This document shows positions 1 through 64,000 of a stretch of DNA of 64,000 nucleotides, in pieces. Made by a program: the position numbers and the translations under genes. The notes beneath the pieces were generated by a model. The model saw only the letters and a list, made by a program, of their open reading frames with translations. It did no database searches and was not told the DNA's origin. The first letter of the stretch is position 1. Each line of letters begins with the position of its first letter. Source of the stretch: Chryseobacterium salipaludis (GTDB lineage: Bacteria > Bacteroidota > Bacteroidia > Flavobacteriales > Weeksellaceae); the NCBI RefSeq assembly GCF_022968825.1, contig NZ_JALHKS010000003.1, forward strand, positions 124,001 to 188,000, read 5' to 3'.

Positions 1-742
1 TGATAATGTCCGCATTTTTCTGGTCAATAATGGCTTCTTCTGATTCCATTTTGTGCTTGGATAAATCCTCAACCTCGATCGGGTTAAAAGTTCCCAAGCC
101 AACGTGCAGTGTAACCTCTGCGAAATCAATTCCTTTAATTTCCAGTCGCTTCATCAGGTGTTTGGAGAAGTGAAGTCCGGCGGTCGGCGCAGCTACGGCA
201 CCTTCGTGCTTGGCATAAATCGTTTGGTAACGCTCAGCATCTTCCGGTTCTACCTCTCTCTTAATATATTTTGGCAGCGGCGTTTCGCCCAGTTCTTTCA
301 GTTTTGCGCGGAACTCTTCGTAAGAACCGTCATACAGGAAACGAAGCGTACGGCCGCGGGAAGTCGTGTTATCAATCACTTCTGCAACGAGTGCTTCATC
401 TTCGGTGAAGAATAATTTATTCCCGATACGGATTTTACGCGCTGGATCTACCAACACATCCCATACTCGGGTTTCGCGGTCCAGCTCACGCAACAGGAAA
501 ACTTCGATTTTTGCGCCGGTTTTTTCTTTGTTACCGTACAAACGCGCCGGGAATACTTTGGTATTGTTGAAAATGAACAAGTCTTTTTCATCAAAGTAAT
601 CCACTACATCTTTGAATAGTTTATGTTCGATGGTCTGATCTTTCCGGTGCAAAACCATCAGCCTTGCCTCATCGCGGTGTTCCGCAGGATGCTCAGCTAA
701 AAGTTCTTCGGGCAGATCAAAGTTAAAATCAGAAGTCTTCAT
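1..742 (-). CDS. queA: S-adenosylmethionine:tRNA ribosyltransferase-isomerase (QueA), 5' part
   Basis: Catalyses transfer and isomerisation of the ribosyl part of SAM onto 7-aminomethyl-7-deazaguanine in tRNA, giving epoxyqueuosine (queuosine pathway, cytoplasm). Reading leftward from the ATG at 742-740, the protein opens [19 protein letters not shown], the usual QueA N-terminus. It later carries APTAGLHFS and [10 protein letters not shown], both family signatures. About 247 codons are present; the family is about 350 residues, so the 3' third lies left of the window. A good Bacteroidota promoter sits upstream at 804-834. The frame is open to the edge with no damage seen. Identification is by direct recognition of these motifs. 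Confidence 0.95.
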
Positions 743-1145
743 TGTATTTTTTAAATTACGGTTTAAAAATAAGGAGCGAAAAAAGCAGTTTTTTTCGCGA
801 GTGCAAATATACGGATTTTAAAAGCCTTTGTCAAGGCCCTTTGCAGGGACGCGATTTCGCCTGCCTCAGTTGTTTTAAAGACGTTTACTAAAAAAAAAAA
901 CGGTGTTAAAGTTTCATGCGCTAGCAGCGGTGATTTAGCGAGTCAAAAACGTACTGCTGTTATTTGGGCGACCGGACACCAGAAACAGAATCCAGAACTA
1001 AACTTTAAAGTCAGAAAAAATGATGGGCCGAAAACTGAAAATCCGTGACATCAAAAATTTGTTAGCAAACGTTAAAGCTTATTAATACTGGCTTTTTGGT
1101 ACAAACTATGATAATTACAGGCAAATCTAAAAAAGCTTACCTATT
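743..1145. other. Intergenic region between queA and a lipoprotein gene (403 bp)
   Basis: Holds the queA promoter at its left end and the leader of the rightward lipoprotein gene at its right end. An A-run lies around 889-900. A 21-codon ORF (1020-1085, MMGRKLKIRDI...) is present but has no supporting signal. No clear TAnnTTTG box for the rightward gene, no RNA gene and no convincing hairpin were seen. Confidence 0.5.
804..834 (-). promoter_or_regulatory. Promoter of queA
   Basis: On the minus strand TTG (834-832) is followed after 20 bases by TATATTTG (811-804), an exact match to the Bacteroidota -7 box TAnnTTTG. It lies about 60 bases ahead of the queA start. Confidence 0.6.
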
Positions 1146-1715
1146 ATGAAAAAATTGATTTCGACAGCCTTGCTGGTCGGTGGTTTTGCCTTTTCTGCTG
1201 TAACACTTACCAGTTGCGACCGGATCGAGGAAGCCGTAGAGGATGTGGCGATACCGGTGCCGTTTGATATTCCTCTAAGTATCGAGCAAAAGATTCCGTT
1301 TGCCTCTGTGAAAACAGACTCCTATCTCGCCTACCCGGCAATTGACCTCGACATTGACCTTAATGCCAAGATCAAAGAAGAATATCCGAAGCTTTCTATC
1401 AATAACCTAAAATCCGCAAAACTCTCCAGCTTTAACATCGAATTAAAAGAATCACTTCTGGGTGGGGACTTAAGTGCTGTTCAAAATGCGCGCGTCTATA
1501 TTAAAACACCGGACCTCGAAAAAATTCTTGTCGCCACCGCGGAAAATAATACGTTCGGAGACAAGATTGTTTTTACACCAACGGATGCTGAATTACTTCC
1601 TTATTTCCAAAGCACGAAAAACTCACTGATACTCGAAATTCAGGGACGCAAACTGACACTGGATGAGTTTACAATCAACATCAATCCAAGTTTTAAAATC
1701 TCGGTTGGATTTTAA
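1146..1715 (+). CDS. Predicted lipoprotein of unknown function
   Basis: A 189-residue protein that I cannot place in a named family. Residues 1-24 form a lipoprotein signal: a KK start, a hydrophobic stretch and the lipobox LTSC with Cys24, so the mature protein should be lipid-anchored in the envelope. The acidic segment right after the Cys (DRIEEAVEDV) is followed by a beta-rich mature part that alternates hydrophobic and polar residues, with no catalytic motif. Short repeats of the form IDLDIDLN occur near residue 75. It stands alone as a single gene between queA and a convergent peptidase gene and shares a bidirectional terminator with the latter. The function is open; a structural or binding role at the membrane is only a guess. 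Confidence 0.75.
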   Translation: MKKLISTALLVGGFAFSAVTLTSCDRIEEAVEDVAIPVPFDIPLSIEQKIPFASVKTDSYLAYPAIDLDIDLNAKIKEEYPKLSINNLKSAKLSSFNIELKESLLGGDLSAVQNARVYIKTPDLEKILVATAENNTFGDKIVFTPTDAELLPYFQSTKNSLILEIQGRKLTLDEFTININPSFKISVGF

Positions 1716-1730
1716 ATTAAACTATAAAAA

Positions 1731-1756
1731 AACGGCTTCCTAATTGAGAAGCCGTT
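1731..1756. terminator. Bidirectional terminator between lipoprotein and S9 peptidase genes
   Basis: AACGGCTTC (1731-1739) pairs perfectly with GAAGCCGTT (1748-1756) around an 8-base loop. An A-run precedes it and a T-rich stretch follows, so it can stop transcription from both convergent genes. Confidence 0.8.
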
Positions 1757-1761
1757 TGTAT

Positions 1762-3759
1762 TTATAATGTTTCTTTCAGCCATTCAAAGAATTCACGCTG
1801 CCAGACCAATCCGTTTTGCGGATTCAGGACCCAGTGATTTTCATTTGGGAAATACAGGAATTTAGATTTCAACCCCCGCAACTGCGCGGCTTGGAAAGCT
1901 TCCTGACCTTGTTCATAGGGTACGCGGTAATCGATCCCACCCTGAATTACCATAATCGGTGTGTTCCAGTTCTTCACGTAGTTTGACGGATTAAACTCGG
2001 TGTACGATTTTGGCAGTGGTTCATCATACGGCGATCCGCCCAGATCCCAGTTGGCGAAAAACAATTCTTCTGTGGTCAGATACCAGGATTTCATATCGAA
2101 TAAACCGTCATGCGCAATAAAGGTTTTAAAACGATTTTCATGAATTCCAGCCAGCATAAATACGCTGTAACCACCGTAGCTTGCACCCACAGCACCTATC
2201 CGGTTGGCGTCCACAAAGGGAAGCGTGGCTGCAAAATCTGCAGCTGACAGGTAGTCCTTCATCACCTGTCCGCCCCAGTCTTTGGAGATTTGCTCATTCC
2301 AGGCAGTTCCCCAGCCCGGCATCCCGCGACGGTTCGGTGCTACGATAATATAATCGTTGGCCGCCATGAGCGAGAAATTCCAGCGCGTGCTGAAAAACTG
2401 GGTTAATCCTGATTGCGGACCACCCTGGCAGTACAGCAACGTTGGATATTTTTTAGCCGGATCGAAATTTGGAGGATAAATAAACCAGACACCCATTTCT
2501 TTACCGTCGGTGGTTTTCACCATTTTAAGTTCGGTTCGGGAAGGTTTCGTCTGTGCGTAAAAATCTTTGTTCACCTCTGTGAGCTGCGTCATGGTTCCTT
2601 TGCGGGTGTTTACCATAAATAAATCCGCATTATGGTTCATATCGGTGCGCGAAACCAGCACTGCATTTTTAGCATCAGCAAAAATGTCGTTTATATCAAA
2701 ATTTCCGGCGGTCACCTGCTTTACGGCAGCTGATTTTGGATCTAGAGAGAACAGCTGTTTTGTGCCACGGTAGGCCGTGGTGAAATAGATCATTTTGCTG
2801 TCCTGTGACCATTTTACGGCGCCGGCCACAGTTTCATCCCAGCCCTGTGTCAGGTTGCGCACGGCACCTGTTTTCCAATCCATGATTTTAATATCATTCT
2901 TATCGGCTTCGTAGCCGTTTCTCGCCATGGAGGTCCAGGTCAGATATTTGCCGTCCGGGGAAAACACCGGCTGGGTGTCATACCCTTTATTGCTTTCCGT
3001 CAGGTTGCGGGTATTGCCGGTGGTAAGGTCGTACGCGAAAACATCGGTATTGGTAGACGTGGCGTACTCCTTACCACTCAAAGGCTTTGTTACATACAGC
3101 AATTGCGCGGAATCCGGTGTCCATACAAAATCTTCGCTTCCGCCAAACGGGCGCTGCGGTGAATCCCACGGTTTGCCTTCCAGTAAATCTTTCGCATTGC
3201 CGACGGGTTGGCCGACACTCACGACAAAGACGTGATTGTACTTTCCTTCATTGAAATAATCCCAATGGCGGTGATTCAGGTCTGTGTAAATATGTCCGGT
3301 GGATTTCGGCGTGTCGGTGTATTTATCTTTTGCCATCACTTTTTCAACCAGGACTTCTTTGCTGAAAGCAATTTTTTGCCCATCGGGGGAAATCACAATA
3401 TTATCAGCGTCTCCTATGTTATAAAATTCCGTCCAGGATTTTCCGGCATCCGTGGATTTATACAGCATCTCGCCCTCTTTGGCATATAAACCGTTTTTAT
3501 CCCACTGCACCAGCGATTTTTTACCGAAATCCACCGCTGTACTTACAGAATTTTTAAGATTAAGAAAATAGGATTTCTTATTATTTTTTTCGGTGTTTAA
3601 ATCGGTTTGCGCAATGGTGTACAGCAACGCATGCTGATCCGGTGAAACGGCTGAAACACTCAACCGGTTCATGGTCCATAATTTCTCGGGCGTCATCACA
3701 TCTTGCGCGTTCATCAAAAAGGGTGCGGCCAAAGCCACGAGGGTATTTTTTATTTTCAT
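1762..3759 (-). CDS. Secreted S9 family serine peptidase (prolyl oligopeptidase / dipeptidyl-peptidase type)
   Basis: Exopeptidase of clan SC that likely releases di- or oligopeptides in the periplasm. The 665-residue protein has a signal peptide (residues 1-18, ending MNAQ), a beta-propeller-like N-terminal part with WD40/PD40-type repeats (for example SPDGQKIAF and SPDGKYLTW), and a C-terminal alpha/beta-hydrolase domain. The catalytic triad is visible: Ser527 in GASYGGY, Asp610 in QGGIDYRVP and His642 in NENHW. Length and layout fit bacterial DPP5/acylaminoacyl-peptidase proteins; the exact substrate cannot be told. It has its own -7 box at 3775-3782 and a strong shared terminator. It follows the PH-domain gene on the same strand with a 27-base gap. 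Confidence 0.93.
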   Translation of the reverse strand: MKIKNTLVALAAPFLMNAQDVMTPEKLWTMNRLSVSAVSPDQHALLYTIAQTDLNTEKNNKKSYFLNLKNSVSTAVDFGKKSLVQWDKNGLYAKEGEMLYKSTDAGKSWTEFYNIGDADNIVISPDGQKIAFSKEVLVEKVMAKDKYTDTPKSTGHIYTDLNHRHWDYFNEGKYNHVFVVSVGQPVGNAKDLLEGKPWDSPQRPFGGSEDFVWTPDSAQLLYVTKPLSGKEYATSTNTDVFAYDLTTGNTRNLTESNKGYDTQPVFSPDGKYLTWTSMARNGYEADKNDIKIMDWKTGAVRNLTQGWDETVAGAVKWSQDSKMIYFTTAYRGTKQLFSLDPKSAAVKQVTAGNFDINDIFADAKNAVLVSRTDMNHNADLFMVNTRKGTMTQLTEVNKDFYAQTKPSRTELKMVKTTDGKEMGVWFIYPPNFDPAKKYPTLLYCQGGPQSGLTQFFSTRWNFSLMAANDYIIVAPNRRGMPGWGTAWNEQISKDWGGQVMKDYLSAADFAATLPFVDANRIGAVGASYGGYSVFMLAGIHENRFKTFIAHDGLFDMKSWYLTTEELFFANWDLGGSPYDEPLPKSYTEFNPSNYVKNWNTPIMVIQGGIDYRVPYEQGQEAFQAAQLRGLKSKFLYFPNENHWVLNPQNGLVWQREFFEWLKETL

Positions 3760-3774
3760 TAAAAAAACTTTTTA

Positions 3775-3782
3775 CAAATATA
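3775..3782 (-). promoter_or_regulatory. -7 box ahead of the S9 peptidase gene
   Basis: TATATTTG on the minus strand, an exact TAnnTTTG match 16 bases ahead of the ATG. No clear -33 TTG was found at normal spacing, and the region overlaps the end of the upstream gene. Confidence 0.45.
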
Positions 3783-3786
3783 ATTA

Positions 3787-4278
3787 TTAAGAAACGCTTA
3801 ATTTACTTTGGACAACTGACTTCAACTCTTTGATAAACTGTGCGGGTTCCTCAGGGCTGATCATGAATACTTTTCCATTTTTTAATTTTATTCCTACCTT
3901 TTTCTTTTGGTTGGTAACCCACCATTTTTCGTTACCGTTGAAAAGGCCGTAATAACCAAATAAGCCACCCACTCCCAGTGTGCGGAAATGCGGTAAGGTT
4001 TCCGCGCGACAAACATTTTCTATATCGCGAAGCATCAGACTTTTTTCCCGACGCAGATTTTTTATTATCAGTTTATTGTCTTGGATAATAAAAACAGAGG
4101 GCTTCGAAATGTAGGCTATTACAACAATACCTATTAAAATGACAGAAATAAAACTTTTGTTAAACGGAGAAGCCTCTGAAAGGTTAATTGAAATAATGAT
4201 CAAAGCTAAAAGAATGAGTATCGCAAGGGTAATAACTTTTACGCCTTTGTCAGCGGCAGCAGGACGAAATGTAGCCAT
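3787..4278 (-). CDS. Membrane protein with a bacterial PH-like domain
   Basis: A 163-residue protein with two hydrophobic segments near the N-terminus (about residues 14-32 and 43-60). These are followed by a soluble C-terminal part that looks like a bacterial pleckstrin-homology fold (segment FIIQDNKLIIKNLRREKS, then GYYGLFNG and a closing SPEEPAQFIKELKSVV helix). Proteins of this build are common in Bacteroidota and have no firm function. Its start lies 2 bases after the M1 peptidase stop, so the two are almost certainly co-transcribed and perhaps translationally coupled. The link to peptidases is by position only. Confidence 0.75.
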   Translation of the reverse strand: MATFRPAAADKGVKVITLAILILLALIIISINLSEASPFNKSFISVILIGIVVIAYISKPSVFIIQDNKLIIKNLRREKSLMLRDIENVCRAETLPHFRTLGVGGLFGYYGLFNGNEKWWVTNQKKKVGIKLKNGKVFMISPEEPAQFIKELKSVVQSKLSVS

Positions 4279-4280
4279 AT

Positions 4281-6161
4281 TTATAGTTGTAACAAATTAT
4301 TTTCAGGGGTGTAATCGAAGAAAATTCCGTTGTCTATCTTCACCGCTTTCACCTTTTTATCAGTGGAATATTCGCCACTGAAATACTGTTGCGTTTCCCA
4401 GACACCGGGCGTGAATTTTTGCTGTGAAGACGTGCCGTCTGTATATTCATAAATGACCGTAAAAGGAATAGCAAATCCACCCGCATTTCGCACCGTGAAT
4501 TTTACGAGATTATTTTCCTGTACCGCGGAGGTTAATTTTAAATCAATATAATGGGTACTGAAGAACCAGTTTTTCCAGAACCAATTGAGGTTCTGCCCGC
4601 TGCCGGTATTAAAACTGTAGAAGAAATCCCAGGGCGTCGGATGTTTGCCCGCCCAGGTATTCATGTAATAATGCAAGGTTTGCTTAAATTTCTGATCGCC
4701 CAGCAGGTGTTTCAGTGCCAGATAAGCAAATGCCGGTTTAATATACGCATTGCTGCTGTAGCCCATCCCCGTGAGCTGGCTGCTCATGGAAATTAGCGGC
4801 TGGTCCTGCTCGGCAGAAGGGTCATAAATATATTTCTTTACACGGAAATCTGTGAACGCTTTATCGTTAAATTCCTTTCCGTTCTCCGCTTCACCGATCA
4901 GATATTCAAATGCTGTCACCCAGCCCTCGTCCATAAAAGCATACCGGCTTTCATTGGTTCCCATCATAAACGGAAAGTAGGTATGCGCGATTTCATGATC
5001 TACGGTTTGGCGCGCGTCGGCAAAATCATCCGGCACCGAGGTGTCATTAATCATCATCGGATATTCCATATCGGCAAAACCCTGGAAACCGGTCATTGTG
5101 GGATACGGATATTCAATTCCCGGCCAGTTCTCCGAAAACCATTTGATGCTGTACTGCTCCCACTCCACATATTTTTCAAAGTCGGGCGTACCGGCTTTGT
5201 ACGTGGACTGCGTGCTCACCCGCTTGGAAGCCAGCTGTACACTGGCAGCATCCCAGATATAGGAAGAGCTGACCGCAAAGGTAAAATCAGGGACATTTTG
5301 GGCCGTAAATTTCCAGGTATTGCGGGCGTTTTGCTTGGTAACGCGCTTCGCCTTCATGTCCGCTGCAGTTGCCACATGAATTACCTCGTCAGAATTTAAT
5401 GACTTTTCGAAACGCTGCGCAATTGCCGGCTGCAATACTTCATTCGGATTTTGGAAAATCCCGGTCGCATACACCACAAAGTTTTTCGGGGCGGTGATCG
5501 CAACTTCATAATTATTAAAATTATTATAGAATTCTCCTCTGCCCATATGCGGGAGTTTATCCCAGCCGTTATAATCATCGTACACCGAAATGCGCGGATA
5601 GGCATAGGCACAGAAGAAGGTGGTCTCATCAATCTGTCCTTCGCGGCCACTTTGTTTTGACAAAGGGTAAGACCATTCCATTTCTATTTTATGGGTAGCG
5701 CCTGCGGCCAACGGCTGGTCAAGTTTTACTTCGTGAAATGTTTCCCAGTCCGCCGAATTAACCTTGTAGGTTTTGCCGTTAATTTTCAGTAATTTCAAAT
5801 TCAGTCCGGCACTCAGAAAATCGGTTGCTGCTTTTGCATTTCGGGGAGAAGTGGGCTTATGCAGATTGTTTACAAAACGGATAACAAGTGTTTTCAGATC
5901 ATCCGGCGAATTGTTGGAATACATAATGGTTTCCTTTCCGGAGATGGTTTTTGTGCGCACATCTACATTAAAATGAATAGTATAATCACCACCGTTTTGC
6001 CAATAGTGCGCACCGGGCTTTCCGTCGATCGAGCGGGTTTGCTGATTATATGCCTTTGCAATATTGCGGGGCATCCATAATTCCTGTGCCTGAACGGTTG
6101 CCGACGAAACTAAAAATACGGCCGCGACACAGGCTTTTAAAGAAACTGAAGAAAAAGTCAT
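4281..6161 (-). CDS. Secreted M1 family zinc metallopeptidase
   Basis: Gluzincin aminopeptidase acting outside the cytoplasm. The 626-residue protein has a signal peptide (residues 1-26, ending VQAQ), an N-terminal beta-sandwich region, and the zinc site HEIAH at about 389-393 with the third ligand Glu at about 412 (FMDEGW), the exact HExxH-x18-E spacing of M1 enzymes. The usual GAMEN exopeptidase motif is replaced by a segment around FADMEYPMM, as in other Bacteroidota M1 members, so substrate choice may differ from classical aminopeptidase N. It is the middle gene of a leftward set: small membrane protein, M1 peptidase, PH-domain protein. Confidence 0.93.
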   Translation of the reverse strand: MTFSSVSLKACVAAVFLVSSATVQAQELWMPRNIAKAYNQQTRSIDGKPGAHYWQNGGDYTIHFNVDVRTKTISGKETIMYSNNSPDDLKTLVIRFVNNLHKPTSPRNAKAATDFLSAGLNLKLLKINGKTYKVNSADWETFHEVKLDQPLAAGATHKIEMEWSYPLSKQSGREGQIDETTFFCAYAYPRISVYDDYNGWDKLPHMGRGEFYNNFNNYEVAITAPKNFVVYATGIFQNPNEVLQPAIAQRFEKSLNSDEVIHVATAADMKAKRVTKQNARNTWKFTAQNVPDFTFAVSSSYIWDAASVQLASKRVSTQSTYKAGTPDFEKYVEWEQYSIKWFSENWPGIEYPYPTMTGFQGFADMEYPMMINDTSVPDDFADARQTVDHEIAHTYFPFMMGTNESRYAFMDEGWVTAFEYLIGEAENGKEFNDKAFTDFRVKKYIYDPSAEQDQPLISMSSQLTGMGYSSNAYIKPAFAYLALKHLLGDQKFKQTLHYYMNTWAGKHPTPWDFFYSFNTGSGQNLNWFWKNWFFSTHYIDLKLTSAVQENNLVKFTVRNAGGFAIPFTVIYEYTDGTSSQQKFTPGVWETQQYFSGEYSTDKKVKAVKIDNGIFFDYTPENNLLQL

Positions 6162-6188
6162 TGGTGAAAGTTAAAAGAATTTATAAAG

Positions 6189-6527
6189 TTACCGGGTAAA
6201 AATACCTGAAACAAGTGAACTGATGAAAGACAAAGCGATACTGAAGATGAACGCCCAGCCGAAATTATCGATGGTCATACCACTCACGAAATTAGCCGCC
6301 AGCAGCACGACGACGGCATTAATAACCAGGGAAAAAAGGCCCAGTGTGATAATCGTCAGCGGCAATCCCAGTAACTTAAGGATCGGGGTTACGATCAGAT
6401 TTAATATTCCCAGAATAAGCGCGAAAACAAGGGCCGTTCCAAAACTGTCCATATGCACACCGGAAAGAATATAGGTGAGTGCGAAGGCAACTACGGCAGT
6501 AACCAACAAGCGGATAATTAAATTCAT
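6189..6527 (-). CDS. Small membrane protein, phage holin 4_2 / YvlD-like family
   Basis: A 112-residue protein that is almost all membrane helix (about residues 5-22, 31-50, 58-79 and 90-108), with GILNLIVTPILKLLGLPLTIITLGLF typical of the holin_4_2/YvlD family split over positions 40-65. Despite the phage name the family is a common chromosomal envelope protein, and nothing phage-like surrounds it. It is the first gene of the leftward set with the M1 peptidase (27-base gap). Role unknown. Confidence 0.85.
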   Translation of the reverse strand: MNLIIRLLVTAVVAFALTYILSGVHMDSFGTALVFALILGILNLIVTPILKLLGLPLTIITLGLFSLVINAVVVLLAANFVSGMTIDNFGWAFIFSIALSFISSLVSGIFTR

Positions 6528-6654
6528 AATTCTATTTTTTTGTTAAAAGTAATAAATATTCAGGAAGAAGGACTGCTTTTGCTTAGTAATAATGCAGGTT
6601 CCACCCTCTGTTTAGCGATAATTTTATTATCTTCATCGCCAAAATTTTTAGTCA

Positions 6655-8202
6655 ATGAAAAACTATGCTAAACTCTGGATGGTTTCCACCGTTCTTGCAG
6701 TCAGCGTGCAGGCGCAGACTCAGGATCAAATGGTGAAAAACATTATGAATGAAACGTACCAGAACTCCCAACTCGAAACACTTGCTTATGAATTGATGGA
6801 CGGCATCGGGCCGCGCCTGGTGGGCAGTCCCAAAATGCAGCAGGCACATGACTGGGCCGTACAGCGTTTCCAGAATTGGGGAATCAGTGCACAAAATGAA
6901 AAATGGGGTGAATGGAAAGCTTGGGAACGGGGAACTTCATCCGTAGAAATGGTACAGCCTTATGCCAAATCCATCGAAGGGATGCAGCTGGCCTGGAGTC
7001 CGTCCACACCTTCGCGCGGTATTACCGCAGACGTGGTGATGCTGCCGATGTTTACCTCCAAAGAAGATTTTCAAAAGTGGCTGCCTTCCGTCAAAGGAAA
7101 GCTGGTAATGGTTTCGCAGTACATGCCAAACGGCCGGCCGGATTACAACTGGAAAGAGTTTGCCACGCCGGAGTCTTACGAAAAGATGAAAAAAGAAGCG
7201 CAGGAGCAGGCAGAAAACTGGCGTAAATCCATTGCTGCTACGGGCGAGAACTCCAGAACACTTAATACAACTCTGGAAACTGCTGGCGCGGCGGGCATTC
7301 TGTCTTCTTACTGGTCACGCGGGTTCGGTGTAAATAAAATATTCGGTGCCAACACAAAAAAGATTCCGGTGTTTGATATTGCACTGGAAGATTACGGACA
7401 ACTGTACCGCATGATCCAGCACGGCACCACGCCGAAACTCAAACTGCAGGCAAACAGCAAAGACCGGGGCACGGCACCGACTTTCAATACAGTAGCAACC
7501 ATTAAAGGTTCTGAAAAACCAGATGAATACGTAATCCTTTCTGCCCACCTGGATTCGTGGGACGGCGGCACCGGTGCCACTGATAACGGCACCGGCAGCA
7601 TCACGATGATGGAAGTAGCGCGTATTCTGAAAAAATATTACCCAAATCCAAAACGCACGATTGTAGTTGGACTTTGGGGCAGCGAAGAACAGGGGCTGAA
7701 TGGTTCCCGGGGTTACGTTTCTGCACACAAGGCAGAGATGCCAAACGTACAGGCTGTTTTCAATCAGGACAACGGAACAGGACGCATCGCGAATATTAGC
7801 GGTCAGGGATTCCTGCATTCTTACAATTACCTGGGCAGATGGCTGCGCGCGGTACCACGTGAATTAACGAAAGACATTGAGTATTCCTTCCCTGGCTTCC
7901 CCGGCGGCGGCGGGTCTGACCACGCGTCCTTTGTGGCAGCAGGTGTGCCGGCGTTTATGCTGAGTTCTTTGAACTGGAGCTATGGCACGTACACCTGGCA
8001 TACCAACCGTGACACCTACGATAAAATTGTTTTTGATGATGTAAAAAGCAACGTAGCCACCATCGCGATTTTAGCCTATATGGCCAGCGAAGATCCTGAG
8101 AAAGCATCTGCAGAGAAAATTGCAATGCCAATGGACAACAGCGGTTCGCCGCTGAAATGGCCGGAAGTGAAAGAGCCTACTCGCAGAGGCGGTTTCGATT
8201 AA
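6655..8202 (+). CDS. Secreted M28 family zinc peptidase (carboxypeptidase Q-like)
   Basis: Co-catalytic zinc exopeptidase with a signal peptide (residues 1-21, ending VQAQ), so it acts in the periplasm or outside. The 515-residue chain has a PA-like insert in the first half and the M28 core in the second half. Visible metal ligands are SAHLDSW (His) and GATDNGTG (bridging Asp), GSEEQG (general-base Glu and metal Glu), NQDNGTG (Asp) and YTWHTNRDT (last His). The layout matches plasma glutamate carboxypeptidase (carboxypeptidase Q). It is transcribed alone, divergent from the M1 set, and ends at a strong terminator. With the neighbouring S9 and M1 enzymes it forms a local group of secreted peptidases. 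Confidence 0.93.
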   Translation: MKNYAKLWMVSTVLAVSVQAQTQDQMVKNIMNETYQNSQLETLAYELMDGIGPRLVGSPKMQQAHDWAVQRFQNWGISAQNEKWGEWKAWERGTSSVEMVQPYAKSIEGMQLAWSPSTPSRGITADVVMLPMFTSKEDFQKWLPSVKGKLVMVSQYMPNGRPDYNWKEFATPESYEKMKKEAQEQAENWRKSIAATGENSRTLNTTLETAGAAGILSSYWSRGFGVNKIFGANTKKIPVFDIALEDYGQLYRMIQHGTTPKLKLQANSKDRGTAPTFNTVATIKGSEKPDEYVILSAHLDSWDGGTGATDNGTGSITMMEVARILKKYYPNPKRTIVVGLWGSEEQGLNGSRGYVSAHKAEMPNVQAVFNQDNGTGRIANISGQGFLHSYNYLGRWLRAVPRELTKDIEYSFPGFPGGGGSDHASFVAAGVPAFMLSSLNWSYGTYTWHTNRDTYDKIVFDDVKSNVATIAILAYMASEDPEKASAEKIAMPMDNSGSPLKWPEVKEPTRRGGFD

Positions 8203-8226
8203 ACCGGGATTTTTTTCGGGTATATA

Positions 8227-8270
8227 AACGGTACAAGTAATGCTCCGGCGGCGCTTGTACCGTTTTTTTA
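8227..8270 (+). terminator. Terminator after the M28 peptidase gene
   Basis: AACGGTACAAG (8227-8237) pairs with CTTGTACCGTT (8254-8264), followed by a T-run. Confidence 0.85.
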
Positions 8271-8379
8271 TGCACATCAATAAGCTGAAACACAATCCGT
8301 ATTTGGACTGTACGTTTTGGAAAAGGAATTTTTTATATCTGTTCTGAAATTTTGGTTGATAATTTGCAAGCTACCGAGT

Positions 8380-8814
8380 ATGGAACAAAACTACAGTAAC
8401 CACAAAAAATTTTACGCGCCGCACCATTTCATTTTTTTGCCTTTACTGATGGTGTTGCTCGTTTTTGGAATATGGAAAGCGATTACGGTTCAAAGATCGC
8501 AACTCACGTGGATTCTTTTTGCCACGGCTGTTTTTTTAATCCTGTATTTAGCTTTGATGGTTCGCCAGCATTACGCCCTTGGAAACCAAAACAGAATTGT
8601 ACGGCTGGAATTTAAGCAGCGTTATTTCGAGCTTAGCGGCAAACGTTCTGATCAGGTCGAAAACAAGTTAACATTTGACCAGATTGCAGCACTGCGATTT
8701 GCCTATGACGACGAATTCCTGCAGTTGCTGGAGCGCACCTTGGAGGAAAATTTAAGCGGTGATGCTATTAAGAAAGCCATTACCAAATGGCGGCCGGACC
8801 ATCATCGTGTCTAG
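8380..8814 (+). CDS. DUF6526 family membrane protein
   Basis: About 144 residues if started at the ATG at 8380 (MEQNYSNHKKFYAPHHF), which is the typical N-terminus of DUF6526 proteins. The reading frame is open further upstream through a TTG, but that extension looks non-coding. Two membrane helices lie at about residues 19-36 and 44-61, then a cytoplasmic helical tail rich in charged residues. Function unknown. It heads a rightward group with the small lipoprotein, topoisomerase IB and the Nei-like gene; the 45-base gap to the next gene allows one transcript. Confidence 0.8.
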   Translation: MEQNYSNHKKFYAPHHFIFLPLLMVLLVFGIWKAITVQRSQLTWILFATAVFLILYLALMVRQHYALGNQNRIVRLEFKQRYFELSGKRSDQVENKLTFDQIAALRFAYDDEFLQLLERTLEENLSGDAIKKAITKWRPDHHRV

Positions 8815-8859
8815 ATAATAAACACGTCAAATCATTTATAAACATTAAAAAAGAAAATT

Positions 8860-9024
8860 ATGAAAAAGTACACATTTTTAACTTTAGCTGTGTTTGCGCT
8901 GTTGACCCTCACCGGCTGCGATGCCATCGGTACAATTTTTAAAGCCGGTATGTGGTGGGCGTTCTTCCTGGTTGGCGCCGTTATCGCGCTTATTATCTGG
9001 TTGTTTACACGCGGTAAATCTTAA
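8860..9024 (+). CDS. Small lipoprotein with a membrane helix (54 aa)
   Basis: Short gene from ATG 8860 to TAA 9022-9024. The first 20 residues are a clear lipoprotein signal ending in LTGC (Cys20), followed by a short linker with FKAGM and a hydrophobic helix (about residues 31-49) and a basic end (TRGKS). Similar small lipoproteins are common in Flavobacteriia and sometimes carry unreliable enzyme names; no catalytic function is possible at this size. The stop lies 3 bases ahead of the topoisomerase IB start, which suggests one transcript. Signal and spacing make it a real gene; its role is unknown. Confidence 0.8.
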   Translation: MKKYTFLTLAVFALLTLTGCDAIGTIFKAGMWWAFFLVGAVIALIIWLFTRGKS

Positions 9025-9027
9025 GCG

Positions 9028-10149
9028 ATGCAGGCCACAGAACCAAGCATTGAACTGGTTTCCAAAATCAGTGCTTCCCGGATCGTGAAAATTATGAAAG
9101 ATCCGGTAAAATCAGCGCGTGCTGTGAAACTGATCTACAGTAGCGACAGCGAAACCGAAGGTTTTACCAGGAAAAAATTCGGGAAGGGATTTGCTTATTA
9201 TCTGAATGGCAAGAAAATCACAGATGCCGACGAACTGGCCAGAATTAAACAGCTGGCCATTCCGCCTGCGTGGAAAGATGTCTGGATTTGTGCCGCACAT
9301 AACGGCCACCTTCAGGCTACGGGAATTGATGCGCGCAACCGCAAACAATACCGATATCATTCTGTATGGAACGCGCTGCGAAATCATACCAAATTTTACC
9401 GCATGCTGCAATTCGGCGAAGTGTTACCGAAAATACGATTACGGCTCGAGCAGGATCTGGCACACAGAAAACTGGACAAAACAAAAGTTCTGGCGCTCGT
9501 CGTTAGTTTGATGGAGCGCACGAACATCCGAATCGGTAATAATATTTATGAAAAAATGTACGGCTCCTTCGGACTAACTACTTTAAAGGATAAGCATGTT
9601 GAAATTAAAGGCCAGAAAATAAGATTCAGCTTTAAAGGCAAAAAAGGAATTTATCATGACATTGATCTGAAAAATAGAAAACTGGCAAAAGCCGTTAAAA
9701 ATTGCCGCGATATTCCAGGTAAGGAATTGTTTCAGTTTTATGATGAAGAAGGAAAACGCCACGCAATAGAAAGCGGGATGGTGAATGATTATATAAAAGA
9801 AATTAGCGGCGAAGATTTCACGGCCAAAGATTTTCGGACGTGGTCCGGCACGGTGAACGCGCTGATTGCCATAAAACATATTGAGGAAGAAGCTGAACCG
9901 GTAGAAAAGAAAACATTAAAACAGAAAATTAAACAGGCGGTGGAACTGGTCGCCTGCGAACTGGGAAACACCACCACCGTTTGCCGGAAATACTATATCC
10001 ATCCCCTGCTCATTAACCTATATGAAAATGAGGCAATTGATTCCTACCTGAAAGAACTGGATCAAATCGAGGAAAACGATGGCCAAGCGGGCCTGACTGC
10101 CGAAGAAAAAGTTGTTATGAAAATTTTGAAAAATGAAAAACCGCTCTGA
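9028..10149 (+). CDS. DNA topoisomerase IB (poxvirus type)
   Basis: Relaxes supercoils by nicking one strand through a 3'-phosphotyrosine link, without ATP. The 373-residue chain has the N-terminal beta domain (residues 1-100, with IPPAWKDVWIC) and the C-terminal catalytic domain. Active-site elements visible are Arg in ERTNIRIGN (about residue 170), the Lys-bearing KGKKG loop, Arg in DFRTWSGT (about 270), and the nucleophile Tyr323 in CRKYYIHP. Length is usual for bacterial type IB enzymes. Its stop overlaps the start of the Nei-like gene by one base (TGATG), so the two are translationally coupled; this ties DNA relaxation to base-excision repair by context only. Confidence 0.93.
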   Translation: MQATEPSIELVSKISASRIVKIMKDPVKSARAVKLIYSSDSETEGFTRKKFGKGFAYYLNGKKITDADELARIKQLAIPPAWKDVWICAAHNGHLQATGIDARNRKQYRYHSVWNALRNHTKFYRMLQFGEVLPKIRLRLEQDLAHRKLDKTKVLALVVSLMERTNIRIGNNIYEKMYGSFGLTTLKDKHVEIKGQKIRFSFKGKKGIYHDIDLKNRKLAKAVKNCRDIPGKELFQFYDEEGKRHAIESGMVNDYIKEISGEDFTAKDFRTWSGTVNALIAIKHIEEEAEPVEKKTLKQKIKQAVELVACELGNTTTVCRKYYIHPLLINLYENEAIDSYLKELDQIEENDGQAGLTAEEKVVMKILKNEKPL

Positions 10150-10871
10150 TGCCTGAAGGTCCCACGCTGGTTGCTATCAAAAAACAGTTAAAACGCTTCG
10201 AGGGTAAAATCGTCACAGATAGTGGCGGTTATAACAATGAATATGGCGCGCAGATCTCGGGGCAAAAGCTTAACCGTATTACAACTTTTGGAAAGTACCT
10301 TCTCCTGTACTTTGATGACTGTATCATCACCGTTCACTTTGGCTTATTTGGCAGTTTCCTGATCAATGACCGTAAAAAAGTAAATGCCAGTTTCTTTCTT
10401 GTCTTTGAAGAAGATTTTATTAATTTTTACATTGTTAAAGTAAAACAGTTACCGCCCGATTTTGATTTTGATTGGAAACTTGATCCGTTTTCTCCCGAGT
10501 ACGACTTGAACGCAACCAAGAAATTACTGCTTGAGAAATTTTCGGAAAACCAGGTGGGCGACATTCTGCTGGAGCAAGCGGTGTTCCCGGGTCTGGGAAA
10601 TATCATCAGAAACGAAGTTTTATTCCTGAGCAAAATTCACCCCGAAAGTATTGTTTCGAAAATTCCGGCTAAAAAGCTGAAAGAATTGCTTCTTACCATT
10701 CAGGAGTTTTCTGTTGCTTCGGTAGAATTAATCGAACAAAAAATATGGAAATCAACCGCCTCTGTTTATAAGAAACAGCAATGCAATGGACAGCCAGTCT
10801 CGCAGGTTGTTTCCCCAAAGATTAAAAGGAAGACGTATATCGTCGAAGGCCTGCAAAAAGTTTATCAGTAA
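10149..10871 (+). CDS. Fpg/Nei family DNA glycosylase with a degenerate (zincless) finger
   Basis: Removes oxidised bases and nicks the abasic site. The 240-residue protein starts MPEGPTL: Pro2 (nucleophile after Met removal) and Glu3 are the family active site, and Lys49 in TFGKYLL matches the Nei lysine. The helix-two-turn-helix is VFPGLGNIIRNEVLF (about 140-155). The C-terminal region that normally holds a four-Cys zinc finger keeps its position and a basic KRKTY turn but only one Cys (QQCNG, about residue 216), so zinc cannot be bound as usual. It is coupled to topoisomerase IB upstream and runs head-on, with no spacer, into exonuclease III. Confidence 0.9.
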   Translation: MPEGPTLVAIKKQLKRFEGKIVTDSGGYNNEYGAQISGQKLNRITTFGKYLLLYFDDCIITVHFGLFGSFLINDRKKVNASFFLVFEEDFINFYIVKVKQLPPDFDFDWKLDPFSPEYDLNATKKLLLEKFSENQVGDILLEQAVFPGLGNIIRNEVLFLSKIHPESIVSKIPAKKLKELLLTIQEFSVASVELIEQKIWKSTASVYKKQQCNGQPVSQVVSPKIKRKTYIVEGLQKVYQ

Positions 10872-11639
10872 TTATTTCAGCGTAATCCACGTGGGCACAT
10901 GATCGCTCGTTTTTTCCCAGCCGCGCACTTCCTTATCAACGCCACCCGACGTTAGCCTCTCCGCCAGCTCAGACGTTAGCAGGAAATGGTCAATCCGCAT
11001 GCCTGCATCTCTTTCATATGCTTTGCGGAAATAGTCATAAAAGGTGTATATTTTCGTGTCGGGATGCAGTTTTCGTAGTGCATCCATCCAGCCCTGTTGT
11101 AGGATTTCCTGGAAAACAGCCCGCACCTCAGGAACAAACAAAGCATCTTTTTCGTATTTCACTGGTTTGTACACATCAGCGGGTGTCGGGATGATATTAA
11201 AATCTCCTGTAATAATTACCTTTTTACCCGAAGTAATCAGCATTTCCGTATGCGCCGCAAAACGCTGCAGCCAGTTGAGTTTATAGTCGAACTTGGGCCC
11301 GGGTGTCGGATTTCCGTTGGGTACATAGATGCAAACAACCGTCATTCCCGGATACTCCACTTCCAGGAATCGGCTGGCCTCATCTGTATCATCACCCGGC
11401 AGGGCCGTGCGTATAACTTTTGATTTTTCTTTAGATAAAATTGCGACGCCATTCCAGCTTTTTTGGCCCATCCACTGTGCATGGTATCCGGCATTGAGCA
11501 ATTCCTCTTCAGGAAATCTGTCCTGTGGTGCTTTTAATTCCTGAAGACACGCAATATCTGGCTTACTTTTTTCAAGCCATTGCAGCAAGACCGGCAGGCG
11601 GCTGCCGATTCCGTTTACATTGTAGGTAGCAATTTTCAT
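10872..11639 (-). CDS. xth: Exodeoxyribonuclease III / AP endonuclease (Xth)
   Basis: Mg-dependent AP endonuclease and 3'-5' exonuclease for base-excision repair. With the ATG at 11639 the protein is 255 residues and opens MKIATYNVNGIGSRL, the standard Xth N-terminus; a longer frame from 11675 adds 12 unlikely residues. Catalytic elements: Asn7, Glu34 in LQELKAP, GDFNI, RIDHFL and the final SDHVPTW. The stop codon is directly adjacent to the stop of the Nei-like gene on the other strand, so glycosylase and AP endonuclease sit tail to tail. No terminator is visible between them. Confidence 0.95.
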   Translation of the reverse strand: MKIATYNVNGIGSRLPVLLQWLEKSKPDIACLQELKAPQDRFPEEELLNAGYHAQWMGQKSWNGVAILSKEKSKVIRTALPGDDTDEASRFLEVEYPGMTVVCIYVPNGNPTPGPKFDYKLNWLQRFAAHTEMLITSGKKVIITGDFNIIPTPADVYKPVKYEKDALFVPEVRAVFQEILQQGWMDALRKLHPDTKIYTFYDYFRKAYERDAGMRIDHFLLTSELAERLTSGGVDKEVRGWEKTSDHVPTWITLK

Positions 11640-11700
11640 AGAAATATTATTTCGCAATACTTCAACAAATTGCACGCCTTTAGACAGTCAGATGAGATAT

Positions 11701-11732
11701 AAAAAAATCCTTCCCCAAAAAGAGAAAGGATT
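11701..11732 (-). terminator. Terminator after the ferredoxin gene
   Basis: On the minus strand AATCCTT (11732-11726) pairs with AAGGATT (11712-11706), followed by a run of seven T. It separates the reductase/ferredoxin operon from xth. Confidence 0.7.
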
Positions 11733-11753
11733 CATAACTGAAAATTATTAAAA

Positions 11754-12086
11754 TCACGGATAAGGAGCAATCTCTACTTCCAGGCCGTGGATTTCCGGAG
11801 TAATGTGGATCTGGCAGCCCAGGCGGCTGTTATCCTGTACATACAGTGCTTCGCCCAGCATCGCATCTTCTTCATCACCCATCTCTTCAAGCAACTCTGC
11901 ACCGGACTTCACATAAACCTGACACGACGCGCACATGGCCATCCCGCCGCAAACGCCAATGGTTCCTTCCTCAGCTAATTCGTAGGAACGAATCACTTCC
12001 ATCAGGTTCATCGACATATCCGTCGGTGCCATTACTTCATGAACCTCACCCTGGCGGTCGGTTATTTTTAACTGAATATCCTGCAT
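11754..12086 (-). CDS. [2Fe-2S] ferredoxin, adrenodoxin-like
   Basis: Small electron carrier of 110 residues. Cluster ligands are Cys46, Cys52, Cys55 and Cys91: the C-x5-C-x2-C ... C pattern of adrenodoxin/ISC-type ferredoxins (GVCGGMAMCASC ... LGCQ). Acidic surface patches (EEMGDEED) fit docking to a basic reductase. It lies 20 bases downstream of a ferredoxin-NADP reductase gene on the same strand, so the two almost certainly form a redox pair. The client enzyme is not in the window. Confidence 0.95.
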   Translation of the reverse strand: MQDIQLKITDRQGEVHEVMAPTDMSMNLMEVIRSYELAEEGTIGVCGGMAMCASCQVYVKSGAELLEEMGDEEDAMLGEALYVQDNSRLGCQIHITPEIHGLEVEIAPYP

Positions 12087-12106
12087 GTATTTCTTTATTA
12101 AATTTC

Positions 12107-13159
12107 TTAATCAATCTTTTTCACCACTGCTTTTTCGGCTTCTTTACGGCTGCCGTCGAAACCATCAATGCCGCTCACGGTGGTATATTTAAGCACAAAC
12201 TTTTTACCCGGGTTCAGCATATTGTATACGCTCTGGCACATCAGCGTTGCTTCGTGGAAACCACACAGAATCAGCTTGAGTTTTCCCGGATAGGTATTCA
12301 CATCACCAATAGCATATACACCCGGAATATTGGTTTGATAATCCAGTGCATTATTAACAACGATGGCATTTTTTTCAATTTCCAGGCCCCAGTTCGCAAT
12401 ATCGCCCAGCTTTGGTGTCAGTCCGAAGAGCGGAATCAGATAATCTGTTTCCAGTTCGGTCACTTCGCCCTCTCGCTCCACGGTAATGGCTTCCAAATGA
12501 GATTCGCCTTTCAGGCCGGTTACTTCGGCCGGTGTCATTAATTTAATTTTTCCCTGATCTTTTAGTTGCTGAACTTTCTCAACAGAATCCAGTGCGCCCC
12601 GGAACTCATTTCTTCGGTGGATCAGCGTTACTTCACTTGCTACATTCGCCAGGAAAATAGACCAGTCCAGTGCAGAGTCACCCCCGCCGGCTATCACGAC
12701 ACGCTTTCCGCGGAAATGTTCAGGATCTTTTACAAAATATTCTACACCATTTTCCTCATATTTTTCCAGATTTTCCAGCTGCGGTTTTCTCGGTTCGAAG
12801 GTTCCGAGGCCGCCGGCAATAGCTACTGCTTTCGCATGATGCACTGTACCTTTGTTAGTCACTACTTCAAACGTGCCGTCTTCCAGTTTAGTTAAAGTCT
12901 GGGCGGTTTCTCCCAAGGTGAAACCGGGCTGGAACTGCTTAATCTGTTCCATCAGGTTGTCAACCAGATCGCCGGCATTGATAGAAGGAAAACCAGGAAT
13001 ATCGAAAATAGGCTTTTTAGGATAAAGTTCTGTTAACTGTCCACCAGGCTGTGGCAAAGCATCGATCAGATGGCACTTCAGCTTAAGTAAACCTGCTTCA
13101 AAAACAGCAAAAAGGCCGGTAGGCCCGGCACCTATTATCAATATATCGGTTGTAATCAT
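12107..13159 (-). CDS. Ferredoxin--NADP reductase, thioredoxin-reductase-like type
   Basis: Flavoprotein moving electrons between NADPH and ferredoxin. The 350-residue protein has the FAD dinucleotide motif GAGPTG (residues 9-14), the FAD-binding QPGGQL segment, the NADP site GGGDSALDW (about 165-173) with following RR residues, and the closing ATG motif YAIGDVN. It lacks the CxxC redox pair of true thioredoxin reductases, which matches the TrxR-like FNR group (YumC type). It is first in an operon with the ferredoxin. A -7 box lies at 13187-13194. Confidence 0.92.
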   Translation of the reverse strand: MITTDILIIGAGPTGLFAVFEAGLLKLKCHLIDALPQPGGQLTELYPKKPIFDIPGFPSINAGDLVDNLMEQIKQFQPGFTLGETAQTLTKLEDGTFEVVTNKGTVHHAKAVAIAGGLGTFEPRKPQLENLEKYEENGVEYFVKDPEHFRGKRVVIAGGGDSALDWSIFLANVASEVTLIHRRNEFRGALDSVEKVQQLKDQGKIKLMTPAEVTGLKGESHLEAITVEREGEVTELETDYLIPLFGLTPKLGDIANWGLEIEKNAIVVNNALDYQTNIPGVYAIGDVNTYPGKLKLILCGFHEATLMCQSVYNMLNPGKKFVLKYTTVSGIDGFDGSRKEAEKAVVKKID

Positions 13160-13186
13160 CTATTCTTTGTTTTGATTTAAGATTTT

Positions 13187-13194
13187 CAAATTTA
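13187..13194 (-). promoter_or_regulatory. -7 box of the reductase/ferredoxin operon
   Basis: TAAATTTG on the minus strand, an exact TAnnTTTG match 28 bases before the ATG. The nearest upstream TTG (13221-13219) leaves a rather long 24-base spacer. Confidence 0.5.
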
Positions 13195-13299
13195 CGAAAT
13201 ATTAAAAGAAATTAGACTCAACATGATTATTCTCATCTGAGCCCTGCTGCCAAAATGATGCATTTTTCAGTATGGCAGATATTTTGCAAATTTACGGCT

Positions 13300-14067
13300 A
13301 TGAAAAAGATTTTATTCCTCTGTAGCCTTGTGTTGATGGTACTCTCACCGGCGCAGAAGCTCTCTGATATTCAATCCGGAGAAGTTCTCCGTTACCGAAT
13401 TCATTATGGCGTTTTAACAGCCGGTAATGCCACACTCACTACCCTAAAAACAAACTACCGTGGACAGCCGCATCTATATGTGAAAGGATATGGACGAACT
13501 ACCGGTGCGGTGCGTGCGTTTTTTAAAGTAGAAGATTTATACGAAAGCTATATTAACTACAATACCGGCCTGCCAAGTTATTATGTGCGCAACGTGCAGG
13601 AAGGAACTTATACTCAGCATTTCCAGACCACTTTTAATCATAACAATAACACCCTTTCCTTAACTGACAAGGAGAAGAATACCGTGCGCACGCTTCCCTC
13701 GGTGAAAGGAATGCAGGATATGCTGTCGGCTTTCTATTTTTTGCGAACGATGAGCAATCAGGAACTGCGGCCCGGCAGTACCCACCGACTGAGCGTTTGG
13801 ATTGACGATGAAATGTTTCCGTTTCAGCTGCGCGTGACCGGTACCGAAAATGTGAAAACCAAGTACGGTTACATCAATTGCTTAAAGATAGTTCCGCAGG
13901 TCATCAGCGGCCGTGTTTTCAAAGACAAGGAAGGGGTGACACTTTGGGTGAGTAATGATGCCAATCATATTCCGGTTTCTATTAAAGCAGAATTGGCCGT
14001 GGGAAGTTTGAAGGCCGATCTGGATGGATACAGCAATGTGAAGTATCCACTGAGATTTACGAAATAG
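13300..14067 (+). CDS. DUF3108 domain protein, secreted
   Basis: About 255 residues from the ATG at 13300 (MKKILFLCSLVLMV), which gives a clean signal peptide ending near PAQ; an ATG at 13255 would add a non-signal stretch. The mature part opens GEVLRYRIHYGVLTAGNATL and continues as beta-strand-rich sequence with the YGYINCLKIVP segment typical of DUF3108. Such proteins are periplasmic or outer-membrane associated; the function is not established. It is a single gene divergent from the reductase and ends at a terminator shared with pheS. Confidence 0.85.
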   Translation: MKKILFLCSLVLMVLSPAQKLSDIQSGEVLRYRIHYGVLTAGNATLTTLKTNYRGQPHLYVKGYGRTTGAVRAFFKVEDLYESYINYNTGLPSYYVRNVQEGTYTQHFQTTFNHNNNTLSLTDKEKNTVRTLPSVKGMQDMLSAFYFLRTMSNQELRPGSTHRLSVWIDDEMFPFQLRVTGTENVKTKYGYINCLKIVPQVISGRVFKDKEGVTLWVSNDANHIPVSIKAELAVGSLKADLDGYSNVKYPLRFTK

Positions 14068-14086
14068 CTTTAGATCTTAAACATAA

Positions 14087-14118
14087 AAAGCCGTTTTATC
14101 TGTTGACGAAACGGCTTT
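14087..14118. terminator. Bidirectional terminator between DUF3108 gene and pheS
   Basis: AAAGCCGTTT (14087-14096) pairs perfectly with AAACGGCTTT (14109-14118); A-rich on the left, T-run on the right, so it serves both convergent genes. Confidence 0.85.
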
Positions 14119-14137
14119 GTTTTTTCTAAAATGATCT

Positions 14138-15148
14138 TTATAAACTTTTAAACTGCTGAAGCATTCGCTTGTCGTTTTCGAAGAACATGCGAATGTCGCT
14201 CATTTGGTACAGCAGCATTACAATTCGCTCGATTCCCATTCCAAATGCGTAACCGGAATATTTTTCAGGATCAATGTTGACATTGGTCAGAACGGCCGGG
14301 TCCACCATACCACAACCCATAATTTCCAGCCAGCCGGTTCCTTTGGTGATGCGATAATCGGTCTCCGAATTCAGGCCCCAGTACACATCCACTTCCGCAC
14401 TTGGCTCGGTGAACGGGAAATATGACGGTCTTAACCTGATTTTAGATTTCCCGAAAAGTTCGGTTGTAAAATACTGGATCGTTTGTTTCAGGTCAGCAAA
14501 GCTCACATTCTGGTCGATATACAGCCCTTCTATCTGATGGAAAATACAATGCGACCGCGAGGAAATAGCTTCATTACGGAACACGCGACCCGGCGAAAGA
14601 ATACGAATTGGCGGTTCATTCTGCTCCATATAACGTATCTGCACAGACGAGGTGTGTGTCCTAAGCAGAATATCCGGATTGGTTTCAATGAAGAAAGTGT
14701 CCTGCATATCGCGCGCCGGATGATATTCCGGCAGATTCAGAGCGGTAAAATTGTGCCAGTCGTCCTCTATCTCCGGACCGTCGGCGACAGCAAATCCAAT
14801 CGAACGGAAAATTTCTATAACGCGGTTTCGTATCAGGCTGATCGGATGGCGGGAACCGAGCTCAGTCGGGAAACCCGGTCTGGTCAGATCTTCCTTCTGT
14901 TCTGCAGTTTCGGTAACCAAGCCTTCTTTCAGGGTTGCCAGTTTTTGTTCCACCGCCTGCTTTAGCTGATTGATGCGCTGGCCAAATTCCTTTTTCTGGT
15001 CGTTCGGAACTTCTTTAAACTTAGAAAAAATATCATTCAGGATACCCTTTTTTCCGCTAAAGCGAATGCGGAACTGTTCGATTTCTGCTGCGTCTGATGA
15101 GGTGAACGCGTCAACTTCCTGCAATAATTCCTGTATTTTTTCTAACAT
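14138..15148 (-). CDS. pheS: Phenylalanyl-tRNA synthetase alpha chain
   Basis: Catalytic subunit of the alpha2-beta2 enzyme that charges tRNA-Phe. The 336-residue protein has the N-terminal coiled-coil tRNA-binding arm (about 1-90) and the class II core with motif 1 near GSRHPISLI, motif 2 ([20 protein letters not shown], about 190-210) and motif 3 ([13 protein letters not shown], near 310). Length is standard. pheT is not adjacent, as is common in Bacteroidota. A -7 box is at 15172-15179. Confidence 0.97.
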
Positions 15149-15171
15149 TTCTAAGGTTTAATTTGAAGAAG

Positions 15172-15179
15172 CAAAAATA
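15172..15179 (-). promoter_or_regulatory. -7 box of pheS
   Basis: TATTTTTG on the minus strand, an exact TAnnTTTG match 23 bases ahead of the pheS ATG. No clear -33 element. Confidence 0.5.
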
Positions 15180-15223
15180 CAATTTTTCATTGTATAAAGC
15201 GCGTGGCACAGAATTCTTTGTCT

Positions 15224-15802
15224 TCACGCATTTTGTTGCAACTGGATAAGCAAGGAGTCCAGCGCATGTTTGCGGTGACTTATTTTATTTTTTTCGGCGG
15301 CGGGCATTTCGGCAAAAGTGATTTGGTGGCCGTCCGGCACAAAGATGGGGTCATATCCAAATCCCTGAACGCCCTTTGTATCCGTGGTCAGATGACCGTA
15401 CACGCGACCTTCAACATAGCGCTCGCCGGTTTGATCTGCCAGGCACATCACCGTCACGAAATAAGCGCGGCGGTTTTCAATACCTTCCATTTCTTCTAAA
15501 ACCTTCTCTATATTTTTTGCAAAATCATGATCACCGGCATACCGTGCCGAAAATATCCCGGGCCGTCCGTCCAGCGCTTCCACGACGAGACCGGAGTCAT
15601 CACCCACGCTTGCTTTACCTGTTTTTTCAAAACAATATTTTGCTTTAATACAGGCATTTTCATGGAAGGTGGCACCATCCTCGACAATTTCTTCGTACAA
15701 ATCAAAATCTGTGAGTGAGCGCACTACATACTGGCTGTTCAAGATTTGCTGGATTTCTTCTTTTTTATGCTGGTTATGAGTGGCAACCAATAATTCTTTC
15801 AT
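15224..15802 (-). CDS. rdgB: RdgB/HAM1-type non-canonical purine NTP pyrophosphatase
   Basis: House-cleaning enzyme that hydrolyses dITP, XTP and similar nucleotides to the monophosphate. The 192-residue protein has the substrate-binding N-terminus LLVATHNQHKKEEI (standard form T/S-x-N-x-x-K), the metal site SVGDDSGLVVEAL (about 66-78), ARYAG, and the GFGYDPIF motif. It follows the CPBP protease gene by 9 bases on the same strand, so they form an operon. No unusual features. Confidence 0.95.
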   Translation of the reverse strand: MKELLVATHNQHKKEEIQQILNSQYVVRSLTDFDLYEEIVEDGATFHENACIKAKYCFEKTGKASVGDDSGLVVEALDGRPGIFSARYAGDHDFAKNIEKVLEEMEGIENRRAYFVTVMCLADQTGERYVEGRVYGHLTTDTKGVQGFGYDPIFVPDGHQITFAEMPAAEKNKISHRKHALDSLLIQLQQNA

Positions 15803-15811
15803 ATGATTTTT

Positions 15812-16645
15812 TTAGTCGTTTTCGCGATAATGAATTCTGTTCCTGCGCAGAAAAATAGTAGTGAACAAGGCAAATATGATGATTCCAATCGCAAGTAAGA
15901 AATAAGGTTTCAGCCCGGTAGCCTCCGAAATAATTTCGGAAGTAGTGTAAAATATCAGTAAGCTGCTGATCAGATTATTAAAGGCGTGCAGCAATATAGG
16001 CATCAGCAGGCTTTTAGTCTTATAATACACCAGACCCATCACACAGCCAAGTAAAACTGCCCCGACAAACTGCCACGGATTGGCATGGACCAATCCGAAA
16101 AGAACAGCAGAAAGCAAAATTGCGTACATCGGCTTCATTCCTTTTCTAATCAGTCCTTTCTGAATAATTCCCCGGAACACAATTTCCTCGAAGAGCGGCG
16201 CCATGAAGACGGCCAGCACAACCAAGGTCGCAGGGTCTGTCGTCATTCTGTCCATTAATTTTTGGAAAATGTCAAACGCAGGACCGAAGAACGGGCCGGT
16301 TGTCGGGATGAGATTGGTGAAAAATTCCGCAATGAGCATCATGCCTGCCATCATCGGAAAAATTAAAAGATACGTGCCAAAATTGGCCGTGGACATATTG
16401 AAGCTCAGTTTTTTCCCGGTTTGCGGGCGCACTATAAAATAATCAAAGGCGAAAATAGAACCCAGGAAGCCACCGGCGTTTGTAATCAATAAATTAAAAT
16501 TTTCTAAAAAGCTATTCGCCGGCAGCATTGACATTAATAATGATATGAGTACGCTTGCCACCAAACTCCCCGCCATCATTCCCACAAACAGCAGCAATCC
16601 GCCCAGCCAACCGAAGGTAAAACCACTTTGTATACGGTCCTTCAT
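15812..16645 (-). CDS. CPBP family intramembrane metalloprotease
   Basis: Abi/CAAX-protease-like membrane enzyme (about 277 residues). I start it at the ATG 16645 (MKDRIQSG); a TTG further upstream overlaps the promoter -7 box and is unlikely. About seven hydrophobic segments are visible. The motifs are FEEIVFRG (Glu-Glu-x3-Arg, near residue 155), FGLVHANPW (His) and LLHAFNN (His), the set expected for the CPBP active site. Substrates are unknown. It leads an operon with the rdgB gene. Confidence 0.9.
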   Translation of the reverse strand: MKDRIQSGFTFGWLGGLLLFVGMMAGSLVASVLISLLMSMLPANSFLENFNLLITNAGGFLGSIFAFDYFIVRPQTGKKLSFNMSTANFGTYLLIFPMMAGMMLIAEFFTNLIPTTGPFFGPAFDIFQKLMDRMTTDPATLVVLAVFMAPLFEEIVFRGIIQKGLIRKGMKPMYAILLSAVLFGLVHANPWQFVGAVLLGCVMGLVYYKTKSLLMPILLHAFNNLISSLLIFYTTSEIISEATGLKPYFLLAIGIIIFALFTTIFLRRNRIHYREND

Positions 16646-16660
16646 AATTTTAAATTTCCA

Positions 16661-16668
16661 CAAATATA
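16661..16668 (-). promoter_or_regulatory. -7 box of the CPBP-rdgB operon
   Basis: TATATTTG on the minus strand, an exact TAnnTTTG match. It overlaps a possible TTG start codon and lies 15 bases before the ATG, which implies a very short leader and settles the start. Confidence 0.55.
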
Positions 16669-16775
16669 AACATACAGTGGGGAAACGGACAGTAACTTTC
16701 CAAATGAAAGAATGACAAAACGCTGATTTTCAGAATTCATAAAAAAACACGATTTTTGCACCCACAAATTTAGCT

Positions 16776-18371
16776 ATGGCAGAACTTCTGAAAGAGATAC
16801 AGAAAAGAAAAACATTTGGCATCATTGCACACCCCGATGCCGGGAAAACCACGTTGACGGAAAAACTGCTGTTATTCGGTGGTGCAATTCAGGAAGCAGG
16901 CGCCGTGAAATCCAATAAAATCAAGAAAGGTGCAACGTCTGACTTTATGGAAATTGAAAGGCAGCGTGGGATTTCCGTAGCCACTTCCGTACTCGCTTTT
17001 GAATATAAAGGGCATAAAATTAATATTCTCGATACGCCAGGCCACAAAGATTTCGCAGAGGACACCTACCGTACGCTGACCGCCGTAGATTCCGTGATTG
17101 TGGTGGTAGATGTTGCCAAAGGGGTTGAGGAACAGACTGAAAAACTGGTACAGGTTTGCCGCATGCGCAATATCCCGATGATCGTCTTCATCAATAAGCT
17201 GGACCGCGAAGGAAAAGACGCCTTTGACCTGCTAGATGAAGTGGAACAAAAGCTGGGACTTTCTGTGGTGCCACTCTCCTTGCCTATCGGGATGGGAAGT
17301 GAATTCCAGGGTATTTATAACATCTGGGAACATAATATTCAGTTATTCCTGGAGGAAAAGAAACAGAAGGTGAGTGAAACCATCCGCTTTGATGATATCA
17401 ATGATGAAGCGATAGATGAAGCCATCGGCAAGAAAGCCGCGGAAACATTGCGCGAAGAACTGGAACTGATTCAGGAAGTGTATCCAGAATTTAACCGCGA
17501 AGATTATATGGCGGGTAACCTGCAGCCGGTATTCTTTGGTTCCGCGCTAAATAACTTTGGTGTACGGGAACTGCTGGATGCCTTTATCCAAATTGCACCA
17601 AATCCGCAGGCAAAGGAAAGCGATATCCGCATTGTAAAACCGGAAGAAAAAAACTTCAGTGGTTTTATCTTTAAAATTCACGCCAACATGGATCCGAAGC
17701 ACCGCGACAGGCTGGCTTTTGTGAAAATCGTTTCCGGAACTTTTAAAAGAAATGAAAATTATCTGCTGGTCCGCGAGAACAAAAAAATGAAATTCAGTTC
17801 ACCGAATGCTTTCTTTGCTGATAAGAAAGAAGTGGTGGACGAAAGTTTCCCGGGTGATATTGTCGGTCTGCACGATACCGGGAATTTCAGGATTGGCGAT
17901 ACACTGACGGCCGGAGAAAAACTAAGTTTTAAAGGAATTCCCAATTTCTCCCCGGAACATTTCCGCTACATTAATAATGATGATCCGCTGAAAGCAAAAC
18001 AACTTGCCAAAGGAATCGATCAGTTAATGGACGAAGGGGTGGCACAGCTCTTTACGCTCGAAATGAACAACCGAAAGGTAATCGGAACCGTGGGCGCGCT
18101 TCAGTACGAAGTTATTCAATATCGTCTCGAGCATGAATATGGTGCAAAATGTTCGTACGAACCATTATCCATTCACAAAGCCTGCTGGGTCGAAGCTGAC
18201 GAGAAATCAGAAGAATTTAAGGAATTCGCACGGCTTAAACAGCGCTTCATGGCCAGAGACAAATATGGCCAGCTGGTTTTCCTGGCTGACTCGGCTTTCA
18301 CGATCCACATGACACAGGAAAAGTTTCCCAATGTGAAACTGCACTTCATCAGTGAATTTGCCAACGTTTAA
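16776..18371 (+). CDS. prfC: Peptide chain release factor 3
   Basis: Translational GTPase that recycles release factors RF1/RF2 from the ribosome. The 531-residue protein has the G1 motif AHPDAGKTTL (about residues 18-27), switch II DTPGHKDF and the NKLD motif. Central and C-terminal beta-barrel domains follow, with the closing CSYEPLSIHKACWVE typical of RF3. Length is standard. It is a single gene with a strong terminator right after it. Confidence 0.97.
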   Translation: MAELLKEIQKRKTFGIIAHPDAGKTTLTEKLLLFGGAIQEAGAVKSNKIKKGATSDFMEIERQRGISVATSVLAFEYKGHKINILDTPGHKDFAEDTYRTLTAVDSVIVVVDVAKGVEEQTEKLVQVCRMRNIPMIVFINKLDREGKDAFDLLDEVEQKLGLSVVPLSLPIGMGSEFQGIYNIWEHNIQLFLEEKKQKVSETIRFDDINDEAIDEAIGKKAAETLREELELIQEVYPEFNREDYMAGNLQPVFFGSALNNFGVRELLDAFIQIAPNPQAKESDIRIVKPEEKNFSGFIFKIHANMDPKHRDRLAFVKIVSGTFKRNENYLLVRENKKMKFSSPNAFFADKKEVVDESFPGDIVGLHDTGNFRIGDTLTAGEKLSFKGIPNFSPEHFRYINNDDPLKAKQLAKGIDQLMDEGVAQLFTLEMNNRKVIGTVGALQYEVIQYRLEHEYGAKCSYEPLSIHKACWVEADEKSEEFKEFARLKQRFMARDKYGQLVFLADSAFTIHMTQEKFPNVKLHFISEFANV

Positions 18372-18384
18372 AATGAACTCTTAC

Positions 18385-18410
18385 ATACGCCTGAAACCAG
18401 GCGTATTTTT
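18385..18410 (+). terminator. Terminator after prfC
   Basis: ATACGCCTG (18385-18393) and CAGGCGTAT (18398-18406) with a 4-base loop, then a T-run. Confidence 0.85.
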
Positions 18411-18460
18411 TTATGTTAAGGGAACAGAATTTGATTATTCTGGGTCGTAAAAATAAAGAA

Positions 18461-19633
18461 ATGAAAAAACTCATCATACCCTTCTGCACACTGTTCCTGG
18501 CATTCTCCTGCAGTAAACAGGAATTCACAGAAACGCGTGACTCCATTAACAAAGCCGACAGTTTGTTCACCAAAGCAAACCAAAGCCTGAAAACGATTGA
18601 GTCCATCACGAAACGCATCACTGATTCAAGCGGCGCGGTAAAAAAAGAAGTTGTGCCGGAAATTGAAAGACAAGCCAGAAAAATTGATAGCCTTGCTAAA
18701 AATAAAAGCTGGAAAATTGATTCGATGCGTGTGCAGGTTCGTGAATTCACGAAAAATGTGAAAGCCGGAAGCGATGTTGCGCGCACGCTGGACTCGGCGA
18801 ACAGTATGCTGAAAAATGGTGAAAATGCATTGAGCGTTTTGAGTAAAACCGCTGACCGGATTTTACAGCAAACCAAAGAATACACCGGTAGCAGTTCTGA
18901 TTCTGATCAGGAAAAAAAACCGTTCCGTTCCGAACCGGTACCGCCCGGAACCATTAGGCAGCAGGCCTCGCTGGAAATCCAGGTGGCAGATCTAAGCAAA
19001 GCAAAAAGCGAAATTGCACAGGCTGCTGCTAATTACAACGCAGATATTATCGCAGAAAAATACAGCAACGATGAACGCCAGCAACAGGAAATTGTGCAGG
19101 TGCGCGTTCCGTCGGAAGATTACAGAAACTTTTATAATGCCGTGGCGGCAATTCCCGGTATCGTTAAAAGCAAAACGATGATGCAGGACAGCCGTGCCAC
19201 AGAAAGTGAAGTGGAAATTATGCTGGTTGCCGATGCGCAGCTGGCTTCCACCGGATTTCAACAAATACCGACTGCGGAACAGGATGCGCCGTTAGCCGAT
19301 TTTCAGGAAGATAAAGGCGAGAAAACTGAAGGGACTTTAACGAAATTTTTGCTGGCAGTTCCGCTTCTCTTGCTATGTGTCATCGCCGTTCTTATTGTGA
19401 AAAGCCATAACAATAAACGCAAAGGATACGTGGAAACACCGGCCGAAGAACGATTTGAGGAGCACCGTGAAGCGAAAAAAGAAGCTGCCCAGAAAGTACA
19501 GCAAATAACTGGCGAGCCAGCCGCTGACCGTGCTGATGCCGAAGTCAAACATGCGAAATCAGATGATGATTATTCCCGCTTCATGCCGGGCAACCAAAAT
19601 CCTAACGACGCAGGAACAGGAAATAGACCGTAA
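18461..19633 (+). CDS. DUF4349 domain lipoprotein
   Basis: About 390 residues from the ATG at 18461. The N-terminus is a lipoprotein signal with Cys17 (AFSC). Next comes a long helical, Ser/Lys-rich region (about 20-150). The DUF4349 beta-alpha domain (about 165-265: ASLEIQVADLSKAKSEI, RVPSEDYRNFYNAV) follows, then a membrane helix at about 305-325 (LTKFLLAVPLLLLCVIAVLIV) and a charged tail. Lipid anchor plus a C-terminal helix suggests both ends are membrane-tethered. Function unknown. Its 3' end overlaps the convergent small membrane protein gene by 32 bases. Confidence 0.85.
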   Translation: MKKLIIPFCTLFLAFSCSKQEFTETRDSINKADSLFTKANQSLKTIESITKRITDSSGAVKKEVVPEIERQARKIDSLAKNKSWKIDSMRVQVREFTKNVKAGSDVARTLDSANSMLKNGENALSVLSKTADRILQQTKEYTGSSSDSDQEKKPFRSEPVPPGTIRQQASLEIQVADLSKAKSEIAQAAANYNADIIAEKYSNDERQQQEIVQVRVPSEDYRNFYNAVAAIPGIVKSKTMMQDSRATESEVEIMLVADAQLASTGFQQIPTAEQDAPLADFQEDKGEKTEGTLTKFLLAVPLLLLCVIAVLIVKSHNNKRKGYVETPAEERFEEHREAKKEAAQKVQQITGEPAADRADAEVKHAKSDDDYSRFMPGNQNPNDAGTGNRP

Positions 19634-19832
19634 CAGCAACTGCCATTAAACCGGCGTAAATAAAAATCAACGTTTTTTGCTTATTTGCCACGGCAATTAA
19701 CAGCAAACCGGTAATCCCCAACAGCAGTAAGGCGATTTTGAAAGCTGCTTCTTCCACAAAAATCGAGGAAGCAATGACCGCCAGGGATAAGAAGTGGTAC
19801 ACGCGCCGGCGCGGATTGGGAGTATTTTCCAT
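19602..19832 (-). CDS. Small hydrophobic membrane protein (76 aa)
   Basis: From the ATG at 19832 (MENTPNPRRRVYHF) to TAG at 19604-19602. After a short basic N-terminus there are about three membrane segments (residues 11-25, 32-47 and 54-72). I do not recognise a named family. It lies behind a terminator of the preceding leftward gene, so it would need its own promoter. Its end runs 32 bases into the end of the convergent DUF4349 gene. Hydrophobic pattern with positive N-terminus supports a real gene, with moderate certainty. Confidence 0.6.
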   Translation of the reverse strand: MENTPNPRRRVYHFLSLAVIASSIFVEEAAFKIALLLLGITGLLLIAVANKQKTLIFIYAGLMAVAVTVYFLFLRR

Positions 19833-19848
19833 AGTTCTTTTTAAAAAC

Positions 19849-19874
19849 AAATCCTTTCCGCAAAGAAAGGATTT
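19849..19874 (-). terminator. Terminator after the acyl-CoA dehydrogenase operon
   Basis: AAATCCTTTC and GAAAGGATTT form a perfect 10-base stem (19849-19858 with 19865-19874); on the minus strand it is followed by a T-rich tract. Confidence 0.8.
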
Positions 19875-19887
19875 ATTGTTGTAATAA

Positions 19888-20250
19888 TTATTTTTTGTTG
19901 ATTACGCGGTCCACAATGTAGCGTGTGTTGCCACGCCAAGGCAGCACGCCATTGTATTCCTTGTAATGCAGATCGAAATGCTTGCCGCTGTTTTCTTCCA
20001 GTTCCTTGAATACGCTTTCATTTTCAACAGAGAATTCAAATTCATATGAGGTGAGACCACCGGTTTTGCCGCGACCAAATCCTTCCTGAATGAGTTTTCC
20101 CTCATAGGTTTTCCAGACGTATCCTTTTTTCATGGCATAATTCAGGTAGCCGGATTTCACCCCTTCCCCGAATACAAAAAAGTACCGGTACCAGATGAAA
20201 CCACCCAGAAAAAGAAGCAGCGCTGCAATAACAATCCACAGATATTTCAT
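19888..20250 (-). CDS. Membrane-anchored protein of unknown function (120 aa)
   Basis: One N-terminal membrane helix (residues 3-22), then a small soluble beta-rich domain with conserved-looking segments GVKSGYLNYAMKKGYVWKTYEG, GLTSYEFEFSV and a closing LPWRGNTRYIVD. This family is widespread in Bacteroidota; homologues sometimes bear a 6-phosphogluconate dehydrogenase label, which the sequence here does not support (no NADP fold). It lies 12 bases after the acyl-CoA dehydrogenase gene and shares its transcript. Confidence 0.75.
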   Translation of the reverse strand: MKYLWIVIAALLLFLGGFIWYRYFFVFGEGVKSGYLNYAMKKGYVWKTYEGKLIQEGFGRGKTGGLTSYEFEFSVENESVFKELEENSGKHFDLHYKEYNGVLPWRGNTRYIVDRVINKK

Positions 20251-20262
20251 CTACTGAAAAAA

Positions 20263-21408
20263 TTAAGAGTTTTTCGCCAGGCTGCGGGAAATTACAATCT
20301 TTTGAATTTCGGAAGTCCCCTCATAGATCTGCGTAATCTTCGCGTCGCGCATCATACGCTCCACGTGGTATTCTTTCACATAACCGTACCCTCCGTGGAT
20401 TTGTACGGCCTCAATGGTTGTATCCATCGCAACTTGTGAAGCATATAGTTTCGCCATCGCGCCACTTTCGCTGATGTCTTTTCCTTCGTCTTTTTCAACA
20501 GCTGCTTTAAAGCAAAGCATCCGCGCCGCTGTAATCTGCGTCGCCATATCGGCCAGTTTAAAAGCAATTGCCTGGTGGTTAATAATTTCGGTTTTAAAAG
20601 CTTTGCGGGTTTTGGCATATTTCAGCGCAAGTTCATAAGCACCGGATGCAATTCCCAAAGCCTGTGACGCAATTCCGATTCGGCCGCCATTCAGCACTGC
20701 CATCGCAAAATTAAATCCAAAGCCGTCGTCACCAATTCTGTTTTCTTTTGGAACTTTTACATCGGTGAAAAGAAGTGAGTGCGTATCACTGCCGCGAATA
20801 CCCAGCTTATCTTCTTTCGGTCCGATTTCGAAACCTTCCCAGCCGCGTTCTACGATAAAAGCATTAATTCCTTTATGTTTCTTTTCAGCATCGGTTTGCG
20901 CAATTACAATATAATACGTTGCATTTCCGCCGTTGGTGATCCAGTTTTTGGTGCCATTTAACAGATAATGGTCACCTTTATCGATTGCCGTAGTTTGCTG
21001 CGAAGTCGCATCGGAACCTGCTTCCGGCTCAGATAATGCAAAAGCACCAATCACTTCACCGCTTGCCAGTGGCGTCAGATATTTTTGTTTCTGTTCTTCA
21101 TTACAGAATTTTTCGAGGCCGGCGCATACCAGTGAATTGTTAACCGACATGACGACTGCTGCGGAAGCGTCCACTTTGGCAATCTCTTCCATCGCCAGAA
21201 CGTATGAAACACTGTCCATACCGGCACCTCCGTATTTCGGGTCAACCATCATCCCCAGAAAACCGAGTTCGCCCATTTTTTTAACCTGCTCGTGCGGAAA
21301 TTTCTGTTCGTTATCGCGCTCGATCACGCCCGGAAGTAACTCCGCCTGTGCAAAATCTCTGGCAGCCTGCTGAATCATCAGCTGCTCTTCAGATAAATTA
21401 AAGTTCAT
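20263..21408 (-). CDS. Acyl-CoA dehydrogenase
   Basis: FAD enzyme that oxidises acyl-CoA to enoyl-CoA, passing electrons to electron-transfer flavoprotein. The 381-residue length, the signature ALSEPEAGSDATS (about 128-140), the GTKNWITNG flavin region and the catalytic-base segment QIYEGTSEIQ (Glu363) place it in the short-/medium-chain (butyryl-CoA type) group. The chain-length preference cannot be fixed by eye. It is divergent from the acyl-CoA synthetase gene, and both could serve fatty-acid breakdown. It is first in an operon with a small membrane protein. Confidence 0.95.
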   Translation of the reverse strand: MNFNLSEEQLMIQQAARDFAQAELLPGVIERDNEQKFPHEQVKKMGELGFLGMMVDPKYGGAGMDSVSYVLAMEEIAKVDASAAVVMSVNNSLVCAGLEKFCNEEQKQKYLTPLASGEVIGAFALSEPEAGSDATSQQTTAIDKGDHYLLNGTKNWITNGGNATYYIVIAQTDAEKKHKGINAFIVERGWEGFEIGPKEDKLGIRGSDTHSLLFTDVKVPKENRIGDDGFGFNFAMAVLNGGRIGIASQALGIASGAYELALKYAKTRKAFKTEIINHQAIAFKLADMATQITAARMLCFKAAVEKDEGKDISESGAMAKLYASQVAMDTTIEAVQIHGGYGYVKEYHVERMMRDAKITQIYEGTSEIQKIVISRSLAKNS

Positions 21409-21574
21409 AGAAAAATAAATTGTTTGGCTGTAAAAATACGATAAATAAAAAAACGGAAAAAATATAATTCTATTAAAAATTTTAGGAATGTTGCAGGTTT
21501 AAATAAAATTGATATTTTTACAACTGCACCGGACCTACCGGCAATATTGAAAGTTTAATCAACACCGCTTGGCT

Positions 21575-23353
21575 ATGACTATAAGAAGAACCTTTGATTT
21601 TGCACATAATGCATTACAGAAATATCCTCGAGAGGATATGTTTGTCACAAAATATAATGGCAAATGGCACAAAACGTCCACTGCCGATTTCCTGGCCAGA
21701 GGAAATGCTATTTCCAGAGGGTTACTTAAATTAGGCATTCAGCCGGGTGACAAGATTGCACTCATTACCACAGCAACCCGCACGGAGTGGGCTGTTATGG
21801 ATCTCGGGATTGCACAGATTGGTGCCATCACAGTTCCGGTTTATCCGAGCATTTCGCCGGAAGATTATGATTTCATTTTTAATAATGCCGAAGTAAAATA
21901 TTGCTTTCTTTCTGACGAAGCGCTTTATGAGAAAGTAGCCAAAATCCGTCCGAATGTGCCGACGTTGCAAGGCGTTTTTAGCTTCGATGAAATTGAAGGC
22001 GTAGCGAACTGGCACGAGATTCTGGATCTGGGCGCGGATGATGCCACACAGGGAGAAGTGGAAGATTTATCCAATTCTATTAATTCAGAGGATATAGCGA
22101 CACTAATTTATACCTCCGGAACAACGGGCCGGCCAAAAGGTGTAATGCTTACCCACCAGAATATTGTTTCCAATGTGCTGGGTTCCAATCCGCGGATTCC
22201 TGTCGTTAAAGGAATGCAGCACAGCGGCATGCGTATTCTAAGCTTTTTGCCGATCTGCCATATTTTTGAACGGATGCTGTTTTATCTTTATCAGCACAAC
22301 GGCTATGCAATCTGGTTTGCTGAAAGTATTGATAAAATGGGCGAAAACATTAAGGAAGTCCAGCCGCACATTATGTCGGTGGTCCCGCGGCTCATTGAAA
22401 AAGTTTACGATAAAATCTATGACAAAGGAACCAGCGCGGGTGGTTTGAAAACCAAAATATTCCTGTGGGCACTGGGCGTCAATAAAAACAAAAAAGGGAT
22501 CGGAAAACCATCCGGACTGAAAGAAATCATTGCAGATAAACTGGTATTTTCGAAATGGCGCGAAGGCCTGGGCGGAAATATTATTACGCTGGTTTCAGGT
22601 TCCGCCGCGCTCTCGGCAAGACTGAATAAATTATTCCAGAATGCAGGTATTCCTATTCTGGAAGGATACGGACTTACGGAAACTTCGCCTGTAATTGCAG
22701 TGAACAGTTTCGGGAAAATTAAAATTGGAACTGTGGGGCACCCGCTGGATAATGTGGATGTTAAAATTCAGGAAGACGGTGAAATTACAGTAAAAGGCCC
22801 TTCTGTTTTCAAAGGATATTTTAAAAACGAAGAAATGACCCGGGAGGTGTTCACCGATGACGGATACTTCAAAACCGGTGACATTGGCCATATAGATGAT
22901 GAGGGATATCTGCACATTACGGATCGTAAAAAAGAAATGTTTAAAACCTCAGGCGGTAAATATATTGCGCCGCAGGTGATCGAAAACCTGGCAAAAGGTT
23001 CCAAGTTTATCGAACAGATCATGGTGGTGGGCGACGGCGAAAAAATGCCGTGTGCCTTAATCCAACCGGATTTTAACTTCGCGAAAAACTGGGCGGAAAG
23101 GAAAGGACATGACCTCGGGACTTCTGCCGAAGAAATTGCGAAAAGCACCGTGCTGCACGACCGCATCAAAAAAGAAATCGATTACCTGAATACCAAGCTG
23201 GGACATTGGGAGCAAATCAAGCGCTTTGAGCTAACGCCGGACGTCTGGTCGATAGACCTGGGATTGCTCACCCCTACCCTTAAACTCAAACGAAAAGCGG
23301 TGAAAGAAAAATACATTGATTTATATGACAAGATGTACGGTCATCAAAATTAA
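21575..23353 (+). CDS. Long-chain fatty acid--CoA ligase (AMP-forming)
   Basis: ANL-superfamily enzyme that activates fatty acids with ATP and CoA. About 592 residues from the ATG at 21575. Visible motifs: the P-loop YTSGTTGRPKGVMLTH (about 185-200), the adenylate site GYGLTETSP (about 370) and YFKTGDIGHID with DRKKEMFKTSGGKYI (about 430-460), the hinge and catalytic-lysine region. A large insert between the P-loop and GYGLTE is typical of the FadD15/long-chain group. It is divergent from the acyl-CoA dehydrogenase, a sensible partner. Confidence 0.95.
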   Translation: MTIRRTFDFAHNALQKYPREDMFVTKYNGKWHKTSTADFLARGNAISRGLLKLGIQPGDKIALITTATRTEWAVMDLGIAQIGAITVPVYPSISPEDYDFIFNNAEVKYCFLSDEALYEKVAKIRPNVPTLQGVFSFDEIEGVANWHEILDLGADDATQGEVEDLSNSINSEDIATLIYTSGTTGRPKGVMLTHQNIVSNVLGSNPRIPVVKGMQHSGMRILSFLPICHIFERMLFYLYQHNGYAIWFAESIDKMGENIKEVQPHIMSVVPRLIEKVYDKIYDKGTSAGGLKTKIFLWALGVNKNKKGIGKPSGLKEIIADKLVFSKWREGLGGNIITLVSGSAALSARLNKLFQNAGIPILEGYGLTETSPVIAVNSFGKIKIGTVGHPLDNVDVKIQEDGEITVKGPSVFKGYFKNEEMTREVFTDDGYFKTGDIGHIDDEGYLHITDRKKEMFKTSGGKYIAPQVIENLAKGSKFIEQIMVVGDGEKMPCALIQPDFNFAKNWAERKGHDLGTSAEEIAKSTVLHDRIKKEIDYLNTKLGHWEQIKRFELTPDVWSIDLGLLTPTLKLKRKAVKEKYIDLYDKMYGHQN

Positions 23354-23397
23354 TACTGGCCGAATACTGCTCCTCCTTCGTAGAGAATTTATCTTTA

Positions 23398-23421
23398 AAC
23401 CGCTTCTGAATTGAAGCGGTT
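23398..23421 (+). terminator. Terminator after the acyl-CoA ligase gene
   Basis: AACCGCTTC (23398-23406) and GAAGCGGTT (23413-23421) with a 6-base loop, then an AT-rich tail rather than a pure T-run. Confidence 0.65.
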
Positions 23422-23466
23422 ATTTATTATACTCCTCTACCAGACGAATGTTATAGCGAAGGACCT

Positions 23467-23500
23467 TTTGCAATAAACCGGTCAAATTGTTCTACATTCG
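23467..23500 (+). promoter_or_regulatory. Possible promoter of rlmF
   Basis: TTTG (23467-23470), a 22-base spacer, then TACATTCG (23493-23500), one mismatch from TAnnTTTG, 18 bases ahead of the ATG. Confidence 0.35.
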
Positions 23501-23518
23501 CGGCTACAAGTAATTGCT

Positions 23519-24484
23519 ATGTCTGAACCACGAAAAACGGCTGAAAAAGTACGCCTGCATGAACGCAACCGCAACAGGGAACCTTATGATTTAAAAGCTT
23601 TGGCGGCGGCTGTACCGGCACTTTCAGAGTATATAAAACCAAACAAATATGGTGCGCTGTCCGTTGATTTCACGCAACCTGCTGCGGTAAAATTGCTGAA
23701 CAAAGCATTGCTCAAACATTATTACGGGATCGAAAACTGGAACTTTCCGGATGAGAACCTGTGTCCACCGGTGCCGGGCCGCGCGGATTATCTTCATTAT
23801 ATGGCCGACCTGCTGGCGCAGAGCAACTTCGGTGTTATACCGCCGGCCTCTAAAATCACTGTGCTGGACATTGGTACCGGTGCAAGTTGCATTTATCCGG
23901 TACTCGGAGTGGCTGAGTATGGCTGGAATTTCATCGCCGCTGATATTAACGCTAAATCGGTGGAATCAGCAGAGCAGACTGTTGCTGTAAATTCACAGTT
24001 GGCTGAGCGCGTCCGTTGCATGTTGCAGCCGGATGAGACGAAAATTTTTAAAAATATCATCAACGAAGGCGAGCGTGTAGATTTCAGCATGTGTAATCCA
24101 CCTTTTCATGCCAGCACGGAAGAAGCAGCGAACGGAACCCGGCGAAAAACAAATAATCTTTTCGGAAAGCATGTTAAAAGGCCTGCACTTAATTTCAGTG
24201 GCATAAGCAAAGAATTGGTCTGTCCGGGGGGTGAGTTGGGTTTCATTAAAAAGATGATCAGCGAAAGTGTCGAATTTGGCAAAAACATCTACTGGTTTTC
24301 CACACTGGTCTCGAAACAGTCGAACCTAAAAAGTATTTATAAAACGTTGACGGATCACGAAGTAATGTCCGTAAAAACAATTCCGATGGGAACCGGCAAT
24401 AAAGTAAGCCGGATCATCTGCTGGTCTTTCCTGGACAAAAAAGAACAGCAGGAATGGCGCGCAGCCCGCTGGAAGAAAGCATAA
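23519..24484 (+). CDS. rlmF: 23S rRNA (adenine(1618)-N(6))-methyltransferase
   Basis: SAM-dependent methyltransferase that modifies A1618 (E. coli numbering) of 23S rRNA. The 321-residue protein has a basic N-terminus (HERNRNREPYDL) typical of RlmF, the SAM-binding motif LDIGTGASCIYPV (about 119-131) and the N6-adenine motif MCNPPFHAS (about 191-199). The C-terminal WSTLVSKQSN type segment and size also match. It is followed by the small zinc-ribbon gene after 90 bases. Confidence 0.93.
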   Translation: MSEPRKTAEKVRLHERNRNREPYDLKALAAAVPALSEYIKPNKYGALSVDFTQPAAVKLLNKALLKHYYGIENWNFPDENLCPPVPGRADYLHYMADLLAQSNFGVIPPASKITVLDIGTGASCIYPVLGVAEYGWNFIAADINAKSVESAEQTVAVNSQLAERVRCMLQPDETKIFKNIINEGERVDFSMCNPPFHASTEEAANGTRRKTNNLFGKHVKRPALNFSGISKELVCPGGELGFIKKMISESVEFGKNIYWFSTLVSKQSNLKSIYKTLTDHEVMSVKTIPMGTGNKVSRIICWSFLDKKEQQEWRAARWKKA

Positions 24485-24549
24485 TTTTACCGAAATTTCT
24501 TTGCGGCGGTGTGCCTTCTTTTTAGGAGTATGTCCATCATTAATTTTGA

Positions 24550-24557
24550 TATCTTTG
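24550..24557 (+). promoter_or_regulatory. -7 box of the zinc-ribbon gene
   Basis: TATCTTTG, an exact TAnnTTTG match 17 bases before the ATG at 24575. It argues for that start rather than the longer open frame. Confidence 0.5.
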
Positions 24558-24574
24558 AGTATCAAACTACTGCC

Positions 24575-24922
24575 ATGCAAAAATGCCTTGAATGTAATGA
24601 TCCGATTTTTGGCCGCAGCGATAAAAAGTTCTGCAATGATGGCTGCCGCAATTCCTACAACAACCGGCACAATAAAGATGCAACGAATCTGATGCGCAAC
24701 ATCAATAACAAACTGCGCAAAAACCACCGCATCCTGGCCGATATTAACTTCGTGGACGGCAAGGCAAAGACAACCCGCAACAAACTGATCTCGGAAGGCT
24801 TCGACTTCGAATACTTTACTTCGCTCAAAGTGTACAAAAATGGCGCTGAGTACCGCTTCGTCTATGATATTGGTTATAAACTACTGGAAGAGGACTGGAT
24901 CTTGGTAGTGCGGAAAGAATAA
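24575..24922 (+). CDS. Small protein with an N-terminal zinc ribbon
   Basis: 115 residues from the ATG at 24575 (MQKCLECNDPIFG). Cys4, Cys7, Cys20 and Cys24 form a C-x2-C ... C-x3-C metal site. It is followed by a basic, Asn- and Arg-rich helical stretch (RNSYNNRHNK, LMRNINNKLRKNHRIL) and a C-terminal domain ending in EEDWILVVRKE. The basic helix next to a zinc knuckle suggests nucleic-acid binding, but that is inference. Homologues are common in Bacteroidota without a known role. Its last codons overlap the promoter region of the large secreted protein that follows. Confidence 0.8.
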   Translation: MQKCLECNDPIFGRSDKKFCNDGCRNSYNNRHNKDATNLMRNINNKLRKNHRILADINFVDGKAKTTRNKLISEGFDFEYFTSLKVYKNGAEYRFVYDIGYKLLEEDWILVVRKE

Positions 24923-24931
24923 TTATATTTG
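24902..24931 (+). promoter_or_regulatory. Promoter of the T9SS cargo gene
   Basis: TTG (24902-24904), a 19-base spacer and TATATTTG (24924-24931): a strong Bacteroidota promoter 16 bases ahead of the ATG, overlapping the end of the upstream gene. Confidence 0.6.
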
Positions 24932-24947
24932 GCGGCAAATACATTGT

Positions 24948-27900
24948 ATGATAAAAGATTTACTTATTTCTTTCTTTATTCTATTTTCTTCTTACACAGT
25001 AAGCCAACAGGCACCTTCTTCTGATTTCCCTTTTCAAGAAAATAAAGGACAGATTATTGATCAAAACGGCAATCAAAATACGGCGGTAAAATATCTTTTT
25101 ACTTCTCCCGGATTAAATGTACAGCTTCGGAAAAATGGATTTTCGTACGATGTTTATGAACGAATCATTGCGAAAAAATCAGGGCAAGATGACCGTACTG
25201 CCGGGAAAGAAGTAATTTTCGGAAACGCTAAAGATGCGGGAAAGAAGCGTTTTCATCGGGTCGATATTGATTTTATAAATGCAAACGCAAATCCCAAAAT
25301 ATTAGTAGAAGGAAAATCCGCGGATTATGACAATTACCACAACTTTTCCGATAATGTGAGGTCTGTTGAAAAGGTTTATCGCTACAAAAAACTTACTTAC
25401 AAAAACCTTTACCCACAGGTAGATCTCGTTTTTTTTCAGCCGGATGATAGCTTAAAAGCAATAGAATATAATTTTATCATTCATCCGGGTGGAAGAATTT
25501 CCGATATTCAGTTTGAATTTAAAGGTGCTAAAACCCGGCTGAAGAAAGGAAAAATTGCGATGAAAATGTTATTTGGCGAAATGGAAGAGGAAATCCCGCA
25601 GTCCTGGACAGAGAATATTTCCGGCAAGCAGGCACTTGATGTTACTTTCAAAGAAACTGGGAAAAACCGTTATCGCTTTGCATCAGACATCGATACATCA
25701 GAACAGAAGATTGTGATTGATCCGGTACCCACGAGGATCTGGGGTAGTTACCTGGGAGGAAACGGTGAGGAATTTGGCAAAATTAAAGCAGACAAATACA
25801 ACAACATTTATTTCCATGGGTGGACCGGAAGTTCTAATAATATTGCTACTGCTGGTGCATATCAAAATAACTTGAAGGCTGTTGATGCATTTGTCATAAA
25901 AATTGACAAAAACGGAAGAAAAATTTGGGGTACTTATTATGGAAGGCCTTATTTTGATGACGCTGGTTCTCTTGACTTTGACGAAGAGTCAAATGTATAT
26001 ATTGGTATTACCTCGCAAAAACCAAATCCGCGTTACCCCGGAAATCGATATTACTTTCATCAAAAGTTTACGCTTTTAATTCTTTCAGAAAATGGCTCCT
26101 TTAAAAATATATATGAATATGGGAGTGAAGCCGGGAATGAGGCCTACGGCGCATATCAAGATGAAGCACACATAACAGATGTAAAATATTACAATGGAAA
26201 AATTTATTTTGTAGGGGATACGGTAGTCGAAAATTTAGGAACGCCCGGAGCATTTCAAGAAAATAAAATGATGTACACAGCCGGTTTTCTTCTCAAATTT
26301 GATGCTGTTACTGCAGCGCCAGAGTATTTCACTTATCTCACCGGCAATCATGGTACGATGGTCCAAAACATCATCAGCATTAATGATTCTGGTATCGAAT
26401 TGCTTGGTACAAGCTCAAGTACAGATTTCCCACAAATTAGAGCTTTCCAGCCGTTAAAAACCCGAAAAAAATTAACCGGAATTTATGCAAAATTTAATCT
26501 AAGCGGCAGTCTGCTACGTTCCAGCTATTTAGGGAATGATACATCGGAATATCTTTTTCTCCATGGGCGGCGTTTCGGTGACACTCTTCTACTTGGAGCA
26601 AGAATTCAGGACAGAATCGCATTCTGTTATTACTTAATCAACACAAATACAAGCACTATTGAAAGCTATAAGGAAGTTAATGTCATAAACACCGCGGGAA
26701 TAATTTATATCGATGATCAAAAAAACATATTCGTCACCGGAAGAGCTGATGCCGATCATCCCAGACTGCTGACGGTAACTACGCCCAACGCGTACATGCC
26801 TGCGCATAATGGCTCAGCTAATATCTTTCTTACGAAGTACGACTTGGACTTCAACAAGGTATGGTCAACCTTTTACGCCGGAAACGGTGGAACTCAAATC
26901 GGTCTTTTGGCCCAGGATAACGAAGGTTATTTATACCTTACTGGGATGTCCTCGAGAAACACAGCGGGCATCGCAACTCCTGGCGCTTTCCAACAAACGA
27001 CGGATTACCGTACCAATGACCAGTTCATAGTTAAGTTTGCAGACTGTGAGTCAATAGTAAATATATCGGCATCACCAACTTGCATTGGGCAAAATCTCCA
27101 GTTATTTGCCTCCGGTGGTTCGACATATGAATGGACAGGACCAAATGGATTTAAAAGTTATGAACAAAATCCAACCATAATTAATGCCCAGGCAAATGAT
27201 TCCGGCGAATATTTTGTCCGGATGACCGGAGGACAGTCGTGTGGAGGGATATTTTCTGTCAGGGTACATGTGGGAAACACCAGACCTTTACAACTGGACA
27301 ATTTGTCGCTTCCGGATATCGAAGCATTTTGTACTGTCGTAGTAAGTACTACTCCAACAGCAACAACAGGTTGTGGAATAAAGGTTTACGGTGTAACTAA
27401 CGATTCTCTGATTTACACCACGCCAGGAACCTATCTAATCACGTGGACGTATACTGATTTGGATGGAACTTCACTCAGCCAAAAACAAAAAGTTATTGTT
27501 AAAGGGATAGACAAACCTATACGAGATAGAAATACTACTTTTTGCAAATCCACCAACCCCACCATCAAAGATATTGCTATCATCGGCACAGATATTAAAT
27601 GGTACGATGCCGCGGGAAATACATTGGATCAAAATACAGCCCTTATTGATGGCACATCCTATTTCGCCACCCAAACTGTCGATGGTTGCGAAAGTGCAAA
27701 GGTGGAAATAACGGTCACAGTAAGTGATCCTGCTCCTCCTGCAGGAAATGCTGAGCAGGAATTTTGTGCTGCGCAAAATCCAACTGTGGCAAATTTGCAG
27801 GCAACTGGTCAAAATCTTATCTGGTATAATACTGCCGGATCAATTTTTTCTCCTGACACTCCCCTTGTTGACGGTCAGGTGTATTTTGGTACGCAAACGG

Positions 27901-28907
27901 TAAATGGCTGTGAGAGCAGCAGAAAATTAGCCGTAAAGGTTGCAGTTACCGATGGAGGAATTCCCGCAACCAACGCTGACGTAAATCTTTGTAGCGACAA
28001 CCTACGAGGTAACAAAATAGTAAATCTCAATGAATATAAAAACAATTTAATTAGCAATACAGCAGGTTTAATCTTTGAATTTTTTGATGTCTCTAATCAG
28101 CCTATCTTACACCCATCAAATACACTAATTGCAGTTGGTACAACTGTATTTAATGTAAAGATCTCGAACTCGCTCGGGTGTTTTGTGCAGAAGACCTTAA
28201 CCTTAATCTTAAATCCGAAATCCGAGCTTGTCATTGATACTGTTAAAGAATTTTGTTTAGGGCAGAGTGCAGAGTTGGATGCGGGCGAAGATTTTGCCGC
28301 TTATATATGGACTTTAAAAGGCTCGCCTGCTCCACTTTCCACCTCTCAGTACTTAACTGTCACAAAAGCGGGAATATATACCATCGAGGTGAAGAATATT
28401 TTTGGATGTAGCAGCAATTCTGATGTCGTCGTCAGTTATGCAGCGCAACCATCAATTATCCGCGTGGATGTAAGCAATAATACAGCAAGAGTTGTACTTT
28501 CCGAAAACGGCAGTTTCCTGTACTCACTAGATAACCGTACCTGGCAGACCAATGATACATTTTCAGGCCTCAGTAATGGAAATTATACAGCGTATGTAAA
28601 AACTTCCGGAGATTGTATTATCGGCCAGATTAATTTTAGCTTATTTAATATTTCGAACAGTTTTACGCCCAACGCGGACGGAATTAATGATACCTGGAAA
28701 ATTGATGGCATCGAAAATTATCCCGGTAGTGAAGTTCATGTCTACGACCGCTATGGAAATAAAGTATTTTTTAAAATTGTAAATAATAATTTCGAATGGG
28801 ACGGAACTTTCGGCGGAAGGCCGTTACCCACTGCAAGTTATTGGTACAGCATTAAAATTTCTGATGGAAGACAGTTTACAGGCTGGCTGCATTTAACAAA
28901 CAGGTAA
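24948..28907 (+). CDS. Large secreted protein with beta-propeller-type repeats and a type B T9SS sorting domain
   Basis: 1319 residues, probably exported by the type IX secretion system and released or bound at the cell surface. Order: signal peptide (1-20); a DUF7948-like N-terminal domain (about 25-250, opening FQENKGQI); SBBP-type repeats (about 255-700, for example WGSYLGGNGEE and AGAYQNN); an Ig/PKD-like part from about 705; two similar about 75-residue Ig-like units (GTDIKWYDAAG... and GQNLIWYNTAG..., each ending in TV[DN]GCES); further Ig-like sequence; and the sorting domain at 1236-1319 (FTPNADGINDTW, VYDRYGNKVF, WDG). The last is the gliding-motility/CHU_C type used by T9SS. No enzymatic motif is visible; an adhesin or surface role is inferred. 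It is a single gene with its own promoter. Confidence 0.93.
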   Translation: MIKDLLISFFILFSSYTVSQQAPSSDFPFQENKGQIIDQNGNQNTAVKYLFTSPGLNVQLRKNGFSYDVYERIIAKKSGQDDRTAGKEVIFGNAKDAGKKRFHRVDIDFINANANPKILVEGKSADYDNYHNFSDNVRSVEKVYRYKKLTYKNLYPQVDLVFFQPDDSLKAIEYNFIIHPGGRISDIQFEFKGAKTRLKKGKIAMKMLFGEMEEEIPQSWTENISGKQALDVTFKETGKNRYRFASDIDTSEQKIVIDPVPTRIWGSYLGGNGEEFGKIKADKYNNIYFHGWTGSSNNIATAGAYQNNLKAVDAFVIKIDKNGRKIWGTYYGRPYFDDAGSLDFDEESNVYIGITSQKPNPRYPGNRYYFHQKFTLLILSENGSFKNIYEYGSEAGNEAYGAYQDEAHITDVKYYNGKIYFVGDTVVENLGTPGAFQENKMMYTAGFLLKFDAVTAAPEYFTYLTGNHGTMVQNIISINDSGIELLGTSSSTDFPQIRAFQPLKTRKKLTGIYAKFNLSGSLLRSSYLGNDTSEYLFLHGRRFGDTLLLGARIQDRIAFCYYLINTNTSTIESYKEVNVINTAGIIYIDDQKNIFVTGRADADHPRLLTVTTPNAYMPAHNGSANIFLTKYDLDFNKVWSTFYAGNGGTQIGLLAQDNEGYLYLTGMSSRNTAGIATPGAFQQTTDYRTNDQFIVKFADCESIVNISASPTCIGQNLQLFASGGSTYEWTGPNGFKSYEQNPTIINAQANDSGEYFVRMTGGQSCGGIFSVRVHVGNTRPLQLDNLSLPDIEAFCTVVVSTTPTATTGCGIKVYGVTNDSLIYTTPGTYLITWTYTDLDGTSLSQKQKVIVKGIDKPIRDRNTTFCKSTNPTIKDIAIIGTDIKWYDAAGNTLDQNTALIDGTSYFATQTVDGCESAKVEITVTVSDPAPPAGNAEQEFCAAQNPTVANLQATGQNLIWYNTAGSIFSPDTPLVDGQVYFGTQTVNGCESSRKLAVKVAVTDGGIPATNADVNLCSDNLRGNKIVNLNEYKNNLISNTAGLIFEFFDVSNQPILHPSNTLIAVGTTVFNVKISNSLGCFVQKTLTLILNPKSELVIDTVKEFCLGQSAELDAGEDFAAYIWTLKGSPAPLSTSQYLTVTKAGIYTIEVKNIFGCSSNSDVVVSYAAQPSIIRVDVSNNTARVVLSENGSFLYSLDNRTWQTNDTFSGLSNGNYTAYVKTSGDCIIGQINFSLFNISNSFTPNADGINDTWKIDGIENYPGSEVHVYDRYGNKVFFKIVNNNFEWDGTFGGRPLPTASYWYSIKISDGRQFTGWLHLTNR

Positions 28908-29004
28908 ATGCTGCTTTTCCACCGAAATTCAACCACCAGCCGGTTCTACAATCTTTGCGTGCGCCGGCGCAAAACGACGGATGATATGATACACAGAAAA
29001 CCTC

Positions 29005-29035
29005 TTTCAAAATCTGAATAATATCCTTACTTTTG
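29005..29035 (+). promoter_or_regulatory. Promoter of tRNA-Pro
   Basis: TTTC (29005-29008, one base from TTTG), a 19-base spacer and TACTTTTG (29028-29035, exact TAnnTTTG), ending 12 bases before the tRNA. Confidence 0.6.
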
Positions 29036-29047
29036 CTCCACCAAAAA

Positions 29048-29121
29048 CGGGATGTAGCGCAGCCTGGTAGCGTACTTGCATGGGGTGCAAGGGGTCGCTG
29101 GTTCGAATCCAGTCATCCCGA
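29048..29121 (+). tRNA. tRNA-Pro (anticodon GGG)
   Basis: A 74-base cloverleaf. Acceptor CGGGATG pairs with CATCCCG, the D-arm starts at 29057, anticodon stem CTTGC/GCAAG encloses the loop ATGGGGT with GGG at 29082-29084, and the T-arm GCTGG-TTCGAAT-CCAGT is normal. Discriminator A; CCA is not encoded. It reads CCC/CCT codons. Confidence 0.95.
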
Positions 29122-29124
29122 CTG

Positions 29125-29152
29125 AAAAAGAGCAGTGTGTACTGCTCTTTTT
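29125..29152. terminator. Bidirectional terminator between tRNA-Pro and the CvfB-like gene
   Basis: AAAAAGAGCAGT (29125-29136) and ACTGCTCTTTTT (29141-29152) form a 12-base stem around GTGT, directly after the tRNA and touching the stop codon of the convergent gene. Confidence 0.85.
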
Positions 29153-29991
29153 TATTCTCCTTCGTCGGCGAGGCGTATTTTATCTTCCAGAATTTCGATC
29201 TTGTGATCGCGGTACAGGCCGCCAATCGCTTTCTTAAAGTTTTTCTTACTCATCTCTAACTCGTCACGAATCTCTTCAGGAGTTGATTTATCGGACAAGT
29301 ACAGCAGTCCATAATTCTCGTGCAGCTTATCGAGTATAATTTGCTGGAACTCATCGATGTTTTCATATCCCTGCGGCTGGAGCGAAACATCAATTTTGCC
29401 ATCTTCCCTGATGGTTTTAATATAACCTTTCTCCTCTGAAAGTGGGTAGAGTTTTTTATAGACATCAGATGCGTACACCAGTCCGATGTATTTTTTATTA
29501 ATAACCACGTTCCAGCCAAGTTCTCCTTCACCCATGATAAGAAGCTGCACGGCATCCCCTTTTTTAAACGGCAAGTCATCATATTGCGGATTGCGCTTAA
29601 ACTTGGTGGTCCCTGTTACCAGGCCTAAGGCTTCATCAATATAGATATAAACCAGATACCTTTTGCCTTCGACCATCTTTGCCTTCTGCTGTTTATAGGG
29701 GACAAACAGGTCTTTGATAATTCCCCAGTCCACGAAGGCGCCGCTCGGCAGACTTTGCACACACGTCACCACTGCAAACTCCCCTACTTCTGCGTACGGC
29801 TTTTCGGTAGTTGCCTTCAGTTTGTCGTCGTCCTGATAGACGAAAACTTCCAGGTCGGTTCCTTCCGCAATTTCTGCGGGCGCAAACACTTTGGGAAGAA
29901 AACATTGTTCTCCGTCATGATCGGTGAGAATCAGTCCGGAGCTGTTTCTTTCTTTAACAGTTAGTAATTGTGTTTTGCCGGGATATATCAT
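29152..29991 (-). CDS. CvfB-like S1 domain RNA-binding protein
   Basis: A 279-residue protein of the CvfB/YitL family: tandem S1-type OB folds (about 1-60, 65-130 with VDWGIIKDLFVP, and 145-215 with a GYIKTIREDGKIDVSLQP strand) and a C-terminal winged-helix (about 220-279, STPEEIRDELEMSKKNFKKAIGGLY split over 235-260). In Gram-positives CvfB affects virulence gene expression, probably through RNA; the role in Bacteroidota is not known. A -7 box is at 30016-30023. The upstream region is shared with the divergent catalase-like gene. Confidence 0.9.
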   Translation of the reverse strand: MIYPGKTQLLTVKERNSSGLILTDHDGEQCFLPKVFAPAEIAEGTDLEVFVYQDDDKLKATTEKPYAEVGEFAVVTCVQSLPSGAFVDWGIIKDLFVPYKQQKAKMVEGKRYLVYIYIDEALGLVTGTTKFKRNPQYDDLPFKKGDAVQLLIMGEGELGWNVVINKKYIGLVYASDVYKKLYPLSEEKGYIKTIREDGKIDVSLQPQGYENIDEFQQIILDKLHENYGLLYLSDKSTPEEIRDELEMSKKNFKKAIGGLYRDHKIEILEDKIRLADEGE

Positions 29992-30015
29992 AAAAGAAGT
30001 TTAATGGTAATTCTG

Positions 30016-30023
30016 CAAAGTTA
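30016..30023 (-). promoter_or_regulatory. -7 box of the CvfB-like gene
   Basis: TAACTTTG on the minus strand, an exact TAnnTTTG match 24 bases before the ATG. Confidence 0.5.
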
Positions 30024-30078
30024 CGTTATTTACCCGCAATCCTTTGGGAACAGTTGTTGCAGCGGTTTCGGGAAAAAC

Positions 30079-31095
30079 ATGATGAGAGAATTTGTACCCT
30101 ACACACCGGAAATTGACCGGCTGAGCAGCGATGAAAAAAAGGATTTGGTTCGTGCAGCCCGTTCCGTGAAACAGTTTATTATCAGTTCAGCCGCGATTAG
30201 TAAAGTGCCATATGCAACCCGTGACGCACATTCGAAAACATATGCGGTAGCTAAAGGGAAATTGATTGTTGCGGAAGACCTGCCGGATTTTGTGAAAGAA
30301 ATTTTCACCGGAGAAAAATATGAAGTCACAGCCAGATTTTCCAATGCAAACCTGGTCATCAATAAAGCCGGAACCGATATTCCGCTGTATGGCTTTTCTT
30401 TAAAAATACATGATGTTGCGGGAGAAGATGCTAACTTTCCGCTGGTGAATTTTCCTTTATTTCCGACCAACTCGGTTAGTGATTTTCTGAAATTTTTTAC
30501 GTCGGTTAATCATTATCTCGTTGCGAAACAGGATAACTTTTTGGTCGCTGCCTTTGACCTTCCTTTATTGCTTGCCAGAAGCGTGAAACTTTTCGGAGGG
30601 CTTTTTTCTTTTGATGTGTTAAAGAAGAGTGCCGGCTACTTAAGCAAACGCAAAAATTTCTTCTTTAATTTTAAATACTCAGGAATAGGTTGCTATCGCA
30701 TCGGCGATTATGTAATGAAGCTCGAACTGCGGCCGCATCCGGTGAAAGAGATTAAGGATAAGAACGCCGGGAATGCGGTTCTGGATTATCTTACCCATTA
30801 TGATTTACACTGTGACCTGATTTTAAGGATGTGCAGTGATCTGGAAAAGCAGCCAATTAATGATTTAATGAAGGAATGGAAAGATGCAACCGAAATTGTA
30901 TTAGGAAAAATAACCCTGCCGGCTAATCATCTGCTAGAACCCACAGCACCTGCAACCGAGCAAATTAATTTTAATCCTTTTTACAATCCGCAAATATTGC
31001 AACCAGTCGGCCGTATGCAGCAAACGCGGAAAAAGATCTACGATATCTCTGTCAGGACCAGAAACCTCATCAATCAAAAACCTACTCAGCCCTAA
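30079..31095 (+). CDS. Catalase-superfamily heme protein
   Basis: About 338 residues from the ATG at 30079 (a second ATG follows at once); the frame is open further upstream but that part overlaps the CvfB-like gene. Catalase-fold features: a distal-His candidate in RDAHSKTYA (about residue 50), the ARFSNAN segment (RFS of catalases), VNFPLFPTN at the position of the distal Asn, a KYSGIGCYRIGDY core strand, and the C-terminal NPFYNPQILQPVGRMQQTRKKIYD with a likely proximal Tyr and nearby Arg. It is shorter than true catalases (about 480), like the small catalase-like group, whose substrate may be peroxides or lipid hydroperoxides. It is convergent with a cytochrome c'-like gene. Confidence 0.8.
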   Translation: MMREFVPYTPEIDRLSSDEKKDLVRAARSVKQFIISSAAISKVPYATRDAHSKTYAVAKGKLIVAEDLPDFVKEIFTGEKYEVTARFSNANLVINKAGTDIPLYGFSLKIHDVAGEDANFPLVNFPLFPTNSVSDFLKFFTSVNHYLVAKQDNFLVAAFDLPLLLARSVKLFGGLFSFDVLKKSAGYLSKRKNFFFNFKYSGIGCYRIGDYVMKLELRPHPVKEIKDKNAGNAVLDYLTHYDLHCDLILRMCSDLEKQPINDLMKEWKDATEIVLGKITLPANHLLEPTAPATEQINFNPFYNPQILQPVGRMQQTRKKIYDISVRTRNLINQKPTQP

Positions 31096-31097
31096 AA

Positions 31098-31571
31098 TTA
31101 TTGAGTTTGCCATTCTTTCGCGGACAGTTTATACGTTCTGTGACAAGAAGTACAGTTATTTAAGACACCGGAAAGTTCCTCATTAATCTGCTCCTTCTTA
31201 GCATTTTGGCGGGCAAGTTCAGCGATTTTATCAAATCTCGTATGCGTGTCTGCGCCCAGCGTTTTGAAAGGTACCGGCAACGTGCGGAACAGTTCGCCCG
31301 GCACATGCTCGGCTACCGACAAGCCTGAATTGGCAGCATTCTTCTCAATTCTGGAATAATCGTTCGTCCGCAGTCCTTCCTGAATATGCTGAACTGCTTC
31401 CAGGAAGGTACGCATCTCAGCCATCACAAAATCGCGATTGGTATTGCTGATGGTAATTACTGTGCGCGTGTCCTCCTTCAGTTCAGCCGTGCTGCCCGCA
31501 AAAAAACGATACAGCAAAAAAATATTAATGAGAATGGAAATAACCAGAAGAATAATGATGCCTTTTTTCAT
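31098..31571 (-). CDS. Membrane-anchored cytochrome c'/c556-like heme protein
   Basis: About 157 residues from the ATG at 31571; the longer frame to 31634 adds an unlikely leader. Residues 4-25 form one membrane helix, placing the rest in the periplasm. A helical bundle follows. Near the C-terminus lies CTSCH (Cys140, Cys143, His144), the covalent heme c motif, in the position and context (CTSCHRTYKL) found in class II cytochromes c. It ends 2 bases from the stop of the convergent catalase-like gene. An electron-transfer or gas-binding role is possible; which one is unknown. Confidence 0.8.
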   Translation of the reverse strand: MKKGIIILLVISILINIFLLYRFFAGSTAELKEDTRTVITISNTNRDFVMAEMRTFLEAVQHIQEGLRTNDYSRIEKNAANSGLSVAEHVPGELFRTLPVPFKTLGADTHTRFDKIAELARQNAKKEQINEELSGVLNNCTSCHRTYKLSAKEWQTQ

Positions 31572-31634
31572 TTTCACAAATTTGAAACAGCAAGTTACAA
31601 ACAAGATTTGAAAAGCGGTTCTGAGTTTTATCAC

Positions 31635-31664
31635 AAAAAAAAGAGAAGCGGATTTGCTTCCCTT
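31635..31664 (-). terminator. Terminator after lpdA
   Basis: On the minus strand AAGGGAAGC (31664-31656) pairs with GCTTCTCTT (31649-31641), one G-T pair, followed by a T-run. Confidence 0.8.
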
Positions 31665-31685
31665 TAAATTTATCGGCCACTGCTC

Positions 31686-33089
31686 TTAGAAATGAATAGC
31701 GATCTTCGCGGTTGCATCCAATGCAGCTTCTTTGATTCCTTCCGCAAAGGTTGGGTGTGCATGCGACATTCTCGCGATATCTTCCGCACTTGCGCGGAAT
31801 TCCATTGCCGTAACGGCCGCAGCAATCATATCAGCCGCGCGGGCACCAATCATGTGTACGCCAAGCACTTCATCTGTCTTTTCATCAGCGATGATTTTAA
31901 TGAAACCATCCGTATCACCGGAGGCACGGCTGCGGCCCAAAGCACGCATCGGGAAGTTTCCGATTTTCACAGCTCTGCCTTCTTCCTTCAGTTCCTCTTC
32001 GGTTTTGCCAACTGCAGCTACCTCCGGCCAGGTGTAGACTACGCCCGGAATTAAATTATAATCAATGTGCGGTTTCTGGCCGGCAATGGTTTCAGCCACC
32101 AGCACGCCTTCTTCGGAAGCTTTGTGCGCGAGCATAGCACCCTGCACCACATCTCCGATTGCGTAGATATTGGAAACGTTCGTCTGAAGATGATCATTTA
32201 CTTTCACACGGCCTCTTTCATCCATATCCACACCGGCTTTATCCAGTGCAAGACCGTCTGTATAAGGTTTTCTTCCAACAGAAACCAAAACATAATCACC
32301 TTCCAGTTCCAGTTCTTTTCCTTTTTTATCAGTAGCGGAAACCTTGATGGTGTCACCGTTTCTCTCTACTGCTTTCACACCAGTAGAAAGGTTGAATTTC
32401 ATTCCCTGCTTTTTCAGCACTTTCTGAAGTTCTTTAGATAAGGAGCCGTCCATGGTTGGAATGATTTTGTCCATGTATTCCACCACGGTCACTTCGGAAC
32501 CCAGTCTTTTATAAACAGAACCGAGCTCCAGGCCGATAACGCCACCACCGATCACGATCAGGTGCTTTGGAATTTCTTTCAGGTTTAAGGCTTCAGTAGA
32601 AGTAATGATTCTTTCTTTATCAATGGTAATAAAAGGCAGTGTGCTGGGTTTGGAACCGGTAGCAATGATGGTGTACTTACTTTCAATCTCTTCTGAGCTG
32701 CCGTCATTTTTTGTAACCTTAATCTTCGTGGCAGATTCGAAACTTCCCACTCCTTCGAAAACGGTAATTTTATTTTTGTCCATCAGGAACTGGATTCCTT
32801 TGGTCGTTTGATCCACTACTTCATTTTTGCGCGCGACCATTTGTTGGATATCCGCTTTCGGTGTATCAATGATAATCCCGTGTTGCCCAAAATGTTTTGA
32901 GGCGTTTTCAAAATGCTCCGAGCTGTCCAGCAAAGCCTTGGAAGGAATACATCCCACGTTCAGGCAGGTACCGCCCATGGTAGGATATTTTTCGATAATA
33001 GCGGTTTTCATTCCCAACTGTGCACAACGGATGGCTGCCACATACCCTCCGGGGCCGGAACCAATCACGGTAACATCAAACTGACTCAT
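31686..33089 (-). CDS. lpdA: Dihydrolipoyl dehydrogenase
   Basis: E3 component of pyruvate/2-oxoglutarate dehydrogenase-type complexes: reoxidises dihydrolipoyl groups using FAD and NAD. The 467-residue protein has the FAD motif GSGPGGYVAA (10-19), the redox pair Cys42/Cys47 in GGTCLNVGCIPSK, the NAD motif VIGGGVIGLELG (about 183-194), YAIGDV and the active-site HAHPTFAE near the C-terminus. Length is standard. It is a single gene with its own terminator; E1 and E2 genes are not nearby. Confidence 0.97.
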   Translation of the reverse strand: MSQFDVTVIGSGPGGYVAAIRCAQLGMKTAIIEKYPTMGGTCLNVGCIPSKALLDSSEHFENASKHFGQHGIIIDTPKADIQQMVARKNEVVDQTTKGIQFLMDKNKITVFEGVGSFESATKIKVTKNDGSSEEIESKYTIIATGSKPSTLPFITIDKERIITSTEALNLKEIPKHLIVIGGGVIGLELGSVYKRLGSEVTVVEYMDKIIPTMDGSLSKELQKVLKKQGMKFNLSTGVKAVERNGDTIKVSATDKKGKELELEGDYVLVSVGRKPYTDGLALDKAGVDMDERGRVKVNDHLQTNVSNIYAIGDVVQGAMLAHKASEEGVLVAETIAGQKPHIDYNLIPGVVYTWPEVAAVGKTEEELKEEGRAVKIGNFPMRALGRSRASGDTDGFIKIIADEKTDEVLGVHMIGARAADMIAAAVTAMEFRASAEDIARMSHAHPTFAEGIKEAALDATAKIAIHF

Positions 33090-33123
33090 ATTTCTTTTGT
33101 TTAAGATTTAAATAAAACTGCTG

Positions 33124-33131
33124 CAAATTTA
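33124..33131 (-). promoter_or_regulatory. -7 box of lpdA
   Basis: TAAATTTG on the minus strand, an exact TAnnTTTG match about 35 bases before the ATG. Confidence 0.5.
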
Positions 33132-33192
33132 CAAAATATTTAAGCCACGCCTATAGAAGTTCGGCAAAATATGGTTTTTGAATATCGCCAGC

Positions 33193-33210
33193 TTGAAAAC
33201 CTGATTTCAA
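33193..33210. repeat. Inverted repeat TTGAAA-N6-TTTCAA
   Basis: Six-base arms TTGAAA (33193-33198) and TTTCAA (33205-33210) in the AT-rich gap between lpdA and the divergent unrecognised gene. Possible operator; no T-run, so not a terminator. Confidence 0.4.
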
Positions 33211-33224
33211 TAAAAATCGTAAAT

Positions 33225-33242
33225 ATACCTAATAATAGGTAT
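33225..33242. repeat. Palindrome ATACCTA-N4-TAGGTAT
   Basis: Perfect 7-base arms (33225-33231 and 33236-33242) around ATAA, 111 bases ahead of the unrecognised gene. The symmetry suits a dimeric regulator; a weak hairpin is the alternative. Confidence 0.45.
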
Positions 33243-33352
33243 TGACTTTTATAAATTTTAATGCTTTTTTGCCAATGGGCAAATTTTATTTCTTCATGTT
33301 TATATACCTTATGAAACAGGGTGTATTTGCGGCAACACACAAATGAAAAAAA

Positions 33353-33877
33353 ATGGAAACTTTTTATGATGAAAAAAGAGTGAAACAACTGCGGCTTGCG
33401 ACCGATTGCTATATACGCGAACAATTAATGCCCTGCTTGGATATTCTGGAAGAGCTTCACCACCAGCAAATTTCCTATCGGATCGTACGCCTGTCGATTC
33501 CTGATACAGCAGATAAAAAGACAGTAGCAAATCTTTTCCAAAAACCGCTGTTTACGCGTTACGGTTTCGGACGTATTGACACTGACACAACGACTTTAAG
33601 CTTTTCTGAACTTAAGGAGCATCGCACAGAAAGAAAAGGCAAGGATTTACTCCTCTACATTAGTTCCTTTCTGCACAAAAATGATTCTGCTATTACGCTT
33701 GAATATAGAAAATATGGCTGCACGGTTCAGATAAGTTTACAGCAATTGGTGGAACGTTACTCCGCGGAATTATTTAATCAATGGCATGGCGAAATTTTCC
33801 TGGCGCCAGCGGATCGGTCGTGGGTAGTAAAGTATAGCTCTGAAGAAAACTGGCAGCTTTTTGTTGCGGAAAATTAA
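33353..33877 (+). CDS. Protein of unknown function (174 aa)
   Basis: I do not recognise this protein. It is soluble, with no signal peptide or membrane helix and no known catalytic motif. The N-terminal third is helical (DEKRVKQLRLATDCYIREQL, then a LEELHHQQ stretch), the middle has a KPLFTRYGFGRIDTD strand-turn segment, and the C-terminus ends [13 protein letters not shown]. Its start at ATG 33353 follows a 262-base AT-rich region holding two inverted repeats. A near-match -7 box (TGTATTTG, 33322-33329) lies 23 bases upstream. Its last 4 bases overlap the end of the convergent glycosyltransferase gene. Length and frame support a real gene. Confidence 0.7.
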   Translation: METFYDEKRVKQLRLATDCYIREQLMPCLDILEELHHQQISYRIVRLSIPDTADKKTVANLFQKPLFTRYGFGRIDTDTTTLSFSELKEHRTERKGKDLLLYISSFLHKNDSAITLEYRKYGCTVQISLQQLVERYSAELFNQWHGEIFLAPADRSWVVKYSSEENWQLFVAEN

Positions 33878-34974
33878 AGGCTTAGTAATGCTTTTTCGTA
33901 CTGGGTCAAAATTACCGGTAACGAAAATCTGCGGTGAATGCTTTCTTTAATGCGGACGGAATTCCCCGGTTCATCAAGAACTTTCTTTATAAGCTCCGCG
34001 AAGGCAGTATGGTCATCGATATTGCCTGTGTAGCCATTAATTCCGTCCTCAATAATTTCAGTAATTCCGCCCGGACAATTATTTGCCACCGCTATTGTTC
34101 CGCAGGCGCCCGCTTCCAGCAAAACATTCGGAAAACCTTCATAGCGCGAAGATAATACGAACGCATCTGCAAATTTTAAATATGGATAGGGATTGGATTG
34201 CTGTCCGTGAAAAAATATTTTTTGCAAACCAAGTTCTTTCTGCAATGTCAACAGCTTTTCTTTATCTGCACCATTGCCCAAAATATGCAGGTGGATATTT
34301 TCATCTTTTAAATGAGCAAATACGCGCAGCAAATTATCAAAACCTTTGCGCGCAGATAAATTCCCGACCGCGACTATATTTTTTTGTCCGCCGTTGTACA
34401 CAACAGGTTGCTCCTGCCCTTCTAACTGGTTCTCTATAAAATCAAAATCAACCGGATTATTAATTTTAATAAGCTTTTTTTCCTTAAGTTTAAAATTACT
34501 CAACAGGTCATTTTTCATGTCATCACTCTGGCAGATAATACGATGGTATGACGGATAAAACTTATAGAAAAAACGAATACTTCTGCGCGTAACATGCTCA
34601 GAAACCACGTTGGTTTCCCTCGCGATAAATTTTGTTTTCGGAAATAATCTGATGAAGGGAGAAAGATAGGCGTTCACCTCGCCGAAACCTGAAAAGACAA
34701 TATCAGGCTGCCGTTTTCGGATTTCCCTGAGGATTGGAAATAAAGAAGAGCGAATACGCTTAACTCTCAAATCGATGACTTCCACATCATCTTGCAAAAA
34801 AGCCAGGTACGGGCCTTCTTTGCGCATGAGCATAATCTTTGGCTGAAAATATGCTCGCGGCAGGTTATTGGCGAGGGTTGTCACAATTCTTTCCGCACCG
34901 CCAGCCTCCAGATCCGGAAGTATAAAAATAAGCTGCAGCGGTTTACCTGCTGCAGCACTTTTAGTTTGCGACAT
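33874..34974 (-). CDS. GT4 family glycosyltransferase
   Basis: A 366-residue GT-B fold enzyme that transfers a sugar from a nucleotide donor. The N-terminal half has the [14 protein letters not shown] segment (about 24-37). The C-terminal half has the donor site [16 protein letters not shown] (about 205-220) and the retaining GT4 motif [18 protein letters not shown] (EX7E type, about 285-302). The product is unknown; capsule, O-chain or exopolysaccharide are options. Its start overlaps the recQ end by 14 bases, so it is translated from the recQ transcript, an unusual pairing. Confidence 0.92.
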
Positions 34975-37162
34975 CCGAGATGAATTTAATCCTCAGCATC
35001 CGCACTTCTTCGTCGCTCAGATCATCCCCGAATTCTGCCAGCAACACTTTCATGCTGTCGCTGTCGCTTTCATTCATAAAGTCCATGAAATCGCTTACGA
35101 TGTCTTCGTCGAAGTTTTCATCGATATAATAATCTATGTTCAGTTTGGTTCCCTGATACACAATTTGCTCCATTTCCTTCAGCAGATCATCCATGGAGAG
35201 ATTCTTGGCTTTGGCAATATCTTCCAGGTCAATTTTCTTATCAGTACTCTGAATGATAAAAACTTTATGACTGCCTTTTTTGGCAACGGTTTTCATCACC
35301 ATATCCTGCATGCGCTCAATGCCGTTTTCTTCGACATAATTTTTAATGAACGCGGCGAATTCTTTCCCAAACTTACGCGCTTTGCCATCGCCCACTCCAT
35401 AAATGTTAGCAACTTCCTCCACAGTCGTCGGGTATTGCAGTGTCATATCCTCCAGGCTGGCATCCATAAAAATGGTATAGGGCGGCTGACCGAGCTTTTT
35501 CGCCATATTCTTGCGAAGCTCTTTAAGCTGTGCAAACAGTTTTTCATCCATGGTATTAACTGCTTTGCCCGCACCACGCTCGGAATCAGCGCGTGATTGC
35601 TCCAGATTATATTCACGGTCTTCCGCAATCATAAAGGGCTGGTGATTTCCCTGCAGCGCTACTCTGCCTTTTTCTGTAAGTTTCAGTACGCCGTAGGTTT
35701 CAATATCTTTCTGCAGATAATTCTGCACCGTTGCTTGGCGAATCACCGATTTCCAGTAATTTTCAGTTTCAGCCGCACCGGAGCCAAAGTGTTTTGAGGT
35801 ATTGAGTTTATAGGATTTCACCACCGGATTTTCTTTCCCGGCAAGAACGGCAATCAGATCTTTTGTGCGGAACTTCTCTTCCAGATCTTTTACGACGTTC
35901 AGAATTTTCTGTAAAGCATTGCCGGCATCTTTGAGCACCGGTGGATTCACTGAGTTATCACACATATCTGCCCCCAGACCATTCACCGGGTCAAACTGTT
36001 CACCAAAATAATATAATATATATTGTCGGCGGCTCATGCATGTTTCCGCATACCCTACCACCTCATTTAAAAGCTGCAAACCAATCTCGCGCTCAGAAAC
36101 GGGTTTTTGCGCCAAGAATTTCTCGAGTTTTTCAATGTCCTTGGGATCATAGAAAGCCAGGCAATATCCTTCGCCACCATCGCGACCGGCACGCCCTGTT
36201 TCCTGATAGTAACTTTCCAGCGATTTTGGAATATCATAATGTATGACAAACCGAACATCGGGTTTGTCAATTCCCATCCCGAAGGCAATGGTCGCCACAA
36301 TAATGTCCGCTTCTTCCATCAGGAATTTATCCTGATTGGCCACCCTTGTTTTTTGGTCTAATCCAGCATGATATGGCAAAGCATTAATTCCGTTCACCTG
36401 TAGCAATTGGGCAAACTCTTCCACCTTGCGGCGGCTCAGGCAATACACAATGCCCGACTTGCCTTTTCGCTGATTAATAAATTTTACAATCTCGCGATCA
36501 ATATTAACTTTGGGGCGTACTTCATAAAAAAGATTCGGCCGGTTAAAGCTTTCCTTAAATACCACTGCTTTGGTCATGCCCAACGTTTTCTGGATATCAT
36601 CCTGTACTTTCGGCGTCGCTGTAGCGGTAAGTGCAATCACCGGAACATCTGCAATTTTATCAATAATGGATTTCAGGTTGCGGTATTCCGGCCGGAAATC
36701 GTGTCCCCATTCCGAAATACAGTGCGCTTCATCAATTGCCACGAAAGAAATTTTAACGTCTTTCAGAAAATCAAGATATTCATCTTTTATCAAGGACTCG
36801 GGTGCCACATATAACAGTTTGGTCACGCCTGCACGGATGTCATCAAAAACCTGTTTGGTCTGTGATTTATTAAGCGATGAATTTAAAACATGCGCCACGC
36901 CCTCCACCGGCGACAAACCATTGATGGCGTCTACCTGATTCTTCATTAGGGCAATCAGCGGTGACACCACAATCGCAGTTCCTTCGGAAATGAGTGCGGG
37001 CAGCTGATAACAAAGTGATTTTCCGCCACCTGTCGGCATCAGCACGAAAACATCGTTACCCTGAAGCAGCGTTTCTATAATTCGTTCCTGATGACCTTTA
37101 AATGTTGAAAAACCGAAATATTTTTTTAACTCCTGGGATAAATCGGTGTAAGATGTATTCAT
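34961..37162 (-). CDS. recQ: ATP-dependent DNA helicase RecQ
   Basis: 3'-5' helicase for recombination and fork repair. The 733-residue protein has the DEAH-type core: FKGHQERII, Walker [13 protein letters not shown] (about 42-53), [17 protein letters not shown] (about 143-159), the TATATPKV motif and [10 protein letters not shown] (motif VI, about 320). The RecQ C-terminal zinc/winged-helix region (with [14 protein letters not shown] and MCDN) follows, then an HRDC domain (about 525-600) and an extra C-terminal tail found in many Bacteroidota RecQ. Its gene overlaps the following glycosyltransferase gene by 14 bases and is divergent from kdsD. Confidence 0.97.
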
Positions 37163-37243
37163 TGTCGTTCAAGTAAATAAGTGCTTAAAGCCGTGAAGAG
37201 GCTGAACCCTAAAAATTCAACCTGTGGTCTGGCTATTCTTTTT

Positions 37244-37251
37244 TAAATTTG
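37244..37251 (+). promoter_or_regulatory. Possible -7 box for kdsD
   Basis: TAAATTTG, an exact TAnnTTTG match, but 170 bases ahead of the kdsD start and without a clear -33 element. Confidence 0.3.
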
Positions 37252-37420
37252 CACTAAATTCAAAGATAAAAAATAAAAATCACAAATGCCAATATGGCTT
37301 TAAACTGAAACCGGTAATTCTGATTGATAATTATCATTAAATAGAAAAGATGCGGCTTATTGTAATCGGTTTTTAGATACATTTTTTATTAAAAGTTAAA
37401 TATCACACAAAAGACAAACC

Positions 37421-38380
37421 ATGACCGACCAGGAAATTATTGAAGCCGGAAAGCAAGCACTGCTTACTGAAATTGGAGAAATGCAGCTGCTGGAACAGCG
37501 CCTCGGTGAAGAATTTGCAAAAGCAGTACACCTGATCCGGGCGGCTGCCGGAAAACTCATTGTTGTTGGAATCGGGAAGTCAGCGCACGTGGGTAATAAA
37601 ATGGTTGCGACTTTAAATTCTACAGGAACTCCGGCGCAGTTTCTCCATGCTTCAGAAGCCATTCACGGTGACCTGGGCGTGATTCAAAAATCGGACGTGG
37701 TGCTGTGTATTTCCAATTCCGGCAACTCACCGGAGATTGTAACGCTGGTTCCTTTTCTTAAAGATTATTCCGCTGCGCTGATCGGCATGACCGGCAACCG
37801 CGACAGCAAACTGGCACTTGGCGCGGATGTAGTGCTGGATACGAGAGTGCAGAAAGAAGCCTGCCCGATCAAATTGGCGCCCACCAGCTCCACCACAGTA
37901 CAAATGGCGATGGGCGATGCTCTGGCAGTAGCCCTCATGGAACTTAACCAGTTTCAGCCAAAGGATTTTGCGAAGTTTCATCCGGGCGGCAGCTTAGGGA
38001 AAAATCTCACCGCTCGTGTGAGTCAGTTTTTATCTGAACAAAAGCCAATGGTGGCACCCGAAGCAGGATTGCGCGATATTATTATTTCTATCAGCAGTTC
38101 CAAGCACGGCATTACGGTGGTGTCGGACGGCGAAAATATAACAGGTGTTATTACGGATGGTGACCTGCGGCGAATGCTTATGAGCGAGCAGGATTTTTCG
38201 CAGATTCAGGCAAAAGATATTATGAGTAATCATCCGAAAAGTATTGATAAGGACGCACTCGCCCGCGAGGCAATGCAAATACTGAAGCAGAATAATATCG
38301 GGCAGCTTATTGTAACGGAACAAGGGAATTATTCAGGAATTATCGATCTGCACAGATTGCTGGACGAAGGAATTAATTAA
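37421..38380 (+). CDS. kdsD: Arabinose-5-phosphate isomerase (KdsD/KpsF type)
   Basis: Converts ribulose-5-phosphate to arabinose-5-phosphate, the first step of Kdo synthesis for lipopolysaccharide. The 319-residue protein has an N-terminal SIS domain (about 35-190, with VVGIGKSAHVGNKM and CISNSGNSPEIV) and two C-terminal CBS domains (about 205-319, with GVITDGDLRRML). The FHPGGSLGKNL linker is the family signature. It is followed on the same strand by tatC after 108 bases. Confidence 0.95.
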   Translation: MTDQEIIEAGKQALLTEIGEMQLLEQRLGEEFAKAVHLIRAAAGKLIVVGIGKSAHVGNKMVATLNSTGTPAQFLHASEAIHGDLGVIQKSDVVLCISNSGNSPEIVTLVPFLKDYSAALIGMTGNRDSKLALGADVVLDTRVQKEACPIKLAPTSSTTVQMAMGDALAVALMELNQFQPKDFAKFHPGGSLGKNLTARVSQFLSEQKPMVAPEAGLRDIIISISSSKHGITVVSDGENITGVITDGDLRRMLMSEQDFSQIQAKDIMSNHPKSIDKDALAREAMQILKQNNIGQLIVTEQGNYSGIIDLHRLLDEGIN

Positions 38381-38488
38381 GACCAAAGCATTTGCTGCTT
38401 CCGGCATTTCCTGAAACCAGGCTAAATCAGTAAATTCGCAGTCGCAGCCCGAAAAGTAACTGGCTGCCTACCATAAAAATAACATCTT

Positions 38489-39310
38489 GTGAGTGAAGCA
38501 AAAGATATGTCATTCTGGGGCCACATTGGCGAATTGCGCGGGCATTTAATTCGTTCGCTGATTGCTGTGATTGTATGTGCCATTGTCGTGGGTTTTAACG
38601 TTAACTGGATCATGGACCATATTTTTTTCGGCCCGACCCGCAATGACTTTTTTACCTTCCGCGTGGTTAATCATTTCTCGCGTGAACTGATTGGCGAAAA
38701 CAGTATTATGCTGCCCGATAATTTCGCGGTGCAGCAGAAAAAACTCTTTGAGCAGTTTAATGTGATGATGGCCGTTTCCATCTTTGGTGGTATGGTGGCC
38801 GCTTTTCCGTATCTGGTCTGGGAACTGTGGCGGTTTATCTCGCCCGCTTTACATCCGAACGAAAGAAAAAATTCCGTCTTTCTGATTAATTTTATCTGGA
38901 TTCTTTTTATGACCGGCGTTTTGTGCGGGTATTTCCTGATTCTGCCGTTTGCGATTAATTTCGGATTGTTATTTAAAGTATCAGACACGATCACGCAGCT
39001 TTTTGACCTGACGGATTACACTACTTTATTTATGCAGGTGGTGCTCGGGATGGGACTGATTTTTCTCTTTCCGGTTTTGGTTTATTTCACCACGCTGATC
39101 GGGATTCTTACACCTAAGTTTATGCGGATGTACCGCCGCCACGCGATTGTCCTCATTATGGTGGTTGCCGCGATTATTACACCCGCGGACGTTTTAAGTA
39201 TGCTGATGGCTGCATTTCCGTTGGTATTGCTGTATGAATTCAGTATTATGATGTGTGCGTATACCTATAAGCGTGTTCAGAAGAAGCAAACGCTGGCCGT
39301 ACGTGAATAA
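38489..39310 (+). CDS. tatC: Sec-independent protein translocase TatC
   Basis: Twin-arginine signal receptor subunit in the inner membrane. The 273-residue protein opens (V/M)SEAKDMSFWGHIGELRGHLIRS, with the conserved FWGHIxELR motif. It has about six membrane helices (near residues 20-38, 85-105, 125-148, 170-195, 210-228 and 232-250). The start is GTG at 38489; the ATG at 38507 would leave only a few residues before the conserved motif, so GTG is preferred. A near-match -7 box (TAAATTCG, 38431-38438) lies upstream. tatA is not adjacent. Confidence 0.95.
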   Translation: MSEAKDMSFWGHIGELRGHLIRSLIAVIVCAIVVGFNVNWIMDHIFFGPTRNDFFTFRVVNHFSRELIGENSIMLPDNFAVQQKKLFEQFNVMMAVSIFGGMVAAFPYLVWELWRFISPALHPNERKNSVFLINFIWILFMTGVLCGYFLILPFAINFGLLFKVSDTITQLFDLTDYTTLFMQVVLGMGLIFLFPVLVYFTTLIGILTPKFMRMYRRHAIVLIMVVAAIITPADVLSMLMAAFPLVLLYEFSIMMCAYTYKRVQKKQTLAVRE

Positions 39311-39358
39311 TTTATTTTATAAAAATTACAGGTTTTTTTAACCAACTGCTTATACAAT

Positions 39359-39391
39359 AATCCCTTATTCCACAGCGAATAAGGGATTTTT
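39359..39391 (+). terminator. Terminator after tatC
   Basis: AATCCCTTATTC (39359-39370) and GAATAAGGGATT (39377-39388) form a perfect 12-base stem followed by T-rich sequence; it may also act on the convergent glycosyltransferase gene. Confidence 0.85.
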
Positions 39392-39413
39392 AATTCATAT
39401 AACACGTATTTAT

Positions 39414-40799
39414 TTATCTTGTCAGCCAGCCGCCGTTTTTTACCGTAGCGATGGCAAAAGGATAAATCCAGAAAAGGCCAAAAAGATAAAAAACACTGTA
39501 CGGATATGCCCACAAACCATCAGCGAAGTTATATTTCTTTCCAAAAAACAACATCTGAATGCTGGCAAAAATAAAGGTTGCGGATAAAGCCGAGCAGACA
39601 TATAAAACCGGATGTGTAAACAGGAAATAAAACATCAATAAAAACAGCGGCACCGCAGAGAGCAGATTCAGCCATTGATTTAAAAAAACAAACCGTGCAC
39701 CTGCTTTATGGTTGACTCTGAAGTTTTTAAAGACAAATTTATTCATCATCAGTGTTTCGCGGACGTTACTGCGCCCCCAGCGCGTGAACATTTTATGCAG
39801 CGTCCTGAAGGTAACCGGCGTATTGGTGAGCACATTTGCATTTCTCTGGAACAACACGTCATACCCCTGTTTTAAAATTAAATTCGTCATTGCGCGGTCT
39901 TCACCGATGGTCGCTTCACGGCCCAGGAATTTCTGACTGATCCAGTCTTCCAGGGAATGCTTCACAGCGTCGCGACGATATGCTGACAGTGCTCCCGGCG
40001 TACATAATACGAAACCAAGTGAGCTTTGCGCGGCCCGCATAAATTCAAAACTGAAAACAAAACTTACATTCAGCATCCGCGGAATCATGCCTTGTTTTTT
40101 ATTTAAAACCTTCACGTTTCCGGCAACAGCACCGCAATTGTCATTGACTGCAAACGGACTCACCAGATTACGAATGGTGTCTTTTTCCACCACAGAATCA
40201 CTGTCGATTGATATAAATATCTCCCCGGTTCCGGTGGTAAACCCCAGGTGCAGTGCATGTCTTTTTCCGCGGTTTTGGGGTTGTTTGTACACGGTGATGC
40301 GTCTGTTCAGATCTTCATTTGCTTTATTAATCCAATACCAGGTATCATCGCTACTACCGTCATCCACTGCGATAATTTCCATTTTCTCTGCGGGGAAATC
40401 ACTGGCAGCAATACTTAATAAGGTGGAATAAACGAGTCTGCCCTCATTGTAGGCCGGAACAATCACCGTGCACGTAGGCAATTCGGCATCGCTTACCGAT
40501 TCAACGGGTTTATATTTATAAAACTGATACGCGATATACAGCAGAAACACCACCTGAAATAGTAACACCGCCAGTAAAGAATACACTAGTACTTGCCCCG
40601 CCGTAGTTTGCATCCTGGCCAAATGCAATTGTTCGTAGTACGGACTCAGCCTGAATAGTGAGTAGATGGCACTGAACATTAGAATCTGCGCAAATACTAA
40701 AACACTGAATTCTTTCGGATTTAAAGATTTATTTTTTAAAAACTTGCGGTAAAACCACAACCGCATGGCCGGCACTCTTTGGATATTTACTTTACTCAT
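39414..40799 (-). CDS. Processive GT2 glycosyltransferase (polysaccharide synthase type)
   Basis: About 461 residues from the ATG at 40799; a longer frame to 40838 adds an unlikely leader. N-terminal membrane helices (about 25-45 and 60-85) are followed by a GT2 domain with VIVPAYNEG (about 113), DDGSSDDT, the DSDS metal site (ISIDSDSVV) and GEDRAMTN. A (Q)xxRW-like RWGRSN segment comes next, then three to four C-terminal helices. This is the plan of PgaC/cellulose-synthase-like enzymes, so the product is likely an exported beta-linked polysaccharide; the sugar is unknown. It lies downstream of a two-component system on the same strand, but a terminator separates them. Confidence 0.9.
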   Translation of the reverse strand: MSKVNIQRVPAMRLWFYRKFLKNKSLNPKEFSVLVFAQILMFSAIYSLFRLSPYYEQLHLARMQTTAGQVLVYSLLAVLLFQVVFLLYIAYQFYKYKPVESVSDAELPTCTVIVPAYNEGRLVYSTLLSIAASDFPAEKMEIIAVDDGSSDDTWYWINKANEDLNRRITVYKQPQNRGKRHALHLGFTTGTGEIFISIDSDSVVEKDTIRNLVSPFAVNDNCGAVAGNVKVLNKKQGMIPRMLNVSFVFSFEFMRAAQSSLGFVLCTPGALSAYRRDAVKHSLEDWISQKFLGREATIGEDRAMTNLILKQGYDVLFQRNANVLTNTPVTFRTLHKMFTRWGRSNVRETLMMNKFVFKNFRVNHKAGARFVFLNQWLNLLSAVPLFLLMFYFLFTHPVLYVCSALSATFIFASIQMLFFGKKYNFADGLWAYPYSVFYLFGLFWIYPFAIATVKNGGWLTR

Positions 40800-40865
40800 T
40801 CTGTTAGCTTTGGTATCGTGAATTAAAATCACACACAAAGTAAGAGGAACAGTTTCGCAATTTGT

Positions 40866-40897
40866 AAAAAAGCCTGTCGATGTTTATCGAAGGCTTT
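40866..40897 (-). terminator. Terminator after the two-component operon
   Basis: On the minus strand AAAGCCTTCGAT pairs with ATCGACAGGCTTT (one bulged base) around AAAC, followed by a T-run. Confidence 0.8.
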
Positions 40898-40924
40898 GTA
40901 GATATTTATCGAAAGGATGGTTTT

Positions 40925-41560
40925 TTAAAGCGAATGATGCAAACGGATCAGGTCTGTTAATTCAATTAATGTGTGTATCTGAAGTTTCTCAAAAATTCTT
41001 TTTTTATACGTACTTACGGTATTTTGCCGGATAGCCAGTTGATTGGCGATTTCCAGATTACCTAAGCCGTCAGCGTATAAGACTGCAATTTCCAGTTCGC
41101 GGTCGCTCAATTGATGCAGGGGATTTAGTAAGGCTACTTGTTCCTCTGGTAACTGGAGTAACTTTTTGGTAAGCGGTGGGAATGAATTTCCGGTTTCTTT
41201 TATTTCACGCAGCGCAGATTCGATGTCTTCTTCCGTGCTCAGCTTGTTTAAAAAACCGTCGGCGCCGGCTTCAACAAATTTCAACGCATACATTTCTTCC
41301 TCAAAACTTGTAAAGATTAAAATTTTCAGATGCGGCTGAAATTGTTTTAGTTCAGGCAGGACAGACAAAGAATTTCCGTCGGGAAACTGTGCATCTACCA
41401 CCGCCAGATCAAATGGTGACTTTTCGACTTCACGGAGCAACTCCGACAGATTTGAGGCATGGACAATTTCTGCGTCCGGAATTACATCATCAATAATTAA
41501 CTGCAGGCCCTGCCGCACAATATGATGGTCATCACCCAGTAAAATCCGAAATGTTTTCAT
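40925..41560 (-). CDS. LuxR/NarL-type response regulator
   Basis: 211 residues. An N-terminal receiver domain (1-120) holds the acidic pair Asp10/Asp11, phosphoacceptor Asp56 (VVDAQFPDG) and the Lys in FLNKL (about 109). A C-terminal LuxR-type helix-turn-helix (about 148-205, LSDRELEIAVLYADG and EIANQLAIRQNTVSTYKKRI) binds DNA. It overlaps the kinase gene by 4 bases (ATGA), so the pair is translationally coupled and the kinase is its cognate partner. Targets are unknown; the polysaccharide synthase just downstream is a positional candidate only. Confidence 0.95.
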   Translation of the reverse strand: MKTFRILLGDDHHIVRQGLQLIIDDVIPDAEIVHASNLSELLREVEKSPFDLAVVDAQFPDGNSLSVLPELKQFQPHLKILIFTSFEEEMYALKFVEAGADGFLNKLSTEEDIESALREIKETGNSFPPLTKKLLQLPEEQVALLNPLHQLSDRELEIAVLYADGLGNLEIANQLAIRQNTVSTYKKRIFEKLQIHTLIELTDLIRLHHSL

Positions 41561-43356
41561 GAATGTAATACTTGAAGTGGAATGGTGAAAGATACGGTTG
41601 TCCCCTGCCCCAAGATACTGTCAGCGGAGATGGTGCCGCGAAATAAATCAATAATCTCTTTACATAAATTTAATCCCAGGCCCGCACCGACGTTTTCAAT
41701 ATCGGCAGTTCCTGCGCCCTGAAAATACGGCTGAAATATTTTCGAAAGATCGGATCTGGATATACCCGTCCCGGTATCACTGATAATCACTTTCAAATTT
41801 TGAATATTGTTTTGAATTTCAGATAAAGTAAGATTCACTCTGACCTCACCTCCTTCGGTAAACTTATTGGCATTACCCAGAATATTGGTAAACAACTGAT
41901 AAATTTTGATCTTGTCTGCAAAAAGCTTGATGCCGGCAGGAATTTTATCTTCTATTATAAACTGATTATTTTTCGATTCAATGTACGGTTCAAAGGCTGT
42001 AAGAATCGCTTCTATTTCCTTTCTTAAATTAAATTCCACCGGCTGCAGCTCCATGGGTTTTTCCTGATTTCGGGTGAAGTCCAGTATTTGGTTTGCCTGA
42101 ATGAGCAGCGAATTATTGGTAAATTTAATAGTTTTAAGATAATCCGAAATCGTTTCATCCTGTGTTTTACGGCTGATTCTGTCCAGAAAAATATTGATAA
42201 TCTTCAGTGGCGACCGGATCTCATGACTCAGCATGCCGAGGATCTTATTTTTAAAGCTAAGATTTTTATTGATTTCCTGATACGCCAGCGCGAGCCGCTT
42301 TTCATCGAGGTCAGATTGCCTGTTGTAGTACACAATACTCAGGATCACAAAAAACATCAGCACCATCAGTCCGAGCACGGCATATTTCCGGATCTTATTG
42401 TTGGCCGAATTTTGCTCATAATACTCCTTTTCCAGATTTTTACTAAAGTCATGCACCGCAATATCGTAAATGCCCATCCAATTGTTGCTGTATGCTATCA
42501 GCTGGTCGTAAATCTGATATAGTTTGTCATTTTTCGCTTTGGAGGCGTTGATGCCGGATTCATATTTTTTCATTTCGCCGACGTAGTGGGAACTCACGGC
42601 ATTGATGATACTGTCAATGTCTTTTTTTAATTGTTTGGTGTTAACCGAATCACCATATCTGGTGGAAATAACCATCAGTTCACGCTGGATTTCTACGTCA
42701 TTTTTCACTGCAGATTTAAGCCGGGACAGGAAACTTTTCTTCTCGACGCTATCGAGTTTGTACTCAATTTGTGTGTCATAAATTTTCGGATAGCTTTTGA
42801 CTTTGAAATCTTTAATTTTAAATTCTTTCTTCTGCGGTGCCGGCTTTTTGAATTCGCTGTACACCGAATTGATCGATTTTTGCAGATCCGGTAATTTTGC
42901 AAGTTCATCTTTCCTGCTGTCAATAAAAGTACGCAGGCCGGGGTTAATGTTTTTGTAACTCGTAATGCTGTCCAGGTTAGAATTTAACCTTCGCAACGAG
43001 AGAAAATAAGCTTCCAGATGTTCCTGATCATTTCCGTACACATAGCGCTGCAGTTCGTCCTGTGCGTCGAGCAGATTTTTCCTGGAATCCTGCATTAATT
43101 TTTTCAGCACCTCCGTTTGCTGAATTTGCCTGCGGATATCTTCAAGTTTTTTGCCGTTAAAGTATTCATTGTAAATAAAAATACAGATAATTGCCTGAAT
43201 GCAGACTGCACAGGTAATAAGCGCATAATGAATAAGTTGTCTGTATTTAAATTTCAATAGCACGTTTTTAAGAATAGCCGCCTCAATTACTGCACGACAG
43301 AATCTAAAAATAATTCTCAGTAAATCCGTACGCACAGCAAAATCTCTGCCGAACAT
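41557..43356 (-). CDS. Membrane sensor histidine kinase
   Basis: About 599 residues from the ATG at 43356. The first 30 residues look unnatural, and a GTG at 43263 (just before LLKFKYRQL) is a good alternative start. Membrane helices near residues 41-62 and about 328-348 enclose a long, helical, Lys-rich extracytoplasmic sensor region of about 260 residues without a named domain. The cytoplasmic part has a HisKA domain with LSHEIRSPL (phospho-His) and an ATPase domain with NANKFT (N box), DTGTGIS (G1) and GAGLGLNLC (G2). It is coupled to the LuxR-type regulator. Confidence 0.93.
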   Translation of the reverse strand: MFGRDFAVRTDLLRIIFRFCRAVIEAAILKNVLLKFKYRQLIHYALITCAVCIQAIICIFIYNEYFNGKKLEDIRRQIQQTEVLKKLMQDSRKNLLDAQDELQRYVYGNDQEHLEAYFLSLRRLNSNLDSITSYKNINPGLRTFIDSRKDELAKLPDLQKSINSVYSEFKKPAPQKKEFKIKDFKVKSYPKIYDTQIEYKLDSVEKKSFLSRLKSAVKNDVEIQRELMVISTRYGDSVNTKQLKKDIDSIINAVSSHYVGEMKKYESGINASKAKNDKLYQIYDQLIAYSNNWMGIYDIAVHDFSKNLEKEYYEQNSANNKIRKYAVLGLMVLMFFVILSIVYYNRQSDLDEKRLALAYQEINKNLSFKNKILGMLSHEIRSPLKIINIFLDRISRKTQDETISDYLKTIKFTNNSLLIQANQILDFTRNQEKPMELQPVEFNLRKEIEAILTAFEPYIESKNNQFIIEDKIPAGIKLFADKIKIYQLFTNILGNANKFTEGGEVRVNLTLSEIQNNIQNLKVIISDTGTGISRSDLSKIFQPYFQGAGTADIENVGAGLGLNLCKEIIDLFRGTISADSILGQGTTVSFTIPLQVLHS

Positions 43357-43528
43357 GTTCACGGATTGCCTTACAGAGGGGCTTTCATGCGATTTTAATA
43401 ATAAATGTAAATTAAAATTGTCTCATGATTTTATCAAAAATTTTACTGCTTGGCTTGAAATGATGATCGTTCAAACAGGAAACAATCCTTTTTTAATTTC
43501 CTAAATTTACGCTGATTAAATTTAAAGA

Positions 43529-44743
43529 ATGAAAAACGCATACATTATCGACGGGACCCGCTCGCCTATTGGAAATTTTAAAGGAAAGCTGGCAACCGTG
43601 CGGCCGGATGACTTAATGGCCACCATTATTAAACATCTGATGGGAAAAAATCCGGAAGTGCCGGCCGATCAAATTGATGATGTGATTATTGGCTGCGCCA
43701 ATCAGGCGGGTGAAGATAACCGCAACGTGGCCCGAATGGCTCTGCTCCTGGCGGACCTGCCGGTAACGGTGCCGGGCGAAACCGTTAACAGACTGTGTGC
43801 CTCAGGGATGAGTGCCATTGTGCAGGCGATGCGCGCCATTCGTTCCGGCGAAGGCGACCTCTTCATCGCCGGCGGTGTCGAGGGAATGTCCAGAGCACCT
43901 TATGTCATTTCCAAGCCGGAAACTGCTTTCGGAACTGATTCCAAAATGTATGATTCGTCCTTCGGCTGGCGTTTTATCAACCCGGTAATGGAAAAAATGT
44001 ACGGAACGGAGGCGATGGGTAAAACAGCCGAAAACCTGGCGGAAAAATACAATATCAGTCGTGAGGAGCAGGATGAATTTGCTGCGCAGTCACAGCTTAA
44101 AGCCAGAGCGGCACAGGAAAGCGGCAGGCTGCAGGAAGAAATTTGCCCGATCAGCATTCCGCAAAGAAAGAAAGATCCGATTATCGTTCAGGAAGATGAA
44201 TTCTTAAAACCGAATACAACGGTGGAAGGACTTGCCAAATTGCGTCCCGCTTTCGTAAAAGAAAATGGCACCGTAACTGCCGGAAATTCCAGCGGCCTGA
44301 ATGATGGTGCGGCAGCGGTCATCGTTGCATCCGGAGAAGCAGTGGAAAAATATGGCCTCACACCGATGGCCCGGATTGTGAGTTCGGCAGTAACCGGTAC
44401 TGAGCCCGGCATTATGGGAATCGGACCGGTCGCGGCTTCGAAACTTGCACTGGAGCGCGCAGGACTCCAGCTGGAAGACATCGACATTATTGAGTTGAAT
44501 GAAGCCTTCGCGGCACAAAGTATTGCGGTGTTGAAAGAGCTGGGAATTGCGGCGGACGATGAGCGGGTCAATGTGAACGGAGGTGCCATCGCGCTGGGGC
44601 ATCCCCTGGGCATGAGCGGCACACGAATTACCTACAGTGCTGCGCTGGAACTGAAAGAAACCGGCAAGCGGTATGCGCTGGCTACCATGTGTATCGGCGT
44701 CGGTCAGGGATATGCGGTAGTTCTGGAAAATGCAACGTTGTAA
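43529..44743 (+). CDS. Thiolase (acetyl-CoA C-acyltransferase)
   Basis: Cleaves 3-ketoacyl-CoA with CoA to acetyl-CoA and a shortened acyl-CoA, or runs in reverse. The 404-residue protein has the nucleophile Cys90 in VNRLCASGMSA, the NVNGGAIALGHPLGMSGTR motif with its catalytic His, and the second Cys in MCIGVGQG near the end. The sequence is close to FadA/PcaF-type degradative thiolases; which substrate is used cannot be told. It is a single gene with a strong bidirectional terminator. With the acyl-CoA dehydrogenase and ligase of this window it could serve fatty-acid breakdown. Confidence 0.95.
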   Translation: MKNAYIIDGTRSPIGNFKGKLATVRPDDLMATIIKHLMGKNPEVPADQIDDVIIGCANQAGEDNRNVARMALLLADLPVTVPGETVNRLCASGMSAIVQAMRAIRSGEGDLFIAGGVEGMSRAPYVISKPETAFGTDSKMYDSSFGWRFINPVMEKMYGTEAMGKTAENLAEKYNISREEQDEFAAQSQLKARAAQESGRLQEEICPISIPQRKKDPIIVQEDEFLKPNTTVEGLAKLRPAFVKENGTVTAGNSSGLNDGAAAVIVASGEAVEKYGLTPMARIVSSAVTGTEPGIMGIGPVAASKLALERAGLQLEDIDIIELNEAFAAQSIAVLKELGIAADDERVNVNGGAIALGHPLGMSGTRITYSAALELKETGKRYALATMCIGVGQGYAVVLENATL

Positions 44744-44764
44744 TTCTTTTACTTTATAAAACTG

Positions 44765-44794
44765 AAAATGCTGATCAAGCGATCAGCATTTTTT
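44765..44794. terminator. Bidirectional terminator between thiolase and DUF1569 genes
   Basis: AAAATGCTGATC (44765-44776) and GATCAGCATTTT (44781-44792) around AAGC, followed by a T-run. Its right edge adjoins the stop codon of the convergent gene. Confidence 0.85.
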
Positions 44795-45248
44795 ATACCC
44801 CAAACTGCCGCAGATGGTGGTCGAGGTGCTTTGCAAACATATTGTTCCACTCCTGCCCGGTCAGTTTACCAAAGGAGAACGACTCTTTTCCATCGAAAGC
44901 GTTGCGGCCCAGTTGCTGAGTTTTCTGAATATAACCCACGAGCCGTTTTCGCTGCTCGTCAAAATCGGGCGTACCCGTAATGCGAAACTGCGGCGCCGTG
45001 GGTGTACTATGCGGGTATGGCTTTTCACCGACTACTTTTTTCTTCACGAAGTTTTTAAGAATCCACTTGGCCAGTCCGCCCACAGGCCGGTGCAATTGGG
45101 GCTCGTACACCATTTCATAGGTTACGCAACAGTGCGCCAGCATTTGTGAGACGTTCATCGTGCCCCATTGGGCTGGAGAATAAGGTCGTAGTCGATTGAT
45201 GCGGTCAATATAGCTTTGCGCTACACTTTTATTAAAGATGTCCTGCAT
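44793..45248 (-). CDS. DUF1569 protein (DinB-like four-helix bundle)
   Basis: 151 residues, all soluble and helical. The N-terminal WGTMNVSQMLAHCCVTYEM segment and the C-terminal MFAKHLDHHLRQFGV, with paired His, match the DinB/DUF1569 superfamily, whose three His can bind a metal. Members include thiol-dependent enzymes, but many have no known reaction. It follows the Crp/Fnr regulator gene by 37 bases on the same strand, so the two may be one transcript. Confidence 0.85.
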   Translation of the reverse strand: MQDIFNKSVAQSYIDRINRLRPYSPAQWGTMNVSQMLAHCCVTYEMVYEPQLHRPVGGLAKWILKNFVKKKVVGEKPYPHSTPTAPQFRITGTPDFDEQRKRLVGYIQKTQQLGRNAFDGKESFSFGKLTGQEWNNMFAKHLDHHLRQFGV

Positions 45249-45285
45249 TTTGTAGCTTTTAAGTTTTTCGAGAATGGTTTGTGAT

Positions 45286-45846
45286 TTATATTTCGCTGCG
45301 GATTCTGCTCAGGGTTTCTTGAGATATTCCCAGGTAAGAGGCGATCATCCCCAAAGGTGCACGCAGGATGATATCAGGATTTTGTTGCATCAATCTTAAG
45401 TATTTTTCCCGCGCCGTCAGAAATTGGAGCGATTCTACACGTTCGGTCATTTGCGTTAAAATACTTCCCAACACAAACCGGCTAAAATTGGCACTTTCCA
45501 GGGATACAGCACACAGCGCTTCAAGCCGGGCGTAATTACAGGACTGCACAGTGCTGTCCTCGATCGCTTCGAAATTATACCTCGTGGGGCTGTCCCGAAA
45601 CAGGGTGTCCGTATTGGCCATTAAACTCCCTTCGGTGTAAAATCTAATAGTTACCTCCTTCCCGTTTTCATAATAGAAAGCGCGCACGAGTCCTTTCTTT
45701 ACGAAATAAACGTTCCTGTTGTACTGATCCGTCTTGCTGATCCGTTCCCCTTTTTTATAATCCACTGTGTTAAAATCTTCGGCAAGAAATTTCTGAATTT
45801 CAGGCTTGGTCCTTAAAGTCGCAGGCAGCACCTCGATCAATTCCAT
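45286..45846 (-). CDS. Crp/Fnr family transcription regulator
   Basis: 186 residues: an N-terminal cyclic-nucleotide-binding-like beta-roll (about 20-120), a long dimer helix, and a compact C-terminal helix-turn-helix ending PLGMIASYLGISQETLSRIRSEI (split at about 164 and 175). The recognition helix carries E-T-L-S-R, the same E-x-x-S-R pattern that lets E. coli FNR read TTGAT half-sites. The four cluster Cys of FNR are missing (only two Cys, about 102 and 111), so oxygen sensing by an Fe-S cluster is unlikely. It lies 187 bases after the exporter operon on the same strand. A perfect FNR-type palindrome lies upstream of that operon. Confidence 0.93.
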   Translation of the reverse strand: MELIEVLPATLRTKPEIQKFLAEDFNTVDYKKGERISKTDQYNRNVYFVKKGLVRAFYYENGKEVTIRFYTEGSLMANTDTLFRDSPTRYNFEAIEDSTVQSCNYARLEALCAVSLESANFSRFVLGSILTQMTERVESLQFLTAREKYLRLMQQNPDIILRAPLGMIASYLGISQETLSRIRSEI

Positions 45847-46033
45847 TAAAAGGTTTTTCGCGAATTTAATGAAAAAGTATGGAGCATAAACATTCTCATT
45901 TGGTCGGAAAAAAGTAACCTTCGTGCAGTTGGCTAGCTCAAACAGTATCTTAAGTGATAATTTTTATAAATTAAAGAAAAGCGGCCGTCATAACTAAAAT
46001 GACAGTTTAAATGCTATGGATGTAATGCGGAGA

Positions 46034-47242
46034 TTACTCAGATTCGGGAATATCTTCTATGGCTATCTCGCTTGTAGTAATTTTATATTTTTTAAATAAA
46101 AAGTGAATTTTGATTTTGAGCGCAATCCAGGCTGCCAGAAAATAAACCCAACCCAAAATGAAGAGATGCAGCAAATATTTCTTAGTCAGAACTGCAGAGC
46201 CATTTTGAACTACCATAATCTTCAGCGCCTCCAGATACGGCGTGAGCGGGATTATAGCAGTGAATTTTTTTATAAATTCCGGCATGGCAAAAGTAGGCCA
46301 CGTGAACCCACTGATAATAAATGCCGGAGACGCAATCACCATCAATACTTGCGTGGCTTTCAGCGCATCGGGGACTAAAATGCTCACCAGCACCCCTAGA
46401 TTGGTTGCGGCGACCACGAAAACGGCTGTAATTAAGAAGAAATTCCACGCATTATCCGGTACTGGAATTTTAAAGTATAAGCTGCACAAGTAAAAGAAAA
46501 GAATATTAAAATTCGCGAACACCCAAATCGGCAGGCATTTGATTGTCATGACAAACACGGCATATTTCTCCTTACCGGCAAAATCGCGTACAAAAGACGC
46601 TCTTTTAAATTCCTCTGAAAAAGAAACTGCCATTGCCAGCAATATGACCTGCTGTAATACAACAGCCATCATCGCGGGCCACATAAAAATGAGATAATTG
46701 CTCGTTGTGTTGAACAGCGTGATGTAATTTGCCTTGAAAGGCTCGTACCGCGTTTTGGCGAGCTCCGCATTCATGCCCTGTTTCTGCAAAGCTTTCATTT
46801 CGGCTCCCGCAGAAAAAGTTCCCAGTGTTACCTGAATTGCCTTGGCGGCGAAATTTGCGGTCAGCACATTGGAAGTGTTTACATATACGTTTAGCTCAGG
46901 GTATTTCTTCTGCAGCATCATCGCTTCGAAACGCTCGGGAATGATGATGACAGCCGCCGCTTCCGTTCTGATGGTTTCGTCCTTCAGGCTGGCAGGTTCC
47001 TCCACATAATTCAGGATGTGCAGCGTTTTATTGTCCTGCAGCATTTCCACTACCTGGTCGGAGAGTGGCGTGCGATCATGGTTCACCACGATTACCGGTA
47101 TGTTCTCCACCTTTCCCGATTTGTAGGTAAAGCCGATCAACAAAGCATAAAAAACCGGCGCCAAAAAGAAAACGGACAGCAGTGTCCTGTTTGTTAAAAA
47201 TAATGTGAACTCTCTTTTCAGTAAATATCTGATCTGCTTCAT
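46034..47242 (-). CDS. ABC-2 type transporter permease (YhhJ/YbhR-like)
   Basis: 402 residues. One N-terminal membrane helix (about 17-36), a long extracytoplasmic domain (about 40-180) and five C-terminal helices (about 190-375), the ABC2_membrane_3 layout. The C-terminal tail is acidic (EIAIEDIPESE). Such permeases export drugs or lipids together with HlyD and TolC. It is the third gene of the TolC-HlyD-permease operon (24-base gap to the HlyD-like gene). No ATP-binding subunit and no second permease are encoded next to it. Confidence 0.92.
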   Translation of the reverse strand: MKQIRYLLKREFTLFLTNRTLLSVFFLAPVFYALLIGFTYKSGKVENIPVIVVNHDRTPLSDQVVEMLQDNKTLHILNYVEEPASLKDETIRTEAAAVIIIPERFEAMMLQKKYPELNVYVNTSNVLTANFAAKAIQVTLGTFSAGAEMKALQKQGMNAELAKTRYEPFKANYITLFNTTSNYLIFMWPAMMAVVLQQVILLAMAVSFSEEFKRASFVRDFAGKEKYAVFVMTIKCLPIWVFANFNILFFYLCSLYFKIPVPDNAWNFFLITAVFVVAATNLGVLVSILVPDALKATQVLMVIASPAFIISGFTWPTFAMPEFIKKFTAIIPLTPYLEALKIMVVQNGSAVLTKKYLLHLFILGWVYFLAAWIALKIKIHFLFKKYKITTSEIAIEDIPESE

Positions 47243-47266
47243 GAGGTACTTTTTTCTGCGTTTTTG

Positions 47267-48226
47267 CTACTTTAAAGTCACATTGGAATTAACGAGAATA
47301 TCCTTCGCTGCTTCTTTATTTTGCGGCACCACTTTAATTTCATAGACCGCCTCTTCCGGTTCGTAGTCCGGAAACGCTGTGGTGATATCCGCATATTTCG
47401 CCAGTTGTTTGATGGAAATTATTTTACCGGATAATTCTTTTTTATTATAATTTACGACCATCTTCACTGATTGTCCTTTTTGGTACTTCCCGATTTTCGA
47501 CTCGGGGATTGTAAACCGGAAGTATGCTGATGCAGGAATATAACCCGTGAATAAGGGATATCCAGCTGTTGCCAGCTCGCCCTTGTTTAGCGCAATGGTT
47601 TCGACCTCCATGTCATTGGTCGCAATAATATATTTTTCAGCGTTGGCGATCGTCGCTTCCTGCAGTGCACCGCGGGCCTGGCTTTCTTGGCCTTGTGCCA
47701 TTTCGATTTTTTCTAAACGTGTGCCCTGTTGTACATCATGCAACTCAGCGTTCACTGCATCAAGCTGGGCTTTGGCGCCTTGGTACTTTGCAAAATATTC
47801 GTCATACGCTTGTGGAGAAAGCAGACTGTCCCGGTACATGTTCTTTGCGCGGTTAAACGATTTTTGTGCAAACTGAAACTGCTGTTGCAGCCCGCTTTGC
47901 TTTGCTTTCAGCTGGCGCAGTTGATCTGCTGTGGCGCCGTTTTGCGCCATTTGCACCTGTGCCCGCGCGGCAGATGTTGCACCTTGCGCCTGTGCAATTT
48001 TTGCAGAAACTTCAGGCACATCGAGGATGGCCAGTGTGTCACCGACTTTCACAGCCTGGCCTTCTTCTACCTTAATCGCTAATATTCTTCCGGTGAGTTT
48101 TGGCGCAAAGGAAACTACTTCTTTTTTCGTTTTACCAACGATATCTCTTTCAGGTTTGGATTCCTTACAGCCCGTCAGGCCAAGCACTGCGATTAAAAGA
48201 AGGGAAGTAAATACTGTATTTTTCAT
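47267..48226 (-). CDS. HlyD family membrane fusion lipoprotein
   Basis: 319 residues. Lipoprotein signal with Cys20 (LTGC), then a biotinyl-lipoyl-like half (GRILAIKVEEGQAVKVGDTLAILD, residues about 48-71 split), a long coiled-coil hairpin (about 80-185, Ala/Gln-rich), the second lipoyl half and a beta-barrel domain (AYFRFTIPESKIGKYQKGQ). It bridges an inner-membrane pump and an outer-membrane TolC channel. It is the middle gene of the exporter operon. Confidence 0.93.
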   Translation of the reverse strand: MKNTVFTSLLLIAVLGLTGCKESKPERDIVGKTKKEVVSFAPKLTGRILAIKVEEGQAVKVGDTLAILDVPEVSAKIAQAQGATSAARAQVQMAQNGATADQLRQLKAKQSGLQQQFQFAQKSFNRAKNMYRDSLLSPQAYDEYFAKYQGAKAQLDAVNAELHDVQQGTRLEKIEMAQGQESQARGALQEATIANAEKYIIATNDMEVETIALNKGELATAGYPLFTGYIPASAYFRFTIPESKIGKYQKGQSVKMVVNYNKKELSGKIISIKQLAKYADITTAFPDYEPEEAVYEIKVVPQNKEAAKDILVNSNVTLK

Positions 48227-48309
48227 GTTTGTATTTTATTTTTTCTTAATGGTCAAGTTTAATTTCAAGGTTCAGAGAGATGAGCACTAACATTTCTTTT
48301 ATCTACGCT

Positions 48310-49716
48310 TTATAGTTTATCGATCTGTAAATTCTGGGTGGATTTCATGAGCTCAATAGCACTTCGTCGCTGATTATAGACCGCGGTTTTCAATTCCAGT
48401 TCTGCATTTTCTAAGTCGTTCTCCGCATCAATCAGTGCAGCGGAAGTTTTCGTTCCATACCGGAATTCTTTTTCCACCTGCTCGAGGCCTTGTTTTGCAA
48501 TGTCGCGGGACTTTTGTTTTAGTTTTATTTGTGCTTCCGCAATATTATAGTTGGTTTTATTGTTTGCCAGATTCAGCTGTAACTTTTTCAGCGCGTCCCG
48601 TTTTTTATTTTCTAACACTTCTTTTTCAATCTTGGCTTTCTCGGTCAGGTGTTTGCCTTCGTTTCCGTCGAATACGTCCCATTTAATACCAATCCCTGCC
48701 TGGAACAGTGGGAAGATCCGACTGCTCGGCAACTCTGCATTCAGTTTTCCTGTTAAACTCGGTACTAATGTCTGGGAAGCATCAATCGCATTGTTATATA
48801 AACCGAAATAGCTCAATGACGTTTGCGCCTGCACTTTCGGAACCCACCATCTTTCTTCTGCTTTAATTTTATACTCGGTGGCGGTGATGCCGTGATCCAG
48901 TGCTTTGATCTCTACCCTATTCTCGATATTTTCGTCAATTATTTCGTAAGTAATTCGCTCGAGTTGTGGCTGGATCGCCGCAAGTCGATCCCGGTCGATC
49001 CCGGTCAGTAAATGAAGCTGCGTGATGAGCAGTTCTTTTTTTCCTTCATATTCCACGAGTTTTGAGTCTAAAGTCGCCTGTGCTAGTTCAATTTTTTTAT
49101 GGTCATAAGGTGTAATGAGCCCGTACCCCAGCGCTTTGTTGGCTGTCTTTCTGTTAATGTCCAACCGTTTTTTCGCTTCATCCAGCACTTTTCCGGATTC
49201 ATGAATGAGCGCCATTTGATCGTACGCTTTTGAGACTTCGGTAATGATTTCATCGCGACTTTTCTCCATGAGCAGATTTTCGGAAATATTTTTTTCGCGA
49301 TTGGCTTCTTTCAGGTATTTGATTTTCCCGCCAGAATACAGCAGCATGCTTGCTTCTGTTTTTGCCAAAGCTGAAATACCTGAAACACCTAAATCCGTAG
49401 TTAATTGGCCCTCGGGGACCATCGCGCCGGGAAAATACCCCGGAATTGCCGGAATGGCGATTTGAGGCGATTTCAAGCGGGCGTTCGCATACAGATATCC
49501 GGTCTTTCCGGAAATTTCGACTCTAGGCAGAAAAATATCTTTCAGCTTTTGGTCGTCTAATTTCGTGTATTTGTTCTCCAGCACTTGCTGGGCCAGGGTG
49601 CCATCATTCGCCAGCGCGGCATTAATAAGTTCCTGCAGGTCCGGCGCTTCCTGCGCAAAGAATGCTGTTGGAAAAAGCAGTAAGAATGGTCCGAACAGAT
49701 TGAACAAAGTTTTCAT
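48310..49716 (-). CDS. TolC family outer membrane efflux protein
   Basis: 468 residues with a signal peptide (1-21, ending FFAQ). Two repeated OEP halves of long helices with beta segments (SQLIYSGGK-like LLYSGGKIKYL at about 123, and WDVFDGNEGKH at about 345) form the trimeric tunnel fold. First gene of the operon TolC, HlyD, ABC permease. Upstream lie a near-consensus -7 box (49742-49749) and a perfect FNR-type palindrome (49771-49786). Confidence 0.93.
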   Translation of the reverse strand: MKTLFNLFGPFLLLFPTAFFAQEAPDLQELINAALANDGTLAQQVLENKYTKLDDQKLKDIFLPRVEISGKTGYLYANARLKSPQIAIPAIPGYFPGAMVPEGQLTTDLGVSGISALAKTEASMLLYSGGKIKYLKEANREKNISENLLMEKSRDEIITEVSKAYDQMALIHESGKVLDEAKKRLDINRKTANKALGYGLITPYDHKKIELAQATLDSKLVEYEGKKELLITQLHLLTGIDRDRLAAIQPQLERITYEIIDENIENRVEIKALDHGITATEYKIKAEERWWVPKVQAQTSLSYFGLYNNAIDASQTLVPSLTGKLNAELPSSRIFPLFQAGIGIKWDVFDGNEGKHLTEKAKIEKEVLENKKRDALKKLQLNLANNKTNYNIAEAQIKLKQKSRDIAKQGLEQVEKEFRYGTKTSAALIDAENDLENAELELKTAVYNQRRSAIELMKSTQNLQIDKL

Positions 49717-49741
49717 ATCGATGTTTGTTTATTTACATGTG

Positions 49742-49749
49742 CAAAGTTC
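49742..49749 (-). promoter_or_regulatory. Likely -7 box of the exporter operon
   Basis: GAACTTTG on the minus strand, one mismatch from TAnnTTTG, 25 bases ahead of the TolC ATG. No good -33 box is present, as expected for an activator-dependent promoter. Confidence 0.45.
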
Positions 49750-49770
49750 CGAAAGTCAACGCACGATTCC

Positions 49771-49786
49771 TTTGATATTTATCAAA
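49771..49786. promoter_or_regulatory. FNR-type operator TTTGATA-TT-TATCAAA
   Basis: A perfect 16-base palindrome containing TTGAT (49772-49776), N4 and ATCAA (49781-49785), the exact consensus of FNR/DNR-type regulators. Its centre is about 40 bases upstream of the start site predicted from the -7 box, a class II activator position. No T-run follows on either strand, so it is not a terminator. Confidence 0.6.
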
Positions 49787-49887
49787 AATTACTAAATGGA
49801 AGAAAATTAGCATTAACTAGTAGGGCGGATTTCCATAAAACATGTATTAAAATAAATTAAATAACGCGCCGCGCCAAATTGTTCGAC

Positions 49888-52800
49888 TTACTCAGTAATT
49901 ATAATCATCTCTCCTTTGGTATGCGAGCTCATCTGCGGTGCGTAGTAATTCTGCAAGGTCGTGATTGCGCCGCTGAAAGTTCCGGCAGCATTCGCGATAT
50001 AATCCGATTCGAAGACATGCTTTCCCTTCGGCATCTGTTCGATGTAAAAGTTTTCTGAGGCGTCTTTGGTCGCCTGGTAATATCCCAAACCGTTTTTCCA
50101 GTGATAAACCGAAAGGACATTCAGCGGTTCCAGGCCAGCCGGCCGCAGGTCTTTCAAATGAATGTATTCCATATTCCGGTCGGTGTTCAGGATGAGGCGC
50201 ACGGTGACCCTGTCCCCTATTTTGAAGGTTTCGCCCGGCTGCAACAACCGTAGTTCTTCACCGTTTTCGGTTTTTACTTTGCGGTATAGTTCACGCTGTA
50301 CCGATACGTAGTTTGCAGCGGCGGTTACCTTATTATAGTCTTCAAAATACTGCCAGTATAAGCCGCCCTGTACCAGCCCGGGTCCTGGTTTGGAAACTGT
50401 AAGCTTACCAAAAGGAGGCTTAACATCTGCACCGCTTATTGTTTTTTTAATAAAGCCGGTCGCTTCTGTATCGGGAGCAATCGCTTTGCCGCCCCAGGTA
50501 ATGGCAGCGCGATCGCTTGCGCTGGTGGTCCAGGAGGTTCCGCTGTTCAGCATGGTGAAAATCACTTCTGCCGTCGCACGGGAAGGACCCCAGGAACCGG
50601 TTTCCTTCTGAGTTGCCAGCCAGATTTTCAGCTCCTCAATAAACTTATGATCTTCCGGCGTTATTTTTTCAAACGCTTCCAGAGCGCCTGCGTGATTGAT
50701 AACTTCGGACTGATACCAACCCCAGCCATTCGCATTCTGCTTCCAGTAGGCGCCCTGCAGTTTAGATTCTACCGAAGTTTCTTTAAGGTAGGTCATGAAC
50801 TTTTTTGCCAGCTGTTTCTCACCATACGCATTGAGCAGTAAGGCAGAGCGATGCAAGCCATAGAAAGTAAAATCCTGCAGTTTAACTTTTGGTGCGTATT
50901 CTGTAACTTTTGCTTTCGCTTCTTTTGCTTTTTGGGCGAGTGGATACTGCTGTTCAAAATAGCGGCGGGTGTCCAGATAATTTAGAACCATATTACTCCA
51001 GAAGTTATTAGGTTTAAAAGTTTCCGTAATCATGAGGCGGTTGAACTCTTTATCGACATACTGAATTAAAGCTTTCGTCAGTTGTTCGGGGTCGGAGCCA
51101 GCATACCGATTGGCATCTTCTCCCAGCCACTCTTTTATTTTTCCTAAATTTTTCAGAATATAAAGCGAAGTCGGATACGAACTCGGACTGCCGGTATACC
51201 AGGAAAAACCACCATCCGGATTTTGCAGTTGCTGCAACTGTTGCCAGTCGCTCTGCAAGGAATTGCGCATGGTATTGGCGTCGAACAGGCGGGCAATTTG
51301 CTGCATCTGTTCAGCTTCATTTCTGCTTTCCATCAGCCAGGGCGTTTCCTCCAAGAGCAATTGTTTCAACTCCTGATTTTTTTCCAGCGGTGAGGTGAGC
51401 AATTCTTTTTTCTGATACTCATCAAATACCGTCTGTAGTTTTGGATTGGCTTTGAAGATTTCCGCAGCCAGCACATCAGCGAACCATTTGTCAAAAATGA
51501 CATCAGCGGACTGATTGCTGTCATATTTAATAGAGGGCAAGGCAAATAAAATCTCCCAAATTGGATTGGTGGAAAGTTCCAGGGTAAGATTTTTAGTCAC
51601 TGCTGAGCCTGATTTCTGATTCAATAGTTTATCGAAGGTAAAGGTTTTGGATTCGCCTTGTTTCACAAAAACCGGGATGGCCTCCGTGACCAGCATTCGG
51701 TTTGGTAAAATAGCGATCGCTTTCTGTTCACCATCGCTGAAGTTTCCAGCCTTGGCCACCACTTTAAAAATAACGGCACTTTGGTTTTCCGGCACCTGCA
51801 GCGTCCACGTAATAACCTGAGCACCTTTAGCATCCAGTAAAAAGTCTTTGTGTAGCGAATTTTCTTTTATAAATAAGGCGGTGACATCTACTTCAGTTAC
51901 GGCATCTAAAATGCTCACCACAGCCTGTCCTTTTAACGTTTGATTTACTAAACTGGAAATTCGCGTTTTAAAAACAAGCTGATCGCCTTCCCGCAAAAAA
52001 CGAGGGTAGTTTGGCGTAACCGAAAGTTCCTTTTGCGTAACGACCGATTGCTCTAGCGTAGCAGCGCGCGCGTCTTTAGTATGTGCCAGGAACATAGCTT
52101 TCCAGCGTGTAAGTGCTTCCGGTGCGGTGAATTCAAACATGACCTCACCGCGGTCATTGGTTCTCAGTTGCGGGTAGAAGAAAGCAGTTTCATTCAGGTT
52201 ATTCCGTACGGGAACTTTTTCAAGAGTAGCATCAGCGACCGCATTCGCAGCATCTTTTTTTGCGGCACTGTCAGCCATTGACGTTTCCACTAGGGGCGCT
52301 ACGGCAGCTTCCGCCATTACCATTTGCTGGCGGGCGGCACCGCGAAGCATAATATTTCCACTGTAAAATTGGCGATTGCCGTACCAGGAAAATGACGGGA
52401 TCGTAAAATACGTTTCAGGAAGCCTTTCTATTCTTTTCGCATAATACAACGACTGCAGGTTTTCATCATAACGGTACGACACAATATTATAAAAATTTCG
52501 CTTCAGCGTTTCCCAGCCGAAATTGTTTGGCTGAAACTGATCCAGGGACTGATCATACATCGCAGCCAGCAATTCTGCATTTACTTTTTCGCCGGCGGTA
52601 CCTGTTATTTTTAAAGTCCATTTCTCTGTCTGACCCGGCTGCATCTTGTCCCGGAAACTGACCGTTTCTATTTTCAGTGGAAGTTGGTCTGGTTCAATAG
52701 GTAAAGTCACTTCCTGTGTCTCCGTTTCATTAAAAGCCGTCAGCCGCACCTGCACATCAATTTGATGTATGCTTTGATTTTGCGGAAGCGCCACCTCATG

Positions 52801-55689
52801 AATCAAAATGCCGTTGTTCAGTTTTTTTTCTTGCACTTCCACGTCACCTGTACCGTTTTGTGTGAAAATGGCAACAGCTGCATTGGGCACGGCAGAATAA
52901 ATAAAGAGCTGCGCTTTTTCATTGCGCTTCCAGCTCTTCTTTCCCGGAATTACTTTCAGAAAAGGTTTTTGGGCATCCTGCAGAAACCGTTTACTATACA
53001 CATCAAAATCTTTCACTGTTCGGATGGTGTCTTTTCCTTCGATATTAAATATTTCCAAGCGGTAGTTACCTGGTTGCAGCATCCCCAGCGAAAAGGTATT
53101 GCCGGTTTTACGAACTGATTGCATCAGCACTTTTTCGGCGGGGCGTACTTTTTCCTGTTTGTTATAATAATCATGTGGGAAATTTCGTACAAACTCATCC
53201 TTGGCCATAACCGGGACATCCTGGATATACTCTTCAAAAGTGGACCGGAAAACACGCGAAGGCGCAGCAAGTTTCACCAAATTAACTTGGTAAGGTTTGT
53301 CCAGTTTCTGATTATTATAATTTAAAGCTTCTGCTTTCACCTCAATTTTCTCGTTGCTAAAGTTGTTTTCAGGAAGATCAGCCGTTAAATAATGCGAGAC
53401 GGAAGAAACCGTGATCGATTCCGTTGCCGTTTGTGTTTCACCGCTGATATCCGTCACCGAGGCTGTGAACTCATAATTGTCAATCTGGATTCCCTCCAAC
53501 GTTTCGTCTTTTTCAAGCATGACCGGAATGGTAAAATTACCGCTCGCATCGGTTACGGTTTCCCCGAGAATGGAGTTCTCGTTCTCACTAACCGGCGGAT
53601 ACCACCAGAAATAACGCCAGCGGATATTTCGTTTCTTAATTTCATACTGCACGCGGCTGTTGATCAAAGGCACGCCGGAATAGGTGGTCGCTTTTCCCTG
53701 AAGTTCAATTTTTTGTCCGTACGCATATTCCCCGGTTAAAGGAGAAAAAGATATTTCGAAATTGAGCCGTTTGTATTCTTCCACACTGAAATATTTTCTG
53801 CCGGATTTCCTGCTGTCTGTTTGCAATGAAAACTGGCCGGTAAGTTTGCGCACAGGCAGAGTGAAACTGCCATGATAAGAACCAAATTCATTGGTTACAA
53901 ATTCCTGAGAAGAAATCTCATCGCCATTGGCATCATACAGAAATATCTTTTGACGAAGGTTGGCAACTACAGTTTTTCTGTTACCTTGCAGTTGGGTACT
54001 AATTACTTTAAAATACACTCGTTGACCCGGCCGAAAAATCTGACGGTCGATGAAAATCTGTGATTGTGTTTTAGTCAGTTGACCATTATCATAATTAGGA
54101 AATACCGGCTCGCTTCTGTCATCACCATACAGTTCCAGATACTGAAAACTGTTCCCGGCTACGTCGTGTATAAGCATATGCCGGTAATTATCTTTATTTT
54201 TCGATTTCGGCAAACTGAAGATTCCGGCTTTGTCAGTGCGGCCGGTGCTTACAGACGTTGTTTTACCATTAAATTCGTAAAAAGAAAGCGCCCGATTTGG
54301 CAGTAGCAGTCCATTTTCACGCAGCAAGAGTTGATATTGGCTTTCACGTTTGTTTTCGGTTTTATAAGGCAGGGCAACAGACTCTGCAACGATGAAAGTG
54401 AAAAACTTTGTTTTTTCAGCTCCGATCTGATATTCACCGGCATACAGCCCGGCGGGCAGCGCTTCTAATTTGAAAGAAGTCCTGTGTAGTTTATAATCAG
54501 GAGCAGCCGGTGTTTGAAAATTTGCTTTGCGGATTTGCTTCTTCTTCAGTGAGCGGAAAAGTTTTTCATCATATGACTTTCTTTGATATTTTAAAAAGTT
54601 GGCCACATCATCGGTAATCTGATACAATTGCAGCGTAAAACTGCTGGCATTTTTGGATTCAGCAACCAAATGTGCCGGTTTGCCCGCCTCTATGTAATTT
54701 TCAAAATGAACCGTAACCAGCGGATTTTTAATTTCTTTTTCTCTGTTCAACAGTCCATTAAGCAAGGTAGATTTCGGAAACATTTTCTTTGCCAGCGAAA
54801 TTTCCTGCACCGCCTGTACATATTCTTCTTTCCCGATAAGCTGCTGTACGATATCCTCGCGAATCATCAGCTGATAATCGTCAGCGGGATCTGCCGTTGC
54901 TAATAATTGCCGCAGTTGCTGCAGTTTGTCTTTGCAGTTGGTGAAGGTACACTGATCGTTCAGTTTTAGATGCGCGAAATACAAACGCGCACTGCCGGTA
55001 GCTGCTGCAATGAGTTCATCGTATGTTTCAGTAATTATATCCTGATTAACTCTGCGTTCTGCCGGCGTAAAGAATTGCTGATTTTTAAGGAATTGAATAT
55101 GTCTTACTGCTAACCATTCATATACGGAGTTGATATAATTAATGCCGTCCCGTTTTTCGAAAACGTCGATGATTTTGCTGATTTTTATATTTTGGTATTG
55201 CTGTTTTTTAGTAACTGCTATCGAATATTGCTGAAGCAAATATTTTTTAAAATCCTGTGTACTCCAGCTCTCAATGGCCGCTGTTTCGGGTTGGCTCACA
55301 TTGGTTTGCTGCCTGATTTTCCATTGATGCATAGCGAAGTAATCCTGCACAAATACGGGTGTTAACGCTTCAAGTAGTAATTTACTGTCACCTTCTAAAG
55401 ATGCAGTGGTAGTTTCAAGCTTCCGGAAAAACTGGTTTGCAACTTCATTTTGTTCATCATCCTGCGTGCGGTTAATGATGCTGAATTCGTACTGAAGTGC
55501 TTTAATCAGCTGTTCCGCATTTTGGTCTTTTTTTGCCATATCCTGAATTTGTAAAATGGCCGGAAGCGTGGACTTTAACTTTCCGGCCTTCTGCTCGCTT
55601 TTAATTTTTGTCCAGAGTTGGTCATATTTTTGCTGGCCGCACACTGAAATTGTGATGAGCAACAAAAGAAATAAAACTGTTTTTTTCAT
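49888..55689 (-). CDS. Bacterial alpha-2-macroglobulin family protein (thioester-less)
   Basis: About 1933 residues from the ATG at 55689, with a signal peptide (1-22; the VCGQQ end could also be a lipobox). After a long helical N-terminal part comes a string of macroglobulin domains: an MG2-type segment with DRQIFRPGQRVYF at about 545, further beta domains, and the conserved A2M block (FEFTAPEALTRWKAMFLAHTKD, about 1185-1206 split). A helical TED-like domain with NPDGGFSWYTG (about 1495) and a C-terminal receptor-like beta domain ending GTFSGAITTLQNYYAPQM follow. The CxEQ thioester of trapping members is not seen, as in E. coli YfaS. Role probably periplasmic, protease- or envelope-related. 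Single gene. Confidence 0.92.
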   Translation of the reverse strand: MKKTVLFLLLLITISVCGQQKYDQLWTKIKSEQKAGKLKSTLPAILQIQDMAKKDQNAEQLIKALQYEFSIINRTQDDEQNEVANQFFRKLETTTASLEGDSKLLLEALTPVFVQDYFAMHQWKIRQQTNVSQPETAAIESWSTQDFKKYLLQQYSIAVTKKQQYQNIKISKIIDVFEKRDGINYINSVYEWLAVRHIQFLKNQQFFTPAERRVNQDIITETYDELIAAATGSARLYFAHLKLNDQCTFTNCKDKLQQLRQLLATADPADDYQLMIREDIVQQLIGKEEYVQAVQEISLAKKMFPKSTLLNGLLNREKEIKNPLVTVHFENYIEAGKPAHLVAESKNASSFTLQLYQITDDVANFLKYQRKSYDEKLFRSLKKKQIRKANFQTPAAPDYKLHRTSFKLEALPAGLYAGEYQIGAEKTKFFTFIVAESVALPYKTENKRESQYQLLLRENGLLLPNRALSFYEFNGKTTSVSTGRTDKAGIFSLPKSKNKDNYRHMLIHDVAGNSFQYLELYGDDRSEPVFPNYDNGQLTKTQSQIFIDRQIFRPGQRVYFKVISTQLQGNRKTVVANLRQKIFLYDANGDEISSQEFVTNEFGSYHGSFTLPVRKLTGQFSLQTDSRKSGRKYFSVEEYKRLNFEISFSPLTGEYAYGQKIELQGKATTYSGVPLINSRVQYEIKKRNIRWRYFWWYPPVSENENSILGETVTDASGNFTIPVMLEKDETLEGIQIDNYEFTASVTDISGETQTATESITVSSVSHYLTADLPENNFSNEKIEVKAEALNYNNQKLDKPYQVNLVKLAAPSRVFRSTFEEYIQDVPVMAKDEFVRNFPHDYYNKQEKVRPAEKVLMQSVRKTGNTFSLGMLQPGNYRLEIFNIEGKDTIRTVKDFDVYSKRFLQDAQKPFLKVIPGKKSWKRNEKAQLFIYSAVPNAAVAIFTQNGTGDVEVQEKKLNNGILIHEVALPQNQSIHQIDVQVRLTAFNETETQEVTLPIEPDQLPLKIETVSFRDKMQPGQTEKWTLKITGTAGEKVNAELLAAMYDQSLDQFQPNNFGWETLKRNFYNIVSYRYDENLQSLYYAKRIERLPETYFTIPSFSWYGNRQFYSGNIMLRGAARQQMVMAEAAVAPLVETSMADSAAKKDAANAVADATLEKVPVRNNLNETAFFYPQLRTNDRGEVMFEFTAPEALTRWKAMFLAHTKDARAATLEQSVVTQKELSVTPNYPRFLREGDQLVFKTRISSLVNQTLKGQAVVSILDAVTEVDVTALFIKENSLHKDFLLDAKGAQVITWTLQVPENQSAVIFKVVAKAGNFSDGEQKAIAILPNRMLVTEAIPVFVKQGESKTFTFDKLLNQKSGSAVTKNLTLELSTNPIWEILFALPSIKYDSNQSADVIFDKWFADVLAAEIFKANPKLQTVFDEYQKKELLTSPLEKNQELKQLLLEETPWLMESRNEAEQMQQIARLFDANTMRNSLQSDWQQLQQLQNPDGGFSWYTGSPSSYPTSLYILKNLGKIKEWLGEDANRYAGSDPEQLTKALIQYVDKEFNRLMITETFKPNNFWSNMVLNYLDTRRYFEQQYPLAQKAKEAKAKVTEYAPKVKLQDFTFYGLHRSALLLNAYGEKQLAKKFMTYLKETSVESKLQGAYWKQNANGWGWYQSEVINHAGALEAFEKITPEDHKFIEELKIWLATQKETGSWGPSRATAEVIFTMLNSGTSWTTSASDRAAITWGGKAIAPDTEATGFIKKTISGADVKPPFGKLTVSKPGPGLVQGGLYWQYFEDYNKVTAAANYVSVQRELYRKVKTENGEELRLLQPGETFKIGDRVTVRLILNTDRNMEYIHLKDLRPAGLEPLNVLSVYHWKNGLGYYQATKDASENFYIEQMPKGKHVFESDYIANAAGTFSGAITTLQNYYAPQMSSHTKGEMIIITE

Positions 55690-55743
55690 ACTATTCAAAA
55701 AATTTTACAAAGGCCGGAATGTGCCCTGCCACTAATTATATAC

Positions 55744-56502
55744 ATGAGTTATTCAACTGTATTTCAAAAAAATATCATAGAGAATCAGATCTTTGTTTCC
55801 CTTGCCGGAACTTCGCTGGCGGTCTTTTTCATGATAGAGAGCAATATTATCAAAATTCCGACCATCCTCCTGATATTTACAACATACATCTGTGGTTATT
55901 TATACACAAAATACCAGGGTCAGCAACCTATGCTGCGAAAGATCATTTTTTTCAATGCCATTTCTGCCGTTTTCTGCGCTGTTCTGATTTTGCACAACCA
56001 TAATGAACAAAGGCTTTTCCGGTGGCTGGTGATTGTCGTGCTGGGCTTGTTGTACAATAGTTTTTTTCTCAGTGGCGCCTTGCGCAGAATTCCTTTATTT
56101 AAAATATTTTATGTAGGAATTGTGTGGGGATTAATGAACTCCTGGCTGATTACAGAATATTTTCGTTTAGATATTTTTATAGTCACCGTACTCTTTGTAG
56201 CCGCGCTCATCTTGCCATTTGATATTCGTGATATGGAAACAGATGATATCGTTACTTTTCCGCGACTGATTGGCATGGTTGCTACCAAAGTTTTTGCTGT
56301 TCTGCTGTTTGGGATTACTACCGCCCTGTCGTTCTCTTATTTTGAACAAAGTATTGCGCTTGCACTAACAGCAGCCTGCCTGTATGGAAGTATCCTCACC
56401 CTATGTGCTTTTCCGCACAGTACGCTTTCTTATTTTAATTTCTGGCTGGAAGCCTCTTCGGTCGTGCCGTTTTTAGTTATCGTTTTAATAAAGTATTTTT
56501 GA
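55744..56502 (+). CDS. UbiA-like polytopic membrane protein
   Basis: 252 residues with about eight membrane helices. The segment LPFDIRDMETDD gives Asp160, Asp163 and Asp167, matching the second Asp motif (DxxDxxxD) of UbiA prenyltransferases, and the YNSFFLSGALRRIPLFKIFYVG stretch resembles their core helices. The first Asp motif (N/DxxxDxxxD) is not present; its place holds TTYICGYLYTKYQ. It may therefore be an inactive or divergent family member. Its stop lies 3 bases before the recF start, so the two are co-transcribed. Confidence 0.75.
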   Translation: MSYSTVFQKNIIENQIFVSLAGTSLAVFFMIESNIIKIPTILLIFTTYICGYLYTKYQGQQPMLRKIIFFNAISAVFCAVLILHNHNEQRLFRWLVIVVLGLLYNSFFLSGALRRIPLFKIFYVGIVWGLMNSWLITEYFRLDIFIVTVLFVAALILPFDIRDMETDDIVTFPRLIGMVATKVFAVLLFGITTALSFSYFEQSIALALTAACLYGSILTLCAFPHSTLSYFNFWLEASSVVPFLVIVLIKYF

Positions 56503-56505
56503 AAC

Positions 56506-57588
56506 ATGATAATACGCGACCTTACGCTGACTAATTTTAAAAATCACACGAGCCGTCAATTCATATTCTCGGCGCAGATTAATTGTTTTGTGGGCAATAA
56601 CGGCGTTGGCAAAACCAATGTGCTTGACGCACTCTATTATCTCTCCGTGGCCAAAAGTTTTTTGCCCAATACGGACCTGCTCAATATTCAGTCGGAAGCG
56701 GATTTTTTTGCGATTCGGGGAACCATCGCCGGTGAGGAAAAAGAAACGGTGATCAAAGTTCAGCAGCCGCGCGACGCAAAGAAGATCATAAAGAAAAATG
56801 ATAAAACCTATGACCGCATTTCCGATCATGTGGGATTTTTGCCAAGCGTCATTATTTCGCCGTATGATTCTAATTTAATTTCGGATTCAGGGGAAAGTCG
56901 CCGGAAGTTTTTGGATTCCATGATTTCACAAACGGATCATGACTATCTTCATTCTTTAATTCAGTATCAGAAAACACTGCAACAAAGAAATGCGCTGCTC
57001 AAAAACTTTGCGCGCAACCGCTACTTCGATGCAGAAAGCTTAGAAATTTACGATGCGCCCCTGATCACATTTGCCACAGAAATTTTTGAAAAAAGAAAAG
57101 CCTTTACCCGTGATCTTTTACCGCTGGTGCAGCATTATTACGAACTGATATCCGGCGGACATGAAATGGTTTCCGTGGATTATGCCTCGGACCTGAGCAC
57201 CACCAGCATGGCAGATTTATTACTGCAAAATCAGGAAAAAGACCGCGCGGTAACCTACACCAGCAAAGGCGTGCACAAGGATGATTTATTATTCCTGATG
57301 AATGACAGTTTGATGAAAAAAACCTCCAGTCAGGGACAGCAGAAGTCCTTTCTGATTGCACTGAAGCTGGCACAAATGAGCCGTATCCGCGAGCTTACCG
57401 GCAAAACACCCATTCTCCTGCTGGATGATATTTTCGATAAGCTGGATGACCGCCGCGTTTCACATTTAATTGAGCTGGTGAATAAAGAAGAGTTTGGCCA
57501 GATGTTCATCACGGACACAGATCCCCAGCGCACCGAAAGCATCGTAAAACGCATCAGCGAAGAATCTAAAATTTTCCATTTATCATGA
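56506..57588 (+). CDS. recF: DNA replication and repair protein RecF
   Basis: SMC-like ATPase that helps load RecA at gaps. The 360-residue protein has the N-terminal LTNFKNHTS, Walker A GNNGVGKTNVLDALY (about 32-46), the signature TSQGQQKSFLIALKLAQ (about 275-291) and the Walker B ILLLDDIFDKLDD (about 303-315). Length is standard. It overlaps the DUF721 gene downstream by 4 bases (ATGA) and follows the UbiA-like gene by 3 bases. dnaA/dnaN are not adjacent, unlike in many Gram-positives. Confidence 0.97.
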   Translation: MIIRDLTLTNFKNHTSRQFIFSAQINCFVGNNGVGKTNVLDALYYLSVAKSFLPNTDLLNIQSEADFFAIRGTIAGEEKETVIKVQQPRDAKKIIKKNDKTYDRISDHVGFLPSVIISPYDSNLISDSGESRRKFLDSMISQTDHDYLHSLIQYQKTLQQRNALLKNFARNRYFDAESLEIYDAPLITFATEIFEKRKAFTRDLLPLVQHYYELISGGHEMVSVDYASDLSTTSMADLLLQNQEKDRAVTYTSKGVHKDDLLFLMNDSLMKKTSSQGQQKSFLIALKLAQMSRIRELTGKTPILLLDDIFDKLDDRRVSHLIELVNKEEFGQMFITDTDPQRTESIVKRISEESKIFHLS

Positions 57589-57878
57589 GCCGCAAGAAAA
57601 GAGAATTTCAATCCTCGGAATTGGTGCGGGCCTTTGCGAAAATTCATGGTTTTGAAGAAAAACTGCTCGCCTTCGAAGTGAAAGATTATCTGCGCGAATA
57701 TTTAAACGAAAATCTTTTTAATGATATTGAGTCGGTAAATCTTCGTAATAAAGTTTTAGAAATCCGCGTGAAATCACCTTTGCTTCGTCATGATTTTCAA
57801 ATGCGAAAAACGGTATACCTCACCCGTTTCCGGGAAGAGTTCGGCGAAGACCTTTTTACTGATCTTCTGGTTTTGTAA
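57585..57878 (+). CDS. DUF721 protein (DciA-like)
   Basis: 97 residues, basic N-terminus (MSRKKREFQS) and the KH-like alpha-beta core of DUF721, with NLRNKVLEIRVKSPLLRHDF (split about 50-70) and RFREEFGEDLFTDLLVL at the end. DUF721 includes DciA, which loads the replicative helicase in many bacteria. This short version lacks an N-terminal extension, so the helicase-loading role is possible but not proven. It is coupled to recF by a 4-base overlap. Its 3' end overlaps the convergent recombinase-family gene by 23 bases. Confidence 0.85.
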   Translation: MSRKKREFQSSELVRAFAKIHGFEEKLLAFEVKDYLREYLNENLFNDIESVNLRNKVLEIRVKSPLLRHDFQMRKTVYLTRFREEFGEDLFTDLLVL

Positions 57879-59886
57879 CCACCGTATTGTCCACCATTTC
57901 GGTTGCGCGCTGATCCAACCGGGATCGTAACGGCAAGAAAAAGCGCAACGGATTTTGCAGAAAGTAGCGCCAGATTTCGCGATAGATTTCGCGCAGTTCC
58001 ATAGCGTTTACTTTTCTGGAGCGGAAAGCTAGCATCATCGACAAGCCAAAACTTACAGCGAAGTTGAAGAACCCAATCAGGAAAACAGTGATAAAGGCAA
58101 TCCAGAAAGTGGAAAATGCAACTGAAAAGTCAGCGCCGTACAAGCCCAACGCAAAGTTCCCGGAGGCAAAGGTAATGTGACGAATATCCAGATCTAAACC
58201 CAGGAACAGGCCAATCGGCCCGGTCGCACCCAGAAATATCCCAAACCAGAAGTTCGATACGATGCCTGCCCAGTTTCGTGCGTAATATCCTGACAATCCT
58301 TTCGCAACATTTTTACCAAAGAAATAATTTAAAAAAGGATTTTTTTCAATTCGCCGCGGTATCCGGTAAAATACGCTGCTGTTCCCAATGTTTCCCGAAA
58401 TAATTCCCGAAATAAAAAGGAAGAAACCTGCAATACAGGCATGGAAAATCGCTTTTGACCGAACCGGATCCAGATCACGCAACAATGTTTCCGATTTTTC
58501 GGTGGCAAAATTCTGCTGGAAAAAAACATCCATTCCGTAGATAATTGCCAAGGCAATCGGGAACGCCAGCAACACATTTCCCATGAAAGCAATGAACTGC
58601 GTTCTAAATAACCGGGAAACCAGGTGTGCAAAGTCCACATAGTTTTTCTTCCTATTCTGTCCATCAGACAATACTTTTGCCATCGTCGCAGCGGTCATCG
58701 CCGGCTGCTTTGTCGCCAGGGTATAATTCATCAGATAAATCATAATGAAACCCATGGCATAATTGAAGGAATACAAAAACGCATGCAGAAAACCACTTCC
58801 CGGAAAGTATCCGTACAGCAGTTTTAAGACACACAAAGCTCCCACAATGACACCACCGCCGCTCGCCCGCAGAAACATTTGCCAATAGTCCTTGCGGTTG
58901 CTTGTAATATAATGCGTGCCGGTTTCTGCCGTGTGATTCGTAATGAGATGCGATTTCAGTGTCGTGCTGTCGTACAGTAATTCCCGCAGGTTATTTTTGT
59001 GGGACTTATAATCGAGAATATTGAGAACCAGCTTTTTCGATTTTTCGAGAACTTCCTCCGGTTGATCATACACCATGATGGATAGAATATCCTGCATCCG
59101 CTCCAGCTGCTGACGAACTTTCAGCAGCGCCTGATTAATCTTTCCGGAGATGCCGTACTTACTGGAATTCTTAAACGCCAGCGCAACAAAATCACGGCAT
59201 TGTTTCAGGTATATTTTAATCTGTTTATAAACGGTATCCTTCGAAGTCAGATGGAAATCCGGATCTTTATAGCTCTGGTTGAGAAGATCAATTTCATTCT
59301 GCAGCGCCAGAAACGGATTGTCAAAGTTTCGATATTCCGGTGCCATATTAACCACCTGCACATCCAGTGCGGTACCGATAATGCGCCAGGCCAGAATGTT
59401 TAGCGAAAATAACAATTCGCGTTTCACCCCTGGATGGGTAATAAGCTGATCGATTTTAAGTAATTGGAAAGCTTCATCCAACTGCTGAGACTCCAACTGC
59501 CGGAAATAGGCAAGGTCGCTCTTTGGGCGCACGGAAATGGTATCCACCATATACCAGACTGTTTCTTCATTTTCGACGCTCGGCAAAACTTTGTCCAGCA
59601 GGCGCTTTTTCAGTTCCGGATAAAAGGCATTTTCCGAAAGGATGTTGGCTTCCGTGAGCGATAAATTGAAAGGTTTTCCGGCAAAAACCTGATGAAGATA
59701 ATAGGAAAAGTTATCCGTGATCTCAGGATTTTCTTTTAGAAAAGTCAGAATATGATCGAAGCGCTCCGCACGCAGACTGCGCATCAGCTGAATGAGCGGT
59801 TCCAGCGCTTTTGTTTCATTCCTGAAACTGAAATACTTCGTCAGTAAAGTCTCAAACGACTCTCGGGTTCGAAATCCAAATGCCAT
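57856..59886 (-). CDS. Membrane protein of the so-called site-specific recombinase (Gcr) family
   Basis: 676 residues. The N-terminal half (1-330) is soluble and helical (for example RQQLERMQDILSIM). The C-terminal half has about seven hydrophobic segments (near 345-365, 370-390, 420-445, 475-500, 540-560, 580-600 and 605-640). The family carries the name site-specific recombinase (SpecificRecomb), taken from Neisseria work, but no recombinase active site is visible and the many membrane helices argue for another role. It lies 18 bases after mtgA on the same strand, so a cell-envelope role is a fair alternative. Confidence 0.8.
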   Translation of the reverse strand: MAFGFRTRESFETLLTKYFSFRNETKALEPLIQLMRSLRAERFDHILTFLKENPEITDNFSYYLHQVFAGKPFNLSLTEANILSENAFYPELKKRLLDKVLPSVENEETVWYMVDTISVRPKSDLAYFRQLESQQLDEAFQLLKIDQLITHPGVKRELLFSLNILAWRIIGTALDVQVVNMAPEYRNFDNPFLALQNEIDLLNQSYKDPDFHLTSKDTVYKQIKIYLKQCRDFVALAFKNSSKYGISGKINQALLKVRQQLERMQDILSIMVYDQPEEVLEKSKKLVLNILDYKSHKNNLRELLYDSTTLKSHLITNHTAETGTHYITSNRKDYWQMFLRASGGGVIVGALCVLKLLYGYFPGSGFLHAFLYSFNYAMGFIMIYLMNYTLATKQPAMTAATMAKVLSDGQNRKKNYVDFAHLVSRLFRTQFIAFMGNVLLAFPIALAIIYGMDVFFQQNFATEKSETLLRDLDPVRSKAIFHACIAGFFLFISGIISGNIGNSSVFYRIPRRIEKNPFLNYFFGKNVAKGLSGYYARNWAGIVSNFWFGIFLGATGPIGLFLGLDLDIRHITFASGNFALGLYGADFSVAFSTFWIAFITVFLIGFFNFAVSFGLSMMLAFRSRKVNAMELREIYREIWRYFLQNPLRFFLPLRSRLDQRATEMVDNTVVTKPEDQ

Positions 59887-59904
59887 AATTGCGGTATATA
59901 TAGG

Positions 59905-60549
59905 CTAATTCAAACGAATATTCCGCATCTGGCGCAGGATCCAGCCGTGCTTGCGAGTCAGATAGGCGCTCGGATGATGCGGATCATATTTCTTTGGATT
60001 AGGCAGCACGGCGGCAATCCAGGCTGCTTCATTATTACTGAGCCGTGAAACATCTTTTTTAAAATAGTACTGAGCAGCGGCCTGAACTCCGAAAACGCCC
60101 TGCCCCATTTCAACCGAATTCAGATAACGCTCCAGAATCACTTCCTTTCCCCAGAATTTTTCAATGATAAAGGTATAAATTGCTTCCAGTCCTTTGCGAA
60201 CCCAGCTTCTGCCCTGCCACAGGAAAACATTTTTAGCCGTTTGCTGGGAAATGGTGCTGCCGCCACGAACTGTCTTTCCTTTTTTGTTATGTTTATAGGC
60301 CTTTTCAATCGATCTAAAATCAAAACCGTTGTGTACGAAAAATGCCTGGTCTTCCGATGCTAAAACTGCCTTTTTGATTGGTGCTCCCATCTCTTCGTAG
60401 GAAACATAGCTTCTTTTCAGTTTCTTATATTCGATAAAACTGCCGATCTGCGTGAGGGTTGCCGGCGGATTAAAGAATTTCCCCCAGATAATGTAAGCCA
60501 CATTAAAAAGGAAAATATAAAGAATCAGGCGTTTAATCAGTTTCCACAT
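59905..60549 (-). CDS. mtgA: Monofunctional peptidoglycan transglycosylase
   Basis: GT51 enzyme that polymerises lipid II into glycan strands. The 214-residue protein has one N-terminal membrane helix (about 5-22) and the GT51 motifs: SEDQAFFVHNGFD with catalytic Glu66, GGSTISQQTAKN (about 97-108), RKGLEA, KEVILERYLNSVEMGQGVFGVQAA (second Glu, split) and AAWIAAVLPNP. No transpeptidase domain. A -7 box is at 60569-60576. The recombinase-family gene follows after 18 bases. Confidence 0.95.
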   Translation of the reverse strand: MWKLIKRLILYIFLFNVAYIIWGKFFNPPATLTQIGSFIEYKKLKRSYVSYEEMGAPIKKAVLASEDQAFFVHNGFDFRSIEKAYKHNKKGKTVRGGSTISQQTAKNVFLWQGRSWVRKGLEAIYTFIIEKFWGKEVILERYLNSVEMGQGVFGVQAAAQYYFKKDVSRLSNNEAAWIAAVLPNPKKYDPHHPSAYLTRKHGWILRQMRNIRLN

Positions 60550-60568
60550 GAGCGGGTTATTAAAGCTG

Positions 60569-60576
60569 CAAAAATA
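60569..60576 (-). promoter_or_regulatory. -7 box of mtgA
   Basis: TATTTTTG on the minus strand, an exact TAnnTTTG match 19 bases ahead of the mtgA ATG. Confidence 0.5.
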
Positions 60577-60586
60577 GAATTTTTAT

Positions 60587-61633
60587 TTACGGAATCTCTT
60601 GCAGATATGTTAATTCTGTACCCGGCAGTAATTCCGGATGGAAAATCAGTACGTAGTCCCGCAAAAGAACATCGGCGCGCACCACACCACTTTCAAAATA
60701 ATCATTGCTGCGCTCTTTTTCCCGTCCGCTAACCGAATACAACTTCCCCTCCCGAAAAACCGGTAGCTGCTGATAATTGGGATTAATTTGCAGCATATTC
60801 TTGCGTGAGGACTGATTGCCAACATTTACCCAGAATTTTGCATGTTTCGATTTCGCGGCAACCTCTTCAAAACTCATCGGTGTAGCACCTTTTTCGGGAC
60901 TGTTTGCATTAATATAGTCAGCGTTTGCATCTTTCAGCATATTGGCAAGAAGGGATTTTCCTCCCGGCAGGTACCATTGGTTTCCGTACATTTCATTGGC
61001 GAGTACGACAGGCTGCATTTTTGCTGTCGCGGCTGTTTTCTTTAAATCATTATAGTTGGACGCAATCTGCTCATATCTGACTGCGGCTTTTTCCTGCTGA
61101 TTGAAAAGTTCACCAAAAAGCAACAGATAACGGGTCTTATCAAGCGGCTGATGTTCCAGATACTCATCGAGGAAAATAATTTCAATGCCCTGCTGGCGGA
61201 TTAATTCATACGTGTTCTCGAAAGTGGAAATATAATTCGTAAAAATAGCATCTGGTTTCAGTGCGACAATTTTTTCTACATTATACTTTTGCTCATTCCC
61301 GACGTCCGCAACAGCTCCGGACGAAACTTTTTGCTGAATTTTCGGTGAATACACAAAACCCGGACTGGAGATTCCCACGATTCTGTCCTCGAGATCTAGT
61401 TCGGTAAAATAGCCGACCAGACTCGCATTCAGCAGGACCACTTTTTTCAACGGCAGCTTTTCGCGCGGAATTTCATAGGTAAATTTGCCACTCTGCAAAC
61501 AGAGCATTTGATTATCAATACCATAGGAAAGATTCGGGCTTACTACCGTGCGCTGATCCGCTGTGGCAGGCGATTTCTTTTCGCAGGCGAGAAAAAATAA
61601 AAGGCAGAAAAAAGCAAAAAAAGTACGTTTCAT
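60587..61633 (-). CDS. Periplasmic binding lipoprotein of a metal-chelate ABC importer
   Basis: 348 residues, lipoprotein signal with Cys17 (FLAC). Two lobes of the BtuF/FepB type (class III) fold: VLLNASLVGYFTELDLEDRIVGISSP (about 66-92 split), a KIVALKPDAIFTN segment (about 128-140), the long connecting helix and a second lobe with NEMYGNQWYLPGGKSLLANM. Likely ligand: iron-siderophore, heme or cobalamin. No permease or ATPase gene lies next to it. It precedes mtgA on the same strand and is divergent from tRNA-Arg. Confidence 0.9.
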   Translation of the reverse strand: MKRTFFAFFCLLFFLACEKKSPATADQRTVVSPNLSYGIDNQMLCLQSGKFTYEIPREKLPLKKVVLLNASLVGYFTELDLEDRIVGISSPGFVYSPKIQQKVSSGAVADVGNEQKYNVEKIVALKPDAIFTNYISTFENTYELIRQQGIEIIFLDEYLEHQPLDKTRYLLLFGELFNQQEKAAVRYEQIASNYNDLKKTAATAKMQPVVLANEMYGNQWYLPGGKSLLANMLKDANADYINANSPEKGATPMSFEEVAAKSKHAKFWVNVGNQSSRKNMLQINPNYQQLPVFREGKLYSVSGREKERSNDYFESGVVRADVLLRDYVLIFHPELLPGTELTYLQEIP

Positions 61634-61634
61634 G

Positions 61635-61665
61635 TTTGGAACATTATAAAAAAGTTATATATTTG
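61635..61665 (+). promoter_or_regulatory. Promoter of tRNA-Arg
   Basis: TTTG (61635-61638), a 19-base spacer and TATATTTG (61658-61665), the full Bacteroidota consensus, ending 16 bases before the tRNA. Confidence 0.7.
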
Positions 61666-61681
61666 CAGCTCAATAAACGAA

Positions 61682-61755
61682 GGCCTCGTGGCGCAACTGA
61701 ATAGCGCATCTGATTACGGCTCAGAAGGTTACAGGTTTGAATCCTGTCGAGGTCA
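61682..61755 (+). tRNA. tRNA-Arg (anticodon ACG)
   Basis: A 74-base cloverleaf. Acceptor GGCCTCG pairs with CGAGGTC (one G-T), anticodon stem TCTGA/TCAGA encloses TTACGGC with ACG at 61716-61718, and the T-arm ACAGG-TTTGAAT-CCTGT is normal. CCA is not encoded. The wobble A is expected to become inosine, reading CGT/CGC/CGA. Confidence 0.95.
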
Positions 61756-61758
61756 CTG

Positions 61759-61785
61759 AAAACCCTGCTTTTGCAGGGTTTTTTT
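61759..61785. terminator. Bidirectional terminator between tRNA-Arg and prmA
   Basis: AAAACCCTGC (61759-61768) and GCAGGGTTTT (61773-61782) around TTTT, then a T-run. It reaches the stop codon of the convergent prmA. Confidence 0.88.
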
Positions 61786-62611
61786 ATTTCTGTAATCTCA
61801 GCGACATCCATTCTTCGCGCTGAAGGCTACGCTCCAGTTGCAGGTTTTGTTCCTGGCACACCTTCATAATATCAGTTACATCAAAAAAGCAAAGCCCGGA
61901 CAGCAATAATTCCCCGCCTTCTTTCAACACACTGTTATACACCGGAATATCGGACAGCAAAATATTGCGGTTGATATTGGCCAGAATAATATCAAACTGT
62001 TCACTCCCAAGACTTTCCGCGGTTCCCTGACTGATGTTCAACTGCACACCGTTTCTTTCAGCATTCTCAATCGAATTTTCTACGGACCACTCATCGATAT
62101 CGATAGCGGTTACCTCTGCAGCACCGCGCTGTTTTGCATAAATTGCCAGGACAGATGTACCGCAGCCCATATCCAGCACATTCTTGCCAGTGAAATCCAT
62201 GTCGAGCATTTGCTGAATCATCAGGTAAGTCGTGGCGTGATGGCCGGTGCCGAAAGACATTTTAGGCTGAATAATAATCTCATGCGGCAAGCCTAGGCTC
62301 TCGTGAAATTCTGCACGAATGGCCACCTGATCTTCAATGTTAATCGGTGTGAAGTTCTTCTCCCATTCCTCGTTCCAGTTAATGTTTGGCATTTCGGTGT
62401 AAGAGTAGGAAATTTTAACTTCCGCATTTTGCAGCAGCGCTACTGACTGCAGCAAATCTTCATTAAAAATATCTTTCTGAATATAAGCCAGGATCCCGTC
62501 GTGTTCTTCGGTAAAGCTATCAAAGCCGGCGTCGATTAGTTGGGCCATCAGGATTTCACTCCAGGGCGCAGGAGGTTGTATTTTAAAGGTAAATTCCAGG
62601 TAGTTCTGCAT
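61784..62611 (-). CDS. prmA: Ribosomal protein L11 methyltransferase
   Basis: SAM-dependent enzyme that trimethylates ribosomal protein L11. The 275-residue protein has an N-terminal L11-binding domain (1-90, ending NINWNEEWEKNFTPI), the PrmA segment PKMSFGTGHHATT (about 115-127), SAM motif NVLDMGCGTSVLAIYA (about 143-158) and the DIILANINRNIL motif (about 208-219). Complete and normal. A -7 box is at 62626-62633. Confidence 0.97.
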   Translation of the reverse strand: MQNYLEFTFKIQPPAPWSEILMAQLIDAGFDSFTEEHDGILAYIQKDIFNEDLLQSVALLQNAEVKISYSYTEMPNINWNEEWEKNFTPINIEDQVAIRAEFHESLGLPHEIIIQPKMSFGTGHHATTYLMIQQMLDMDFTGKNVLDMGCGTSVLAIYAKQRGAAEVTAIDIDEWSVENSIENAERNGVQLNISQGTAESLGSEQFDIILANINRNILLSDIPVYNSVLKEGGELLLSGLCFFDVTDIMKVCQEQNLQLERSLQREEWMSLRLQK

Positions 62612-62625
62612 AAAAATGATTTTTG

Positions 62626-62633
62626 CAAAAGTA
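62626..62633 (-). promoter_or_regulatory. -7 box of prmA
   Basis: TACTTTTG on the minus strand, an exact TAnnTTTG match 14 bases before the ATG. Confidence 0.5.
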
Positions 62634-62685
62634 CAGTTTTACCTCCGATCTGTTTTAAAGCCTAAAAAGATTAGTGGACCAAGAT

Positions 62686-63708
62686 TTAATTTTGGTGGAA
62701 ATGATGGGGAAATGCATCCTGCGGTTTGCGCCGGAATATATTAAGCAAAATCCAGGATTTTAAAAAACCATAACCGTATGAAAACAGCTGTACGTAGGCT
62801 GCGACGATGGCAAAAGCAGCGATGCTGATATTTTTAGTTTTAAATAAAGCATGAAAAAAGATGATGAAGGTATAGAAGCCGTACAACGCCAGCAGTAAAC
62901 CGTTACCATACAAATAATATTGAAGCACACCGACGAAATATCCCAGCAGAAACAAAGACGGAAACGCAAAAGAAAGTTTCACATACCTGGGATGACGCTG
63001 ATTAAGAATAGGCCGCGCACACCCAAACTGATAAACCTGCTTGGAAAACTTACCAAAATCAACTCTTCTTTTGTGAAACACGGCAATATCGTCAAAATAG
63101 GCCGTGGTAAAACCCTTTTCCCAAAGTGTCATGGAAAGGTCCGGATCTTCCCCTACCCTCATTTCGGAAAAACCTCCGACGGCGTCAAAGGCTGCTTTCC
63201 GCACACCCATATTAAAACTGCGTGGCTGAAACCGGGTCACCGCTTTTTTACTGCCGCGAATGCCGCCTGTTGTGAAAACGGAAGTCATTGCATACGAAAT
63301 TGCTTTCTGCACCAGATTAAAACCGCGATGTGCCATATCAGCGCCGCCGAAAGCATCGCAGGGCTTTTCCTGAATATTCCTTTTCACATTCGCGATATAG
63401 CTTTCCGGCACAATAACATCTGAGTCCAGAAAAATAAGCCAGTCACTTTCTGATCTGCCGGCACCGTAATTTCGTGATAAACCTGGACCGGAGTTCGATT
63501 TCCGGAAAAATTTGATCTGCAGCATTTTTTCGAAAATGGCAATCGTGGGAAGCAAATCCACCGAAGACCCATCGTCCACAATAATTACTTCAAAATCAGC
63601 ATCATTTTGTCGCGAAAGCGAACTCAGCAATTCAAATAGTTCATCCTTCCGGTTGAAAATAGCGATGATTATTGAAATCGACGTCAAACCTGCAGTTTTT
63701 GTGTTCAA
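62686..63708 (-). CDS. GT2 family glycosyltransferase
   Basis: 340 residues: a GT-A domain with SIIIAIFNRKDEL (about 12-24), VDDGSS (about 46-51), the DSD metal site (FLDSDVIVPES, about 93) and GGFSEMRVGEDPDLSM with the ED base region (about 175-190), then two to three C-terminal membrane helices (about 245-310). Likely acts on a lipid-linked or surface glycan. The start is unusual: the frame opens directly after the stop of the upstream methyltransferase gene, and its first codon is TTG at 63708. No ATG is available before the conserved domain. Confidence 0.9.
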   Translation of the reverse strand: MNTKTAGLTSISIIIAIFNRKDELFELLSSLSRQNDADFEVIIVDDGSSVDLLPTIAIFEKMLQIKFFRKSNSGPGLSRNYGAGRSESDWLIFLDSDVIVPESYIANVKRNIQEKPCDAFGGADMAHRGFNLVQKAISYAMTSVFTTGGIRGSKKAVTRFQPRSFNMGVRKAAFDAVGGFSEMRVGEDPDLSMTLWEKGFTTAYFDDIAVFHKRRVDFGKFSKQVYQFGCARPILNQRHPRYVKLSFAFPSLFLLGYFVGVLQYYLYGNGLLLALYGFYTFIIFFHALFKTKNISIAAFAIVAAYVQLFSYGYGFLKSWILLNIFRRKPQDAFPHHFHQN

Positions 63709-64000
63709 TTAAGCTCCCGGGTTTAACTTGTGTACTTTCTTCGTACCCTCGTACATTTCATACTGCATAAATCTGCATTCCAGTTTACCGTTAAATAATT
63801 TAATACGACGGGAAGGGCGCAATCCGATCTTCTTAGCAGCTTCCAGATCGGCAGAGATTAACCACGCCAGTGTATTCGGATATCCTTTCTTAAAGGTATC
63901 ACCAATTTTTGTATAAAATGCATCATCTGAAATGGCAAGCCGTTCATCATAAGGCGGGTTAAATACCATCGTAAGCGGGAATAATTCCTTTTGCGAATCA
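63709..64000 (-). CDS. RNA methyltransferase, RlmL-like (C-terminal part)
   Basis: The 3' part of a gene that begins right of the window. The readable end carries PLTMVFNPPYDERL, with the NPPY motif of N6-adenine/N2-guanine RNA methyltransferases, then KIGDTFKKGYPNTLAWLISAD and a closing KLFNGKLECRFMQYEMYEG, as in THUMP-domain RlmL/class I rRNA methyltransferases. The SAM-binding and THUMP parts are outside the window. Its TAA stop directly abuts the TTG start of the glycosyltransferase, suggesting coupling. Confidence 0.88.
   Translation of the reverse strand, partial: DSQKELFPLTMVFNPPYDERLAISDDAFYTKIGDTFKKGYPNTLAWLISADLEAAKKIGLRPSRRIKLFNGKLECRFMQYEMYEGTKKVHKLNPGA

Follow-up and report, generated by a model that had tools for sequence, protein, structure and literature searches.

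The perfect 16-bp palindrome TTTGATATTTATCAAA, which precedes tolC in the window (the whole 64,000-nt stretch of Weeksellaceae DNA analyzed here), is very probably the operator of a local class II Crp/Fnr activator that serves the tolC operon, with a fatty acid or another amphiphile as its tentative signal. The site, its fixed spacing to the promoter, its conservation, and its co-occurrence with a regulator bearing a particular recognition helix are all directly apparent in the sequences compared.

The palindrome carries a TTGAT-N4-ATCAA core at 49772-49785, read directly from the sequence, and lies in a 171-bp gap between tolC and a co-directional upstream neighbor encoding a 1936-aa alpha-2-macroglobulin-like protein (bMG10, A2M, and MG2 domains). 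Direct reading finds no TTG or TTTG 17-23 nt upstream of GAACTTTG, the sole -7-like box, which accordingly lacks a -33 partner, as a preliminary description of this DNA had stated. In Flavobacterium psychrophilum, the TAnnTTTG box was measured to occupy positions -12 to -5 (PMC9723704). Applying this flavobacterial position rule (PMC9723704) to GAACTTTG yields a predicted transcription start at approximately 49737 and places the center of the palindrome at -41.5, provided that this box sets the start. The earlier estimate of a site about 40 bases upstream of the start agrees with this computed center, and the activator-dependent geometry that it proposed is upheld by the -41.5 center and the missing -33 element. 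Judged by the -7 box, the tolC promoter thus has the makeup of a class II Crp/Fnr promoter, with a site near -41.5 and no good -33/-35 element.

Table 1 Predicted promoter elements and genes of the tolC region, in window positions.
Feature	Position	Strand	Remarks
Activator-binding site, predicted: palindrome TTTGATATTTATCAAA	49771..49786	.	Perfect 16 bp; conserved in the genus and in other genera
-7-like box GAACTTTG	49742..49749	minus	Consensus TAnnTTTG, first base not T; predicted +1 ~49737
TolC-family outer membrane factor, first operon gene	48310..49716	minus	Pfam OEP PF02321; TIGR01844 below cut-off
HlyD-type periplasmic adaptor	47267..48226	minus	Pfam HlyD_D23, Biotin_lipoyl_2, HlyD_3
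ABC-2 type permease	46034..47242	minus	Pfam ABC2_membrane_3 PF12698; no ATPase domain
Crp/Fnr homolog, 186 aa, proposed activator	45286..45846	minus	PF00027
DUF1569/DinB-like protein	44793..45248	minus	PF07606; usually adjoins the regulator

The operon had been described as a TolC-HlyD-ABC exporter. The outer membrane factor, adaptor, and ABC-2 permease of a tripartite exporter are indeed present, but the operon (46034-49716) contains no ATPase gene, either here or in any of the relatives mapped. The DUF1569/DinB-like gene has at most a putative link to the system. In one relative, the permease is split into two reading frames of 249 and 156 aa, likely by a frameshift (L086:4233-5449, G029). 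A different TolC/HlyD/ABC-2 set (21-29% identity) sits beside the regulator, along with the lipase-like hydrolase, in Moheibacter lacus (L179) and in L252; each has a box or near-box, and the same functional set appears to have been built from different genes.

Within one genome, the short box does not exceed chance, whereas its conservation across species clearly does. The pattern at up to one mismatch is seen 4 times in the window against 4.8 in shuffles. In the whole genome, the 14-bp core occurs at 5 exact places against 2 for a reversed control, and TTTGAY-N4-RTCAAA at up to one mismatch gives 52 hits against 54. A genome-wide regulon in the strain itself was sought and not found, the relaxed boxes remaining at control level, and the other three exact TTTGAY-N4-RTCAAA places in this genome have no -7 box at the right distance. 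An exact match to the full 16-mer TTTGATANNTATCAAA is seen once in the genome, compared to ~0.03 expected from base composition.

A tolC ortholog (62-79% identity) is found in 26 of 36 genomes of the genus Kaistella, and TTTGAYANNTRTCAAA is present 66-75 nt ahead of the aligned tolC start in 26/26 orthologous promoters, which are non-independent samples. Mean information content in these 26 promoters is 1.87 bits per position in the box and 1.76 in the -7 box, compared to 0.87 in the spacer and 0.35 in the preceding 60 nt. A genus-wide scan returns few matches per genome and practically none for the control; box matches within genes (e.g., L089, L103, L108, L111, L113) were counted as chance. 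The palindrome is therefore kept throughout the orthologous promoters of the genus, the outcome on which the preliminary description had staked its proposal, and it is found beyond Weeksellaceae as well.

This conservation also bears on the reading of the inverted repeat as an RNA or DNA structure, for instance a weak terminator or attenuator after the alpha-2-macroglobulin-like gene, or as a chance palindrome. Although the 171-bp gap comes after a gene on the same strand, AT-rich palindromes occur frequently, and the strain's own genome shows no excess, we regard either version as extremely unlikely: the sequence itself is conserved and not pairing alone, the box persists in loci whose upstream neighbor is another gene or points the other way (e.g., L093, L095, L096), its distance to the -7 box is fixed, and its presence is tied to the recognition helix.

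Of 61 related promoters with a recognizable.AnnTTTG box, 59 have exactly 21 nt between palindrome and -7 box, which puts the center at -41.5; several oleate hydratase promoters with TACCTTCG in the -7 position are left out of this count. The spacing spans six gene types (tolC, oleate hydratase, 3-hydroxyacyl-CoA dehydrogenase, hydrolase, SMR efflux, and amidase) and stays fixed although the start codon lies at varying distances in the 61 promoters. In 45 distant loci picked by protein similarity alone (33-43% identity, many Bacteroidota families), TTTGAY-N4-RTCAAA gives 51 matches and its reversed control none. In 40 of these loci, a Crp-like gene lies no more than 700 bp from the box, and 32 of the 35 matches counted have the -7 box at a distance of 21 nt. 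Where distant Bacteroidota homologs have the same helix, the box precedes their neighbor gene.

Such constancy favors class II activation over repression, because contact with RNA polymerase requires a fixed distance and a repressor would not. A Crp-like or TetR/MarR-like repressor released by the exporter substrate is accordingly a very unlikely owner of the palindrome, even though efflux operons are often repressed, symmetric operators are common, and occupancy of -49 to -34 could hinder polymerase. The exact -7 box spacing across unrelated promoters fits activation, as do the missing -33 element and the non-consensus first base of the -7 box; moreover, the co-occurring regulator belongs to the Crp/Fnr type and the identity of its helix predicts the presence of the box.

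In gene maps, nearly all of these operons are followed by a homolog of the protein encoded at 45286-45846; one genome has its operon and its regulator at contig ends, and a few maps stop just short of the regulator. Regulator orthologs (≥50% identity) are present in exactly the 26 genus genomes with operon and box, while the best homolog in the 10 other genus genomes reaches at most 38% (Fisher p 4e-9 for co-occurrence). Across 197 family genomes, exact TTTGACANNTGTCAAA is found in 35 of 47 with the regulator versus 7 of 150 without it (p 1e-21). Four of these seven boxes stand beside another Crp homolog with helix LETLSR, one belongs to a Crp-SMR module, one lies ahead of a fragmented tolC operon, and one is in G019. 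This last box is a perfect TTTGACAAATGTCAAA at the start of a gene for a YfhO-like membrane protein (L110:6180-6195, G019:C3:1284179), in a genome that has no regulator, and a -7 box is absent at the 21-nt distance; in L191, too, a YfhO-like gene is found, here close to the regulator. In other genera, each of the 21 genomes that have the regulator carries the box before an exporter, oleate hydratase, or hydrolase gene, and Flavobacterium covae, F. columnare, and F. davisii likewise carry it.

The glutamate, serine, and arginine of the E..SR helix read TTGA in FNR. Profile alignment pairs GISQETLSRI of the regulator with GLTVETISRL of FNR, so that the protein shares the DNA-binding type of FNR/DNR as far as sequence can tell, with an E..SR recognition helix and a box that accompanies it. 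Among 44 other Kaistella Crp/Fnr homologs, those with a QETLSR[IV]R helix adjoin the box in 3/3 cases, whereas those with other helices (PESLSR, RETLSR, AETLSR, PETYSR, and others) do so in 0/41. Kaistella chaponensis, K. jeonii, and K. gelatinilytica are named relatives whose regulator shares 73-77% identity with that of the window; the search that returned their loci used LGISQETLS among its probes, so that the helix is shared by selection and these loci are of limited value as a test of the helix, though not of the box. Five proteins with a cNMP-binding domain were found in the strain's own genome, and QETLSR is present only in the one at 45286-45846. This protein is likely the binder of the palindrome, and its co-occurrence and recognition helix support its earlier nomination for a binding test. 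A weaker 14-bp core, TTGATTACAGTCAA, follows a homolog with helix AETLSRLR and has no -7 box at the right distance; this second homolog (C1) could bind similar half-sites. The regulator gene's own upstream region (45847-46033) contains neither a box nor TAnnTTTG, and autoregulation is not visible in this strain.

The regulator is a member of the Crp/Fnr superfamily, with PF00027 above cut-off and a cNMP-type effector domain joined to an HTH; its AlphaFold model (pLDDT 92.7) matches CRP/FNR folds at E ~1e-11. PF13545 is not matched because the protein stops directly after the recognition helix QETLSRIR. C103 and C112 are its only cysteines, and C112, which is invariant in 23 close orthologs, could serve a thiol-based signal. 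There is no [4Fe-4S] cysteine set (three N-terminal and one internal) of the kind by which FNR senses oxygen, the alignment beginning at FNR residue 44, and the cAMP-contacting residues E72, R82, and S83 of CRP are replaced by N, T, and R (hhalign). With two cysteines and these contacts missing, the regulator is neither FNR nor CRP in sensing.

The window sequence does contain the exact FNR/DNR consensus TTGAT-N4-ATCAA, as had been claimed, and a class II site is the classical FNR position. As the form of the genus, however, this consensus does not hold. The genus consensus is TTTGACA-WW-TGTCAAA, TTTGACAAATGTCAAA is found in 19 of 26 promoters, and the TTTGAT...ATCAAA form of the window is a minority variant (2/26). 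Since the exact TTGAT...ATCAA form is this rare and the consensus is TTGAC...GTCAA, the full agreement with the FNR consensus of E. coli is partly accidental. A true FNR/DNR site, at which an oxygen- or NO-sensing Crp/Fnr protein would switch the exporter with the mode of respiration, is further disfavored by the adjacent regulator, whose two cysteines come without an N-terminal cysteine cluster, by the other four cNMP-domain proteins, which differ in the helix and adjoin no 16-bp box, and by the lipid enzymes that make up the regulon in sister species. We therefore consider it very unlikely. The suggestion that oxygen or nitric oxide switches the operon is not supported, in view of the two cysteines, the missing N-terminal cysteine extension, and the non-respiratory target genes; no respiratory targets are seen among the box-bearing loci mapped.

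Class II activation by Crp/Fnr proteins is already known as a mechanism type, and the system shares with FNR/DNR the TTGA half-site, the 4-bp center, the E..SR helix, and a site at -41.5 that replaces the -33/-35 element. Unlike FNR/DNR, the regulator has no iron-sulfur cysteines or respiratory targets, prefers TTGAC...GTCAA, serves one or few local targets, and ends its C terminus at the recognition helix. E. coli CRP has in common with it the overall fold, the dimer-type effector domain with an HTH, and class II geometry, but the box here is not TGTGA-N6-TCACA and E72, R82, and S83 are substituted as above. A possible parallel is Listeria PrfA, a Crp/Fnr protein with a non-cAMP ligand that reads the 14-bp palindrome TTxACA-NN-TGTxAA (the PrfA box) and differs from the regulator in phylum, targets, and half-site. 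The closest solved sequence relative is PDB 3dn7 ("cyclic nucleotide binding regulatory protein"; 194 aa, E 1e-33), which has the same short architecture, carries the helix TPEYLSEIR in place of QETLSRIR, and is assigned no function in its record.

From these comparisons we infer DNA binding and activation by the protein at 45286-45846. Its homodimer would receive the signal and, once signal-bound, would bind TTTGAY-N4-RTCAAA centered at -41.5, where it would stand in for the missing -33 element and recruit RNA polymerase to the weak -7 box for transcription of the tolC-hlyD-ABC-2 permease genes. More tentatively, the exporter would remove the inducing signal itself, a fatty acid or another membrane-active amphiphile.

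The ligand and the exporter substrate are tentative assignments, drawn from sister-species regulators that share the box before lipid enzymes. In sister species, the box precedes genes for oleate hydratase (PF06100/PRK13977), 3-hydroxyacyl-CoA dehydrogenase, and a lysophospholipase-type hydrolase (Hydrolase_4), and the lipid-gene clusters with the box end in the regulator ortholog. Three near-miss boxes with one mismatch lie ahead of the same cluster genes and nowhere else intergenic in these loci. The box stands before oleate hydratase in 5/5 genus genomes having that enzyme, whereas the box is missing from nine oleate hydratase genes found elsewhere in the order; a 292-293-aa gene lies upstream of most of these, and the one checked encodes an AraC-type regulator. 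As oleate hydratase has the box only beside the regulator, the box tracks the regulator and not the enzyme. The strain of the window has no oleate hydratase, and the lipid link comes from the sister species.

Because the gene set comprises efflux, oleate hydratase, hydroxyacyl-CoA dehydrogenase, and lipase-like hydrolase genes, a fatty acid or lysolipid/membrane-active amphiphile suggests itself as the signal, at roughly even probability, and the regulon looks like one of fatty-acid or amphiphile efflux and detoxification, not an oxygen switch. The ligand probably differs between regulator branches, since distant homologs neighbor amidase, flavodoxin-like, GyrI-like, and SMR efflux genes. Fish mucus, a host lipid source, causes strong induction in F. 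psychrophilum of genes for oleate hydratases, multidrug efflux pumps, and beta-oxidation (PMC9723704). This co-induced gene set resembles the set grouped by the box, a parallel and not proof; the study named no regulator (PMC9723704), and F. psychrophilum lies outside the locus set used here.

A broader reading, plausible yet slightly short of probable, is that the members of a large Bacteroidota branch of short Crp/Fnr proteins ([QL]ETLSR helix; no wing, Fe-S cluster, or cAMP pocket) each activate their neighbor through a TTTGAY-N4-RTCAAA site at -41.5, and that the window member would be a fatty-acid/amphiphile sensor for an ATPase-less exporter and, in its sisters, for oleate hydratase. Most Bacteroidota genomes encode several short Crp/Fnr proteins that have yet to be assigned a signal or target. 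The open literature searched holds no description of a Bacteroidota Crp/Fnr box of this kind, of the truncated branch, or of the lipid regulon, though one may have been missed. The helix-box code (QETLSR with TTTGAY-N4-RTCAAA beside the regulator and, with few exceptions, 21 nt upstream of the -7 box) allows targets of many of these proteins to be predicted from sequence alone and yields a first testable regulon. The system further suggests a way in which flavobacteria exposed to lipids of a host or plant may switch on fatty-acid efflux and detoxification, and it provides a compact pair of activator and promoter in a phylum with few inducible parts.

The oleate hydratase-hydroxyacyl-CoA dehydrogenase-hydrolase-Crp cluster is 90-98% identical between genera (L105, L107, L109, L184, L248), whereas the exporter-type regulator is merely 50-60% identical between genera, a difference that suggests horizontal transfer of the cluster. 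Two similar 422-aa reading frames flank the cluster in L105. One oleate hydratase is interrupted by an internal stop, with 272 of ~635 aa, and its box is intact (L115:6163-6981, G031:C2). Three genomes from two genera share a Crp-box-SMR (QacC/EmrE-like) unit at ~99% identity (L106:200-1285, L114:5480-6570, L215:3650-4730). It has sharp borders and inverted ends, TTAGCGGC/GCCGCTAAC, resembling an integron attC gene cassette, and the unit as a whole resembles an efflux gene travelling with its own activator.
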